Assembly: GCF_021134715.1 (NCBI RefSeq)
Contig: NC_060027.1
Span: 1,674,001-1,738,000, forward strand
Direction: 5' to 3'
DNA: 64,000 bases
Source of the DNA: Daphnia pulex
Lineage: Eukaryota > Arthropoda > Branchiopoda > Diplostraca > Daphniidae
Shown: one piece after another, positions 1 through 64,000 of the stretch
Numbering within the stretch: position 1 is the stretch's first letter
Layout: every line of letters starts with the position of its first letter
Notes under the pieces: model-generated
What the model saw: only the letters and a program-made list of their open reading frames with translations
Told to the model about the DNA's origin: nothing
Databases searched by the model: none
Translations under genes and position numbers: made by a program

Positions 1-35
1 TTTTTTTTTGTCTTTGTCTGTATACTTCCGTGAAG

Positions 36-1816
36 CCGTGCAAGGAAGCCGGACTGGATTTCCGAAGAGGAGATATTATTCATATCGTTAGTCAGGACGA
101 TCCTTACTGGTAAAGGCTTTAACTTTGTTTTATCATATAGACAATTGACAAAATAAATCATTTGGTTGAATAGGTGGCAGGCGAGACATGAAGGCGATAA
201 ACAGATGCGTGCGGGATTAATTCCCAGCCGAATGTTGCAAGAGAAACGCATCGCTTACGAACGGGCCCACTCGGCTAATAATAACGCCGATCAGCAAGGT
301 GAGTCTCTTTTATTCATTGCGATGGTTATCGATTTCTTTTTAAATGAAAATAGGACAAAAGTCTTATGAAAAAGATTTGGCCTGGTGCACGAAATAGTTA
401 AGAGGATTGTGACCGTTTGCCAAACTTTTTGTGTGCCCATTTCGACCATTTGAATAGTTGTAGACCCACCCATAAAAGAAGGACCAGCCAGTTGTTTGAT
501 TATTGAATTCGACCGACCTCTTTTTCTCTTTTTACGTTTGCCATCATAACAGTTTTATTGATGTCGGCTCGCTCCCCCTTTGCTCTTCTCATCCAATAGA
601 AATCAATACCTTTGATGTTTGGGATCCAAGAAAAATCGATAAATCTCCTTGTTTAACCAGAGATTTAGACGTTAGAGAGACTCTGTTTGTTTGATTTCGG
701 TTTGCGGGTTGGCTGATGTTGACGCTTGATCGATTCTATTTGATTCTCATCCCTTTTGCTTATGATCCGTCTATTCTTTTGTCCGTGTGTTTATTTCGGT
801 TATTTGGCTGATGCTTCCGTACCCTGTTTTGACCCCCTACCAAAAAATGAAAAATGAAAAATGAAACCAAAAGAAAAGGGTTGCAGTCCGGCCCGCTCGA
901 TGGGCTCCTTGAAAAGTGAAAGGAGCAGTCCCACTCAAAAAGTCATGTACGCTCTGGCAGAGAACGAAGATTTCGACCGGCAAGAGATTGTCACTTACGA
1001 GGAAGTGGCCCGTCTGATGCCGTACCCGGCCGTTCCCCGGCCCATCGTTCTCATCGGTCCCCCAGGTGTTGGCCGCAACGAACTGAAACGGCGTCTCATC
1101 GCCCTCGACCCCGACAAATTCCGCACAACAATTCCATGTGAGAACAAGACCAAAACATTTCGCTGTCGAAAAATAGTCGCGTCGACACTCTGGCTCAACT
1201 TTTGTTTGACATTTGTGACATGACATATAGATACTTCGCGGTTGCCGAAACCGGGCGAAGCCGACGGAGTCGATTATCATTTCCTCGACCGACAGCAGAT
1301 GGAGCGCGACATCGACGACGGACTCTTTGTCGAATTCGGCGAGTACAAGGGCAATTTGTACGGGACGGCCAATCGGAGTATCAAGGAAATTATCGAACTG
1401 GGCTACACTTGCATCCTCAATCCTCACCATCAGGTCCTTTACATTTTAATACGAGTTAATTGTCTTTTAATTCTATATAACATTTGGTTCTTAAATAGGC
1501 GCTGAAAACGTTGAGGACGGGCGAGTTTAAGCCGCACGTCGTCTACATCAAACCGCCGGGCTTTGCCGTTTTGCGTGAAACGCGTTCGGCCGCCTACGCC
1601 CGTTCGACGTTCGACGAGAATTCGTCGCGCGGATTCACCGACGACGAGCTGGCCGAAATGATCCGCAGCGGCCAGCGGATCGAACTCCATTACGGCCACC
1701 TTTTCGACGACGTCATCGTCAACGGCGACCTGTCGACGGCCTTTGAGCAGCTGCTGGTCGTCGCCCGCAAACTCGACACCCAATCCCAGTGGGTCCCCGT
1801 GTCCTGGGTCGTCTGA
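36..1816 (+). CDS. p55-type MAGUK (varicose/MPP-like), 3' part: SH3 and guanylate-kinase-like domains
   Basis: Partial gene; its 5' end lies outside the window. Supported exons are 36-109, 174-298, about 874 or 887 to 1137, 1231-1433 and 1499-1816 (stop TGA). The first two exons encode the second half of an SH3 domain ([14 protein letters not shown], then WWQARHEGD and AGLIPS), the usual p55/MPP SH3. After a short hook (TYEEV) comes a guanylate-kinase-like domain with [24 protein letters not shown] and the family ending WVPVSWVV. As in MAGUKs generally, this GUK is expected to bind partners rather than catalyse, and the protein should scaffold junction or polarity complexes under the membrane. 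The TFDE and FTDDE blocks near the C terminus favour varicose or MPP7/MPP3 over stardust or CASK; this is from memory of the families. The exon 2 to exon 3 junction is unresolved: acceptor 873 keeps the frame directly, whereas the better-looking acceptor at 886 would need an extra small exon. Confidence 0.88.
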
Positions 1817-3097
1817 CGACCGTCTCTTTTCTCTTCTCTCTTTTTTAATTCATTTCGATTTGATTAGGCATTCCCCCAATTAAGAACAGACGAGACAATT
1901 TTTAGACTTTTGACAGGTGAAGCTGATGAGGAAAATGAGTGAGAAATACTCGGATAGATCTGTTAGCTAATTATTGATATATTATACATAATAACTGTTG
2001 AACCTGCCATTCCCGTCCCTTTTTTATTGACAAAAAACTGATTGATTTTATAATTTATATTTTTCGCCCGCCCCTCGTCCCAGTTGAGAATATTTCAGTT
2101 GCGTGCAGAGACTCAAAGTATAACAAACATTTCACGATTTCTAGTCGCCGTTGTCTCTTCAAAAATCTTCTTCTCTTTCGATTGTTGCCCGACTATGCAT
2201 TTTTCCAATATTTCAATGTCTCATCTCCCTTTTATCCCACCCCACCCCCAGAAATAGAAATCTCTTCTTTTATGATTCAATAATTTAATTGCCATTATCG
2301 TTCGCCTCATCTAGTGTCCCCACACGATTTTTTAACGGTTGTCAAAAAACCAAATTTCTCATTTGGTTTTTCCTTTTGTTTGGTTACGATATTTGTGTGT
2401 CCTCCCCCCTCTCATGGTCAGTAAAATCCCAGTAAAAATATTAATGAGACAAATTAACAGAAAAATTCCTCTGCATTTTGTTCCCCCTCGTCATCTCGTT
2501 TGTATCATTTGCGCCATTTTCCATTCAATGTATAGGAAATTGTCAGTTGCCAGCTCGTTCGTGTTTCATTTCAAACTCCATCCGAAATAGCCGCATAAGA
2601 TTTTATTTCGTCATTTACAAATCAGCACCAGCCAAACCTAAAGATTAAGGCAAGATACCAAAAATTGTTTGGTGGTTTGGAACAACGGGTTGAACAAGGT
2701 AATGCGGTAAATGAAAAGCGTAACAAATGGATCTAAATGTAACTTTAATCTTTGAAACGTTGCCAAGTGCCACTTTTCGTGATTTTGACGGCGAAACAAA
2801 GGAGTAAAAAGCCAAAAAGCAATTTCAAAAAGCCGTTTTTTCCAAGTTTTTTCACCAAACTACTGAATGGAGTAAAAATCTAAAAAAAAAACTAGAAATT
2901 TGCCCCGTCGTCATCTTTTGCTGTAGCATATGAAAAATTTGATATTTAATATGGCTAAAAATAAGTAATTAAAAATTTTCTTGTGGGAAGGGTTTTTTCA
3001 CGAAAATGTATCTCCGCTGGACCGATACTTGCAGGGTCGCACGTTGGCACATATATTCGTTGACGACGGAGAATGCATATTCAACTCATTGCGTCGT
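1817..3097. other. Intergenic, no gene seen
   Basis: AT-rich stretch between the 3' ends of two converging genes. It should contain the 3' UTR of the MAGUK gene on the left and of the WD40-kinase gene on the right. No coding stretch, RNA gene or repeat could be supported. Confidence 0.6.
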
Positions 3098-6000
3098 TTA
3101 TTTCAAGTCACCACTGGATCCGATTGACCATTCGCCGCGAATTTTTGTAATTCCTTGAAAATCTGTGAGATGGGAGCTCCTACTGTCTTCTCTTGCAATT
3201 TCATTCTGGGCGACGGCGTATTCTACGACACTTACCTAATAATATAAATGTGTGGTAACAACATAAGAATGAACTGTAGGTGAATTACTATAAAGGTCGA
3301 TTTATGAAAATAGAGAAATATGCTCGAGGGAATCATTGTTACAATGTGCTTAAAAAAACCCAATATCCTGTTTTTACCTTGCCACCGAATGAGGGGAATG
3401 TTAATTTGCAGTCAGGGACATCCGTAGACGAAGAAGACAACCACGACAAACGATAGTCCCATCTTTCATATTCTTCAACGTTGATGTAAACGGGTTGCCA
3501 ATTCTGAAATAACGTTGAATAGATTTGAATTGTTAGTACAATCAAATAACATTCCATTTTTATCCGTTCCGTTTTCATGTTTACCTCAGTTGCCCAGATG
3601 ATGAATTTCCTACGCGAGTCCGCTGATGCGAGAAACCGCCCGTCGGGTGAAAACGACAGCCAATTTACCATATTCGAATGTTGACTTAGAATTCTCGTCT
3701 TTTCCATAGAATCCAGCCGAGTCCAAATGACAATCCCCCCGTTGCCCAATCCACTGAATGAAAATCAAAATGAAAATGAAAAATGCGAATTGCTCTGCCC
3801 ATCCTCCTTGTCCATTCCTGCCGCGGGAAAAAATGAAACCACAATGTCTTCCTTCGAACACAAGGGAAAAAATGTTTGCGAGGGAAAAAGTGCGCAAACA
3901 AAAACTTTTTGCCTCCACACCCTCCTATTATACCCTCAGTATATACCCTCTATCCATTTGTCTTGCTTTTCTTGCGCAAGAAAAAGTGAATCAAGGAATT
4001 CATTTCGAGGCAAATATAAAAAAGTGGATGCAGCAGACTTCTTATAGTTCAATCCCATATTTCTCACAAAACCCCGTCCGTTGATCAACTCACCAAGCAA
4101 AATTGAAATTGTCGGCCGATTTCTTTGCCGCGTCCACTCCCTCGTCGTCCGATTGTTTCCCGTTTGGACGCCAAGCCAACCTATAACATCGGCCATCGAC
4201 CTTTGTGGCGTGAATGGGTTGGTCTCTGTCCATTGACCAAATCTATACGGAAAACGACAAGTTCAACATGACACGCCCATTCAACAAAAGAACAACGACA
4301 ATTTACCGTCATCCATCCGTTGTCTGAACAAGCGGCCAAACATTTCGTCCGTTCGTCCCAGGCCATGTCGAATACCGCACCCTTAATGAAATAACAGAGA
4401 ATAGATTATCGAGAATGTGCAATGACTTCACGTCAATGGGAAAAAAAAACTCACCTTCACGCGTTCATGTTGGAATAATCGTTTATCGAGTTTTTTGGCG
4501 AAATTCGTCGATTCGTCAATTTCCCAAATTTCAATGCCTTCGTTTAAGCCGATAGCGACACGATTCTCAGAGATCCACTCGAAACTCAAGATCGGATCCT
4601 CATATTCAATTGTGCAGAAATGAAATGACCGTTGGTCGACAGGGCAGGAATTGAAGAAAGAAACTTCTACATATCCGAACTAAAAACAAGAAAAAATTAA
4701 ATTGGGGGAAGAGACGCGGCCGTTTTAAGAGAAGGGAGGATGAGAAGATTCCGCCAATTCTTAATGATTTTGCTACAAAATAAAGTGAAATAACGTGAAA
4801 CTACATTAAACTTTCAAAAAAATGTCAACTTAAGAAATTGAAAACGAAAAAACCTCGAATCGCCATGATTGCAATCGGTTGCATTTTGTTCGTTTGGTTT
4901 TTGTCAATATTTTACCAGTTTAATTGAAAAGGTTGGTCGAATGTTTTGTAGGAAGAGAGGAAATCATGGAAAGAAACAACTTACTTCTCCGATTTCAAAA
5001 GTAGCGAAAACGTTTGGCCTGAAGGGATTCCACTCGATTTGATCCATCCGTTCGTCTAATTTTTTTTTAAAGAGAATTTCGCCACTTGGATAACTCCAAC
5101 AAACGATGCCATCTTGTTTGAAGTTGGCAGCCAATTGGGTCCCGTCCACCTAAACAAACAATTAAATAATAAATAAAAGTATTTGATTGAAATTTGAAAG
5201 AGATTCTGAAACGTTACGCATCAACTTTTTGATTGAATCTTGATTGAGAGGCCTCTCCAGGTCAAGTCAGGCTGTACAATTTCTATTTCACAATTCGAAA
5301 GACTCTACTTACATTCCATTCTATTGTTTTATATCTTTCGAAATGCTCAGGTTGAAGTTGAGTTTCCTTTTCCTTCCAATTTGAAAAAGGAATGGACGAA
5401 TTATCCGCAGATAAGAAAATCACTTTAGCATTAAAGCCGCAAGCGAGAACTAGTTCGGTCGGGTGGAAACGGGTAATGGAATGGCCCCTTTCCGATATTA
5501 ACCTCTCATATTTCTTAAATTGTCCTGTGCCGTTTAATGTAAATGTTAAATTTAAAAAAAAAAAAAAACTGATTTCTATTCAGTTCAAAGAAAATTTTTT
5601 ATTTACGTGATTCATATAATTTTGCTGTCAATTGTTTGATAACGTCGGGCAATGAGATTCTTTGCTCTTTCGGCTCTATCATTTTTCCAATCAGTTCGTA
5701 TAGGGCACGATCATCGCCTTGCAAATCTGTGATCGGGAAAATAGTGAGCAGCTCTTCGGTAAATACCAGCATGATGCAAATAACTATGAATAAAATACTA
5801 ACTTTGTTTCTGTTCGATAATAAGCGCTTTTGGCTTGTTATTTAAGACGTTGTTACTAATTTGCTTATTCGGATGCTTCTTCGGATCATCTATCACATTC
5901 ATAGTAGGTTCGTCAAACGGATGTCTACCGCGAGTCAGGAAGAAGAAAAAGACGCAGCCGGCAGCGAATGTGTCGCTTTGGATTGTTCCACGCGGAAGGT

Positions 6001-7724
6001 CATTTGGGCTTGTATTGTTCATCCAATGCTCCAAAATTTCGGGCGCCATCCACTTTAAAGTTCCTTTCAATACACTTTGCGTATATGACCCCTGAGGACT
6101 TGTTTTCTTGACAAATCCAAAATCGGACAATTTTATTTGAATGGGTGTCGTCATTGAGATGAGGATGTTGTCCGGTTTGACGTCGCGATGGACTAAACCT
6201 TGGGAGTGAATGTAGTTCAATCCATTGGTGATTTGATATAAAACTAGGCCATCTGACGGCAATTCCGGTCCGTTGTAATTATCATTGCAATAATCTTTCA
6301 GCGTCCCGGCACATAACTCGAGCACAAGGCATCTGCCTCTGCCAATAAAATTGAAAAGTCAATAAATGTTTCAAATAATAATTTTGAATTCTATTTAGTT
6401 ACGTTTTATCCCCTGAGTCATCGACGTGCAAAAGTTTCAGGACATTTTCGTGGTCCAACCGGAGATGTTCCTCCATTTCCCGTTTCTGTTCTGGTTTTAT
6501 TGCATCACCTGAAGGGACTTTTACTGCAACTGCATTTCCTTCGTACATTCCTCTATACACGACTCCGAATCCCCCCCTGCCGAGTTCGTTCTCCTTTTTC
6601 ATTTCGAATCTAACTGCAGAAAATTTAGAGTTACGCGACTGCCGTAAAATTTTAAAAAATTCATTCTCCAACAAACTTACGAGGAAGGGCCTTCATAAAA
6701 TGATCTTCGGCTATCATCAACCAATTTGTGCCGTCGGTTGGTGGATCTCCAATCATGTTTTTTATGGGCTCGTACGCAAATTCCCATGTTTCTTTTTCTT
6801 GTTGTATAGCTGTGAAGTGAACATAAACAGTAAATTAATTATTATTAAGATTAAGTAAAAGAAATACTTTTCAGGTTGACAGGATTTCGCTTTTTAATGT
6901 TTTCCAAGATTGACGACGAGTCGTCACCGAAGGGATGCACACCCCGTTTGAGGAAATAAAAACATATGCAACCTGCTGGAAATATATCTTGATTAGGTGT
7001 AGGGGTCTGGTTATTGTCGGTATTTCCATCTAATTTCCAATATTTCCTTAGACAAAGATCTTGTGGTTTCCCCATTTCCTCATCACATTGGGCACCGAAT
7101 TTGCTCAACCCGAACTCGGATAATTTGATCATCATCCGCACCGGCTGCGAGGAATCGATAAGAATTGTTCGGGGCGTCAAATTTCCATGTGAACATCGCA
7201 CTTTGTGAAGATACAAAAGCCCTTTGGCAATTTGGCAAAGAACTTGGGCGTCAGATGGCATCGGTCCTTTGTAAAAGCCTTTGCAAAACTGCTCCAATGT
7301 GGCGTCGTAACGTTCCAGAGCAAAATATCTGCAATATAAAATTAGGTGTTGATTTATCCATTAGCCTATATATATTTATATTGAAATAATCATTTTAAAA
7401 TAATCACCTCCATTCATCTATTTTTTGCTTTTCTCGCTTTTCTTCCTCTTTTTCTTCATAGCTAATAATTTTGAGGACATTTTCGTGTTTGATGGAATCC
7501 TTCTCTTGAGTATGTTTGTTGAAGATATCATTCCATTTATCATGACAATCTATTTTCTTAATCTTCCTCACTACAATTTCTTCTTTTGAATCCTCCGCCT
7601 TTTTGAAATATCCGCTGTACACCAACGAATCGCCCCACCCTTCGAAAAGTGGCTTTTTTCTACAATGGATGTTCTTCCCTTTGAAGAGAAGTTCCTCTTC
7701 CTCATGACGCAATAGGCGCTCCAT
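3098..7724 (-). CDS. Pseudokinase - IRE1-like kinase - WD40 fusion protein, 1010 aa, 14 exons
   Basis: Exons in transcript order: 7724-7408, 7328-6868, 6809-6681, 6613-6403, 6338-5803, 5726-5607, 5524-5313, 5149-4985, 4679-4455, 4381-4307, 4242-4094, 3753-3585, 3503-3378, 3235-3098. All borders are GT/AG, phases close and the total is 3033 nt. Residues about 30-300 form a degenerate kinase: HGNLTP replaces HRDxKPxN and SEFG replaces DFG. Residues about 313-590 form an apparently active kinase: GRGGFG, a VAVK lysine near 334, HRDVKPDN near 423, DFG near 445, and a WMAPE-type activation-loop end. It resembles the IRE1 kinase lobe (ELCAGTL, NGLNYIHS, AAGCVFFFFLTRGRHPF), but no KEN RNase domain follows. 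Residues about 592-1010 are WD40 repeats (IEWN, SFSPDGRFLASAD). The two halves meet at an 82-nt intron (5525-5606) using donor C|GTAAAT in phase 1. If that donor is skipped, the kinase ends 5 bases later at TAA. The start ATG at 7724 directly follows an in-frame TGA. Substrate and pathway are unknown. Confidence 0.8.
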
Positions 7725-8325
7725 TCAAACAGCGGAATCTGGGAGTATTCGAGGGCTAAATCGACGAATTCATTAAATTAATTTTTTTAGACCTATACCT
7801 CCGTTTTAGATGAAAGATTTAAGAAATACACGTCAGCACAGAATTCTGCTAAGCCAAATGCAACCGTTTTAGACTGTTGCTTCGATAGAAATTTTTAAGT
7901 GGACCCGTTTGACAATGGGGACAAATAACAACTGGAGACAATGTGAAGACGACGAACAGTGAAGAAAAACCAAAGCTCGAGATGATGAAATTTCGGTACA
8001 GAGACCTACTTTTTACTAAAGCAAGAGACGCAAGAGACAAGAGACAGCAAGAGACGCACCCCACATTGACGCTCGCACTTCGGGATTTTTATTGCTTTTC
8101 TCTTTCGTCCCGTTTCGTCATTTGGTGGGCAACGACAGGCAACAGCGGTGCCGCATCGGAACATTAGGATACGTACACATAACATTTATTTATTCACAAA
8201 CATTCTTTTAGATTGTAACAATAAAAAATGTTTTGATTCGTTCAATTTCATTAAATAGCTCTCATTATTTATTATATTGCATTAATCATCTTTTTTCTTT
8301 TTCATTTAAGTTAAATTTAACAGAT
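7725..8325. other. Intergenic; promoter side of the kinase-WD40 gene and 3' side of the ankyrin gene
   Basis: About 600 bp between two minus-strand genes. It holds the upstream region of the fusion gene and the likely 3' UTR of the ankyrin gene. No other coding stretch is supported. The only structure seen is a short AAGAGAC-type repeat at 8022-8056. Confidence 0.55.
8022..8056. repeat. Short imperfect tandem repeat of an AAGAGAC(G) unit
   Basis: Four consecutive copies of a CAAGAGAC-like unit separated by 0-3 bases. It lies about 300 bp upstream of the start codon of the minus-strand fusion gene, so it sits in its promoter region. Confidence 0.7.
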
Positions 8326-10540
8326 TCAAGATCGAATGGAACTTCTTGATCGTTGCCGACTGCTGTGGCTCGGTCTCATTTCGGGCGGGATGACCTTCGG
8401 AGTGCCCAGAGGCGGTGGGGGGATGTTGCCGCCCGCCGTGTTGCTCCAATAGGAAACTTGAATCCGCGGGACCACGAAATTCGAATGCTGATGCGATGAT
8501 CGGCCCTGGTATTGCGATCGGTGGCGATCAAAAAGTTCGGCAACAAATCCAGAAGCTCCTCCACCAGCACCACCGGAACTGGTCGGTAAAACGGGCATCG
8601 AGGATCGCCTGGAAGGATCGCCGGGCAGTAAGACACTGGCGCTCATCACTCCGCTGCCAGTCAATTGAGATGCGACGCTGAAAGTCGATCCTTTATTGCT
8701 GGGCGGATCCGATCCTCCGCTGACGATGCGAATAGCTTTTTTCAAAGTATTCTTCACCTGGATTATAATTTGAAATTCTTTTAATTTAAACAAGTATAAA
8801 TTTCATTAGAATAAATGTCAATAACCCAAGAATCTTTGGTCTTGGAAGACGGGAGGAGAACGAGGGAGGATCGTTTGGAGAATTGCTGGAGACTGGGCTC
8901 GGATGAGGCCACCACTCCGCCGCCGTGATGGAAGGATTTCAATCCCAGTCCCGGATTGAGTTGCATCTTGTCCATGTACTTGTCGATGATTTCGACGCAT
9001 TTGCTGCGGCCCGTCAGTCGGGCCCATTCGACCGAACACAATCCCCGGCCGAAATCTCTCAGGACGGGCGAAGCGCCGGCCAATAGCAGCAGTCGAGTGC
9101 ACCGGACACGCCCCTGAAGCGAAGCTTTCATCAAAGCCTGTTGAAATGTAATTTCACAATTAATTTAATTTAATTCTTATCTAATAGGAAATGATTTACG
9201 GTTAGGCCGGCGTTGTTGCGGATGTCGATGGTCAGATTGGGACACAACGTGAGTAGACTGACGATATCGGCGTGACCTGCACGACATCTCGTGAATGTCT
9301 AATCAATTACAAATTGAAAGCGTTTGATTAAATTTCGTTATACCTGCTTGAGCGGCCAGGTGAAGGGCCGTGTTGCCTTCGTTATCCGCCAAATTCACGT
9401 CCAGTCCGGGTAATTTGACGAGTAGACGGGCGATGGGAACATTTCCCGTCATGGCCGCGTGTAACAAACTCGACTGATTTGGTAAAATAAAATTAATTCT
9501 CAATTAGCCACCATCTGTGTTGATTATAAAAATGTTTTATTTACTTTCCCAGTGGCATCGACGGCGTTGAGGCTCCTGGCTGGAACTTTTTCGTGATGGA
9601 GGGCGAGGTATCGTGACAGAGTCCCGACGTCACCGTCCTGGCACAATTTCAAGAGGCTGTGATCGACCAGCGACACGACGAATTGATTGAAAATCGCTGC
9701 CGGATGGCTGAACTGGTGGTGGTGGATGACTGGTGCTGTCCCTGCTGCTGGACTCATCACAGCCTCTGACGGACTTTGACTGGGCGAATTCAACTGGACG
9801 GGAATAGAGCCGATGGATTTGTTGGGCTGGCCAATCGAGTCGGACGGAAAGACCAGAGTTCCATGTCTAATATTTTCAATTCAATTGTAATCGAATCTAA
9901 TAGTCAATAATTAATGACAAATTTTAATTGAAATAGATTAAAACCGATAGTGAAGAGTGTCGTGATGTTGGCTGGATTTTTTCGGGCCGGTGGAGAGGAC
10001 GGGCGTGACGGGAATTTTGCGTCTGACGCCATTGGGCGACTCGAACGAAAAACTTTTGGACATCAAAACCGGTTCAGCCGGAATTGATTCCGGCAAATCT
10101 TTCATGTTGTTATTGTTGTTGTTGTGGTGATGGGTTCCAGCTGCTGCAAAAGGATCGTTGAGTGGGTGGTGGTGGTGGTTGTTTTTCACTTGAATTGGGG
10201 GATGAGGTAACGGCGTCATTACTTGACTAGCCTTGAAATCAATTACAATATCAATCAAAAATTCACAGAATTCATTTTGATAAATTCATTTGAAGAATTG
10301 TTGTTGTGTCATTACCTGTTGTTGTTGGTAGAGTTGAGCACTTTTGCTCCTGATGAGTGAATTCCTGGGAACGGGTGGCGGCTTATTGTTGTTGTTGTTG
10401 TTGTTGTTGTTTGGTGAGGACATGGTGGTGGTCGGCAATTGAGAAGCGGAAATGCTCCGGATGTAGGACGGTGAACGACTTCGGCCGGGAACCACCGGTG
10501 GCACGTCATTATTACCCAGACTGGATCTCTGTGCTGCCAT
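8326..10540 (-). CDS. Ankyrin-repeat protein, ANKRD33/ANKRD33B-like, 594 aa
   Basis: Seven exons: 10540-10316, 10231-9945, 9866-9545, 9473-9344, 9276-9200, 9137-8826, 8757-8326; phases close (1785 nt). The N terminus (about 240 residues) is disordered, Ser/Pro-rich, with runs of Asn and His. Then come about four ankyrin repeats: SSLLHAAMTGNVPIARLLVK, NTALHLAAQAGHADIVSLL, TALMKASLQGRVRCTRLLLL, and a last degenerate one with DFGRGLCSVEWARLTGR. The pattern TALMKA..QGR..C.R.L.LAGA followed by EWAR.TGR is what I recall from vertebrate ANKRD33/33B, which act as transcriptional co-regulators; the assignment rests on that block. The C-terminal 140 residues are Ser/Pro/Gly-rich without a recognised domain. 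One donor (exon 2, G|GTTTTA) is weak. The start was taken at ATG 10540, the first in-frame Met; the open frame upstream lacks another. Confidence 0.75.
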
Positions 10541-11132
10541 GTTGTCAACCGGAGCACACACAATAATAACAGGCAGGAATTATTTCCAGGACACACTCTA
10601 CACTTTCACACACACACACCAAAAGTTATTTTCTTTTTTTTTCTTCCGCCCTCCTCAACGACGGATGGCGGCGGCCATATTTTTCGTGCGTGTTGTTTTT
10701 CGGTTGAGAGTGCTGGCAGCTGCTGCGTTGTTCCAGTTGTTGCAGCGGACGCAATAATACTGGCGCCTCTCAAAGTTAAAACAAGGATGTGTGCAATGTA
10801 GGAACGCTGCTGCTGCTGGATGGATGGATGGCTGCTCGCTCGGTCGTATTTTTAGAAAAAGGGGGAAGGCTTTCACGAGGTTTTTGGCTTTTTTGCAGCA
10901 CGAAATTGTTGTTGTGTGTTGGTGGAGGTGAGAAGAAGCTGACGGCAGCGCCACCGTTTTCTCAGGATTTTTGAATTTTTTTTTTCTAGATATCACGCGG
11001 GATTTTTATATATTTTAATGCGCTCATCTGTCTGTTGCAGGAATTCCGGAATTTTTTGTTTGAATTATTTTGTTTGTTTTTGTTGCTGAAAATGTGGTGA
11101 CATCTGGTAATGAAATTAACAACTTAATTATT

Positions 11133-11145
11133 CGCCATCTAGCGG
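11133..11145 (-). promoter_or_regulatory. CTCF-like motif
   Basis: The reverse strand reads CCGCTAGATGGCG, which fits the CCASYAGRKGGC core known for animal CTCF except for G in place of the third-position A. It lies about 600 bp upstream of the ankyrin gene start, inside the divergent intergenic region. Confidence 0.4.
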
Positions 11146-12140
11146 TGAGAAGAGCCAACTTTTTCGTTTAGAAAATGGTGGGAAAAAATTTGCATAATCG
11201 CCATGTGGGTAAACGAGTACAAAGTTTCTCTTGAAAAATGGTTACCTCTCCACGACGTCGAAGAAGTAGTAGGTGTTGATTGATTACGTTAAAACAGGTC
11301 CCGTCTAATGGATCTACTCGTCGATGGCAACCCAAATCGTGGGATCAGGTTTTCTAAGGTATGTAATAATAATAATAATGATAACCTGTTGTGCTGTGTG
11401 TGTACGAGTCGATAGTGGGCAGCAGATATGTCTGACCCGTTAGGTTACCTTGTAACACCAATCCATTCCGTTTGAAAAAAAAGCAGGCCAATCGATACTT
11501 TTATGTTGTGGGAGATTTCGATCCGGTATTTGTGTTGTGTGATGCATTCTTGGAATCCCATCAGTCACGATTGATTTACAACCCCAACCCATGTAATGTA
11601 ACAAGTCCATAAATTCACTCCTGGGGAAGAGAAACAAAAAACTGATTATTGAAACATGCATTATTAATGTGATCCTTTTTGTTGTTTTTTTCTCCCCCCA
11701 CCTTTAGATTGATTTACACTGGCAATTGAACCCGCTAGCTTATCATGCTTCATTTCCACTTCATCGGTGAGGTATCAGCCATTGATTGTAGATTTCTTCA
11801 TCAGTCAGCCGAGCAATCAAGTCCAGCAGGAACTCGAACAGGAGAGATGATGATGAATGGCAGCAGTCCAAACCCTCTACGGAATTATTCATCAACAATC
11901 ATCCGGGCAGCAGCAGCAGCAGCTAGCAGCTGTTTTGTGTGTGTGAGTATATCATCTCTTCAGATATATTATTAGCCACTTTTCTCTCTCGTGGTCGTCA
12001 ACAGCTCAATTAGACTCGGCCCTTGTCGTTTGCATCTTCTCAGAGAAGGAAAAAGGAAAACGACCAGCATCGGGTGGAGTTTTGGGTGTGGGTGGGAAAA
12101 AAGGTCGTCGTTGCTGGTGCAGTCGACGCGTGATGAAATG

Positions 12141-12199
12141 AGATTATGCACGCCCATGTCGAAGCTATGCATAATCTATCGAAATGATTATGCACGTCT
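12141..12199. promoter_or_regulatory. Cluster of three TTATGCA-type motifs
   Basis: GATTATGCACG occurs at about 12141 and again at about 12185, with the inverted form TATGCATAATC between them. The shape resembles POU/octamer sites. Identity of any binding factor is inference. Confidence 0.35.
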
Positions 12200-13063
12200 T
12201 ATAAATCACGGGGCGACGACGTCCCAAGAATGTTATCCTACCCAAAAGAAAAAAGAGTTGAAGTGAACTGAGAAACACACATCTGTTCAACTAGGTCAAA
12301 CACACACACCGAGACGAGCTTAATGCGACTTTAATTTCAGGTCGGCAGGCCGACAAAGTAAACAAAGAAAAAAAAAATCGCGTCCATTGTAACGCACACA
12401 CAGGAGGGGGAATTGTGTGTGCACACTACTAGTCCCGGGCGTGAGAAAACAAGCTATACGGGATCAGCTGATTATTATTGTATAGCTAAAAAAGATGAAA
12501 GTTGGTGGTGCAAAAATGGGCTCTCTCTCTCTCTAGCTGTTTTGACGAATTCTATATATGGGCGCCGTGTTCTCCATTTACGTGAGTCGAATGAGCCCAG
12601 CGACTAAGAAAGGCGATCGTGCAGAGATTCAAGGTTGACAGATTCTCTTCTTTTTTTTTTGGCGCGCCGATTGGATGGCGATTATGAATTCACGTGAACG
12701 CTCAACAGTGTCGTCGTCTGATGGATGGACTCGGCTGTTTGACTATGTGACCATAAGACGATGATGATGCGTTTATCTTTGATTGATCTCGTCACCATTT
12801 TCGTAGGGTACGGAATAATCAGTCCAAAAAAAGGAGGAGGAATCATATTATTTTATTATAGATCCATTGACTTTTATTAAGTAGTTGCATTCGTTTTTTT
12901 TTTTTCTACACGATTTATCAATCGTCGCATGAACATTTTTGATTTTTATTTTTTGAAAAGAGATTTTTTGGCGCCGTGCCCGGAAGTCTGAGAGTCGTGC
13001 GTGAATGCTCTGTTGTTTGAATGGTTATATATTTTTCTTTTTAAATTTTAGTTTGTAGACTGG

Positions 13064-13079
13064 CCACCAGAGGCGCTGG
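13064..13079 (+). promoter_or_regulatory. CTCF-like motif
   Basis: CCACCAGAGGCGCTGG is a close match to the CCASYAGRKGGCRSY consensus. It lies about 650 bp upstream of the first coding exon of the NCKAP5-type gene and on the opposite strand orientation from the site at 11133, so the two face different ways within the divergent gap. Confidence 0.5.
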
Positions 13080-13720
13080 TAGTCTGCCCCCTCACAACAA
13101 CACTCAGTTGAATTCCCTTCCCTTTTTCAGTTCAGTCGCCTTTGGGCTCTCGTCGAACGAGGACCGTGTTTCATCCGGTTTCCTCTGCAACAACAACAAC
13201 AACAACATCCCCCATGTAGAGCCAAGAAAGCGAAACAACAACACAAAAGGAAAACGAACAAATTTTTTTCTTGTTCTGATTTTTCTCTCCTCCACCGACA
13301 CAAAAAGTTGAAAAAGGAAAATTATCGTTGCGCGTGCGGGGTGGGACGAAAAAGACATGGCCGAGGTGTTGTTGGAAACAACCCAGACAACAGTTTCCGA
13401 GTGTGTTGCAGCGTGTTGATTTGTTATCCACACACGAGAGAAGAAGAAGAAGTTTTGGTCGGGTGTGAAAAAGGTTGTCGGGAGTGTTGTGTGTGTGTGT
13501 GCGCGTTGCGTGGAATTTCTTCTGGTTGTTGTTGTTGTTGTTGTTGTTGGCTGGAAGGGTCGACCCCTGTGGGAAAAGCGAGAGAGAGAGAGAGAGACTG
13601 GTGGCCGCCACCGTTGTACAAGTTTTATTCGGTCGTCGCGCAGGTGTGTGCGTGACTTGACAAGTGAACGACTTTCCTTTTGTTTTCTTTTTCTCTTTCT
13701 CTCCCCCTCTGAAAAAAAAC

Positions 13721-16700
13721 ATGGTGCTCAACCTGTTTAAAACGCTGGCCAGCAAGAACGAAGCCGCCCATCACCGCACCCAAAATCACCACCAGTCCAG
13801 GTAACAAAACCAAAAAAATAAAAGAATAGAAAAGGGGAAAAAAAAAACAGATTTTTATTTCGACTGAAAAATCTAATTTTCTGTCGGGGTGTTTTTCATG
13901 ACGTGTCGTATCTCTCCTTCTCTCTCCCCTCACACAATAAAAAAAACGACGAAGGAGAGAGAGAGATGGTTATCGTGTGTGTAGAACCCACACCCATATA
14001 CGGTAGCGTGAATTTTTCATTCACTAAAAGAAAAAGAAAAGAAAAAAACCACCCACCAAAAGTCGAAACGAAAATTGGGAAGCCCTGGGTATATATTTTT
14101 TCCGTTGTTGTTTGGGTAAGGCGACCGCCACAATTCATTTGTCGAGTTGTTGTTGTTGTTGTTGTTGGTAAGGAGCACAAAGAGTCGAGAGAGAGATATT
14201 GAAATGAGGCTGCACCTTTTATGTGTGTGTGTGTGGCTTGTTGTTGTTGTGTGTCTACCGACTTCCTAAATTGGCCAAAAGGTTAGTCGTTCTCTTACTC
14301 ATACTCTCTCTCTATCTCGCAGAGGCTCCTAGAGGCTCTACCTGGGCGCGTGAGTCATTCATTCATAATTCAGTTTGTTTCCCTGGGTGTCGTGTGCACA
14401 ACTTTTTGGCCAGGCTGCTGCTGCTGCTTCCCCTCGGGCGCAATGAGCAGCAGCAGCAGCACAAGAAGAAGAAGATTCATTATTAGGTCTCGTCCCAAAA
14501 ATGGTTTGACCACCTAATCAGATCCACTTGGGAGGTTTTTCTTTTCTTTTTTGACCGCTTCATTTTCTCTCTCTCCATCCCCCCCACTCGCACGAAAATT
14601 TAAATAATTTCCCACACACGTAAGTTAAACACACACAGCCCACCGTCGGATAATTACGGGGGGACGATTGACGTGTCCGTCCGATAGTTTTCCCGTGGTC
14701 ATCGCTTGACTTTGTGTCTGTTTGTTTGATTGAAAAAAGAAAAAACCGCAACAACCACAACAAAACACACACGGTTTTGTTTGATAACAAGTGTGTGTGT
14801 GGAAAGAACAGGTGTGTGACGCAATCAGAGAGAGAGATGGGCCAAGCCGATAAATCGTGGACGGAAACGATGGGAGACACGCAATCGATTAGAAAATGGG
14901 TGGAACGGGATTTTATTTTATTTTATTTTTGGGGTTTTAAAAGGCGGCCACCACCCAAGACGTAACGGAAAAAAAAGCATTTTCTTAGCTGGACGATAAA
15001 TAAATACTTTGTGGCGTAGTGTTTATGCAAATTCCCCCTCCTTCAGCTAGGAAGAAGAAAAACAGATTTGACCAATTATGGTGGAGACAAACCCGAAAAT
15101 AGCTCTTGAAAGAAGAAAACTGGACCGCCACCAGTGCCAAAGTGTGTGCGGGATCAATAACCTGGTGGAAAAAAGCAGCAAGTTGGGCGCGTTAGAGGAT
15201 CGCACCTTAATTGGATCTAACCAATTGCTCCCTAACGCCATTTCTGTGTGTGTGTGTTTTTAGACTCCGGAGTCGAGAGAGAGAGAGATGGAAGGCCATC
15301 GGGAGAGAGAGAGAAGGTCCCGATGAATCATCCTGGGCCACGCAGCCACTGCGCAGCTCTTTCAAAGAGAAAAATAACATTGGAGGTCACATCGTCCGTC
15401 GCAAAAAAACTAAAAATCCCGAGGCTTTTTTTTTTTCTTTCTATGCACCTGGTCTCTCCTTTTTTTTATTTTAAAATTTTGGAGTGAGCGTGAGTTGAGT
15501 GAGTCACACGCCGTTTTCTTTTTTTTTCAACTTTTTTTCTTTTTTCTGAATCAACAAGGAAGTCGCTCTCTTTTTTACGATTATTTGCCTTTTCAAAGAT
15601 TACCTGGGTGAGATTGCAGACACATATTTTTTGGTCGAGTGCAAACGTCAAGCCCAAGCGTCGTCCCAGGGACGTGTGTTGGCCATTTTCTTTTTTCGTG
15701 GTGCACAATTTTCTTCTATGTACAACGTCGAACCCACCACCACCTGTCTGTCCGACCTTGTGGGCTGCTGTTATTTGGCGGCAACGTGTCTCTCCTTCTC
15801 TTGTGTGTGTCTTTTTAGCGTGAGTGGCCCAGGTAGAGAGAGATTCCTTTTTTAGAAAGCGCCTGGATCTCACTGGCCAGCCGCTGTTTGGTGTGGCCCC
15901 GTCATATCTCCAGTGCAGCAGCAGCAGCTAACGTGAGAGAGACGAATGAAAGAATCACGCCAACAAGTCTCTCTCTCTCTCTCCTGGGTGTACACACCTG
16001 GGCCAAGGTTGTCGTCTTTTTTTTTCTGGTTTTCGGCCCAGTGAGTCATACACCCGGTAAGTCATCATCTTTCCAACTGACTAGGGGCTTTTTCTTCTTT
16101 TTTCTTGAATTATTTGATTCTTTTGAAAAAACATGATCATTTTTTTTTCTTTTGGTCGATGCTCAAAATGATGTAATGATGTTTGCGGGAGTAAGTGGGG
16201 GAGGAGGAGGAGAGGGAATTTTTGATTTCGGTGGGGGCTGTGTGATTGATCCCGATATGGTGTGGCGTGACTCGACACAAGTCATTAGCGATCGCTTGTT
16301 ACTACACTACCACCGGTTTAAAAAAAAGAAAAAGGAAATGTTTTAAAATTCTTTTTCTTTCTTATTTCAAGTGTGTGGATGTGTGTAAGCTCTTTATTTT
16401 GATAGACTCTTCTTTCTCTTTGATGATGCGATTATTTATTTATTTTGTCACAGACTCGTGTCAATAGACACACACACACGCCGAGTAAATAAATACATTT
16501 TCTGGATAAGAAGGAAAAAAGCGCGGGAAAAAGCACATTTTTTGAATCGTTTTAGAGTTTATTGACACACATGAAGAAGAAGATAACTCGACGCTTTGAT
16601 ATGTGTTTACAGTTGAACGTCATCATCGTCGATATTATAGACACTGGGAAAATGTTGGAACGAGACCCAGATGGGAGATGATGATGGTGATTTGTTGATT

Positions 16701-19700
16701 TTGAACCCGTGAACCTTTTTTTTTTTTTTCTTTTTTGGGGCTTTTCATCAAATTTAATTGCCACAAACAACTTGGGAGTGTGTTTCCCAAGTGGGAAATA
16801 ATCATAACTTTGAATGGTAGTACCTAACCAAAGAGATGGAGGGGGGGGGATTGAAGTTGGAGAGATTTATTATCCATTTATTTGTTTTTGTTTTCTATTA
16901 CGGGAGAGAGAAGGAGAAGGAGATGTTTTTTTTTTTCAAACGTGAAAGACCTGGTGCCGTACGTGACCGTATAAGGCACTGGGTAATGAGCGGCCGATAT
17001 ATAAACGTGCCAGTCAGTCTACTGCTGCTGCTGCTACCAACCAAATCTAACTATCGATACATAAGCGTTTGCTCGTTTTTCCCCCCTTTTTCTTATCTTT
17101 ATCTATCGATCTATTCTCTCTCGACCGAGAAAAGAAAAAAAAAAACTGTGTTTCCCGCACTGAACTGCTCCCGCTGCTGCTGCTGGGCTACGGCTGGACT
17201 GGGGCTGCCCAATTTGGGATCTCTCTCTCAGCAGAGACTTGAGAGTCCCGCTCCAACGTTTGGCAGCTGTCGTTTTTCTCTTTCTCTCTCCTTTTTTCTT
17301 CTGTTTGAACAAGAAGAAGAAGAAAATAAATCAAAAATAAAAAAGAAGAAAGGAGGAACGAAAAACAGGTGATTGAGACTCTCGTTTCAAACTGGCGGCT
17401 GCAACTTTTCTTGTTTGTTTTTTTTTCTCCCAGCTAGAAAAGAGAAAAAAGTCGCTTCTCTTCTCTACTTGCCCGTCTAGTCTGAGGCTGGTGAGCTGCT
17501 CCTAGTGATCGAATAACCGTTTTTAATGAGCTCGTGACTCACGGCCGAGGCCCCCACAGCCGAGGTCGTTCGTGATGATGTTCTCTCCTCGCGCACACAG
17601 ACACTGTGCACACGTTTTCTTTTTTCTCTTTTCTTTCTTTCACTGCCAAATAAATAACCAACGTCTGACAATTTCTTGTTGTTATTCTCTAGGGGAAATC
17701 AGGAGATGCTACACGCTCCTACGGCCGGATACCAAAGATTCGTCGGGACAACTGGGACATCCTCATCCACCAGCGGTGGAAGCGGCGGAGCTTCTTCGTC
17801 GTCTGCCAGGATTTCCCGCATGGCTCGATCGCTGCCCCAACACGTTCCGGAAGTCTTGACTCGCCCCGATTCTTCTTCTTCCGGCGTCGGCAGCGGCAGC
17901 CACTCGAGTAGACCGGCCAGTCACAGTTTCGGTAGTGGCGTTGGAGGGTTGAACCCTCGACTTGCCACGGGCCATCACCTCCTAACGGGCGGAGGGGGTT
18001 CCCTTTCGGCGCCGAGTTCTCCGTCACAGCTGAGTAAATCGTCGTCGATTCCGTTGAAGATGCGCCAGGGCGTCGTCTCGGCTCGCCACGGCGCCCCTCC
18101 GCCCAACATCATCGTCGAGAAGGGACGCATTGAATTCGTTAAAACGGCCACCAGTCCCAGTGCTCCTCCGGCGCCAGCGGCGGATGCTCCGGTCCCGACG
18201 CTAACGACAGAGAAACACAAATTGCAAATGGGCACTAAAATATTCCGGCCGCCAACCTCGTCGTCGTCACCTTCTCCCAAGAAATCGACCCTGCCGGAAT
18301 CGTCTCCTTTAGTAGCTCTGGCGGATGAGATGCCGCCCAAAGGTCACCACCATCACCCCAAATCGAAAGAGACGACCACTCCTTCCGGCAGTGGCGGAAG
18401 CATTTCGTTTCGCGATCGATCGGCCAGCCCCAAATTCAATTCGACCAGGGAATCGACTCCGCCGCTGCCCGAATCCTCGCGAATTCCATCCGGAATGGCG
18501 CGGAAGCCCAATCCAACGACGACTCCGGACGTTGTCGCCAGCGGCAACGGCCGGAATCTCCTGCCCCGTCCGGGCTTCATCAATAAATCGCGTGAAACGA
18601 GTCCGTCTCCCCAGCAATCCTCTTCTTCTTCTTGTTCCAGTGCCAAACCTTCGTCGATTCCGTCTGCTCCTCCATCCAAAAGTGGCAGCAGCAACTCCGG
18701 TGCTAGTGGTGGTGGTGTCAGTGGTGCGGCAGTTCCGGTCAGTCCCAATCTGATTCGCTGGAGGGCCAAACTCTCCGGTTCCAGTGGTCCCTGTGTCACG
18801 AATCATTTGAATTTGAATGTCTCGGCGGCTGCAGCTGCAGCTGCAACGACGACGACGACGAATAATTCGTCCATAGCCGGAAGCCATCCTAAGAAGACTC
18901 TAGGAGGAATAGGGGCAGCTCTGGTGGTGAAATTGTCTGGCAACGGAGCCAAATCTTGTCCTTCATCGTCGTCATCCGCCAGCAGCAGCAGCAAACCGAC
19001 ACCATCAACTTCTGCTGCTCCTGCTGCTGCTCCTACTACTGCTGTTGCCCAGGTATCCAATTTCAATTCAAATTTTCTTTCCTTTCTTTCTTTCGTTCTC
19101 CTGGCCATGCAAGGATCTCCAACCAAAATTGGGTAAATAGGTTTTTAGGGTCTCTCTCGTGAGTGTGTGTGTGTGTGTGCAGAATTGATGGAATGAATGA
19201 ATGACATCATCCAGAGGGGCCCAACCCCGAAACAAAAAAATATGTTTTCCTTTTTTTTTTCCTTTTTCCTTTTTCTCACGAGAGAACTTGAACGACCCAG
19301 ACTCACGCTCATCCATAAATACCCGAGCTGGAAAAGAGCGAACGAATAAATGTTGAGGTGTGCCCCCAACCAACCGACCAACTCACAACCCAACCGGTGG
19401 GTTTCTTCTTTCTTTCTTCTTTTCCATTCCAAAAAGGAGTTGCACGGGAATATTTCGAACGAGTCGAAAAGATGATGTGGGAGGGGCTCCTTGGGCTCCT
19501 TATTTGTCGTCATTGAAAAAAGAAGAAAAAGGAAAAAAAATATTTTTAAGTCGAATCGATGCAGGTAGAAAAAAGAAGAAGAAGAGATTTCGGTGAGGAG
19601 ATTTCCCAGGAGCGCAGACGCCAAAAAATGTGGCCGGCCCGTCTCTCTCGTCTCACGGGAGGGGGGTAGTTTCCATGTCAATAAAGTTGTTGTCGTCGCT

Positions 19701-22700
19701 TTTTTTCTCTGAACAGAAAGTAAAAGATTTTTCTTTTGGGGGTCTCATCAGGGGGAGAAGAATAGACAGACAAGAAGAAGAAGAAATATCAATAAGAAGA
19801 CACACAGTGGGAGGGGGTTGGAAGAGAGAGACGTTAACCCCCCGCTGGATTGTCGGCAGCCTCATCTCCACCGACAATCCAGCGGGGGCACATTCCAAAA
19901 GAAAAAGAAAAGAAAACATTTTTCTATTCTGACTTTTCTTTTGAGTAAGGAAAAAGAGTTGAATGTCCGTGACGCGATATCATTTCGGGATTATCGAATT
20001 TCACGCGAGTTTGGTCAGAAAAGAAAAAACACAAGAGTGACTCCACCTCCTCGTTGGTGGTCGAGAAAAACAAAACAAAAGACACGCAATCCCCCTTTGC
20101 ACGCACTCGACAACAACAACAACAACATACCTTTTGAAAAAAAGAAAAAAGAAAAGGCGTCTAGTATATAAATAATCATAATAATCATAATACAGCCCCG
20201 GTGTAGTAGTAGTACTACACACACATCCCAATCCCCCCGGTGTAAGTGTATATATAGGGCGACCGAGATGACGTCATGCTAAAGAAATGCTTCTTCTTCT
20301 TCTTTTGTGGTTGGAAAAAACTTTTTTAATAGTAGGGGGGAATCAAATGCACAGTGAAAGATATTCCCCCGGCAGCTCCTCTGTGACCTTCTTCTTCTTC
20401 TTCTCTGCCCGTTGCCAAGAAAAAAAGAAAATTCTCTGCAGCAGCAGCCGAGGTCGCTCAGCTGACAATCCCCCGGGACACGATGATTACACTGTCGGCC
20501 AAAAGAGCCCACACTAAACTAAATGGCATTGATCAACCCACAACAAAAAGATAAAAGAAAAAGATTCTTCTTCTGGTTAGATTTTTGCAGGGAAAAGATG
20601 AAAGAAGCTCTCGGCTCCGTGAGTGATTGGTCATCACACCTTATGGGCAATGGGCTAGAGGCGCTATATTTATCCTGTTAGCACCGCCGACAACGACGAC
20701 GACGACGACTTTTTAAAAAGAAACAAATTGGGATGTTACACGCCGACCGGCCGAGAGAGGAGTTGATCGATTTCTATTAATATCCACCGCTACCCGCCAT
20801 CAACTGAAATGAAAATGAGAACCCCCCGACATTCTTTTCCCTCGTTTTTGCGAGCTGGACGAACGCGTGCCAAAAAATGTCGGTCAAAAGGAGAGAGGGG
20901 GGGGGAGGATCGATCCTCCTCCCCCCTCTCCTTTTTTTTCCCACGGCTGCTGTGCGGATGCTGTTTGGGTAAGGGGGAGAGAGGACCCCCATCTGGACGT
21001 ATTACAACATGGCGCAAAACGGAAGTCTATTGTCCACACAAGTTTTGTTCCAGCTCCTTTTGGGTGTTGGGCCGCGCCGGCCCGAAACTTTTCGAGACCT
21101 TTTTTTTCCCACCAAAGTTTTTTGAGAAGATGTTCCGTGTGGAAGGCAAAAGTTGATTGTTTCATCACTATCATCTGATTTGTTTGTGATGCCGAGAGAG
21201 AGAAAGAGAGAAGTTTGACTGGGCCATTTTGAAAAAGGGAAAAAAGAATTTCCTAAATACTTTTGGCTGGACCCTTTCTAAAGTAAAAAACTCCCCTCTC
21301 TTTTTGTGTGTGTGTGTGTTCGGCTGGGGCTTTCTACTCTATAACAGAGAGTCGAAGCCGAAACTATTATCCAGTTTTAATATCTAAATCCAACAGACAC
21401 GCTCTCTCTCTCTTTCCCCCCTTGCCTGGGTTTCATTTCTCTTATCCTCCTCGTCACACACGCATGGAATTATATTAGGACGTGATTTGTTATTGCCCCT
21501 CGTAGTGGTGGTAGACTAGTAGAGAAGAGTATAAACTAATATATAGACTGGGCGATACGAGCCGGGACGGCCATATAGCAGAGCTACTACTACTACTAAA
21601 AATCTATGCTAGTTGTGCACATTTTCTATTTGATTTTTTCCTTGTCGTTTCGCTGTGCTGGCCACTTTTCCACGTTCCCATGAAAAATTGGCTTTTTCTT
21701 TTCCTGGAAAAAATAGTTTCGCTAGCGATAAAATCGTACACATTCTTCTCAGTAAATTGGTTAAAAAATGAATGAATGGATTTTTTTGATTTTCTATTGG
21801 GCGACATTTTTTCTTTCTCTCTCTCTCGCATGTCCTTATTCAGATTTTTGTCTGTTGTCTAACTCTCTCTCTCTTGTTTGTTTGGTCGTGCGGGTGCGAT
21901 CGATAAAAATGCCAACAATCAGAGTCATCTAGTGGCGATAATTGGCGGCTAGCAGACGACCTTCGAAAATAATAATAATAATCATGAAAGAATCTTTTTT
22001 CCGTGAAGAGGAAGTGACGCGTGAAGATTTTCTTGTAGAGGATAAATAAATAAAAGAAAAATATAATAAAAGAATAGAAAAATGAAAAAAAAGAGAACAA
22101 TGGACGACCGAGGAAATGGTTGAAGGGGGGTTGGCTGCTCTTTTTATCTCTTTCAACTTGTGTGTGTGTTTGGCTGGTGTGTGTAGTAGAGAGAGATGTT
22201 CGGTCGTGTCGTGTGTGTGTGTGTGTCTTTTTATTTATTTATTTATAAAGAGATAGAGAGGGGCTCCGGGTGGACTGGTAATGGCCGCCATTGACCCCGC
22301 GCCGTTGACCTTTTAGTCGAAAAAGAAATAAGTTTTGGTTGTTTTTTCGTGGGAAGGAAGAAGAAGAAGAAGAAGATGACACTTGAATTTTCTTCTTCCC
22401 TCTTTTTCTCTAGTCCTCCCCTTGACCCAAACGCTTTACAGACACCCGTCGTGTTTATGTATTTGATAAATAAATAAATAAAAAAATAAAAAAAGACGGG
22501 ACCAGAGAAAATTTTTTTTTAAGAAAATAAAATAAAAAAATTAAATGAAATTGGGTCACGAAGAGAAAATAGGAAAAAGAAAATTCAATGTCGAGTTGTG
22601 GTAATTTTTTTTTTTTTTAGAAAATGTGTGGGAAAATTTAATATCGACCCACTTTTTTTCCGGGTGCACTGGGTGAGTTCGTGCGTATTTAATTTCTTTT

Positions 22701-25700
22701 TTTCTGGTTTTCTGACTTTTAATTGCCAAGGGGATTTTTTTGTTGTTGTCGTTTCCTTTAAAATAAAAAAAAAAATTTCCCTCCCAAGAAGAGTTGAAAA
22801 AGGTCGTCGATCTTTCTTCATTTTATTGCCAGTTGCCACCGATGTCGATGACCTTTTTTAATTCTTATTGTTTTCTTTCTAAATGCGAAAATTCCGCCAC
22901 CCGCTTCTGAAATTGTTCCGAGGGTCTGGGGGGAATGTGTGACAACATTTTTCTCTCTCTTAAAGTTTGTTTCATTTTGAAAATGTGAAGAAGAAGAAGA
23001 AACAACACCCCAGTGGGTTTTATTTTTCAAAAAAGAAAGAAGAAGAAAAATGGGCGTGCGTAGTTACGACCGGACGAACTTATATTCCGTTCGACGTGGT
23101 TTCACGATTTTTCAAACGTTCCCGCCACTTTTCACACGATTTCCTCCTCCACCCCATCGTGAAAATGGGGGGGAATTATTATATAAGGGACACCCTTTCT
23201 TCTCTTCTTCTTCTTCTTTTGTCACGCCGAAAATGTGAAATAAATTTTTTCCCGCCCTTTGCACAAAGATTTAAAGAAAAGAAAAAAGATGATGGATAAA
23301 TAATAATTTTGTTTTGTTGGATTTTGGTTGCTGGCCGCGTCCATTCCGCCGGCGGAATGACAACATTTCTCAGCATCCAGTTACTACGAATTCCGCCTTT
23401 CTGGAGTGTGTGTGTGTGTGTTTACACAAGACATTGTTAGCGTTAGCCAATAGGAGAAAAGAGAGAGAGATAGCTATCGTTTCATCATGGATCAAAAAAC
23501 ACACACACGGACGGACAAAAAAATTGAAATTCTTTCCATCAAAAAGTAGAAAGAGATTCTCTTACACTCGTTCAAACAAACTCACAAAACTATCTCATTC
23601 CTCCATTTCTCTGATTTCGTTGAAGCGAAAAGAAACCAACCATTTCTTTTTCTTCTGGGTTGAACAATCGAATCAAGATGTCGCCGAACAAAGAGACAAG
23701 TCACGAACACGATTTCGTGGCGTTGATAAATAACTCTTCTTCTTCTTTCTATTTCCCTCTTCACATTTTTTTTTTCTATTTCCTTTTTTTTTCGTACGTT
23801 CGTGTGTCGCCCAGATTTCAATCCAATCACGCGGGACCCCCGGCCGCCGTCGTTATCGACATGGATCCGAATATTTTCCGTTTTTTTTCCGCACCGACGA
23901 GTCGCTCACAGAAACATAAAACTCACTTGATGGCGATGGGCCTTCATCTTCACAGCTCAACTTCTTTTTCCTTTTTTCCAGGGCCTGGGCAAAGAGAAGA
24001 AAACTCGTTGCCTTGAGTGGCTCTTGTGTGTGTCTGTTATTGCCGACGCCCGGGCGTTTATCTCGGGTGGGGGGGAAATGATGGCAGAGGGACAAGTTCT
24101 TCTTCTTTCTCTCCCCCACGGTTTGGTTCGGTCGTAAAATGCAGTTGGTCATATTTCATGTGCAGTTTTCTTCTGACTTTTTCCACCCTTCTCTTCACCA
24201 TTTTGTGCGTGTGTCATCTTTTTGTTTTTGAGACTGGGCCGAAAAATATCTCGAATCGATTGGGAGACTGACGCTCTTGTCTCTTTGTCCATCAGGTGGA
24301 TGAAGGATCGACGACGCCAGCTGACGCCCAGCCGACCGGTTCCACCGCCACCGCAAGCGACAATCAAATGCAGCTGCTCAACCTGCACTACGAAGTCAAA
24401 CGGTTAACACAATTTCACAAAATTTTTTCAATTTAGTTCAGGAAAAAATTTCAACTTTATTTTATTTTATTTTTATTTCTAGGCTGGAAGAGACGGTCCA
24501 CACGCTGTTGCCATTACGTCACCAACAGTCGGCGCTCATCCAATCGTACGAGGTATTAAAAAACATTTATTTTTCTTTTACATTTAAAATTTTAAAAGAT
24601 TACCCGCCAATTTGTTCATTGAACCGAAAGGCTATTAGCCCGTCGGACACGTTTGCCTCTTGTCGTTGCACCGCCGCGAGTTAAACGAAGCGCGTCACGT
24701 TTAACTCGTTAAAAATGAGGAAATTTTCGGTTGTTCCGTCTTTCTTTTCCTTTATATCTTACAAGTCGAAATTACTACAAGATTATGAAAAAAAAGGGGG
24801 GAGTCTCAATTTGTGCGTGATGATGACGATGGCTTGTAAAAAATATAAAAATAAAAATAAGAGAGAAAATAGTTTCATTAACGAGCCCATCATTGTGTGT
24901 CCAGCCATTACGGGGCAAATGAAGACTCTTTTTTTCTTTTCTTTTCTTTTTGATATATTTAATGAGGACCAGCAACAACAACAACAACGAAATAGTTTGA
25001 ATTGCATCCGAACACGAACTATTTTTTTTGTCCGTCGTGTTTTTTTGTTTTTTCCAGTTTTTCCCTTTTGATTGTAATCGTTTCTTATTTTATTTTTATT
25101 TTTTCTTTTGTCTTGAAGGAGAGGTTGAGTGAGGCCCAGACGCGATTGGCTGCAGCTGAAGCGGAAGTGGCCCAGCTCAAGGAGCGGCTGGCTCGTTGTG
25201 AGGGGGCCGAAGTCGACGGCCGTCAAGTCATCCAGCAGCTGGAAGCCGACAAGTCGTCCATGGCCGCCAGTCACGAACAACAGCGGCTCGTGTTCGACAA
25301 GTGCCTCGATGAGATTGCCAATCACGTCGTCCAGGCTCTCATCTCACAAAAGGTGAGTCCGTCAGCCCATCCGCCATCTATCGACCCAAATGACAACCAA
25401 TTTCTAATTCTTTTTCAATTCAATTCAAATCCAAATGAAATAGAACCTCCAGGGGGAATGCCGTCGGCTCAGATCGCAAGTCTCGGACCTGGAACAGCGA
25501 AACGTGGCCCTGAATTTGCTGCTGACTCAGAGCCTGCGCGATTCCATGCTGGAAAACAACAAGAAACCGACAGCAGCAGCAACAGCTACTCCGGCGGCCG
25601 ATGGAATGATGGTCAAATCCAACTCGTACGACCTCCCGCCGACGTCCAGCAGCAGCAACAACCAGCGAGACTCGCTCTGCTCCACAGTCAGCGACAGCGA

Positions 25701-28700
25701 AATCCGCATGAGCAGCAGCTCGTCCATCTTTGAGACGGGCTCGGGGGTCCGGCCGCTCGTCTCGAAAGATTCCAACTGGACATTGTCGTCGACGAGCAGC
25801 TCGGCGTCTTCCACGGCCTCGCAGGCCGCTCTGGCCGTCCAGCAGTCGTCGGAGCAGAGCAATCCGGTCGAGCGGGCCGAGAAGCTGCTGGCCGTCCTCA
25901 AACATCGCCTTTTCAGTGCCCAGCTCAACAGTTACAAGAGCATCCGCATGCAGCCTAAGAGCAACAGCAGCGAAATACGCCGGAGTCTCGTCATGCCCGG
26001 CCAACAGCCGGCAGAAGCGGCCCTTCCGGCCCGGCCTAGCACCTTGTCTTTCTGTCCCAGCGCCCCAGTCAGCAATAAAGAAACGGGCGTCGTGACGTCC
26101 GCCAACGATCCGTCCACTCCGTCGGTCCGCGCCTTGGTCCAAGTCCTTGAAAAACGAGTGGGCAATCCGCTTCCGTCCAGCAGCAGCAGCAGTTTGGAGA
26201 AGCCGGACAAGTCCCCTCGACCTCCGCTGCCCCTGGCCCCTGGACTGGTTCGATCCATCCGCAACGCGGCCGCCACCTCGGGCGACAGCAGCAACGACAG
26301 TCCGGCCAGCAAGGACGAAGGCTACTCGACCATGTCCAGTGACGTCCAGGTGGATTCCTCGTCTTCCAGCTCGTCGTCTTTCATCGCTTCCGGCTGCTCG
26401 TCGCCGGCCACGCTGCGCCGCAGCGCCAGCGGATCGACGCCCAGCTCGACCACCCGCTCACTGCCCATTGCCAAACGCAAGACGCTGCTCAACTCGTCTT
26501 CCAGTTCCAGTTCCAGTTGCTCGGCCTATTCGTCGTCCTTGTCTTCCTCCTCTTCCGACTCGCGTCCATCCCAACCCAATCGCTCCATTTCCCTCCAGGA
26601 AACGCATTCCGGCGCCGTTGGACTGGAAGAGCTGAAAGAAGAAGCGTCGGACGAGACGAACGAAGACGCTGGAGGCGGCAGCGGCGGCGGCAGATGTCCA
26701 GCAGACTCGTCGGTGGCGCCATCCAGCAGCCAATTTTCCGACTACGGCGCATCCTCTTTCAAACGTGGTAATTTTGAATTGAATTTCAATTAAATTAATT
26801 TACAGACGAACAATTATTAAAAAAATTCTCGACACGATCTTATAGAATGGCCAGGTGTCCAGTTGGGAACGTTGTGTGAAGACTGGTCGCCCAGCTCGGT
26901 GGCCAGTGATTCCGAGGATGTCGAAAGTGACAGGGACGGATTGTTTTCACGTGCCACCAACCAAGAAGAACAAGGTAAACATTTCCACCAGGATTTGACT
27001 GGACAAGTTTTTGTTTTTTGTTTTTCTAACTGAATGATTTTGGTTGTCCCAGGTTTGCCCAAGTGGAAGTCGGATGACGAATTGTACAAAGCCGATCAGG
27101 AGGAGGACGTGGTGGCCGGTGAAGAAAGTTGGAAGACGCTGGACTTGAGGAACAAATCGCAGCAGTCGGAACACGACTCGCAACATCCGCTGAGGAGGAG
27201 CCGGGCCCAAGTTCAACTCTCCACCGATCCGGCGTCCAGCGGTGCCAACAGTTCAGTTCCGCCATTGCCCCGCGGCGAACGTGGGCGGGTGCCGCCCAAT
27301 TACAGCGAGCACGAAATGGAGGACTGGATCCTGGACGACCGGGAACACGAACCTTCGCCCTCCGAGTCGGAGGAAACGAACGGAGCGACGGCCTTGCCGG
27401 CCATCAGCGAAAACAGTTACGAGTCGGATGGAGATGACGAGGAGGAGGAGGAAGAAGAAGAAGAACTTTTCGTCCCCGAGATTTACAGTCCGGCCTGTGA
27501 CCTGGCGGAGCAGGAAGCGGCTGAAAGTGAAGCGGAAGAGGATGAAGAAGAAGACGACGACGATGCGGAAGAAGAGAGTCTGGACACGGAGTTCACCCGC
27601 GACTATTACAGACTAGTCAAATTCGAATCCAACCGGAGTCTGGCCAACTCTGAAAAATACGATCACTGCCCGCCGGGAACCGAGACGGCCTCGTCGGACT
27701 CGTCTGCCGCCGGATTGCTGCTGCCTCCGCCCGATCGGCAAGTGGCCCTGCAGACGGTGCTGGATTTTATTGCCGAACAGCAGCGCTACTGCGCCATCCG
27801 CGAGACGGCCGACGCCGTCACTCCCGAACTGCCGCACCCCAACGGCCTGGATAAGGATCATCCATCCATCGCTAGCAGCACGCTGCATCAGTTGCGTCAC
27901 CTGATTGCCGACGACGACAGTTCCAGGGAGGAGGACAGCAGCGACGACGAAGGAGCCATCGGCCGAGACGGCGCTGTTCTCCACAGCGGATTCTCGACCA
28001 ATTGGATGCCCGTCCACGGCAGCCGGGTGGAACTTGTCGATTTGAACAACGCCGAGGTGCGTAGATGAAATTATAGTTTTAAAATTATTTTTTAATTTAA
28101 TTAATGGCGGATTTTGATAATTGACGCAGGTGAGAGCTTCGATGTTGGAGAAGCTGTTCCGGTCTTCGTCCAGTTCCAGCCTGAACGAGTCCAGTTCTTC
28201 CGATTCCTTCGAAGGTATTGGATGATTTCAATTATCCCTGGGCTTCTTAATCGCAACAAGATATTGGATCCAGATTGTTTTGTTTGATTTGACGTGAATA
28301 TGTTCATGATGCACCTCCCCCGTTGACTATTTTTGCAAAGTTCCTCCGCAATTGGATTGGAAAGGTTTCTAAAGTACAAACTGACGGATTTTTTCGTGTA
28401 TTGACGTTTTGTTATTTCATCAAGTTTTAACTCGAGAAAAAAAAAGGTTCTGGTAAGAGAATGCGGTTGGAATTGATTTCATTTCATTTTTAAACGAATT
28501 TTCGATCCATCACGATCAGTTCACTTTATGATTGAATTGGTTAAATGTAGAAAGTCTTGTTGTATTAATTAGATTTAAAAAGTCCTGTTAACTAATTTAA
28601 GTCAATCCTTGCGTTACAGGAAATGAAGGGCGAGGAAATGTCGAGAGCAGCGAGGATTCTTGTCCGCCACCCATTGCCAGTCCATCAGCGACCGAGGAAA

Positions 28701-28711
28701 GTCAATGCTAA
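13721..28711 (+). CDS. NCKAP5/NCKAP5L-type coiled-coil scaffold, 1494 aa, 10 exons
   Basis: Exons: 13721-13800, 17693-19052, 24296-24402, 24483-24552, 25119-25352, 25444-26767, 26846-26974, 27053-28056, 28130-28214, 28620-28711; total 4485 nt, phases close. The first 480 residues are Ser/Pro/Gly/Ala-rich and disordered. A coiled coil spans about residues 505-660; within it FDKCLDEIANHVVQALISQK is followed by CRRLRSQVSDLEQRN, which matches the conserved block I recall in NCKAP5 and NCKAP5L (CLDEVANQVVQALLTQK, then RVFDLEQQN). Those proteins associate with microtubules and centrosomes. The rest is Ser-rich with an acidic run (DDEEEEEEEEEELF) near residue 1230 and a conserved-looking MLEKLFRSSSSSSLNE close to the C terminus. 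Upstream of the start is a long pyrimidine-rich leader; ATG 13721 is the first in frame with exon 2. A poly(A)-signal-like AATAAA lies about 15 bases after the stop. The two long introns are described separately. Confidence 0.85.
13801..17692 (+). other. Intron 1 of the NCKAP5-type gene, low-complexity rich
   Basis: A 3.9-kb intron dense in (GA)n, (GT)n, (GTT)n, poly-T and CTG runs, for example the GTTG repeat at about 14146-14168 and GA runs near 15286 and 15303. A TATATAAA followed by CAGTCAGTC at about 16999-17018 resembles a core promoter, but the spacing is too short to be convincing. No coding exon was recognised. Confidence 0.5.
19839..19888. repeat. Perfect GC-rich inverted repeat (18-bp stem, 14-nt loop)
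   Basis: The arm at 19839-19856 is the exact reverse complement of 19871-19888, separated by 14 bases. It is transcribed as part of intron 2. A stem this long and GC-rich is very unlikely by chance, but an assembly or cloning fold-back artefact is possible. Confidence 0.85.
20249..20276 (+). promoter_or_regulatory. TATA-like run followed by a CRE palindrome
   Basis: GTATATATAG is followed 10 bases later by the full CRE/ATF palindrome TGACGTCA at 20269-20276. It could mark an internal promoter or enhancer in intron 2 that drives a shorter isoform starting at the coiled-coil exons; this is inference. Confidence 0.35.
20892..20931. repeat. Near-perfect 40-bp palindrome centred on GATCGATC
   Basis: A purine-rich arm (G-run with GAGAG) is followed without a loop by its pyrimidine-rich complement, centred at 20911/20912. 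About 19 of 20 positions pair. It lies inside intron 2. Confidence 0.75.
21924..21937 (-). promoter_or_regulatory. CTCF-like motif in intron 2
   Basis: The reverse strand reads CGCCACTAGATGAC, matching the CCACTAGATGGC core except for one base. Confidence 0.3.
24677..24708. repeat. Small inverted repeat in intron 4
   Basis: CGAGTTAAACG at 24677-24687 pairs perfectly with CGTTTAACTCG at 24698-24708, leaving a 10-base loop. It lies in the 566-bp intron before the main coiled-coil exon. Confidence 0.7.
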
Positions 28712-29848
28712 ACGGAAGAAGAAACAAAATAAAACAAAAGAACAAACACAATGCAAACAATTAACCCGTGGAGGAAAAACAAAGGTGAACCTGGAAGAAG
28801 AAAAAATCATTTCGCGCTATTATTAAAATTCATCGGCTTCAATTTGATTGAAAATGAACCAAAATGATTAACAAATTGAATTGAAGTTAAGACAAATAAC
28901 TCGTCGTCGTCTCGTCACAGGGTGCGGAAGATTAAAAAATTGACAAAAATTAAAGAATGTACCTGTTTGTGATTTTGTTTTCCTTTTCTGTTGTTACAAG
29001 TTATGTTGCAACTTAACTTGTATTTTCTTCCCCCCCCCCACCTTCCCTACCACCTTCACATTTCTATTTTTGTTTCTTCCTCTCGCGAAATTCAATTCAT
29101 AATGTCGTCTGTCGTTGTGATACTTGTCTTATAATTATTTTCGTTACATGAATTTCTTTTTATATTAACACGGCCATCCCTTCAAACGCAGCTGGCCAGA
29201 GTGTGTACAAAAAGTGTAATTACTGATCCAAAAAACAAGCATAAACAATAGAACAAGTGAATGTGTGAACATGATTGCGTCTCTTTGTTATTGTTTTTCC
29301 CGAGTTTAAAAAAGAACAAGTAATGATAAGATTGAATTCTTTTCCATTCTTTAATTATATTCATATATATCTTTACTTTTTTGCTTTGTAATTAACTAGG
29401 TTTTTATTGGATTGTGCAGTGTGCTGCTTCGTATTTATTTAAACTTCTATTCGAATTTTTGAATTGAGCGGGAAAATTGATTGCGATATTCCTCGTCAGA
29501 GGCGCTGTAGTACAGAATCATGAATCATCGTGGGCGGGATTATTTGGGAATAACGCCAACGGCATACGGCAAGGACCAAGGTGCCGGACAGGGGACAGTC
29601 GGTTTTTGTCTGAATCGATGGCAGGACGTCGACTCGACAAATAATAATAATAAAAAATAATGTATCGGTTAATTTTGAGCATGTTTTGAGTAACATTATT
29701 GGCTCTTGACATTTTAGGTGAGTCATAAAACTTTATCTCAATGCAATAGTTGTTGTTTTATCTACGTGAATGTCCTCCTCTTAGTCGCCACATGCCAATT
29801 TCGTTGTTCTCTCCTTGACCAGATTTCTTTTTCTCTCATTTCAAGAAA
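28712..29848. other. Intergenic: 3' UTR of the NCKAP5-type gene and promoter side of the oxygenase-like gene
   Basis: No coding stretch supported. The left part is A-rich and likely 3' UTR. A CTCF-like GTCAGAGGCGCTG lies at about 29495-29507, roughly 350 bp before the start codon of the next gene. Confidence 0.5.
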
Positions 29849-32729
29849 ATGGGTGAGACTTTTAAAGATGTTGTGGAGGTGGCCATACACTCCAAACTTG
29901 ATTCACTGTCAACGAATTGTCAGTTTGCAGCAAGTTTGAGGCTGGATAACAAAGAGTTCGCCAACAAAACAAAATGTGAAGACATGACTGTACCTGTTTC
30001 CCTTGAAGTAAGTGATTTAATCTATGTTGTTCTAAGGGAAATTTCAACAAAACTGTTTGCATTTAATAGAAGCTGAAAAAGCTAGCACATGTGATTTCTA
30101 AAGGAAGTACTAAACCAGACCCAACAGACAGATCCACACACTTCTTGAAGTTAAAGAAATTGTGGCAGATTAGTGGACAAGAAATGTTAAAAGCAAATGG
30201 ATTCACTGCTCTAGTCGAAAAGTATTCCGAGACTCTGCCAGAATTAACCAACAAAATGTTACGTCTTATGGACCTGGACCCTCTAGCATTTAAAGTGAAA
30301 TCAACCTTGCAGTCTGTCATCATTTGTGGAACTGGTAGCTCTTTAAAAGGTTCCTTCAGTGAAGAGAAAGGTACGTTTTAAAATTCTATCCATAATTTAC
30401 TGTCCAAAATGAATAATATTTTATTTCTCTTTTACTTGAAGGAGGATTCATGAAAATGATATTACAAATCCCAGTTGAAGGTGGCCACGAAGGAGGTCGA
30501 ATCAAAGTGGAACTCAATGATCAAATTCGTTTGTTTAACGTTTGCGATGGAAGTGATCTTTATTACCACCTGACTACTTTTTACTCGGATTGCGATCACA
30601 CGTTTGAAGAGGTCAAGTTTGGCTGCCGATTGGCCATGATCTTCGACCTGGAACTTGAAACTACTCCTCTCCTATCCTCCCTATCGCCGTCTGCGGATCT
30701 CCAGACCTTTCTAGCCGTCAACGACGTTCAAGAGACTCTTGCCCAGTGGGCCTCAACGGAGAATCCTAGTAAGCTGGTCCTTCTCCTCGAGCATCGCTAC
30801 GCCCCGTCTGAGCTCAATTTTGGCCGCTTGAAAGGTAAAGATCGCCTTCTAGTTCGGCTCCTTCTCTCCGTTGGCACTGTCGACATGTATCTGTCCCACT
30901 TGCGGAAATCTGCCTGCGGGTCGTCTAACGAGACTCTCTCGGAAGAGGAGAGCATGGAAACCGATGAGGAGAATTCGGTAACGCAGCGTCCCGTTGCCAA
31001 CTGTTTGTGCTGCCTTCAAAAACGTTGCAAATGTCTACGCCGCGACTCACAGACAGTCTCTGACGGCGTCCTGCCCGATATTGGAGTCGATGTCGAGATT
31101 ACGAGCTTGACCTGTCTCGACGGTCGAATCCTAGAATGCAGCCCCTTCCTTAACGTCGATATCGATGCGGATGTCATCCCTTTCAATCACAGTCTCTACA
31201 CGGTCGAGCCTGAAGGGCCTCTCCTGGATTCTGATTTCATGGAAATGAGTGGCGACTTTTTCGACCCGAGTAACTTGCGCTATGTCTATCATACTCGATC
31301 CGTCCTTGTGATTAGCCCCCAAAAATCCTTGGACCTGATGCTCAGTTGCAATTTCACTGTTGCACTGGATCAACTGGAGGCCAACCCGAGCATCTTAGCC
31401 TTGAATCGAGTGATAACATTCTGCGAGGATTTTCCAGACGAAGTTTGGCTGGAGGCCGTCGACCGGGCAGAGAGAACACGGCGTCTGGTGTCCATGTGCC
31501 TTCGACTCAATGCCAAATTCAACGGTCGGAGGTTACTGCGTGTGTTGTCCAACAACTTCCCCGGACAGCCTATCCAGTACGAAGGGTTGAGGAGCAAAGC
31601 GGTTGCCATCGGAGTGGCCCGTCTGATCAAAAAGATCGGAGTGACCGCTTCGGATTTGACCAACGACCTCGTCTGTGAGCGTCGGGCCTTGGAGCAAATC
31701 GAAAATTTCGCCCACTTGATCATGGAACTTTATAACATCGACTTGAAAGACATGGCTGGAAACCTCGGCAGCAAATGTGTCACTTTTCTCTACTCCCAGT
31801 CTAAGAATTTGATGCCCAGCCTGTCGGTTTCCACCCTCGTTACCTGTGCCGCCATGGTCTTCCGCATGCACGAGGAGAATCCCGTCAGTGGCTTTTTCAC
31901 GCTCTACAAGTTCAGCGATGGCCTCAAGTTGCTTCCTCTGCCTGTGCTCTTCTTCGTCATCGATGGAATCCAGACGACTTGCCGATCCCACCTTGACAGT
32001 AGCCAAGAATGCCAGAGAATGCAGCAGGGTCTGCACAGGAAGCTGCTCACCTACTATCTCCCGGAAGCCTTGGCTGCCGAGATCATGTTTTTTTATCTCA
32101 AACTGAACGACGCCATTTTACTCAAGAAAATTACTCAAGACCTTGTTTATCAGACAAACTTTGACGCCATCAAAATGATCGTCGCTTCCCCTGACGTCTG
32201 GAACCAGGCTTTAGCCACCACGGGCGGAAAATGGGCGCTCAACTGGCTGGTCTCTACCCGCATCAATTACCTCGAGGGCTTGCGCCTGCCCGTGTTCAGT
32301 TGGATCCAGGACTATGCCATTGTCGATGATTGCCCTCCCTTGAAGAATTTTCTTCATTCGTCCGAGATCAGAATCACTTTCCCCGGATTCACCAGCCAAC
32401 AAGCGGCGGAGGCGTGGTGCGAGGAGCACTTTGGACCCGATCAGCTGGAAGACGCATACAGCGCCAAAACGGAAATCAAAGGCCAAGGCACGAAATTTGA
32501 ATGCGTCGTCATCAAGACTCGCGATTTGCATTGGCATCACGTCAAGTTGTTTCACGAATCGCGCACCGAATTGCTGGAGCTTCGGGATCGACGACTCCGC
32601 CGACTACCGGCCGAAGAATGTGAATCCAAAGTTCATGTCGTCAAAATATCTCTGAACGATCCGATGTCACCTGAATCTACCTCGCGCGCCTCATCTCTTC
32701 CGCCTTCCAAACGACTCCGCCGTATGTGA
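29849..32729 (+). CDS. 2OG-Fe(II)-oxygenase-like protein, 915 aa
   Basis: Three exons: 29849-30007, 30070-30370, 30442-32729 (2748 nt, phases close); the last is unusually long. Near residues 155-225 the sequence reads GSF, then MILQIPVEGGHEGGRIKV, LTTFYSDCDHTFEEV, GCRLAMIFDLELE, followed by LLLEHRYAP and FGRLKGKD. I recall the same order (HEGG, YSDCEHEV, GHRLTLTYNL, LEHxY, LKGxD) in a large family of uncharacterised fungal and protist proteins with a double-stranded beta-helix 2-oxoglutarate/iron fold. The candidate ligands His (HEGG), His (DCDH) and Arg (GCR) are present; which acid completes the iron site is unclear. The remaining 650 residues have no recognised domain. It could be cytosolic, as no signal peptide or membrane segment is visible, and the C terminus is basic (PSKRLRRM). 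Function unknown. Confidence 0.75.
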
Positions 32730-33628
32730 CGGCCTTCAAGGAAATGAATTCAAAATCTCTTCTTCTTATCTCGTCATTTTCAAAATCGGTAAAACCTTTT
32801 CAATATGCATAACATTTCACGTTTGTATTTTTCTCTTATTTTTTTTTCTTTTTTCTTTTCGGAAAGTTGGTTGAAAAGTATCTTGTGTTTTCTTGTGTCT
32901 AATCGTTTTATTCCGTGTTTAATTTGGTGTGTTGATGAGAACCCAGTTGCGATCCTTGGTTAGAAAAGTCGCGAATAATTGAAATTGATTTTTATCGCCG
33001 GAGCGAAAATGTTTCAACAGATTTTTTTCTTTCTTTTTGGGAATACAGAAAATCTTTTCCACATTTCATTGATTTGGGTTTTTCAAAAGTTTGACATTTA
33101 TTTCAGGTCTATGCCGTGGACTTTGGTTTGTAGCGATAAAGATGAAATGTCAAGTGGGAGCCATCAGTGTCAGTACCGATCAAATAAGATGAAGAGAGTA
33201 AAGACTAAACGGTTACATGATTAATCTTTTGCCGGACTTTTTCTTTGTGTCAATAGGAAAACCAGCTATCCGCTGACGGGTGTGGACAAAACGACATCAC
33301 TCATACAGTAGGAACTTGGCTGCTCTGCAGGTTTCTAATGTGTCAATCACAACTCGCGCGGTGTGTTTACAAGCGCTGGAACTATCTGGGATGATAAGAA
33401 CTTTCATTACAGCAAAGGGATGTTATCTCGATTTTGTGCATACCAAGCCACTGGTGTAATGGCGTCTCGATAAGACGACCAATTTCTTTCTTTATTAAAT
33501 TTTAATTTTTTTTTAAAACATTGAATGCTGTCGAATGTGTGCTTTAAGTGTAAGTATCGAATTCTATATGCTATTTGATTTTAGATATTAACATTGGAAA
33601 TCATGGTGTGATGTTTTTGACTTGTCTG
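32730..33628. other. Intergenic between converging genes
   Basis: Contains the 3' UTR of the oxygenase-like gene and, on the other strand, that of the LRR gene. No gene or repeat was recognised. Confidence 0.55.
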
Positions 33629-35878
33629 TTAGTAACCCTTTCGCGTTGTAGTCGTAGATTTGCCTTGGGTTGGCTGCTTGTTGGACTTTGCTGTGTTATT
33701 TGCGGGGTTTGTGTAAGCGGCCCCCGTAGACTGCACGTACAACTTGCCTCCAGGTCCTTGAACAATGGCTGGAATATTGGCTCGAGGCAATGTTGTAGGT
33801 ACCTGAGGAGTGGGGCCGTAATTCGATCGAGGCACTCCTGTTAAGGTATTGCTGTCAAAACAAAATCATTTATTCACCGAAATCTAATTTTTTTTTTTAA
33901 TCGAGCACATACTTCACTGGGATCGGAGGAGGACCACTTCGAGCACTGAAAGCGTCGGATCTTACGGACGCCAAAGATTCTCTCCTACGCCTACATTATT
34001 CAGGAATATCAAACATGGTAATTGAACTTGTTGAGATATTGAAGTTAGCGGACGCTGTTAATGTACTGACTTGCGTGAATTCTTGGCGATGACCATGTAG
34101 ATGCATCCGATGATCAGGATCAACACGATCAGAGCAACAAGACCACAGGTAATGTACAACAAGAGTTGAGTGTTTGTGTCGTTATTAGGTGGTCCGATAG
34201 TCGTCGAAATTGTTCCCGTACTAGTTGAAGTTGTGGCTGTCGTCCTAGTCGTCTCAACTGTTGTAGTAGTTGTCGTTGTTGGGGCTTCAGTGGTCGGAAT
34301 TTCAGTCGTGGTTGGGATTTCTGTAGTTGGAATTTCAGTCGTGGTTGGGGGTGTTGTAGTGGTTGGGGGTGTTGTAGTGGTTAGGGGTGTTGTAGTGGTT
34401 AGGGGTGTTGTAGTGGTTGGGGGCTCAGTCGTAGAAGTAGTTGCAGGGCTGGGCGTGATAACAGCACAGATGGAGCCGTATTCGCTAGGATCTAGCTCTT
34501 CAAAGGTAGTGCCATCCGCACAAGTTCCGCCAGACACATACTGCAACAATGTTGGGTTGTCTCGGATGAGCCAAGCCAATTGGCAGTTATCGCAAGTGAT
34601 GCCATCTTCAATAATCAGAACCCAAATTTTTAGTTAAACTGTCCGTTTAATAATCGTATTTCAGATTCTTACTTCCGGCAATTGAAACAAGTCCAGAGCC
34701 AGTCTGATTCATTTCGACGAGGACGTCCAAGAAAACTTCCCATTCGAACAAAGTCAACAAGTTGTTATCAAGTGGCACGATTGCTCCGCCGTAATTGCCT
34801 AAAAATAGAACGTGGCGTGATTAGTGTTAGGATAAATTTACCCCAAGGTGATCTGGCGTTGCTACCTGTACTGAAGGCGTTGTATGAAATGGTATTCACC
34901 ACGTTATTAGACAGGTTTAAGAATCGAACCGAGCGATCGTTTATAAAGCTGAACGCGTTTGAGTCGACAGAGTTTATCTGGTTATTCGACAAGTTGATGG
35001 AGGTCAAACTCAAGATATCGCCGATGTGTTTAGGGACGAGAGTAATCAACGGCGACTGGCGGATGTTCAAATTTGTAAGTGGGACGCTGGCGGTGGCTAA
35101 TGCGAGTAGTATGTTGTCAGCCACTGGGTTGTCGAGGTCGGTGTTTCCGACAAAGTTGAGTGTCTTCAACGCCGGAAGCTTAGCCGCTGGGAAACTAAAT
35201 AGCGAATTGTCAAAACCCAGACAGTTGTCGAAAGTTAACTGTTCGGCATTTCTTAGAATGGGTAGAGAGCTGATGGAGTTAATTCCACTCACAGTTGTCA
35301 ATCGGACGTTTACGATTCGCGTAAAGTTCTGGAGAAATAACCAGTTGAGTTGATCGATGTCGCAATCGGTGATGGAAAATTCCTGGGCATAGACGTTCGA
35401 CGTCCGGAAAGCTCTTAGACTAATGTCAAGGGTGGACCCAGATGGGCAGGTGGCAATTTCAATGATACGTGCGCGTTTGTCAGACAGCAGGTTGTCAATA
35501 ACTTTAATCAAGTCTGGACCGTCTGGTTGACCGGGTGTGGTGACAGCTGGTATTAAAGCGAATCGATTTATTACAGTCGCTGTTGAGTCCTGAAAAATCC
35601 TCTGAATTTCCTGGTTCGTAACTAAATCTCCTAAACATGTAATGTTCAGACTTCCTTGCCCAGTTTCTTCGCAAAAACACGGGGAGTAAATGGGTACACT
35701 CAATTCATTAAAACATCCTGACTGCTGGGCGTAATTTGAAGTGCACAAGCACATAAACAACACCTACACAACAACAACAAATTAGTAATTTTAATTTCGT
35801 TATAGTTAAAAAAAAAATTGACTTTAGAATGCATACCCAACTGAATACTGTCTTTGGAGAGAACACAAATGTCCACAT
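33629..35878 (-). CDS. LRR membrane protein with Thr-rich stalk, 633 aa (oplophorus-luciferin monooxygenase non-catalytic-subunit-like)
   Basis: Six exons: 35878-35837, 35763-34866, 34798-34673, 34605-34071, 33990-33913, 33851-33629 (1902 nt, phases close). A signal peptide is split across the first intron (MWTFVFSPKTVFSW then VLFMCLCTSNYAQ). Next is a Cys-bearing cap (CFCEETGQGSLNITC), an LRR ectodomain (for example SLTSINLSNNQINSVDSNAF) and a C-terminal LRR cap (GITCDNCQLAWLIRDNP). A Thr/Pro-rich mucin-like stalk of about 80 residues leads to one transmembrane helix (CGLVALIVLILIIGCIYMV) and a basic cytoplasmic tail of about 110 residues. Daphnia has many such genes under the luciferin-subunit name, which reflects only the LRR similarity. 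It is head-to-head with a paralog at 36551 that has the same exon plan and the same intron phases. Role is probably cell-surface binding or adhesion (inference). Confidence 0.87.
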
Positions 35879-36550
35879 TGCGCCCAACTAATCCGAATTA
35901 ATCCGAAATGTGCGATGTTTAGCTTGTCGAAGCTGCCGATCAAGTGACGTGATCTATAAAAATTGATCGACGGTTTGGCGTTTATTGAAACGTCTGCTCT
36001 CGTTCAAAGTCTTGCCCTGTATCAGTTTCTTCACACTTCCTACCAACTTATCGCTAGAAAGCGTCCAGAAAAGTTTTACGCCTGCCTCTGATAGAACGTT
36101 CCCTACCGTCGTGTCACTAAAGCCAAATAGATCTTTGAGTATTTGTGAACTGATAGCAACAAGATTGATTCCGTTCGTAAACCGTTTTTCCCCTTGACAC
36201 GGGGAATGAACGAGGAAAAAAAAAGAAAAGCTCTGAAGCCATATCAAATAATGACGCAAGCCCCTGAACAATTTAACAGAGCTCTCACGCGTCCTTCAAT
36301 TTGCCCTACCGACTAAAAAGATCAGGTGAAGATAAGACATTTTACAAATGGATTTTAACTAAACACCTTATTGATATTGTAATGTTAATAGTCGTCACAG
36401 CCTTATCCTTTGTCCAGCACCGGAGTCACGCAGCTACTACACCGAAGGGGTCGAGTCAGTTTAGGTGCATCATTGGACCAATAAAGCCGTGCAGTATCTA
36501 AAGTCGAATCAAATCCTTTGCGCGTTTCATTGACATTGTCCGTCTACGCC
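35879..36550. promoter_or_regulatory. Shared 672-bp upstream region of the head-to-head LRR pair
   Basis: The two LRR paralogs start 672 bp apart on opposite strands, so this interval probably carries both promoters. A 105-codon open frame on the minus strand (35954-36271) has no recognisable features and is not annotated as a gene. Confidence 0.5.
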
Positions 36551-38729
36551 ATGAAACCAGGGCTCCTTCTACACCATTTCCTCAGCTCAATTGTGGTGCC
36601 GTTCATTGTAAGTAAAAAAAAAATTAAAAACTAATCTCCGTTAACTAAGCAATGAAACGTATTCTAATTTTGTTTTATAATTGGCAGTTGCTGTTATTGT
36701 TTGATGGCATCAATCAAGCGAACGCCATCGATTGTGGCCGTTGCTCGTGCATTAAAGATCCTGCTACCGGATTCCAGAACATAGACTGTAATGGAATTCC
36801 CTTCGCAGAGATCAAGCTTACATTCGGTGTCAATACCGGAATTGAAAAAGTCAACCGGTTTAGAGTTATTCCACTAAACGGAGACTCTCAGATCCCGGCC
36901 GATTTGTTGGGTACCAATCAAGTCCGTGTCTTTAACTTGACGAATTGTGGAAGTAATATCATGAAGATTGATCCCAATGCGTTCAAAGCCTCAACTACAA
37001 CTACGCTGGAGTTTTTCATCAATGATTGCAACGTTGGCAATTTGACGTGGTTATTTTTGAAGGGGTTTACTAAAGTCAACCGGTTGCAGCTGGTAAAGGC
37101 AACTAATATTCAATCCTTGAGAACTTTGCCTTCGCTTCCCAGTCTCACACAGCTGTCAATTACCAGTAGCAAAGGATTCGATTCACTCAATTTTCCTGGA
37201 TCATCTCTTGGGGGTTTGAAAAATCTTATCATGACGGAAAATGTGGAACTGAACGATACAAAGGTGGAGTCGATCCTTGCGACACTGATGACTGCCAATG
37301 GTCTAGAAATGTTATCGTTGAAAAGTAACCCATTTGTCAGACGTGTTCCGGACACGCTTGCAAATTTTTCCGCTCTACATTCGTTGGATGTTTCCTTGTG
37401 CAACATCGATTTCATCGATTCTCTCTCATTCTCTGCTCCGGTTGTCAAAGTAGACCTAACGAGAATCTATCTATCAGACATCTCCGATAACTCATTCGAA
37501 AACGGTATTTTAATTGTGTTTTTAAGTGAGTAAAAAAAAAAAGCTTTTTAACATTCTATACTATTTGTCTATCAAGGTTACTACGGTAACGCGAAGGTTT
37601 CACTCGACGGCAACCAGTTGACAGAATTCAGTTCGACCGTCTACAAAAAAATCCTAATAGAAATGGAAACTTCCCAAACTGGCATACCCGGCAGTCTCTC
37701 TATTAGAAACAGTAAAAACGATTTTGCATTTGATTACGTAATAACGTGTAAAATTGTTATTGCTATATTAATATTAGATCCAATCACCTGCGATTGTCAA
37801 ATGGCCTGGCTCATTCGTGACTCTAAAGAACTGCTCCCTTTCGTCTCCGGGACTTGTTCTAACGCAACTGAATTTCAGGATCTCAATCCCAGTTGGTACG
37901 AACAGTGCGTCGCCTTGACTAGTACAACTACAACAACAACCATTACAACTACCACAACTACCACAACTACCACACCCACACCCACAACCACCCCCACCAC
38001 ACAACCGACTACGACATTTAATCCAACAAATTCTGTACCACCAACAAGTGAAGTTCCAACCAGTCAAAATAACACGACCTCGAGCATTACAGAAACCGTT
38101 CCGACATTGGCCATCACGACCACTACTACTGAAAGTGTTCCGCCGACAAACGACAGCAATATCAACATTTTTTTCTACATCCTTTACGGCCTATTGGGTT
38201 TAGTTGCTTTGATTTTAATAGCCGGATTCGTCTACATGTGTTTTAATTATACCGCAAAGTTAGTTTCATTTCGTAAACATGTTGATGTGATGTAAGTAAT
38301 TTTTAAATAATAATTAATCATAGGAGGCGAAGGGCGATGGCAAGGGATCTGGAAGTTTCTTCTCGTAGGTCGTCTTCCGCTTCTCATCTAACAGATCGTC
38401 TCGGTTCAGTTTATAGCGACCAGCTACGTCCTTTGGACCCTCGAGCGTTAGATCCTCGTGCATATTACCTGAGAATGCCGGAACCTCATCCACCACCAGT
38501 CAATAACGCCAGGTAAGTGATGGTTAAGTGATGCTCATTTGTTAATGTTATCATTATTTAGATGCCAGAAATAATGACCCTATAATAACAATAACATGTA
38601 TACAATTAATTCAGGGACTCGAATTCGGTTCGGATCACCACGCCCTATCGACAAGATCCAGTTAAAAGGAACACATCAGCACCACCATCGATTAACCGAG
38701 TACGAGGATTAAGAAGAGTTCAATTTTAA
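36551..38729 (+). CDS. LRR membrane protein with Thr-rich stalk, 597 aa, paralog of the gene at 33629-35878
   Basis: Six exons: 36551-36607, 36688-37504, 37577-37711, 37778-38258, 38324-38512, 38615-38729 (1794 nt, phases close). The signal peptide is again interrupted by the first intron (VVPFI, then LLLLFDGINQANA). The ectodomain has the cap RCSCIKDPATGFQNIDC, LRRs, and the C-terminal cap ITCDCQMAWLIRD. A Thr-run stalk follows, then a helix (LLGLVALILIAGFVYMCF) and a basic tail starting RRRAMARD. Compared with its neighbour, exon number, order and phases are identical, and the cap WLIRD and the RRR after the membrane are conserved, so the pair arose by an inverted duplication. The tail sequences have diverged, suggesting different intracellular partners. 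AATAAA-type signals follow the stop at about 38869. Confidence 0.87.
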
Positions 38730-39330
38730 ATTACTTATTGCTTCGCAGTTCTAGCTACCAATAATAAAAATAACAATTCTTAGACGAAGATGTTCCAATT
38801 TGTGCCATGTATATATATATTTTTAGTTAGCTGAACCTTTTGATGATTGTGTAGTTGTAAGAACTAAAGAAATAAATTATCTGTACAATAATGATATCAA
38901 TTTCAAAAGGGGAAAAACCTTGGAAAAGTCAAGGTAACATAAATGGGTAGGCTCAAATGGCGCATTTGCTAGGACGTGTTGTCAACCTTATTTCTTATCT
39001 CCACCATTCTATAACACACTTCAATTTATTACTACAGAAATTCTTTACAAACAATGCAAACAAAACGACAAATAAATAGCTGCCCATAAAAAAAGAAGTA
39101 AAAGAACCAAAACATAAAGGTTTTTATTGTCGCCACAAGGCGATAGATTGGCGCTAGGTAGTCGATACTCGATACTCGATAGTCGACAGAAATAACAAAA
39201 CAACAAGTCGCATCGTGTTGCTGTTGCAGTAAAATATGAACTTGTTGGCGGTTTATTGGTTATGAGTCAAGAAATTCCCATATTTTTTCATCACATTTAT
39301 TTTTAATACTACATTCCATACGTCATTATC
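38730..39330. promoter_or_regulatory. Promoter region of the WD40 gene with tandem TCGATA motifs
   Basis: At about 39162-39186 there are consecutive copies of TCGATACTC/TCGATAGTC. These resemble half of the insect DRE element (TATCGATA), typical of housekeeping promoters, about 150 bp before the start codon. No TATA box is evident, in contrast to the secreted-protein genes further right. Confidence 0.35.
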
Positions 39331-41360
39331 ATGGCTTTGGCGTCTAATGGTTAGTTTTATCTTTTTTGATGGCTGGAGTGTTAGTACAAATCTACACTTC
39401 TATGCTTCTATCTTCAACACATGCAGCTTCTTTCTGATTTTTTTTGCTCTTAAATTATAATGTTTGTCTTCTGAATATTTTAGACACATTTGAAGAAACT
39501 GTTAAGTTGATACATGAAAATTGCATCAATCGTTTTCATCCAACATTACCTGTTTTGGTTTCTGGATCAACTCACCTGACATTCTTTGATGCCAAAGATG
39601 GCATCACTCAATTTTCAAATTGGAATGAAAGGCAATGTAAACTTAAAGGAAATGTTGCTATATGCTCAATTGAATGGAATGTAAGTTATACAATTTATAT
39701 AATCGATTTGAGTAGCCTAGTGGTTTGCATGTTGGAAAATTCTTTCATGTCTTTCAGGTAGATGGAACAAAATTGGCTGCTGCAGTAGCTGATCCTAATC
39801 AGTTATTTGTAAATGATTGTGGTGACGAAAGTGGGGAAATAATTGTTTGGAATTATCCAACATGTGATATCCTCTTTCAACAGAAGCAATTCAAAGTAGT
39901 CCATGAAATTGAATGGAATCAATTTAGACAAGAAGTTTTTGCTACCTATAATATTGTAAGTTGGGTCAAATATGATCTCATTCTTTTTATTTAAAAAAAT
40001 AAAAATAAAATCTTCATTCAGGGTGACCCACTTGTGTCACTATGGACCACCAAAGATCTGAAAAGAAACCTTTTCTACGTATTTGATTTTGATCGTGAAA
40101 ATCGTTTTCGTGAATTTATCATGAAGGTAAAGTGGATCTCTGAAAGCGAAGTTGCTCTTGGACTCAACAACGGCACGATTGAGATTTATCGAATTAGTGA
40201 AAGCCATCCTGTGACTGCTCCACAAATAACGAGAAAATTAAAACATGATGTGAGTTATTTACTGAATTTTCTGGGATAATTTATTACTCTAACAAAGTTG
40301 TTCTTGGTTTGCGTATGATGAATGAAGCGTGTCGTTAGAGATATGAAATGGAGCTGTACGACGCAATATTTAGCCTCTTTTTCATGGGATAATACGATCA
40401 AGGTACGTAATGCTATTCTTGATGTCATTTAATAAATAACGAACTGAATTAACAGGTGTCACTCATTTATTTTTGCTCAACACAATTTGCAGATTTGGTC
40501 TGTGGACAACGGCCTTAACGGGGAACTTATCCACGGATTACATGTGAACTCCAGTTGTTACATTTACAGTTTTGCTTGGCGTACAAACAGGAAAACATAC
40601 GCCGAAATTGACATAGAAAGAGAATCACCGGAAAACTTCATAGTAGCTTGGTGACTTTTGATATGCGTAGTTTCTTCTGTTGTTATACTCATCATAAGTT
40701 TTGCACAGTGGATTGAGACACGAGATCACCCGTAAGAAGTCATCCAATGGGTCGACAGGACCGATTGTTATCTGGAATCCTTTAGAAAGAGACGAGTCTA
40801 AACAGCAACGAATCCTTGAAAAGCACAAATGTTCGGTTTCCTCGCTTGCCTTTTCTCCTGATGGACAATTTCTTGCGTCGTCGGATGCAATAGATGTTAT
40901 CATCTGGTCGACCGAGGTAATTTACAAATTAATATTACGCCATCCAATTTTAATGATTGGATTTCGAAACCAGAAAGTTTAGAATTTGTAAAATGTATGT
41001 TGTGAACTAAACATGGTTTATTTGTTTTTGTTTTCAATCAAACTATTATTAGACTTGGATGCCCGTTTTTGTCTCGCAGTATAACAAATTTACTCAAGAT
41101 CAGCTCTTGAAAAGTCGGCCTTTGTTTAATTGTCGGTTGTCTTGGATGGCCTTGGGCTCAACAACTGCGGGCGGTGTGAACAAATTGACTTACTCTTCAA
41201 TCGATAATAAGGTAAGTCTTTTAACCATGGGAATACATGAATCATTCTTTGATATTTCCCGAAATTTGTCTTATTGGATTTTTAGATTCATGTGTTTGAA
41301 TGTGTCGGCGCAGAAACATCACGTTTCAAACACAAGAGGGCTAAGAGGGCTAGAAATTGA
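39331..41360 (+). CDS. WD40-repeat protein, TBL1-like, 438 aa
   Basis: Nine exons: 39331-39349, 39484-39680, 39758-39955, 40022-40249, 40328-40402, 40493-40650, 40709-40916, 41053-41211, 41286-41360 (1317 nt, phases close). The start is the short exon MALASN. WD40 blades are visible as IEWNVDGTKLAAAV, EIIVWNYP, IEWNQFR, MKWSCTTQYLAS, IWSVDNG, LAFSPDGQFLASSD and VIIWSTE; about six or seven blades. The wording is closest to the TBL1/TBL1XR1 group, but the LisH and F-box-like N terminus of that group is absent. From the second exon on it is a paralog of the C-terminal half of the fusion protein at 3098-5524, with every exon boundary in the same phase and one exon of identical length (75 nt). The C terminus is very basic (FKHKRAKRARN), a possible nuclear signal that the fusion lacks. 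Confidence 0.87.
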
Positions 41361-41718
41361 ACCTGTTTAAACTTAATTTGTTATTTTTTTGTGTCGAATC
41401 CCGCTGTTCTTTCGTTCATTTATATCCATGACGTTTTTCTTTTAATTTTGCTAATCGTATTTTACTAAGAAAATTGAAATCGTGTATACTTGCTTTTTAA
41501 TTAAGAAAAAAATTGGTTTTTCTGAAAACTTAGTTTTGTCGCTGTAGCCATGCGGTTTCCAAACCAGAGACCAAAATAGATATTTTTTAATTAATTTTAA
41601 AACTTATGTATCGCTATTTTTAAAAAAATATCCTAATACGTATATTTAGTTACAGGTCGGCCAGTTTGTCCAGACAGAATTGAAGGTCACGAGAAACATT
41701 ACGTAAAATTGGCATGCG

Positions 41719-42000
41719 ATGGTGTAGAGGTTGGGTGAGAATGACACGTGTTTCATCATTATCAAGCAGGTACAATGGCCGCAAGCTTAAGCTATTTGGT
41801 TTTCATTTTGGATGATATTGGTTTTTGTAGACCCACCCCCAACAACTTCATCCTGCAGAAGGAAAGGCCGGTTTGCATTTCAATCGAAGGTCATGGAGAT
41901 CAATTTACGTAAAACGTATCATGCAGTGGTGTAGAGGTTGGGTGAGAACGGGACGTTTTTCATCATTATCAAGAAGGTAGAATAGCCGCAAGGCTCTAAA
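41719..42000 (+). repeat. Duplicated upstream module of the Tyr-rich gene array
   Basis: A block reading GATGGTGTAGAGGTTGGGTG... TCATCATTATCAAG... AATGGCCGCAAG occurs at about 41718-41786 and again at about 41923-41992, each preceded by TTTACGTAAAA-like sequence. A third, more diverged copy is at about 42862-42926. The second and third copies lead into TATA promoters, the first does not. This suggests a tandemly duplicated enhancer-promoter unit. Confidence 0.65.
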
Positions 42001-42021
42001 GGTGAGGGTGAGAAAAAATCG

Positions 42022-42058
42022 TATAAAAGGAGAGAGAAACGGCCACTGGAAATCAGTC
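42022..42058 (+). promoter_or_regulatory. TATA plus initiator of Tyr-rich gene copy 1
   Basis: TATAAAA at 42022-42028 is followed by TCAGTC at 42053-42058, the arthropod initiator, at the usual distance of about 30 bases. The same arrangement recurs at 42954-42989. Confidence 0.65.
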
Positions 42059-42245
42059 GAGTGGGCATCTCCGACCCGACAACAACTGTAATATTTGTTA
42101 CCAAGAACTGCGTTCTTCCCATTCGTATTCGAAGGTAATATTTGTTTGTTTTACATGGAGTGTTGCGTTGGATCAATTCTTTTTTTTATTTAAATTTGTT
42201 AACATGCCACTGATAACTGAATGTTTTCAAATTATTTACTTTCTA

Positions 42246-42700
42246 GTTAATTATGGCGTCGTTCTGCTGTTGGTTATCGTTGTGTCGATCAGTGGTGTAC
42301 CGATGTCTCCTGGGTATGGCGGATATCAAACCGCAACGCCGCCGTCTTACTATCAAACGCAAACGACCAGCTACTACACCGAGGCCCCCAACTACTACAC
42401 TGAGAAGGCCGAATATTACACAGCTACGTATGCTGCCCCAGTTTACTACACCGACGGGCCCAAGTATTACTCTGCTCCAAGCTACTACCAAACAGAGGCT
42501 TCTGACTACACCGAGGCCCCCGAGTATTAAACTACAACCTACGCTGCCCCCAGCTACTACACTGGAACTCCGAAGTTATCCACCACCAAGGAAATGGAAC
42601 ACCCCAACCTACGCTTCTCCACCTTACTACACACGGCAACGTGCGCTATTAGTCACCAAGTGCAGTCTTGATCGTGCAACCAATTCTCATGCGTAAATAT
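42246..42700 (+). pseudogene. Tyr-rich secreted-protein gene, copy 1 (probably inactive or truncated)
   Basis: The exon starting at 42247 encodes a hydrophobic leader (VNYGVVLLLVIVVSISG) followed by repeats around YYTEAP, YYTEKAEYYT and YYSAPSYYQT. This resembles Tyr-rich cuticle or adhesive proteins of arthropods. Two problems are visible. First, the exon upstream of it (initiator 42053 to donor at about 42136) contains no ATG at the place where copy 2 has one. Second, the frame stops with TAA at 42528-42530, where a TAC (Tyr) is expected, and the repeat continues in the same frame afterwards (TTTYAAPSYYTG). Reading through the preceding intron would supply an in-frame ATG at 42202, so a short functional form cannot be excluded. 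Confidence 0.55.
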
Positions 42701-42786
42701 GCTGTTTTACATTCACTTTTGAATCATTCCACGTTTCTTAGATTGTTGGTTAATCATTTATAAATTTAAATGTTTAAATATTTTCA

Positions 42787-42866
42787 GTTAGTTTTGACGT
42801 CGTGCTGCTGTTGGGTGTTCTATCGTTGCTAGCGGGTCGACCACTGGTGTATCGAACTCCACCGAG
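42787..42866 (+). pseudogene. Relic leader exon of the Tyr-rich family
   Basis: After a TTTTCAG acceptor the sequence encodes VSFDVVLLLGVLSLLAGRP, clearly related to the leader exon of copy 1. It then runs straight into the third copy of the promoter module, without any Tyr-rich repeat. It is a truncated copy left between copies 1 and 2. Confidence 0.55.
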
Positions 42867-42953
42867 GTTGGGTGAGGACTGTACGTGTTGCATCACTCTC
42901 AAGTGGGTGCAATAGCCGTGAGGCTCAAGAGGTGAATCAGGATGAGAAAGTCG

Positions 42954-42989
42954 TATAAAAGGAGAGGGAAAGGGCGATGGAGATCAGTC
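42954..42989 (+). promoter_or_regulatory. TATA plus initiator of Tyr-rich gene copy 2
   Basis: TATAAAA at 42954-42960 and TCAGTC at 42984-42989, within sequence nearly identical to the promoter of copy 1. Confidence 0.65.
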
Positions 42990-43063
42990 GAGTGAGCATC
43001 TCCTACTCGGCAACAACTGCAGCACAATATTGGTCATCAACTGCATTCTTTCAATTCTCAATC

Positions 43064-43830
43064 ATGGGTACATGTTCCGTTTTTACATGTAGTTTTATAT
43101 TTCTACTTTTTCTATTTGTTAACATGCCACTTGGAATGATTATTAATGTTCAATTTTTATTTTAGTTAACTATGGCGTCGTTCGTTGGTTATCGTTTATT
43201 GCCGAGTCTATTAATGTTGTACCGATGTCTCATGGTTATGGAAGATACCAAACCGCAACGTCACCACCTAACTACACAACATAGGCGACAGCCAGTTACT
43301 ACACGAGGCCCACAAGTACTACTCCAATCCCAGCTACTATACCGAGGCTCCAGCTTATTACACCATCGAGGCCCACAAAAACTACACCACCAAGGCATCG
43401 GAGTATTACACCACAACCTGCGCTGCTCCAGACTACTACACCGAGGCTCCAAAGCACTACACCATCACAGAACCGGAGTACTACGCGGCTACGTATGCTG
43501 CCCCAGCTTACTACACCGGGTCTCACAATTATTACTCTGCTCCAGCTTACTACACCGAGACTACCAAATACTATTCAGCACCCAGCTACATACCTACAAC
43601 TACACAGCGGCTGCTTCATCGTACTACGTTGATCCGAATTACTACTCCGAGGTTCCAGTTTACTACACCAAAATCTACGCTTTCCCCCAGCTGCTACACT
43701 GAAGCTCCTGTTCACTGCAACACAAAGGCACCCGAGTATTACACCACTACTTAGGCTGCTCCGACCTAATGTACCGAAGCTGCGAAGTATTACTTGCCCC
43801 AGTTACAACACCACTACAAAAAGACCGAAA
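43064..43830 (+). pseudogene. Tyr-rich secreted-protein gene, copy 2, with frameshifts
   Basis: Copy 2 keeps a start (ATG at 43064, donor after 43067) and an acceptor at 43165, giving MVNYGVV. The hydrophobic leader is damaged and the frame hits TAG at about 43284. Yet the nucleotide sequence downstream keeps the TACTACACCGAGGCTCC repeat unit for another 500 bp in shifting frames (for example NYYSEVPVYYTKIYA appears in another frame). Several stops and frame changes make it a pseudogene rather than a variant protein. Confidence 0.7.
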
Positions 43831-44370
43831 AAGACTTATTCTAAATCCAAAATTTTTCCTTGTAAATGGAAATTGATCCTTATTAGAATACACTTTTAAT
43901 GCGAGTAATTATCTTGTAAGGCTTCTCAACACCTCCAAGCATTTTAACATTGCAACGTATTCTGATTTTCATTTTTTGAGCAGAACTACTGTTGCTTCAG
44001 TTGCTTTGAACAAGAACACTCTGATGCTTGGACGAATTTCATTTAGGCAAGTTACGAAAAAGTTGGTCTTTGTTCTGAACTTACTGTTGTATTTTTATTT
44101 AACTTAGGGTAACGAATGGATTATGACAAATTATGTGATTGGTTCTACATAGATCTTCGGACTCAAATTCTTCTGCCAATAAATTTTCTAAGTCCCTTTA
44201 ATACCTTGCCTTAATAGAAGTCAAAACTCAATCATCTGTTATTACAGACACAATGAAGAAACATGTTAAAAGGAATTGCTTTATTGTCCCACCTCCACCC
44301 ACAATTCCACCACATTTTACAGTCACATACAAGTCATACATACATACACATATACACACATACACTTAAG
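43831..44370. other. Intergenic, nothing recognised
   Basis: AT-rich sequence between the Tyr-rich array and the inverted-repeat element. A short CA/TA-rich run is at about 44331-44366. Confidence 0.5.
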
Positions 44371-44374
44371 TTAA

Positions 44375-44702
44375 CCCGTTGGCTGCCACGCCATACAACC
44401 CGTAGGTTGTTTTTCTACTACTCTACGCGCCACGTCAGAAGGATCCATGACCAAGGAGGGACTTGCCATTGCTGACAAGTCCGGGCTGACACGGTGACAG
44501 GAGAAGATGGAATGCACAACCTCTAGAATCCATCACCGTATCGAAAAGGGGGAAGTCCCTATGGTGCATTGCCTAACAGGCGCCTTACGGCGAATTTTGG
44601 GCTGGTGCGACTGTCCGACCCCGCGGCATGAAAACCACGAGACCGAACAGCGCGGCCCGTGCTAAGGAGCTAGGGGAGAACAAAGGCGTGGCAGACAACG
44701 GG
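44375..44702. mobile_element. piggyBac-like non-autonomous element (MITE), 328 bp
   Basis: Terminal inverted repeats of 18 bp (CCCGTTGGCTGCCACGCC at the left; the right end is its reverse complement with one mismatch) are flanked on both sides by TTAA (44371-44374 and 44703-44706). TTAA target duplication and termini beginning CCC are hallmarks of piggyBac elements, and CCxTTTGCCTGCCA-like ends are known in that superfamily. No transposase is encoded. A small internal palindrome lies just inside the left end (ACAACC...GGTTGT). Confidence 0.75.
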
Positions 44703-44736
44703 TTAACTAACACATAACGAAATAATACCAACAATA

Positions 44737-44808
44737 CGATGATCCACGTTGTTGACGAGTCTCGGGTGCCGGTCGCGATCGATGATCCACGTTGATGACC
44801 AGTCTCGG
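44737..44808. repeat. Two direct copies of a 29-bp unit
   Basis: CGATGATCCACGTTG... CTCGG occurs at 44737-44765 and 44780-44808 with two mismatches. It lies 30 bp beyond the piggyBac-like element. Confidence 0.8.
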
Positions 44809-44998
44809 AATTCCATCTTCTCGACGTCTCATCTGAATTACCTGAATAAAGACAACAACATTCTTAGTGACATGCCAATAAAAGTTACATAATAGTCAAA
44901 TAAGGTACATTGATCTTGTTCTTTTTTGCTAAAAACTTCAAAGGCCCGCTTTAAATTGCTTAAAATCTGCCTAACAATATTGAGAACTGAACACATAA

Positions 44999-45388
44999 CA
45001 ACTTTAGCTCACTTGCTAGTAAAAAAAAAAATTCCGGAAGTATACCGGAAGTAACCACAGCGTCTTAACCATTGAGCTGTCGTCAAATTAAACCACATAT
45101 TCGTGATCTCCATGAAATTTGGGGTCGATTACGTGTGATTTAAACGAAATCCAAAATTTGGGCAAAATCGAGAATTTTCCTGAACTATAGTTCAGGAAAA
45201 TTTTCGAAACCGGAAGTACGCGTACGTAAAAATAAAAACATGAACTTTACCACAAATTTAACGAGGATCACGAATATGTGGTTTGTTTGGACGTCGAATG
45301 AATATTAACTGAACTACTGACTGAAATGACAAAACCGGAAGTAGAAAAAAAAAGCAAAAATCGATAATTTAACAAGTGAGCTTTGTTG
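44999..45388. mobile_element. Foldback-type inverted-repeat element, about 390 bp
   Basis: The stretch is an imperfect palindrome around 45187/45188. The centre is a perfect inverted repeat (AATTTTCCTGAACTA and its complement). Arms pair again at 45090-45108 with 45266-45284 (19 bp, AAACCACATATTCGTGATC), and the ends pair at 45006-45015 with 45373-45382 (AGCTCACTTG). No coding sequence and no obvious target duplication were seen. Four CCGGAAGTA motifs, all in the same orientation, are dispersed in it. Confidence 0.7.
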
Positions 45389-48300
45389 GCGGAATAGATA
45401 TCGTCAGTTACCACTAAAAATTTCCACACAATAACTGCCGATAAATGTTTAAAGAGATGTGCAAAGTAACTAAAACTGACTGTTTTGACAGCTGAAAATT
45501 ATCGAAAAGCCATCTAGCGTTAGAAAAAAGAAACGTCTAATAATACTTTGCGCGCAAGAAGGCCCTGATTTTGGAATTACTACATAGACATAGAGTTTAA
45601 CGCAAGTAGATCACTAGTAGATAATCTAATAAAATAAGTCAATTGTCGGGTACCTAGGCATAATTCCGTGGAGAGTGACAGAAGGTGTGTACGACAAATT
45701 GTTTAGCAGCATAATAAGCAGAGAAGCTAGATGAGTGTGGGTACTGAAGATAAGGATGGAGCAGAGAGTTGGTAGAAGTCACTCTTCTGTAATGAACAAA
45801 GGCCAGCATCAAGGATCTCTGTGCCAGGACCACACAATTCCAATATAGAATCTGCGTTGTAGATTGACATCGGGGGCTGACTCGCGAAATTCAATGGATC
45901 CAATGGGATACCACACAACCTATGAATTCCATAAGCAAAGAACAGAAAAAGGTTTTAACATTGCAGTGAGGCCCATAAATACCCACAGCCAAGGTTGAAT
46001 TGAAAGTTAATGACATGATAAAGCGAGAACATAGAAGCACACCTATACCTCAATCTGTTGTAGGCTTTTTTCTGTTGTAGGCTCGTTTCTTGTAGCTATG
46101 AAGTGGGAGATGCAGAAAAAATGGCAGCAATACAATTTCATGACGCAACAACCCCACCAAGTGTTTAAAGGTGTAAGGCAAGAAGGAACCTGTTAAACAA
46201 ATGGGTGTCAATTTTTAGATTATTTTATTGCATTGATGGATGATGAGGTAGTAAATTCGGAAGGTTACATATGCTTACCTGTAACTGTATATCCAATGCC
46301 ACAACTTTTGGGCATAACAGCTTGCAGTTTTGTCTAAGATGTGAGAGGATGATGCAGATGAAGCTGAGCGAGTGAGTCACAGAAGGGTTGAGCAATTGGT
46401 TTTTTTAAATGGAGTCCAAATTTAATCTGATGACTAGACGGTAGGTACATTTTCTAGAATTTCAAGTACAGTACACAATTAGTCGATTGGTCAAGTGAGT
46501 GCTAGAAAATTTGATACAATGTAGTTAGAATAATAACAATAAGCTTACATGTAAATAATTGGTTGATTTTGGGCAGTAAAACATGAAAATTCGAAAACAG
46601 AAGATGACAAAACTCTTCACACATTTCGCCATTTTAAAAACAACACACACCATCTAGCGGCAGACTGGACAATCGTCTGAATTGTTAAAAACAACCGCTA
46701 GATGATGCCGCAACAAGCTCCCAAGGAAGGAGCTGACAGAGTGACAGCTGAAATGTGAAATGTGGGAAATCGAAAGAATTCGAAAAGTGAAATCAATATT
46801 CAGCATAAGTTACCATGTTTGAAACTGAAAAACTAACTTGACTTGGTAGTATGTTAACTAAATGTTTCATGCATATTTACCAGTCCATTTGTCATCATTT
46901 GCCACGTAATGACGACCATTGTTGAAGCTGGCCAGGAATTCTAATAAGCTGTCATCAATCCTGCAGCTGTAGTGTGCCTATACTAAAAATGGAATAAAAA
47001 TTGTAATATCACAGCTATCTTACTAATTTTCTGTTCTTGTCTTTCAGATAAATGTTTTGTAAATAGTGAATCTCAAATCCAAGAACTTTGAGTCGTTATT
47101 TCACTCAATTGACTTTCTTTTTTCCGATTTTAATAATGGTGAGCTGCAGTTTGAACACTAAATAACATTTTCTACATCTACAATTCATTGTGTTTGTCTT
47201 GAGGTTTTTGTTTAATTTTTCTAGGTGATAAATTGCAAGTACTTACCTGAGCAGCTGAGCTCTTCCTTTAGAACTGTGGTTCCTTTCAATTGATTCATTT
47301 GAGGTATTGATTTCTGTCACTGCAATCTTGTTTTAAAATTGACATCTAAATAATCTTTTTAGTTTAATCCCTCGCCTCTGTTCCAGACCTTATCCACTAG
47401 TAGAATATGCCGAGAGATGTTGAACTTATTCTAGGTATCTTGTCATTATCTGTTTTTACTGCATTCTTAGTTAATCATTTTGTTAAATTTCAGATTAACC
47501 CTTCGCCCTTGTGCTACAATTTGAAGATATTGACGGTAACAGAAGAGCTTGCTTTCTATCAATATCAATAAATTAGGTAGATGTAGATAACTTACAAGTG
47601 CATATCTGGGCTCCTTTCTTTTCTGTGGCCCCGTTTCCCTATCTAACCACTAACCAACGCCCGCCGGTGGTCACTCACCCGCTGTGAAACCAGGAGGATG
47701 AGGAGGGCTCTGGTTGAACGGGGACTTGGAAGGCGCATGATCCTTTTGGAGGGTCATGAGTCTAACCAGGAAGCCTACTATGACTAATCGCTCCCTAGTA
47801 AAACTTGCCTCGAACTCTTCTCTCTTCTTCCTTGTCCAGGTAATCTCCCTGGGCACAGTCGATCAAGGCAGAGTTTCCCCCTCTCTGGATTGACTGTATG
47901 TGGCAATTAAAGCAATGAATGAGAAAAGCGTGGAAATCTGCGTCAGGTCTCAGGTAGTTTTAAAGAATTATATATTTTTATATCATTTGATGTTGGAATA
48001 TTTGTTAATATCTTGCACGGAACAAAAAGATTTATTTTGTACCGGACGCTATTGAATTATTATTTATTTAAATAATATAACAGTATGTTTTTAATACAAA
48101 TATTTAGTAATAACAGTTATGATGTAATAAAAATTCATAGATATGTATGGTTTCACTTTCAACTAATTATGAATGTGGTGTAAGGAATTTCTTTGGGATG
48201 AGGAGTTTTTCATTTTTGGAAGGTTAATGGTTAGAAACTGACATTCTACTTACCGCGTCAGTTTCTTTGATAAACACAAAACTTTTATTTTATTTATCAC

Positions 48301-50650
48301 ATCTCCCACCCACCTCCCAACTTCCCCCTCGTTTCTTTCCCAATCGCGAAGCAATGTTTATTATTTGCTCGACATAAACACTCCCATATTTCTGTTCCTT
48401 CTTATCATACAAACGGTAAACTGCAGAATTTACAAAATATTGGTTGCAACTTCCGTAACAAGGAACAGCCACTGGATAACTTCGATGCAAAAAAATCTTT
48501 CACCAGCTTAGGCTGCAACAACATGCCACATCAGATAGCAACTACGGGAAGATAAACCTATAACAAAAAAGAAATGGAATTAATAATAAGCAACAAATCG
48601 TTAACATTGCAATTAAGATGACAAATTATCTAAATTCAATGTAAAAGCAACTTACTTCTAAATAGCAATTATTGAAGAATAACTGGAACTTCTTTGTTGT
48701 TGTTGATGCTTGCTGAAATTAACTACAGAAACAAATTATTTTCATTATGTTTAAGGCAAGAACAAAATAACAACACACTTTTACCTGCTCCTGTCATTGG
48801 AGGTTTGTTGAGTGCTTCCTTTTGAGAGGCGAGAACTGCAGGGATTGGCACCCATAGAATTTCAATAACTTTATCACTGCTTCAGATACACAATAAACAG
48901 GAGCCCTGGCCGTTGCGGTGGGTGGCAGAAATCATGTTAGTGATGTCATCGACAGTGTAACAGATGGTTGACTTGAGGAATGAAACCTGGATAAAGTTGG
49001 AATTGGAAAATTGGGTTGGGAAGTGGTTTCACAAGAATTTTCTTCATAGATCAATTAACAACCAATTACCTTTGATCTACACTTCATTTATGTAACTGAA
49101 ATGTAATTCTGTTTGTCAACATCCTTCAAACCACCTCCTGGTAAATACCGAGTTTGTTGAAACTTGTTTAAGGGTGATCGTGGTGAGACATTTTTATGGC
49201 TGCTTGCTTTGCCTTTCTCTGTCTTGGGAATAAAAAGTTCAGATGTTAGATTTCGTAAATAGTGTCAGACGTTTGAACTGATTTGGATTGACAAGGCACA
49301 AGAGTAAAGTAAAAAAATATCAATTGGGTTGCCCATTATAGAGCAGCAGCAACTGGAATACCTATGAGGTGAAGTGGCAGTTCCTCATTCCATTTCTCCT
49401 TTCAGCAAAGCAAAAACATAAAATCAAAAATACATTCTACAAACCGGCAGAAACGAGAATCTATTCTGGGCTTGCTCCGGGACTGCTGTCACAATAATTA
49501 ACTTCTCGTGATGCCATCACAACCAAGAGGCAGGATAAACGATAAGTTGTTGGGGATTTCAGATTTGTGTTTTCTTTTTAATCGTAATGCAGCTAACATT
49601 CGACTGGGCTGTCACCAAATAAAGGAACGTGGCGTTGATTAGCTGAGCCGGCTGAGCTGAAAAGGTAGGTGGGTTGAGTGTGGGGTGTGTTGCATTTGAA
49701 TGAATTCACGCGTAGTTGCAGCCTTGCAGGTAAAATTCTGAGTTGGATGAAAGACGAAAATGAAAAAATGAAAAAAAAAAAAACGAAAAAAAAAAAACTA
49801 ATATTTCTAAAAAAAAACAAACAAAACAATTCATTCAAGTACCGTGAGGCGGCAGTTTGTTTTTCTTTTCCGATGCATCCATATAACAATTTTTAGAATA
49901 ACTTGCAGATTGGCCTCACCCTTACCGAATGGGTATTTTTCCTTACATCTATCTCCATGCCCAAGCGCTGCTGTCCGGCTGCTGAAATGTCTGGAATTAT
50001 CAACAGAGAAGGCACAGACATAAGAACAGATTTTAAAAAATTTACGACTAGACTAGTAAACCAACCTTTAAAAAGATGATTAGTGTTACTCTTTTCTTAT
50101 GAAAACTCTAAGCCACTCTGACCACTTAAAAAACAATAACAATTTTGAATATTGATGTTGAAAAAAAAAATAACGAGCCAGCGAGGACTTAAGTAGAAGA
50201 AAAACTTATCCGTTACTCCCCTCCACATACCTTGGAATTACGATTAAATTAGATAAATGCGTCACCTACTCCCTCAGACCTCAGCGGCACCTATCAAAAT
50301 CAACTCATGTCAACTGTAAAGTAACAAAAAAATAAAATAAATCACATGTGCAGTAAGTTTTGTAACAAAAGAATGCTATGCCTTACCGTGTTGTCAGCTG
50401 AAGAATAATAAATATATGAGTTTAGTTGGGAGTTTACTAAAGATTAGGTCTGGCGATATGTACTGAAGATGGATTTGGCAGCTGAAGCCACATTGATATA
50501 GATACTGTGGACGAATCCGTTTCGTTGCCTTCAAATAGCATGCAATAGAAAACGAAATAAACAGAGTTCAAGTAACAGAGTTCAAAGTTAAAAAAACCTA
50601 CCTATGTCGGGACTTGGTATTCATCGCTAGTATCTGCCATTAGATTAGAA
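45389..50650. other. Long region without a supported gene (left part)
   Basis: AT-rich; open frames are short and lack family features or consistent splice phases. An inverted repeat is at 46651-46704. A GC-richer island at about 47630-47885 has a 61-codon frame on the minus strand (47671-47856) that I do not recognise. Spliced noncoding transcripts are possible, since acceptor/donor-like sites occur, but nothing can be supported. Confidence 0.4.
46651..46704. repeat. Inverted repeat with CTCF-like arms
   Basis: CATCTAGCGG at 46651-46660 pairs with CCGCTAGATG at about 46695-46704; a second, inner inverted repeat CAGAC..GTCTG follows the first arm. The arms are also the CTCF-like core, here facing opposite ways. 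Confidence 0.6.
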
Positions 50651-50669
50651 CGATTTTAATGTGTGTTTT

Positions 50670-51240
50670 GTGTTTACTGACACCCGGAAAGGTTGGTGCC
50701 AATCACAGGTGCTGCAAATGCAGAAAAAGGTTTCAGAAAATTTCCAACTTAGAAACTTTAATTTTCTTCCCTGACGCATGTTCAGGATTTCCTGGTTCTC
50801 ATTAACAAAGTGTTCAAATAAAACAATTATAAGATATGGATAATAATTAACAAGAGTACAAGACAACGGATAACAATAAATGTGTACCAAGTTGGCAAGC
50901 ACCTGTTAATGTTGTTACTAAAGAATACTCACAATGTGATGAATTTAGTATGGCCCCTTGTAGCTTCGGTAGCTTCCTTATCCTCAGAACAAAAGTTTAA
51001 TGACATAATGTGCCACAGATAGGTGCTGGTGCTGGGTATAAAGTTTTTTATCTTAACAAAAAAAAGTCAATTTTAAATCAAACAAAGAAAATGAATATAT
51101 AATAGAATTACATTACACTTCCCAGATTTTCTTGTGCATGACTGATTTACTCTTGACTGGCTTGTGAACAGTCGACTGGTTTCATCAACAAGTTAAAATG
51201 CTGTCATCCAACAGGCAATTTTGAAAAACATGCATTAGGA
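50670..51240. repeat. Noncoding segment duplicated at about 56765-57320 (copy A)
   Basis: Segments such as CCGGAAAGGTTGGTGCCAAT, AATAAATGTGTACCAAGTTG, ATGTTGTTACTA, AGGTGCTGGTGCT and AAGTTAAAATGCT occur in the same order and spacing in copy B, with many substitutions and small indels. There is no conserved reading frame. Confidence 0.7.
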
Positions 51241-52320
51241 GAAGATTAGATTGCATTAGAGAAAAGATGCATTAGTGAAGAATCTTGCCAAAAACAGAAA
51301 CCAAATGTCGTTACCTGATAAAAGGTGGTCGATGAAGAGACGTGAAGTCCATTCGAACTTTTTACTTCTATTTATTGCTTATATCCTGCTTGCCGTACAG
51401 CTTTAAGTCGTAAAACCATCTCAAGATCCCATTATTTCACTTTTCTACAATTCTTACTTCACCGACTTCACCATGCTTTTTAATTACAAGTATAACATAT
51501 AAATCCCGGCAGAAATGATTCGTGATTGGATTAACCGTGGCCATTTTGTTTTGAATCGTTACTTGTGTTGCCAATTTTCCAAATGCAACTTCAAAATATT
51601 TGTCGCGCGTTATTTAAAAAAATTTTTTTTAAGGCAATTTTATTCAAAGGAAATGTTACGGACTTACGGAAGTACGTTTTAAATATAATATTAGCGCGGC
51701 CTTCTTTGGTAAAAATATCCCATTTCTTTGATATCCATTTTTGCCTTACTTAGGTCATGTACTCATGTCAACTTTCTCAGTTTTCTGAATTCATTAACTT
51801 GTTTCTCCCAGATTTTTTTTGCTGATAGCCATTGCCGACTGTGCATTTATTAATTTGAATAAATTGAATTAAAGAAATAATAATCGCTGTAAATCGTGAA
51901 AACAACAACCTCACAGTAAAAAAAAAACGATGAAATTTATCATACACTTTTCTAGAATTATTATTTGACTAAACTGGTTAAAGCATTCCATATTCGCGTA
52001 TGTTTGGTACGACTGCTGTAATAAGGAAGTGCTTTCTTTTTACTGTAGAAGTATTTGTCGAAAGGGGGCACCCATTATTACTACTGGTCTAACTAGCATA
52101 CGACCTTGAAAAGACTTCTTAGATGACTCAAAATAAATTTCCCAGTCCAATCCAGTGTAGCGTTCAATTTATCGTTGGCCTTTGCTGATTTTGGTGTTTG
52201 GAGGATAAGTATCGTGGGCATTCCCAACCAGGAAACAAGTCGGCTAAACTACCAGAATGAACCAGCTTGACTATTAATATAACAAACTATCACAAGCGGC
52301 TCGTTAACTGCGCTGCTGGG
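51241..52320. other. Intergenic, nothing recognised
   Basis: AT-rich sequence before the first small secreted-protein gene; no coding stretch supported. Confidence 0.45.
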
Positions 52321-52327
52321 GTGCGGT

Positions 52328-52366
52328 TATATAACTGCCGAGGAAACTTTCGATTCAGCTTCAGTC
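52328..52366 (+). promoter_or_regulatory. TATA plus initiator of the diverged small secreted-protein gene
   Basis: TATATAA at 52328-52334 followed by TCAGTC at 52361-52366, 50 bases before the start codon. Confidence 0.6.
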
Positions 52367-52415
52367 ATCTTGGCAGCCGCAGAAAAGAGGAAAGCAGAAG
52401 CCAAGCAATGCCAAC

Positions 52416-52949
52416 ATGTCCCAAATCAACACTCTAAAGGTAAGGTCTCACCTGTGGCGCACTACTGCCGTCAAGTCCGTGAATTTATTTAATATTTAGT
52501 TTTTTCGTCAGGTTGCTCTTTTACTATATGCTTGCCTTACTGATGCTGCCCGAACGGAATCATTCATTCCGGCTTCCACCGACTCTGCCGGTATCCGTCC
52601 CAGATGGAATCAAGAAAAGCCAAACGCTTATGGGATCGAACAGCAGACTGGAACCGGTTATTTCGTTCCTGTTGCTTCTGAATTCCATCCGGAAGGAAGA
52701 ATTGACAACAGCCGTCCGTCGAACGGATGGCGGAGTTACGACAACGCCGTCCCCTATGAGGTAAACGTTTCCGATGTCGACATCCATCACCAAACTTGGC
52801 CGGATATTCCCAGTAAAGAATTCCCTCGCCGTCGAGTGTTGCCACGCCACTCTTCCTCGTCACTATCCCGTCGGATGCCAAACAAGCACTACTATTTTCG
52901 CCTCTGTCGCGCCTGTATCCGTTACATTGTAAGGTTAATCTTCTCCTAA
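52416..52949 (+). CDS. Diverged member of the small secreted-protein family, 153 aa
   Basis: Two exons, 52416-52439 (MSQINTLK) and 52512-52949, phase 0 as in the family members at 55817, 58254 and 59756. The leader continues VALLLYACLTDAARTES. Family blocks remain recognisable: RPRWNQEKPNAYG against RQGWNQGQQNMNAY, QQTGTGYF, and RPSNGWRSYDNAVPYEVNVSDVDIHH against RPSYGYDNAFPDQVNFSAADPHR. After that point similarity vanishes and the protein ends in a basic, Cys-containing tail (PRRRVLPRH, RLCRACIRYIVRLIFS) rather than the SASASAVSVSS ending of the others. This may be an old frameshift. The upstream ATG at 52408 would stop after nine codons and was not used. Confidence 0.65.
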
Positions 52950-53269
52950 ATCGGCCGCCAATGGATTGTTAACGGTAGCTAAAAATCGTCTCTCATTCAC
53001 TGATATAATTAATCACATTTTGGGTCAATTTCTAATCGAAAATCGTTTCAGGACGCAACCGACAAGTGTTACCGACAAAAGAGGGGGGGGGGGAATGGCA
53101 AACACGATTTTTTTTTTCACTTAAAATCTTTCGATGGGCCCGAACAAAAATTAGAGACGTAAAAATTATCAAAGAAAAAGACCCTATAAACAAGGGAAAG
53201 AATCGGCTCATTTCGAGAGGGTAAAAATCAATTCTATGACTTTTTTATTCAATGTTTAAAGGTTTAAAG

Positions 53270-53815
53270 AAATCTCCGGTAAATCCTTGAATCTGTCATT
53301 CCCGTGGGTCACAAATTTTCGTTAAAAAAACTGATTTCTGAACTTGAAAAATCGCTTGATTCAATTAACACGCTGAATACATTCATTTTCTGGCAATTTA
53401 ATGTCCCTGCCTAGAATATTATGTCTTACTCGCACCATACTGATTAGGTTAAAAATCCAGCTTTATGCCTATATCTAACCATAATGTTAGTGCTCATTAG
53501 AAACTTCCACTTTTTCAACTATCAACTTCATCAAATTGTTTGTTTTGTTTTTTAAACCAATGTTTTAAAAAATCTCCAGTAAATCCTTGCACGGCTGGTA
53601 TCTGTCATTCCCGTCGGCTACAAATATCCGTAATCAAAAACTGATTTCAACTTGAAAAATCGCTTGAATTCATTTAACACGCTGAATACATTCATTTTCT
53701 GGTAATTTGATGTTCTTTTTCCTGCTTAGAATGTTATATCGTACTCCCACCATACCGATAAGTTAAAATTCAGCTTTAGGCCTATATCTAGTTTTATTGT
53801 TAGCGCTCACTAGAA
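53270..53815. repeat. Diverged direct duplication, two units of about 240 bp
   Basis: The block starting AAATCTCC.GTAAATCCTTG and containing TGAAAAATCGCTTGA, AACACGCTGAATACATTCATTTTCTGG and CCTATATCTA occurs at about 53270-53500 and again at about 53570-53800. No frame is conserved. Confidence 0.75.
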
Positions 53816-55380
53816 GTATTTTGGACTCGGCTTATTGTGTCCAGTAGTGGCTAACAACAAAATCAAAGTGTTTTCATCTACAGGCACATAATGGGGATGG
53901 GGAGTTACATTCAGTTTGTAATTATTTGAATCAATTTGTCTGAAAATTTAAAGTCAACGCCCAAATAGAGATACGAAATTTGTTAACCGTCGCGAGTCAA
54001 CTGTAATTCTCAATAGCTCTTGATCGAAGTTGAATTACAAAATTGTTTCAAATATTACAACGCCTTAAAAGAAATCCCACGGGAAGCTTACCACCGTACC
54101 TTCTTCGTACGTTTTGTTCGGCTTAAAGCAAAGTGATGTCCTTATAACAATTTTCGCCAGCATCTAATTATTTCGCAAATTGTGATTGTAACGCAGAATC
54201 GTCTTGAACGCAAAAGCGAACGCAAACTTCGCGCTTGTTCTGATAACAAGAAGACAAAACACACTTGAATGATGAATCTCCTAAATCTAGTTAAGACGCC
54301 ACAGACGAATGGCCTTGTAGTAAGTTATTTAACTTTTAGTGAATTATAATAAATACAATTGAAAGGGACAAAGGAAAAAAAATCAGAATTACAAGGCGAA
54401 CGAGTTTCCGGCATTTTGAATTAATTTTCAACCGTATACATGCGATTCATGCATTTTGCGCATCAGCTGAAGGCCAGCGACAAAACTTAGAACTCGCTTT
54501 CGGACCTCCCTCGTGACGCAAGGAAGGGAGGGGCGTCTGCAGCAGTCCACAATTCAAAAAGAAAGAGAAACTTATTAGCTTCGGGAATACCCACCTAAAA
54601 CTCGCTAGTTTTTCCTTTGGGAGGGATTCTAGAGATTTCCTTGCATTTGAGTGGAGGAAATGGGCGGGCCGATGTAGAAACTGATAACATGTACTATTTC
54701 CCGCGGTCATTTTTTTGTCAAACTCACTCGTCTTTTAGCCTTCTACCCTGCACGGTGCAGAGTAACAGTGCAACAGTTAAACGCGGCCAGTTGGGAAACT
54801 AAAGCGACGTGACTGGAGTCAATCCAAACGAGAAGAAAGAGACTGTCAAGGGTGGGCCGGTCGTTGGAGAAATACAATTAAAGGAAGAGAGCATACAAGA
54901 CTAAACTACAGTCGGGAAAGCAGAGCAAAATTGAGGGACAGTTTGTTGTCAATGCCGAGCAATTGCCAAATGATGCCCGGGACACGGTGATGGAGCTAAA
55001 AAAACAACAAGTGCCTGTTGTTCCAGGAGAAAGAATATTTAAACAAGAACAAGAAGGAGGGTTGTCGTCGGATGAATCAAACGGCCTTGAATTGGATTCG
55101 TCGAACTGTTAACCGGGGAAGATGGAGGGCTTTTGGGAGCTACCCATTTTCATTTATCTCACTTCTTACGCAATTTTCTTGGTATTCAAATTTTTTGAGA
55201 TAAAGGCGTTGGCTACAATCATATAGTTACGGCGGGCTTTATAGTTAAAAAGATTTCGTATACCAAGTTGGATTTTCTATTCATCAATGTTTTTGGTGTT
55301 TAGAATAACGTAAATTGTGCTTACCCCCAGCTTGGTGGCCATCCTCGTTGGATCGTATGGTAAAAGAGGGTGAGGACAGT
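53816..55380. other. Intergenic, nothing recognised
   Basis: No supported gene. Small open frames at 54447-54710 and 55018-55203 have no features. Confidence 0.45.
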
Positions 55381-55732
55381 AGTTCAGGATGATGTTCTGT
55401 AATTCAAATATTTTTGTTGAATAAATAAGAAAAGATCAGATATTCACAGTACGTTAAAATTGTTACACAAATAGAAAGGTAAAATTTGAAATTCAACTGT
55501 TCGATGTTACCCCCAAAAGCAAGTGAGGCCTTACCGTAAATAAAAACGTTGAGATTTCTATGAAGCCTAGCCGTCGTCATTTTGGAAAATCCCAAGCGAT
55601 GACGGCAATCCCAAATCGAAAGAATATTACGCACACGCAAGGCAACAAGAAGAAACCGGTTTGGCTCAGTAAAAAGAAAAAAAACACGCGTGAACGCCCT
55701 GAGGGGAAGCATTTTGCATATTCCGATTTTGG

Positions 55733-55770
55733 TATAAAAGGCCAAGAAGAGTTTGAATGGAGTATCAGTC
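55733..55770 (+). promoter_or_regulatory. TATA plus initiator of secreted-family gene 1
   Basis: TATAAAA at 55733-55739 and TCAGTC at 55765-55770. About 180 bp upstream are shared almost identically with the promoter at 58170 and more loosely with that at 59666, including CGTCGTCATT, AAACCGGTT and CACGCGTGAACGC. Confidence 0.75.
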
Positions 55771-55816
55771 TCTTTTCAGCTCATCGACAAGAAACAAGCA
55801 AATAAAAGTCTACAAG

Positions 55817-56325
55817 ATGTACCAACTTAATACTTTGGTAATTTCACACTACTTTTAATTTTGTAATCAATTTGCTAACGATAAATTTACTTACCTTTCC
55901 AGGTTATCCTTTTGGTGTCAGTTTACGCTGTCAGTGCCCGACCGACTGAATCGTCCACCCCAGCCGCCACCACCACCACCGAGTCTGTCGATGTTCGTCA
56001 GGGATGGAATCAGGGCCAGCAAAATATGAATGCCTATCCCAACAGTCAGCAAATCGGGACCGGTTATTCCAACACTGGATCTTATCCGGCCGGAAGCAAC
56101 AGCCGCCCATCATACGGTTACGACAATGCCTTCCCAGATCAGGTAAACTTCTCTGCAGCCGATCCACACCGCGGTGTCGGCTCAATCTTCAACATGAATA
56201 TCCCACTCCAGGGCGGATTTGTTGGAAATCCAGTTCAGAATCAAGTGACTGGATTCGCTCCTACTGGATATAAGGCAACTGGTGGCGTCTCCGCCTCTGC
56301 ATCCGCTGTGTCTGTTTCATCCTAA
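55817..56325 (+). CDS. Small secreted Tyr/Ser/Gly-rich protein, family gene 1, 147 aa
   Basis: Two exons, 55817-55837 (MYQLNTL) and 55903-56325, phase 0. Together they give a signal peptide (MYQLNTLVILLVSVYAVSA) cut before RPTES. The mature part is low in Cys and rich in Asn, Gln, Ser, Gly and Tyr, with GWNQGQQNMNAYPNSQQ, RPSYGYDNAFPDQVNF, SIFNMNIPLQGGFVG and a tail of alternating Ser/Ala/Val (SASASAVSVSS). A Rebers-Riddiford chitin-binding consensus is not present. I do not recognise the family; an extracellular matrix, cuticle or eggshell role fits the composition but is inference. AATAAA lies at about 56400. Gene 2 at 58254 differs by few residues, so the duplication is recent. Confidence 0.87.
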
Positions 56326-56490
56326 TTTTCTCCAATTAATAATGAGCTTGCCAATGTAATCCTGCGTGTACGAACTGTATAAAAGTAAAATTGAACGTCA
56401 ATAAATTATTTCATTCTCTATCCATGCGTTATTGATAACTTTACTATAAGAGAAATATTCTATCCAAGTAGCACAATAAACCGAATACCT

Positions 56491-56575
56491 TTTGAATGGA
56501 GTATCAGACTCTTTTAGCTCATCAGCAAGAAACAAGCATATAAAAATCAATAACACGTACCGACTAAATACTAAA
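56491..56575 (+). pseudogene. Relic promoter-proximal region and first exon of the secreted family
   Basis: The initiator region (TTTGAATGGAGTATCAGACTC) and leader (CTCATCAGCAAGAAACAAGC) match the active genes. Where those have ATGTACC the relic has ACGTACC (56555), followed by GACTAAATACTAAA and a donor GTAAG. No second exon follows and the TATAAAAGG block is missing upstream, so this copy is dead. Confidence 0.75.
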
Positions 56576-56764
56576 GTAAGTTTGACAAGCTACTGAACTA
56601 AGATACCTAGAAATTCAGTCATTTTATCAGATAGCACAGTGGTAATTGAGCTATCATTTCAGTATCGTTCCAAAAACCGCTAAGGATCGCGAAAGGAAAG
56701 GGACACAAGAGAGTGAATCCTTCTCGAAGTCGAGTCTCCTGCGTCTTAGGGACCCGTTCTCGAT

Positions 56765-57320
56765 TCATCTTCAGTACATCCGGAAAGGTCGGTGTCAATC
56801 ACAGGGACTGTGTTTGAAGAAAAAGATGTCAGCAAATTTCCAGCTTACAACCAACCATTAATCCCCCCACCCACCCCACCTGAAACTCCTTTCTGGTTTA
56901 CATTGACAAAGTGTACAAATTAAAAAAAAATTAAAAGATACAGATAATAATCAATAAAACAACATGACAATAAATTTGTACCAAGTTGATAATCACCTCT
57001 TAACGTTGTTACTAGAGAATGCTCACATAAATGTGATGAGAACATATCTTTGTCTTGTAGATTCCTTATTCACAAAAAAGTTTAGATGAACATCATGTAC
57101 CCCAGGTAGGTGTTTAGTATGAAATGTCTTATCTGAACAAAAAATACAAAAATACAAATATAATAAAGGAAAGAATTTAGAATAAATATTCATTACTTTG
57201 TCCAGATTTTCACTAGCATGATGTTGAATTGTTCCTGGCTTGCTTTTGAATAGTTCACTATAATCGTATCACTGTAATCGAAAAGTTAAAATACTTTAGC
57301 CCAGTTGACAATTTAGAAAA
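56765..57320. repeat. Noncoding segment duplicated from about 50670-51240 (copy B)
   Basis: Collinear with copy A over about 550 bp. It lies directly downstream of the relic exon, between two nearly identical secreted-protein genes. Confidence 0.7.
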
Positions 57321-57840
57321 AAATTCTGCTTTCTAATTCATTACGGCAGATTCAATATTCAAGGCGGATACGGTAGTAAACGAAATAATTGCTCATCCCA
57401 AATTGAAGTTGTTTAATCATTAATTTTTTTTTTCATGATTATAGGCAACTACAATGGTGGTTGGTGGCTCCCCTAGATTCGAAGGACATTCCCAAAATAA
57501 GAATCACGTACGCGGTTACTCGGCCTAACCCACAGTGGGACAGTAGTCCTATGGCAGCCGTCGCTAACGACCCCATGGTGTCACTGTCAGCCGTTAGCAG
57601 TTGCCCAGTTTGTTAGCCGCTAATCCTTCCCTTGTCGAGTTCTTTATACCTTACCCGTGAATGCTGCTGAACTATAGTACTGGGTGCTGTTAAGAGATGG
57701 GTGAAATAAGAGTTACCTGTTTGATAGGATCATCACTAATCAAATCGTGATTTCGGCTGGAAGTGTCAGTTCGGATCCATTTTTAAGAATTAATATGTCG
57801 CGTGGTATTCGGTAAATGGCCTCAATGTAGTGGTCTGTAC
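57321..57840. other. Intergenic, GC-richer insert of unknown nature
   Basis: From about 57455 to 57690 base composition changes (GC-richer, with CGCTAAC/GTTAGC/CCGCTAA echoes). It has no counterpart upstream of gene 1, although sequence on its right does. It may be an inserted repeat; ends could not be defined. Confidence 0.35.
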
Positions 57841-58169
57841 TTTCCATTCAAATACTTCTGTTGAATAAAAAAGAAAAAATCAGATATTCACGGCTTGTTC
57901 AATGATTAGACAAACAGAAAGGTAAAAATTGAAATTCATAGACATATCCCCCCCCCCCCAAAGACAGATGATCCCTCAACGTGAGTGTTGCGATTTCGGT
58001 GAAGCCTAGTCGTCGTCATTCTGGAAAATCCCAAACGATGACGGCAATCCCAGATCGAAAGAATATTACGCACACGCAAGGCAACAGGAAGAAACCGGTT
58101 TGGCTCAGTAAAAAGAAAAAACACGCGTGAACACCCTGAGGGGACGCACCTTGCATATTCCGATTTTGG

Positions 58170-58207
58170 TATAAAAGGCCAAGAAGAGTTTGAATGGAGT
58201 ATCAGTC
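58170..58207 (+). promoter_or_regulatory. TATA plus initiator of secreted-family gene 2
   Basis: TATAAAA at 58170-58176 and TCAGTC at 58202-58207; nearly identical to the promoter of gene 1. Confidence 0.75.
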
Positions 58208-58253
58208 TCTTTTCAGCTCATCGACAAGAAACAAGCAAATAAAAGTCAACAAC

Positions 58254-58756
58254 ATGTACCGACTTAATACTTTGGTAATTTCACACTACTTTTCATTTTG
58301 TAATCAATTTGCTAACGATAAATTTACTTACCTTTCCAGGTTATCCTTTTGGTGTCAGTTTACGCTGTCAGTGCCCGACCGGCTGAATCGTCCACCCCAG
58401 CCGCCACCACCGAGACTGTCGATGTTCGTCAGGGATGGAATCAGGGCCAGCAAAATATGAATGCCTATCCCAACAGTCAGCAAATCGGGACCGGTTATTC
58501 CAACACTGGATCTTATCCGGCCGGAAGCAACAGCCGCCCATCATACGGTTACGACAATGCCTTCCCAGATCAGGTAAACTTCTCTGCAGCCGATCCACAC
58601 CGCGGTGTCGCCTCAATCTTCAACATGAATATCCCACTCCAGGGCGGATTTGTTGGACACCCAATTCAGAATCAAGCGACTGGATTCGCTCCTACTGGAT
58701 ATCAAGCAACTGGTGGCGTCTCCGCCTCGGCATCCGCTGTGTCTGTTTCTTCTTAA
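58254..58756 (+). CDS. Small secreted Tyr/Ser/Gly-rich protein, family gene 2, 145 aa
   Basis: Two exons, 58254-58274 (MYRLNTL) and 58340-58756, phase 0. Almost identical to gene 1 at 55817: it lacks two Thr of the TTTT run and has a handful of substitutions (for example GHPIQNQATG for GNPVQNQVTG). The intron, the promoter and the 3' region with AATAAA at 58831 are also shared, which marks a recent tandem duplication of about 1 kb. Confidence 0.87.
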
Positions 58757-58859
58757 TTTTCTCCGATTAACAATAAGCTTGCCAATGTAACACTGCGTGT
58801 ACGAACTGTATAAAAGTAAAATTGAACGTCAATAAATTATTTCATTCTATATCGATTTC

Positions 58860-59660
58860 GTTTTTTTTTACTGTACTATGACGGATATATTCTATCGATG
58901 AGTCAATAATTCTACAAAATTTCCTTAATTTTTTTTTTCTTGTTCTGTATCAAATTAACCGGTTAATAGTCGGTTATGTGAGATAATCGAAACAATTTTT
59001 TCGCTTGGGCTGGCCATAAAACTTGGACTCTATAAATTGAAATGCAAGGCCTGACAAAAGGTTTGCAATTTGAAACCATCAACATTTTTGTAAATAAGGT
59101 CTATGAACTATGATTTGAGTTCCTCGCATTTTCTTTTTATGGCCTAAACGTTTCGTACGACAGGTAATTTTCTTATCCGTTAAAGAGACGCAATAAAGGA
59201 CCAAGGAAAGTGTCCAACTGTTAAACTGGATACAAACAATACTTTGCCCGAAATAATTATTCTGAAATTATTTAAAGAAGGGTAAAACAGACGAATCGGC
59301 ACAATGAAAAGGAAATAAGTGTCGGCTGATATACATGTGAACTTCCTCATGATTTACAATTCAATTTCACGAGGTATCGATGCACCCAAGGTCATTCCCG
59401 ATTTTTCTTACAGAAATATTTGCTCCCCGAATTAAAACGTTTTTATTATTGCGCCATCCAACAAACGGAATATCCACACCCAAAGTTATTGCGATTTTGA
59501 TATTTTAAGATTTTTATCGTCGTCATTCAGGAAAGGCCCAAACATTCGCGTCATTCCCAGAACAAGAGAATTGCGCGCATTCAAGATGACCAGATGAAAC
59601 CGGTTAGAGCTACAACAAAAACACGTGAACGCTTGGAGCGGACAAATTGCATATTCAAGT
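58860..59660. other. Intergenic between family genes 2 and 3
   Basis: No gene seen. The last 150 bp resemble the upstream region of genes 1 and 2 (CGTCGTCATTC, AAACCGGTTAG, ACACGTGAACGC). Confidence 0.5.
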
Positions 59661-59665
59661 TCTGG

Positions 59666-59703
59666 TATAAAAGGCCAGGAAGATTTTGAATGGAGCATCA
59701 GTC
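59666..59703 (+). promoter_or_regulatory. TATA plus initiator of secreted-family gene 3
   Basis: TATAAAA at 59666-59672 and TCAGTC at 59698-59703, with AAGGCC directly after the TATA as in genes 1 and 2. Confidence 0.75.
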
Positions 59704-59755
59704 TCTTGTTCGCTCTTCTCAGCAACAATCAAAGCAAATAATTCTACACAACAAC

Positions 59756-60237
59756 ATGTGCCGTCTAAACACTGTGGTAAGTTTCGGAATTTTCTCTCCC
59801 ATTCTACTTGCAATTGCTAACGATACATTTCCTTAACTTATCAGGTTATCCTTTTGGTGTCAGTTTACGTTGTCAATGCCCGGCCGGCTGAATCACCCAT
59901 CACACCCAACACCACCACCGGCCAGAAAAATGTCAACGCCTATCCTAACCGACCGGAGCAGACCGCTGGTTTTTCCAACCCAATTGCCACTGGATCTTAT
60001 CCGGCCGGAAGCAACAACGGTCCATCCTACGACAACACTATCCCAGTAGATGAGCTTAATTTCCCAGGAGCTGACGCACACCGAGCTCTTGCTTCAATGT
60101 TCAACATGAATATCCCCACCAGTGGTGGATTCGTTGGAAAACCGATTCAGAAACAAATGTCTGGATTCGCCCCCACCGGATACGCATCAGGTGGGATCTC
60201 CGCCTCTGCTTCGGCAGTCTCCATTTCATCCCAATAA
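59756..60237 (+). CDS. Small secreted Tyr/Ser/Gly-rich protein, family gene 3, 137 aa
   Basis: Two exons, 59756-59776 (MCRLNTV) and 59845-60237, phase 0. Same plan as genes 1 and 2: leader ending VNARPAES, the middle block SYPAGSNNGPSYDNTIPVDELNF split here only for reading as SYPAGSNNGP and SYDNTIPVDELNF, then SMFNMNIPTSGGFVG, FAPTGY and the SASASAVSISSQ tail. It lacks the DVRQGWNQ segment. It is the older of the three duplicates judging by its divergence in both promoter and protein. Confidence 0.85.
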
Positions 60238-62331
60238 ACCTGCAAATTTCTATGCATCCATACACTCACAGAACTTATTAAAATATGCCTGATTTGTACA
60301 AACTGCTAAACAATATTTCTTCAAATAAATCATTGTATCTATCCAATCAAGATTCTCAGTTATTCCTACTTCTCTGCGTTTTCTATAGCTGTTCAGAAAA
60401 TTACCCGTCGTACGAAAGATTTAGGCCATACAAAGCAAATATTTTGAGAAGAATTTTACAGTACTAAGTATTAATCTCGTGAGCAAACAAACCCCAAAAT
60501 TTGGCGACGACAAACTGAATTTGGTGAAGAGAAGAAAAGACTACCTAACCTTGATCATCTCTTGGAAGTTCAATTAAGCGGATGAATATTTCCCGAAGTC
60601 ACTTTTCATACGCTGCTCTGCTGCCATTCTGCACATGGTTCGAAGGAAATGATTTAATCAAATTGTATAGCAAGAGAATAAATTAAATTAAGTTAAAGAA
60701 ACAGTCGGGGGTCCATGTGAAGATGCTTACCTGCAGTGAGATCCCATTTCTTGTGTCAATTCTCTTCACGAATGAAACTTTGTTGGAGCGAACCGTTGAT
60801 GCTTCAAAAAGTGTTCCTACCATTTCTGTCCCCACACACCAACACTTGCTTTCTCACTTCCCTGATAATCGAACAATACATAAATTTGTTTAAAATCTTT
60901 ATTGTGTACTAAGTAATTACCTTGACATCATTGGAAATGAGCAAACAATTTGCATTCAGTGATGTCGTCTCCATCACTTCACCTAAAAGCAGCTGTTTTC
61001 CATGGAAGGTAAACATAAAGGCCATTGGACTGTTTTCGATAGTAATCAAACCAACCTAAGTCATTTTTATTATCAAAAACGAAAAAAAAATTAAAATATT
61101 CAATACCTCATGGATCATGGAGAAGTTTAGTCAAGTATGATTTTCATTGTTTTTGTGACTGACCTGAGGCATCAATTAAGTCTTGTCAGTTGGTTTAAAC
61201 ATTTAGTTAGGTTGCACATGCAGTAAAAATAATGGAAATTGTTTCTTTAACTGCTTCACCATGTGTAAACATAAAGGACCCTGCACGTGCACCGTTAACT
61301 AAAGAACCTCAAAAACTAATACAACACCTCACACGTCTTTGTTTCACATCGTTTCACACGTTTCAAATACAGCTGTCCTTTAAAATGGAAAAGGCACTAT
61401 CACAAATTATTAGCAATACTCTTGAAGCAGTAGTATTATTACCAATAGTTTAACTTGTTTCTTTAGCGACCATGGCAAGTGACAAAATGCCAAAATTTTC
61501 TCGTTTCGTTTTTGCATTTTAACGTCCATCCTCATTTTCTTTGATTGCTTCCTATTGGTCAGCGACCAAAAGGCGGCCATCATGGATTTCAAGGGGGGGT
61601 AGGGAAATGGTTTCTGCAACTTTGGTTTCTGCAACAACGCCTGCACCGGTCGAATCGGAAATCTAGAAAAAGCATGGTGTACCATGGAAAAAGTGTAGAC
61701 CATATCATAATTACATAAATGCACCATGTATCAAAATTTATAGCAGGGGAAAACAACAACAACAAGTGTGAAGAGACCAATTTTCCGCTGCTACCCACAC
61801 AAAACTGATGATAAACAAAGAACAAATGTCACGTAGATAATTTGAAGGGGATCTCCCGAGGTGCCAATAAAAAAGGTAACAAATATATCTGCTTAGTACA
61901 TGTGGAGATATTCGTATCTCAGCTGTCTGTGTTATTTCATCATGTAGTACGTAGTTGTGCGTTATTTGTTTATTTGCCAACACCAACATGATATCAGCAT
62001 CAGGGCAAATCCAAGCGTCACTTGCTGCATGTGTTTTTTATTTTTCGACTATAATTTACTACATTTACCAATCCGCTCCGATGACCATCAGCACTAACAA
62101 TCTCATTTACCCAACACGGCAACACCTTTTCAAATACTTATCGGCTTGGTCGTAGCCTATGGTTCACTACAAGATTATGTTGATTGTTTACTTTATTGGT
62201 TTGGATATGAGATCATCTGGCGAATCTAATATATTTGTTGCCTTATCGTTTTACATAAATAGTCGATGCCTCGGTATAAACACTCAATAATCGAGTCAAG
62301 TTCGGGAAATTGTAAGCCGGGCGTGTTTGAA
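60238..62331. other. Intergenic, nothing recognised
   Basis: About 2.1 kb, AT-rich. Several short open frames have no domain features. The right end contains the promoter of the next gene, with no clear TATA box. Confidence 0.45.
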
Positions 62332-64000
62332 ATGGCGCATTTATTAGACGCAACTTTCATTTGCTTATTCTCTTTCCTGATTTTGAGCTGTTTCAGATCT
62401 TCTAACTCGTTTGACGCTGACGCAACAAATCTCCAAGAACAAATACAACAATTACGAGGAAATTATGTAAGTGTACCTTCTCAGTCAAACTCTAGCCAAG
62501 TCACTTTTACTTTTTCTTCCCATACAATTCTGCATAAAAGCAAGTAATAATCAATAAGTGTGCTTCTTTTCAATTTGTTATTCGTAATAGGAACGCATGG
62601 AAGTAAAAGTCAGTGAACTGACGGAGAAAGTCACCCAATTGGAGACCCAACTTCATAAGGTAACTTCCTCACTCTTATCAAATCTTGTTCAAAGTGATTT
62701 CATAATTTATTTCCAAGGAAACATCAATCAAGACTAAAGTTCTCGGGAGTGAAAACGACATGAGAAGATCGTGCAGTGAGATCAAATCAGCATACCCTGA
62801 AATGGATTCAGGAATGTACTGGATCGATCCGGACGGCCAAGAAGTTGGCGACGACCCCATTGAAGTCCATTGTGACATGAATTTAGGTGACAATTAATGC
62901 ACAATAACCCCTCAAATTGCCCCAAAATAGTATAAGAGATTGTTTATACTCCTAGGTATTACAAGTATTTTACACGACAGCGAAGAATACGTGGAAGTGG
63001 ATAACTGTTACGATCCCGGATGCTACAGCAGAGACATTCACTATTCAGCCAGCGATAGGCAGATTACAAAGTTAATTGAGCTGTCAAACGAATGTCACCA
63101 GTACTTTGAAGTAGGTAACTCTATCCTAATTTCAAAAGACCACCTATACACATAAGCAGAGGAATTTGATTCCTTTATTTTAAATGAATGTGTGAATATA
63201 GTACGATTGCATCGAAGCACCGTTCGAGTTCGATGGCCAACAGGTTTCATGGTGGGACGACCGACATGGAGACCAGCAACACTTTTGGTCCGGAAAACAC
63301 ACAAGTGGTCACACATGTGACTGCGGCATCAACAGTAACTGTTTGGATTCATCCGCCGAAAAATGCAACTGTGACTCAAAATTATCATCCCCGCAATCCG
63401 ATGAAGGTAATTGATTGCCTATAACGATAAGATTTATTTTCTAATTGTAATTTAATGTCGTACCTTTCTATTCGATAACTGTGTAGGAATCATCACCGAC
63501 AAGAGCATCTTACCAATCAAACGTCTTCATTTCGGCCATACCTCCACCGGATCTGGCGGACACACTCTGGGGAGATTTCAGTGCTCGGGCGAGACGGCGA
63601 ATGAAATTGTTAACGAAAGGGCGAGCTCATGTGCAGACTTGAGAGCATTGGGGCATTCCTCTAGCGGATTCTATTTAGTCCAAGGAGCCGAAATAGTCGA
63701 AACGGTTTACTGTGATTTCTCAAAATTACAGAGCGAAGAAGGTTCAATTGATAAATTATTCTATTAAAAATTAGCTGGGGGATATGTTTTCATTATTTTA
63801 TAATGAATTCGTTTTTAGGTTTTGAGACTTGGGTCGGATACGCCGATCTCAAACCGGAACCAACTCATTCCGGAATGCCAACGTCCTGTGCCGATTTGAG
63901 GGGAATAGGACACACTTCTTTCTCCAGCGGATTTTATCCCATTATGGGGGAGAAGTTGGTGGAAATGGTTTACTGCGAATTCCCCATATCTCCGCAAAAA
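62332..64000 (+). CDS. Secreted coiled-coil protein with fibrinogen/neurexin-IV-like domain, 5' part
   Basis: Exons: 62332-62466, 62591-62659, 62718-62886, 62956-63110, 63202-63406, 63487-63741, 63819 to beyond the window. The start at 62332 opens a signal peptide (MAHLLDATFICLFSFLILSC); an upstream in-frame ATG at 62266 would put 22 residues in front of it. A short coiled coil follows (LQEQIQQLRGNY, VSELTEKVTQLETQLHK). Then SCSEIKSAYPEMDSGMYWID and HCDM form a fibrinogen/COLFI-type start. YDCIEAP, SWWDDRHGDQQHFWSG, HTCDCGINSNCLD and CNCDSK, then LPIKRLHFGHT and GRFQCSG, follow the laminin-free region I recall from contactin-associated proteins/neurexin IV. Two further fibrinogen-like starts come after it (SCADLRALGHSSSGFY, SCADLRGIGHTSFSSGFY, each ending VYCDF/VYCEF). 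Probably an extracellular adhesion or matrix protein; the C-terminal part is not visible. Confidence 0.82.

Follow-up and report, generated by a model that had tools for sequence, protein, structure and literature searches.

Does the minus strand at positions 7,724–3,098 of the window (the whole 64,000 nt stretch that was analysed) encode one protein in which two kinase-like domains are joined to a WD40 propeller, or do two genes adjoin there? The first-pass annotation had proposed a single 1010-residue protein with a tandem pseudokinase-kinase and a propeller, and this is also the best reading of our analyses, since the junction is kept in old paralogues, one of which has it within an exon; the comparisons of sequences thus strongly support a kinase–propeller fusion.

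Gene model and kinase–WD40 junction

In the spliced gene model, 14 exons on the minus strand (7724–3098) are joined to give a 1010-residue protein with the order pseudokinase, intact kinase and WD40 propeller; all its introns are GT–AG and the reading frame lacks stops from end to end. Exon 1 (7408–7724) carries the start codon and the pseudokinase N-lobe, exon 2 (6868–7328) its C-lobe, with the broken catalytic motifs HGN in place of HRD and EFG in place of DFG, and exon 3 (6681–6809) the end of the pseudokinase and a linker; residues 1–303 match Pfam Pkinase with an E value of 1.8e-15. The second kinase domain starts with the N-lobe in exon 4 (6403–6613; GRGGFG and VAVK), continues with the core in exon 5 (5803–6338), where HRD, DFG and APE are all intact (Pfam Pkinase, E 4.1e-42), and ends with the C-lobe in exon 6 (5607–5726). 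After a junction intron of 82 nt (5525–5606), the propeller spans exons 7 (5313–5524), 8 (4985–5149), 9 (4455–4679), 10 (4307–4381), 11 (4094–4242) and 12 (3585–3753), the latter carrying the best canonical repeat, HSNMVNWLSFSPDG, followed by exon 13 (3378–3503), with the last blade, and exon 14 (3098–3235), with the last strand, the tail and the stop codon.

Inspection of the junction bore out the splicing signals that had been annotated there. Exon 6 ends with CAC, in phase 1, at a GTAAAT donor, and exon 7 starts, also in phase 1, after TTAAACGGCACAG, a long T tract lying upstream; the size of the intron is normal, the model's 12 remaining introns measuring 58–340 nt. As had also been noticed, a stop lies just past the kinase donor, an in-frame TAA inside the intron that would otherwise end the kinase and that is accompanied by AATAAA if the intron is retained, and exon 7 has no start codon of its own, with no ATG within the 82 nt. 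The annotation had considered a separate first exon for the WD40 part as evidence against fusion; such exons occur elsewhere, in the stand-alone WD40 paralogues, where, as judged by eye, a short ATG exon precedes the same phase-1 intron, but not at this locus, with no ATG between kinase and WD40.

We searched the genome (133.2 Mb in 13 contigs) with the first WD40 exon and found at least 25 matching places (query start at residue 20 or lower), 21 of which were examined upstream. Eight of the 21 are immediately preceded, on their own strand, by a C-lobe exon from a kinase of this family; at a ninth, 1388k, pseudokinase and junction persist but the kinase has been lost, and no kinase C-lobe match was found directly upstream of the remaining 12. 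This adjacency of kinase and WD40 exceeds chance. The same junction occurs at eight further loci of the genome; in seven of them it holds an intron in phase 1 with a length of 58–74 nt. At the locus designated C11:961k, the junction intron has become 51 in-frame exonic bases, still starting with GTAAAT, and the kinase C-lobe and the propeller therefore lie in one open exon. A BLASTP alignment of this product with the C10 paralogue covers both sides of the junction, and its main gap falls at the junction itself; a spliced aligner favoured a 63-nt in-frame intron over the continuous exon, the protein being fused in both cases.

These data bear on two alternatives to a constantly fused product. 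The locus could comprise two adjoining genes, a pseudokinase-kinase gene ending at the TAA in 5599–5601 and a WD40 gene that starts independently, in agreement with the kinase domain being already complete at this TAA, which in the window is overlapped by AATAAA, and with the ATG exons of the stand-alone paralogues. Nevertheless, ATG is absent not only from the 82-nt gap but also from six of the eight junction introns, AATAAA is present in only three of the eight, the gap is steady at 58–82 nt in eight loci although the intron sequence differs, and the frame of C11:961k is continuous through the junction, so that we consider two genes extremely improbable. Both forms could also be produced, splicing giving the 1010-aa fusion and intron retention or polyadenylation within the 82-nt intron giving a 593-aa kinase-only form. 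This is rather unlikely: a retained intron would add RK and a stop, with AATAAA, in the window and at 1380k, and would stay in frame at 5177k, but the positions of stop and AATAAA are not conserved across the family, with the AATAAA count given above and an open retention frame in one of the eight.

The fused family and its kinase domains

The fused protein from the window has a paralogue at C10:15088k with 55% identity over 930 aligned residues. Nine fused WD40s fell on one side of a branch of the WD40 tree (support 81/72), seven fused kinases on one side of a branch of the kinase tree (79/91), and the five pseudokinases formed one clade (100/100). These trees are consistent with one single fusion event, and the fused family probably had a single origin from a KEN-less IRE1-class kinase gene and a WD40 gene, via the phase-1 intron. 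Some sibling kinases of the family are joined to other domains, and it may be that the kinase is simply promiscuous.

A phmmer comparison with the PDB retrieved IRE1 as the top match of the pseudokinase (E 7.9e-15) and as the nearest solved family of the kinase (IRE1 chains, E 1.6e-27); a single chain containing two copies of the EGFR kinase outscored IRE1 with the kinase query in sum, but not per domain. The segment AAGCVFFFFLTRGRHPF resembles that of IRE1, which is present in the PDB alignment. The designation of the kinase as IRE1-like therefore holds as similarity to the nearest solved structures, but not as to the KEN RNase, which is not attached at the window locus, where WD40 exons take the place after the kinase. 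Besides the propeller at the place of KEN, the protein differs from IRE1 (ERN1) and RNase L in its tandem pseudokinase and in that no luminal sensor domain or ankyrin repeats were found in residues 1–303, for which Pfam returned two kinase families and one chance-level match. Genome-wide, the five KEN matches were confined to three places (C1:1957k, C4:1983k and C6:1443k, the last below the cut-off), and with none on C10 or C11 we rejected that KEN is kept somewhere in the fused family. Likewise, we rejected a HEPN (Swt1) domain as an effector near these kinases, an idea drawn from PMC3710099, as the only genome match to PF18731 was a sub-cutoff one on C5.

Tabulation of the catalytic motifs indicated that the contrast between the two domains extends across the family: K, HRD, DFG and APE are all kept in six of the seven fused kinases, while the Asp of HRD is lost in four of the five pseudokinases, the one at 1388k retaining it (HGD), and that of DFG in all five. 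Among close paralogues, NG86 dN/dS ranged from 0.34 to 0.47 in the pseudokinase and from 0.48 to 0.70 in the kinase, indicating, from sequence variation, that both parts are under constraint.

The propeller and variation at its predicted binding face

Eight strand-a anchors could be placed by hand in the propeller sequence, which probably folds into eight blades. Among eukaryotic solved structures, the propeller profile matches TBL1XR1 best (PDB, E 1.4e-31), so the description of this part as TBL1-like is valid as a nearest-neighbour label only, there being no LisH motif at the locus; the five LisH matches of the genome lie outside of the window locus and the other fused loci. The sole LisH match beside a WD40 match of the exon search is sub-cutoff; it lies at C11:3230.8k, with a weak WD40 match 1.5 kb downstream, and is perhaps the true TBL1.

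Top-face sites were assigned by the published rule (R1, R1-2 and D-1), after recurring variable columns had been noticed. In the five close fused paralogues, we counted 3.88 distinct residues per column at R1 and R1-2 versus 1.78 elsewhere, with a permutation p of 5e-5 when R1, R1-2 and D-1 were taken together. A maximum likelihood codon analysis of the ungapped columns of a MAFFT alignment gave, for the same paralogues, an omega of 6.5 at 21 top-face sites versus 0.88 elsewhere in the propeller, and a separate run on the unambiguous blades 3–7 gave 8.5 at the top-face sites. Control sets of sites shifted by -3, -1, +1, +3 and +4 yielded no significant excess of omega; shifts of 2 were left out because they overlap the top-face set itself. 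The excess of amino-acid change at the predicted top-face sites is, at the level of sequence, shown. Conversely, omega at the top-face sites of six close stand-alone WD40 paralogues was 0.43. Higher variation at the top face is seen in four distant stand-alone WD40s, too (3.54 versus 2.50 elsewhere, p 5e-5), and the effect is therefore not confined to the fused proteins. Outside the top-face sites, omega in the propeller of the fused paralogues is about 0.9 by maximum likelihood and 0.65 by counting, the former value pointing to a weak constraint.

This pattern weighs against two other readings. Relationship to TBL1XR1 would be in line with a chromatin-acting, TBL1-like co-repressor scaffold with an attached kinase, but LisH is lacking from the fused loci and the predicted binding face diverges among paralogues instead of being conserved; nothing found supports the co-repressor idea raised by the first-pass annotation, and we regard it as very unlikely. 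Similarly, the family could be a decaying or neutral chimera without function, maintained by recent tandem duplication, as might be expected from its broken copies (those at 5177k and 5272k, of degraded appearance, and that at 1388k) and from an omega near 0.9 across most of the propeller. Against this, spliced models are open at six loci with amino-acid identities of the kinase domain down to 43%, albeit with an aligner designed to avoid stops, the kinase and pseudokinase appear constrained, and an omega far above 1 at structurally defined sites indicates a pattern that is not neutral. We therefore judge decay to be improbable.

A putative recognition receptor and its relation to known proteins

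Taken jointly, we favour, with moderate confidence and from sequence evidence, that a single protein of some 1010 residues is made from this locus, belonging to a small paralogous family in which a recognition propeller would control an IRE1-class kinase. The IRE1 kinase trans-phosphorylates, and the JH2 pseudokinase of JAKs is an allosteric brake or dimer partner. By analogy, the propeller would be the recognition part of the protein, with a ligand, probably a protein or peptide, that may vary between family members or keep changing; ligand binding would gather the kinase domains and the active kinase would trans-phosphorylate, while the pseudokinase might act as a JH2-like brake or partner, the predicted output being phosphorylation and not RNA cleavage. 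More tentatively, although it is a possibility worth considering, these proteins might be intracellular recognition receptors of crustaceans, in which an IRE1-class tandem kinase stands in for the NACHT or TIR modules of other receptors and a diversifying WD40 propeller reads changing targets, for example parasite or self/non-self molecules.

Kinase–WD40 fusions as such are already known, as in PkwA, LRRK2 and SPA1. LRRK2 is an animal protein with the order Roc-COR-kinase-WD40 and its C-terminal propeller directly after the kinase, as here and in the paralogues, although its kinase belongs to a different class; our protein has in addition a pseudokinase, and no Roc-COR or LRR was found by Pfam in its three parts (among the best 25 of 30 families for the WD40 part). 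JAK and GCN2 have a pseudokinase immediately ahead of an active kinase, with the same disposition of broken motifs in the first domain and intact ones in the second; however, both domains here are nearest to IRE1, and Pfam retrieved no FERM, SH2 or RWD (with the same 25 of 30 for the WD40 part). The plant SPA1, acting in light signalling, also bears a kinase-like domain and a WD40 domain on the same chain, but with a coiled coil in between. Bacterial proteins of the PkwA type likewise combine a Ser/Thr kinase and WD40 in a single chain, and the PkwA propeller (5yzv) matches the profile obtained here; to our knowledge, they contain no pseudokinase. According to PMC5587647, numerous WD40 genes in Cyanobacteria and Planctomycetes encode kinase domains within one and the same protein, an association much less frequent in eukaryotes.

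Fungal NACHT-WD40 proteins resemble the fused family in their signature of diversifying selection on pairs of top-face sites with a conserved residue between them: as described in PMC1805685, selection in HET-D, HET-E and HNWD acts on codons 7, 9, 25 and 27, codons 8 and 26 being conserved. The repeats of the fungal proteins evolve in concert. They differ in that the fused family carries kinases and no NACHT match (Pfam; best 25 of 30 families for the WD40 part). Among the titles and abstracts listed in searches of the open-licence literature, we found no description of a kinase–WD40 family in Daphnia, nor of a kinase–WD40 fusion with an IRE1-class kinase or a diversifying binding face. What is new here is the strong binding-face variation in five close fused paralogues, absent from six close stand-alone WD40 paralogues. 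If our reading is true, an animal has evolved kinase-linked propeller receptors whose selection signature is that of allorecognition proteins in fungi, and the IRE1 kinase fold would be separable from RNA cleavage and reusable as a shuffled signalling module. Daphnia is a main model for host–parasite coevolution, and the gene cluster could therefore be directly tested against parasite resistance.

Architecture of the predicted protein and the kinase–WD40 junction

The window covers bases 1,674,001–1,738,000 of contig C11 in a genome of 133.2 Mb and 13 contigs, in which all gene models were obtained from homology. The spliced model for the window locus, on the minus strand, consists of 14 exons (7724-7408, 7328-6868, 6809-6681, 6613-6403, 6338-5803, 5726-5607, 5524-5313, 5149-4985, 4679-4455, 4381-4307, 4242-4094, 3753-3585, 3503-3378 and 3235-3098) separated only by GT–AG introns, and gives a single open frame of 1010 residues; this bears out the first-pass annotation, which had joined a tandem pseudokinase-kinase to a propeller in one protein of this length. 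The deduced product comprises a pseudokinase (residues 1–303; Pfam Pkinase, E 1.8e-15), a kinase (residues 304–591; Pkinase, E 4.1e-42) and a WD40 propeller plus tail (residues 593–1010; Pfam WD40-type families). In the kinase, glycine loop, VAVK, HRD, DFG and APE are all preserved, and the pseudokinase shows VVRK, HGN for HRD and EFG for DFG. PDB searches placed IRE1 as the nearest family among solved structures for both the pseudokinase (E 7.9e-15) and the kinase (E 1.6e-27), as had been proposed for the latter; one two-copy EGFR kinase chain scored above IRE1 with the kinase in summed score and below it per domain. When the PDB was searched with a six-sequence profile of the propeller, the top places went to a highly repetitive WD-40 protein and to four chains of WRAP-T; TBL1XR1 (E 1.4e-31) came next, along with PkwA, a bacterial kinase.

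The kinase exon ends in CAC at 5607, followed directly by GTAAAT, and the WD40 exon starts at 5524. The phase 1, the 82-nt intron, the GTAAAT donor and the lack of a start codon ahead of the WD40 exon are all as first described; we found no ATG within the 82 nt, which contain an in-frame TAA overlapping AATAAA. Taken by itself, this junction could separate two genes. A fused reading is strongly supported because paralogues, named here by contig and kb position, repeat the same kinase–WD40 order. Using tblastn on 200 kb of own-genome DNA plus the window, we found pseudokinase, kinase and WD40 in this order at C10:15088k, C11:1380k and C11:1402k, kinase and WD40 at C11:961k, C11:1442k, C11:5177k and C11:5272k, and pseudokinase, a damaged middle and WD40 at C11:1388k. 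The junction introns are all in phase 1 and measure 82 (window), 69 (C10), 74 (1380k), 73 (1388k), 69 (1402k), 69 (1442k), 63 (5177k) and 58 nt (5272k); if retained, seven of the eight would introduce an in-frame stop, while three contain AATAAA and six lack an ATG.

In 961k the position of the intron is occupied by 51 in-frame bases, a length divisible by three, which still start with GTAAAT, and a single uninterrupted translation extends from the kinase C-lobe through the first WD40 exon. By blastp, this segment aligned with the C10 paralogue on both sides (48/126 identical), the main gap being at the junction, and with the window segment on the WD40 side only (32/72). The spliced aligner favored instead a 63-nt GT–AG intron, likewise a multiple of three, so the predicted protein is fused in both cases; a continuous exon is our preferred reading, given that GEFQSV, at the end of the stretch, matches GKFKEV of C10.

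State and probable origin of the fused copies

Stop-free spliced models were obtained at six loci (window, C10, 961k, 1380k, 1402k and 1442k), although the aligner is designed to avoid stops; several paralogue models have incomplete C-termini. Those of the window, 1380k and 1402k begin at a start codon, 961k has a candidate start by eye, and those of C10 and 1442k are without an established start. In 1380k and 1402k the aligner put one extra intron in the pseudokinase, close to EFG. Other copies look damaged: APE is missing from 5177k, stops interrupt the kinase N-lobe of 5272k, and 1388k lacks the kinase. In this last copy (C11:1387143-1393874; stretches L030 and L031), unrelated sequence has taken the place of the kinase between pseudokinase and WD40, including a stretch that by eye resembles the 3′ end of the window ankyrin gene (window 8326-8802).

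The first WD40 exon matched at least 25 places in the genome; among the 21 whose upstream DNA was checked, eight carry the kinase immediately upstream, one has a damaged form and 12 have neither. Upstream regions were inspected for nine of these 12, and at least four stand-alone WD40 genes (1488k, 1479k, 1435k and window 39489–40916) show, by eye, a short ATG exon followed by the same phase-1 intron; the one in the window, on the plus strand, starts with the short exon MALASN. The fusion therefore likely originated by replacement of the short ATG exon of a WD40 gene with the last exon of a kinase gene. The trees agree with a single fusion event, with moderate support for the fused groups: nine fused WD40s share one side of a branch (81/72), as do seven fused kinases (79/91; 5177k and 1388k are long branches), and the five pseudokinases form one clade (100/100). 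Upstream of C11:1457361 (minus; L037), a stand-alone WD40 gene has a first exon that looks, by eye, like the beginning of an IRE1-like kinase N-lobe, as though the remainder of the kinase had been deleted.

With a cut-off of E 1e-5, at least 142 exon-level matches to the kinase were present in the genome; many of them lie on C3 and C11, and not each is established as IRE1-class. In four siblings from the C11 cluster (minus strand, C11:1430264-1431187, 1437285-1438223, 1452198-1453154 and 1459270-1460301; L035, L037 and L038) a single open frame leads directly from the kinase C-lobe into a complete alpha-kinase domain (PF02816; E 7e-48 to 2e-51 in three scanned siblings, the fourth coming from the genome search). 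Six of the ten alpha-kinase matches in the genome lie beyond this cluster. These siblings are predicted fusions of a canonical to an atypical kinase, which makes WD40 one of at least two predicted C-terminal partners of the kinase. Additionally, a RhoGAP ORF (PF00620, E 2.8e-51) closely follows an IRE1-like kinase at C11:1373249-1375123 (minus; L029), and a phase-1 join looks possible.

Variation on the predicted propeller top face

In the pseudokinase, compared between window, 1380k and 1402k only, counting dN/dS was 0.34–0.47; with 1442k included, the kinase gave 0.48–0.70 and the propeller 0.72–0.99. Variation along the propeller is uneven. Recurring variable columns were noticed first, and the published rule was applied second: PMC3419727 defines three residues of each blade, R1, R1-2 and D-1, as interaction sites on the WD40 top face. 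Anchoring on strand a and Trp in the window protein located 16 R1/R1-2 (R) and five D-1 columns. The five close fused paralogues (window, 1380k, 1388k, 1402k and 1442k) had 3.88 (R) and 3.60 (D-1) distinct residues per column versus 1.78 elsewhere (permutation p 5e-5, the minimum possible with 20,000 draws); six close stand-alone paralogues showed no top-face excess (2.00, 1.25 and 1.85, respectively; p 0.61). Values were 4.44 and 4.00 versus 2.22 for six fused sequences (p 5e-5), and 3.54 and 3.40 versus 2.50 for four distant stand-alone ones (p 5e-5). Fused propellers are thus not alone in showing the excess once distances are large.

We also fitted a two-class codon likelihood (own code, ungapped MAFFT columns); its p values presuppose a simple, shared rate of synonymous change and an absence of recombination, and their size is not to be read literally. 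In the close fused set omega was 6.5 at the 21 top-face sites versus 0.88 elsewhere, and 8.5 versus 0.95 when restricted to blades 3–7 (ten R sites), whose alignment is unambiguous (2 delta lnL against omega 1 = 76); without 1388k it was 9.2. Five shifted site sets gave 0.56–1.57, none significant. Stand-alone controls gave 0.43 versus 0.45 under the 21-site rule (16 usable) and 0.74 versus 0.44 for blades 3–7 (eight usable; p 0.10). An earlier fit on slightly misaligned blades had given omega 5.5 versus 0.83 (counting value 1.90 versus 0.65), with stand-alone controls of 0.50 versus 0.54 and 0.30 versus 0.48.

The changing sites correspond to ligand-touching sites in other WD40 proteins (PMC3419727). 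The pattern is like that of fungal HET-E/HET-D propellers, in which, according to PMC1805685, pairs of codons under positive selection on the top face flank a conserved codon. These sequences are read most economically as a recognition propeller, whose target would differ from paralogue to paralogue, coupled to an IRE1-class kinase. The latter would signal by phosphorylation, because the KEN RNase of IRE1 is absent from the window fusion, the WD40 exons following the kinase in its place. JAKs contain a pseudokinase with a regulatory role, and by analogy the pseudokinase here may regulate the kinase. A function in immunity would fit the selection pattern but is no more than a guess.

Neighboring and other genes

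Upstream of the window locus lies an ankyrin-repeat gene (window 8326-10285, minus; Ank E 5.3e-9 in one exon, with no Pfam match in two other ORFs scanned), and on the other side window 858-1816 (plus; Guanylate_kin E 1.1e-4, below the Pfam cut-off) resembles the end of a MAGUK-type gene that encodes guanylate kinase. PMC3710099 gives 46 Swt1-type HEPN copies for Daphnia, and Pfam HEPN_Swt1 retrieved only one sub-cutoff match (E 0.018) over the whole genome, a discrepancy that may reflect a mismatch either of model or of lineage. Finally, C11:3228971-3230847 (minus), with a weak WD40 match (E 3.6e-4) and a sub-cutoff LisH (E 0.19) 1.5 kb upstream on the same strand, is perhaps the true TBL1 gene.
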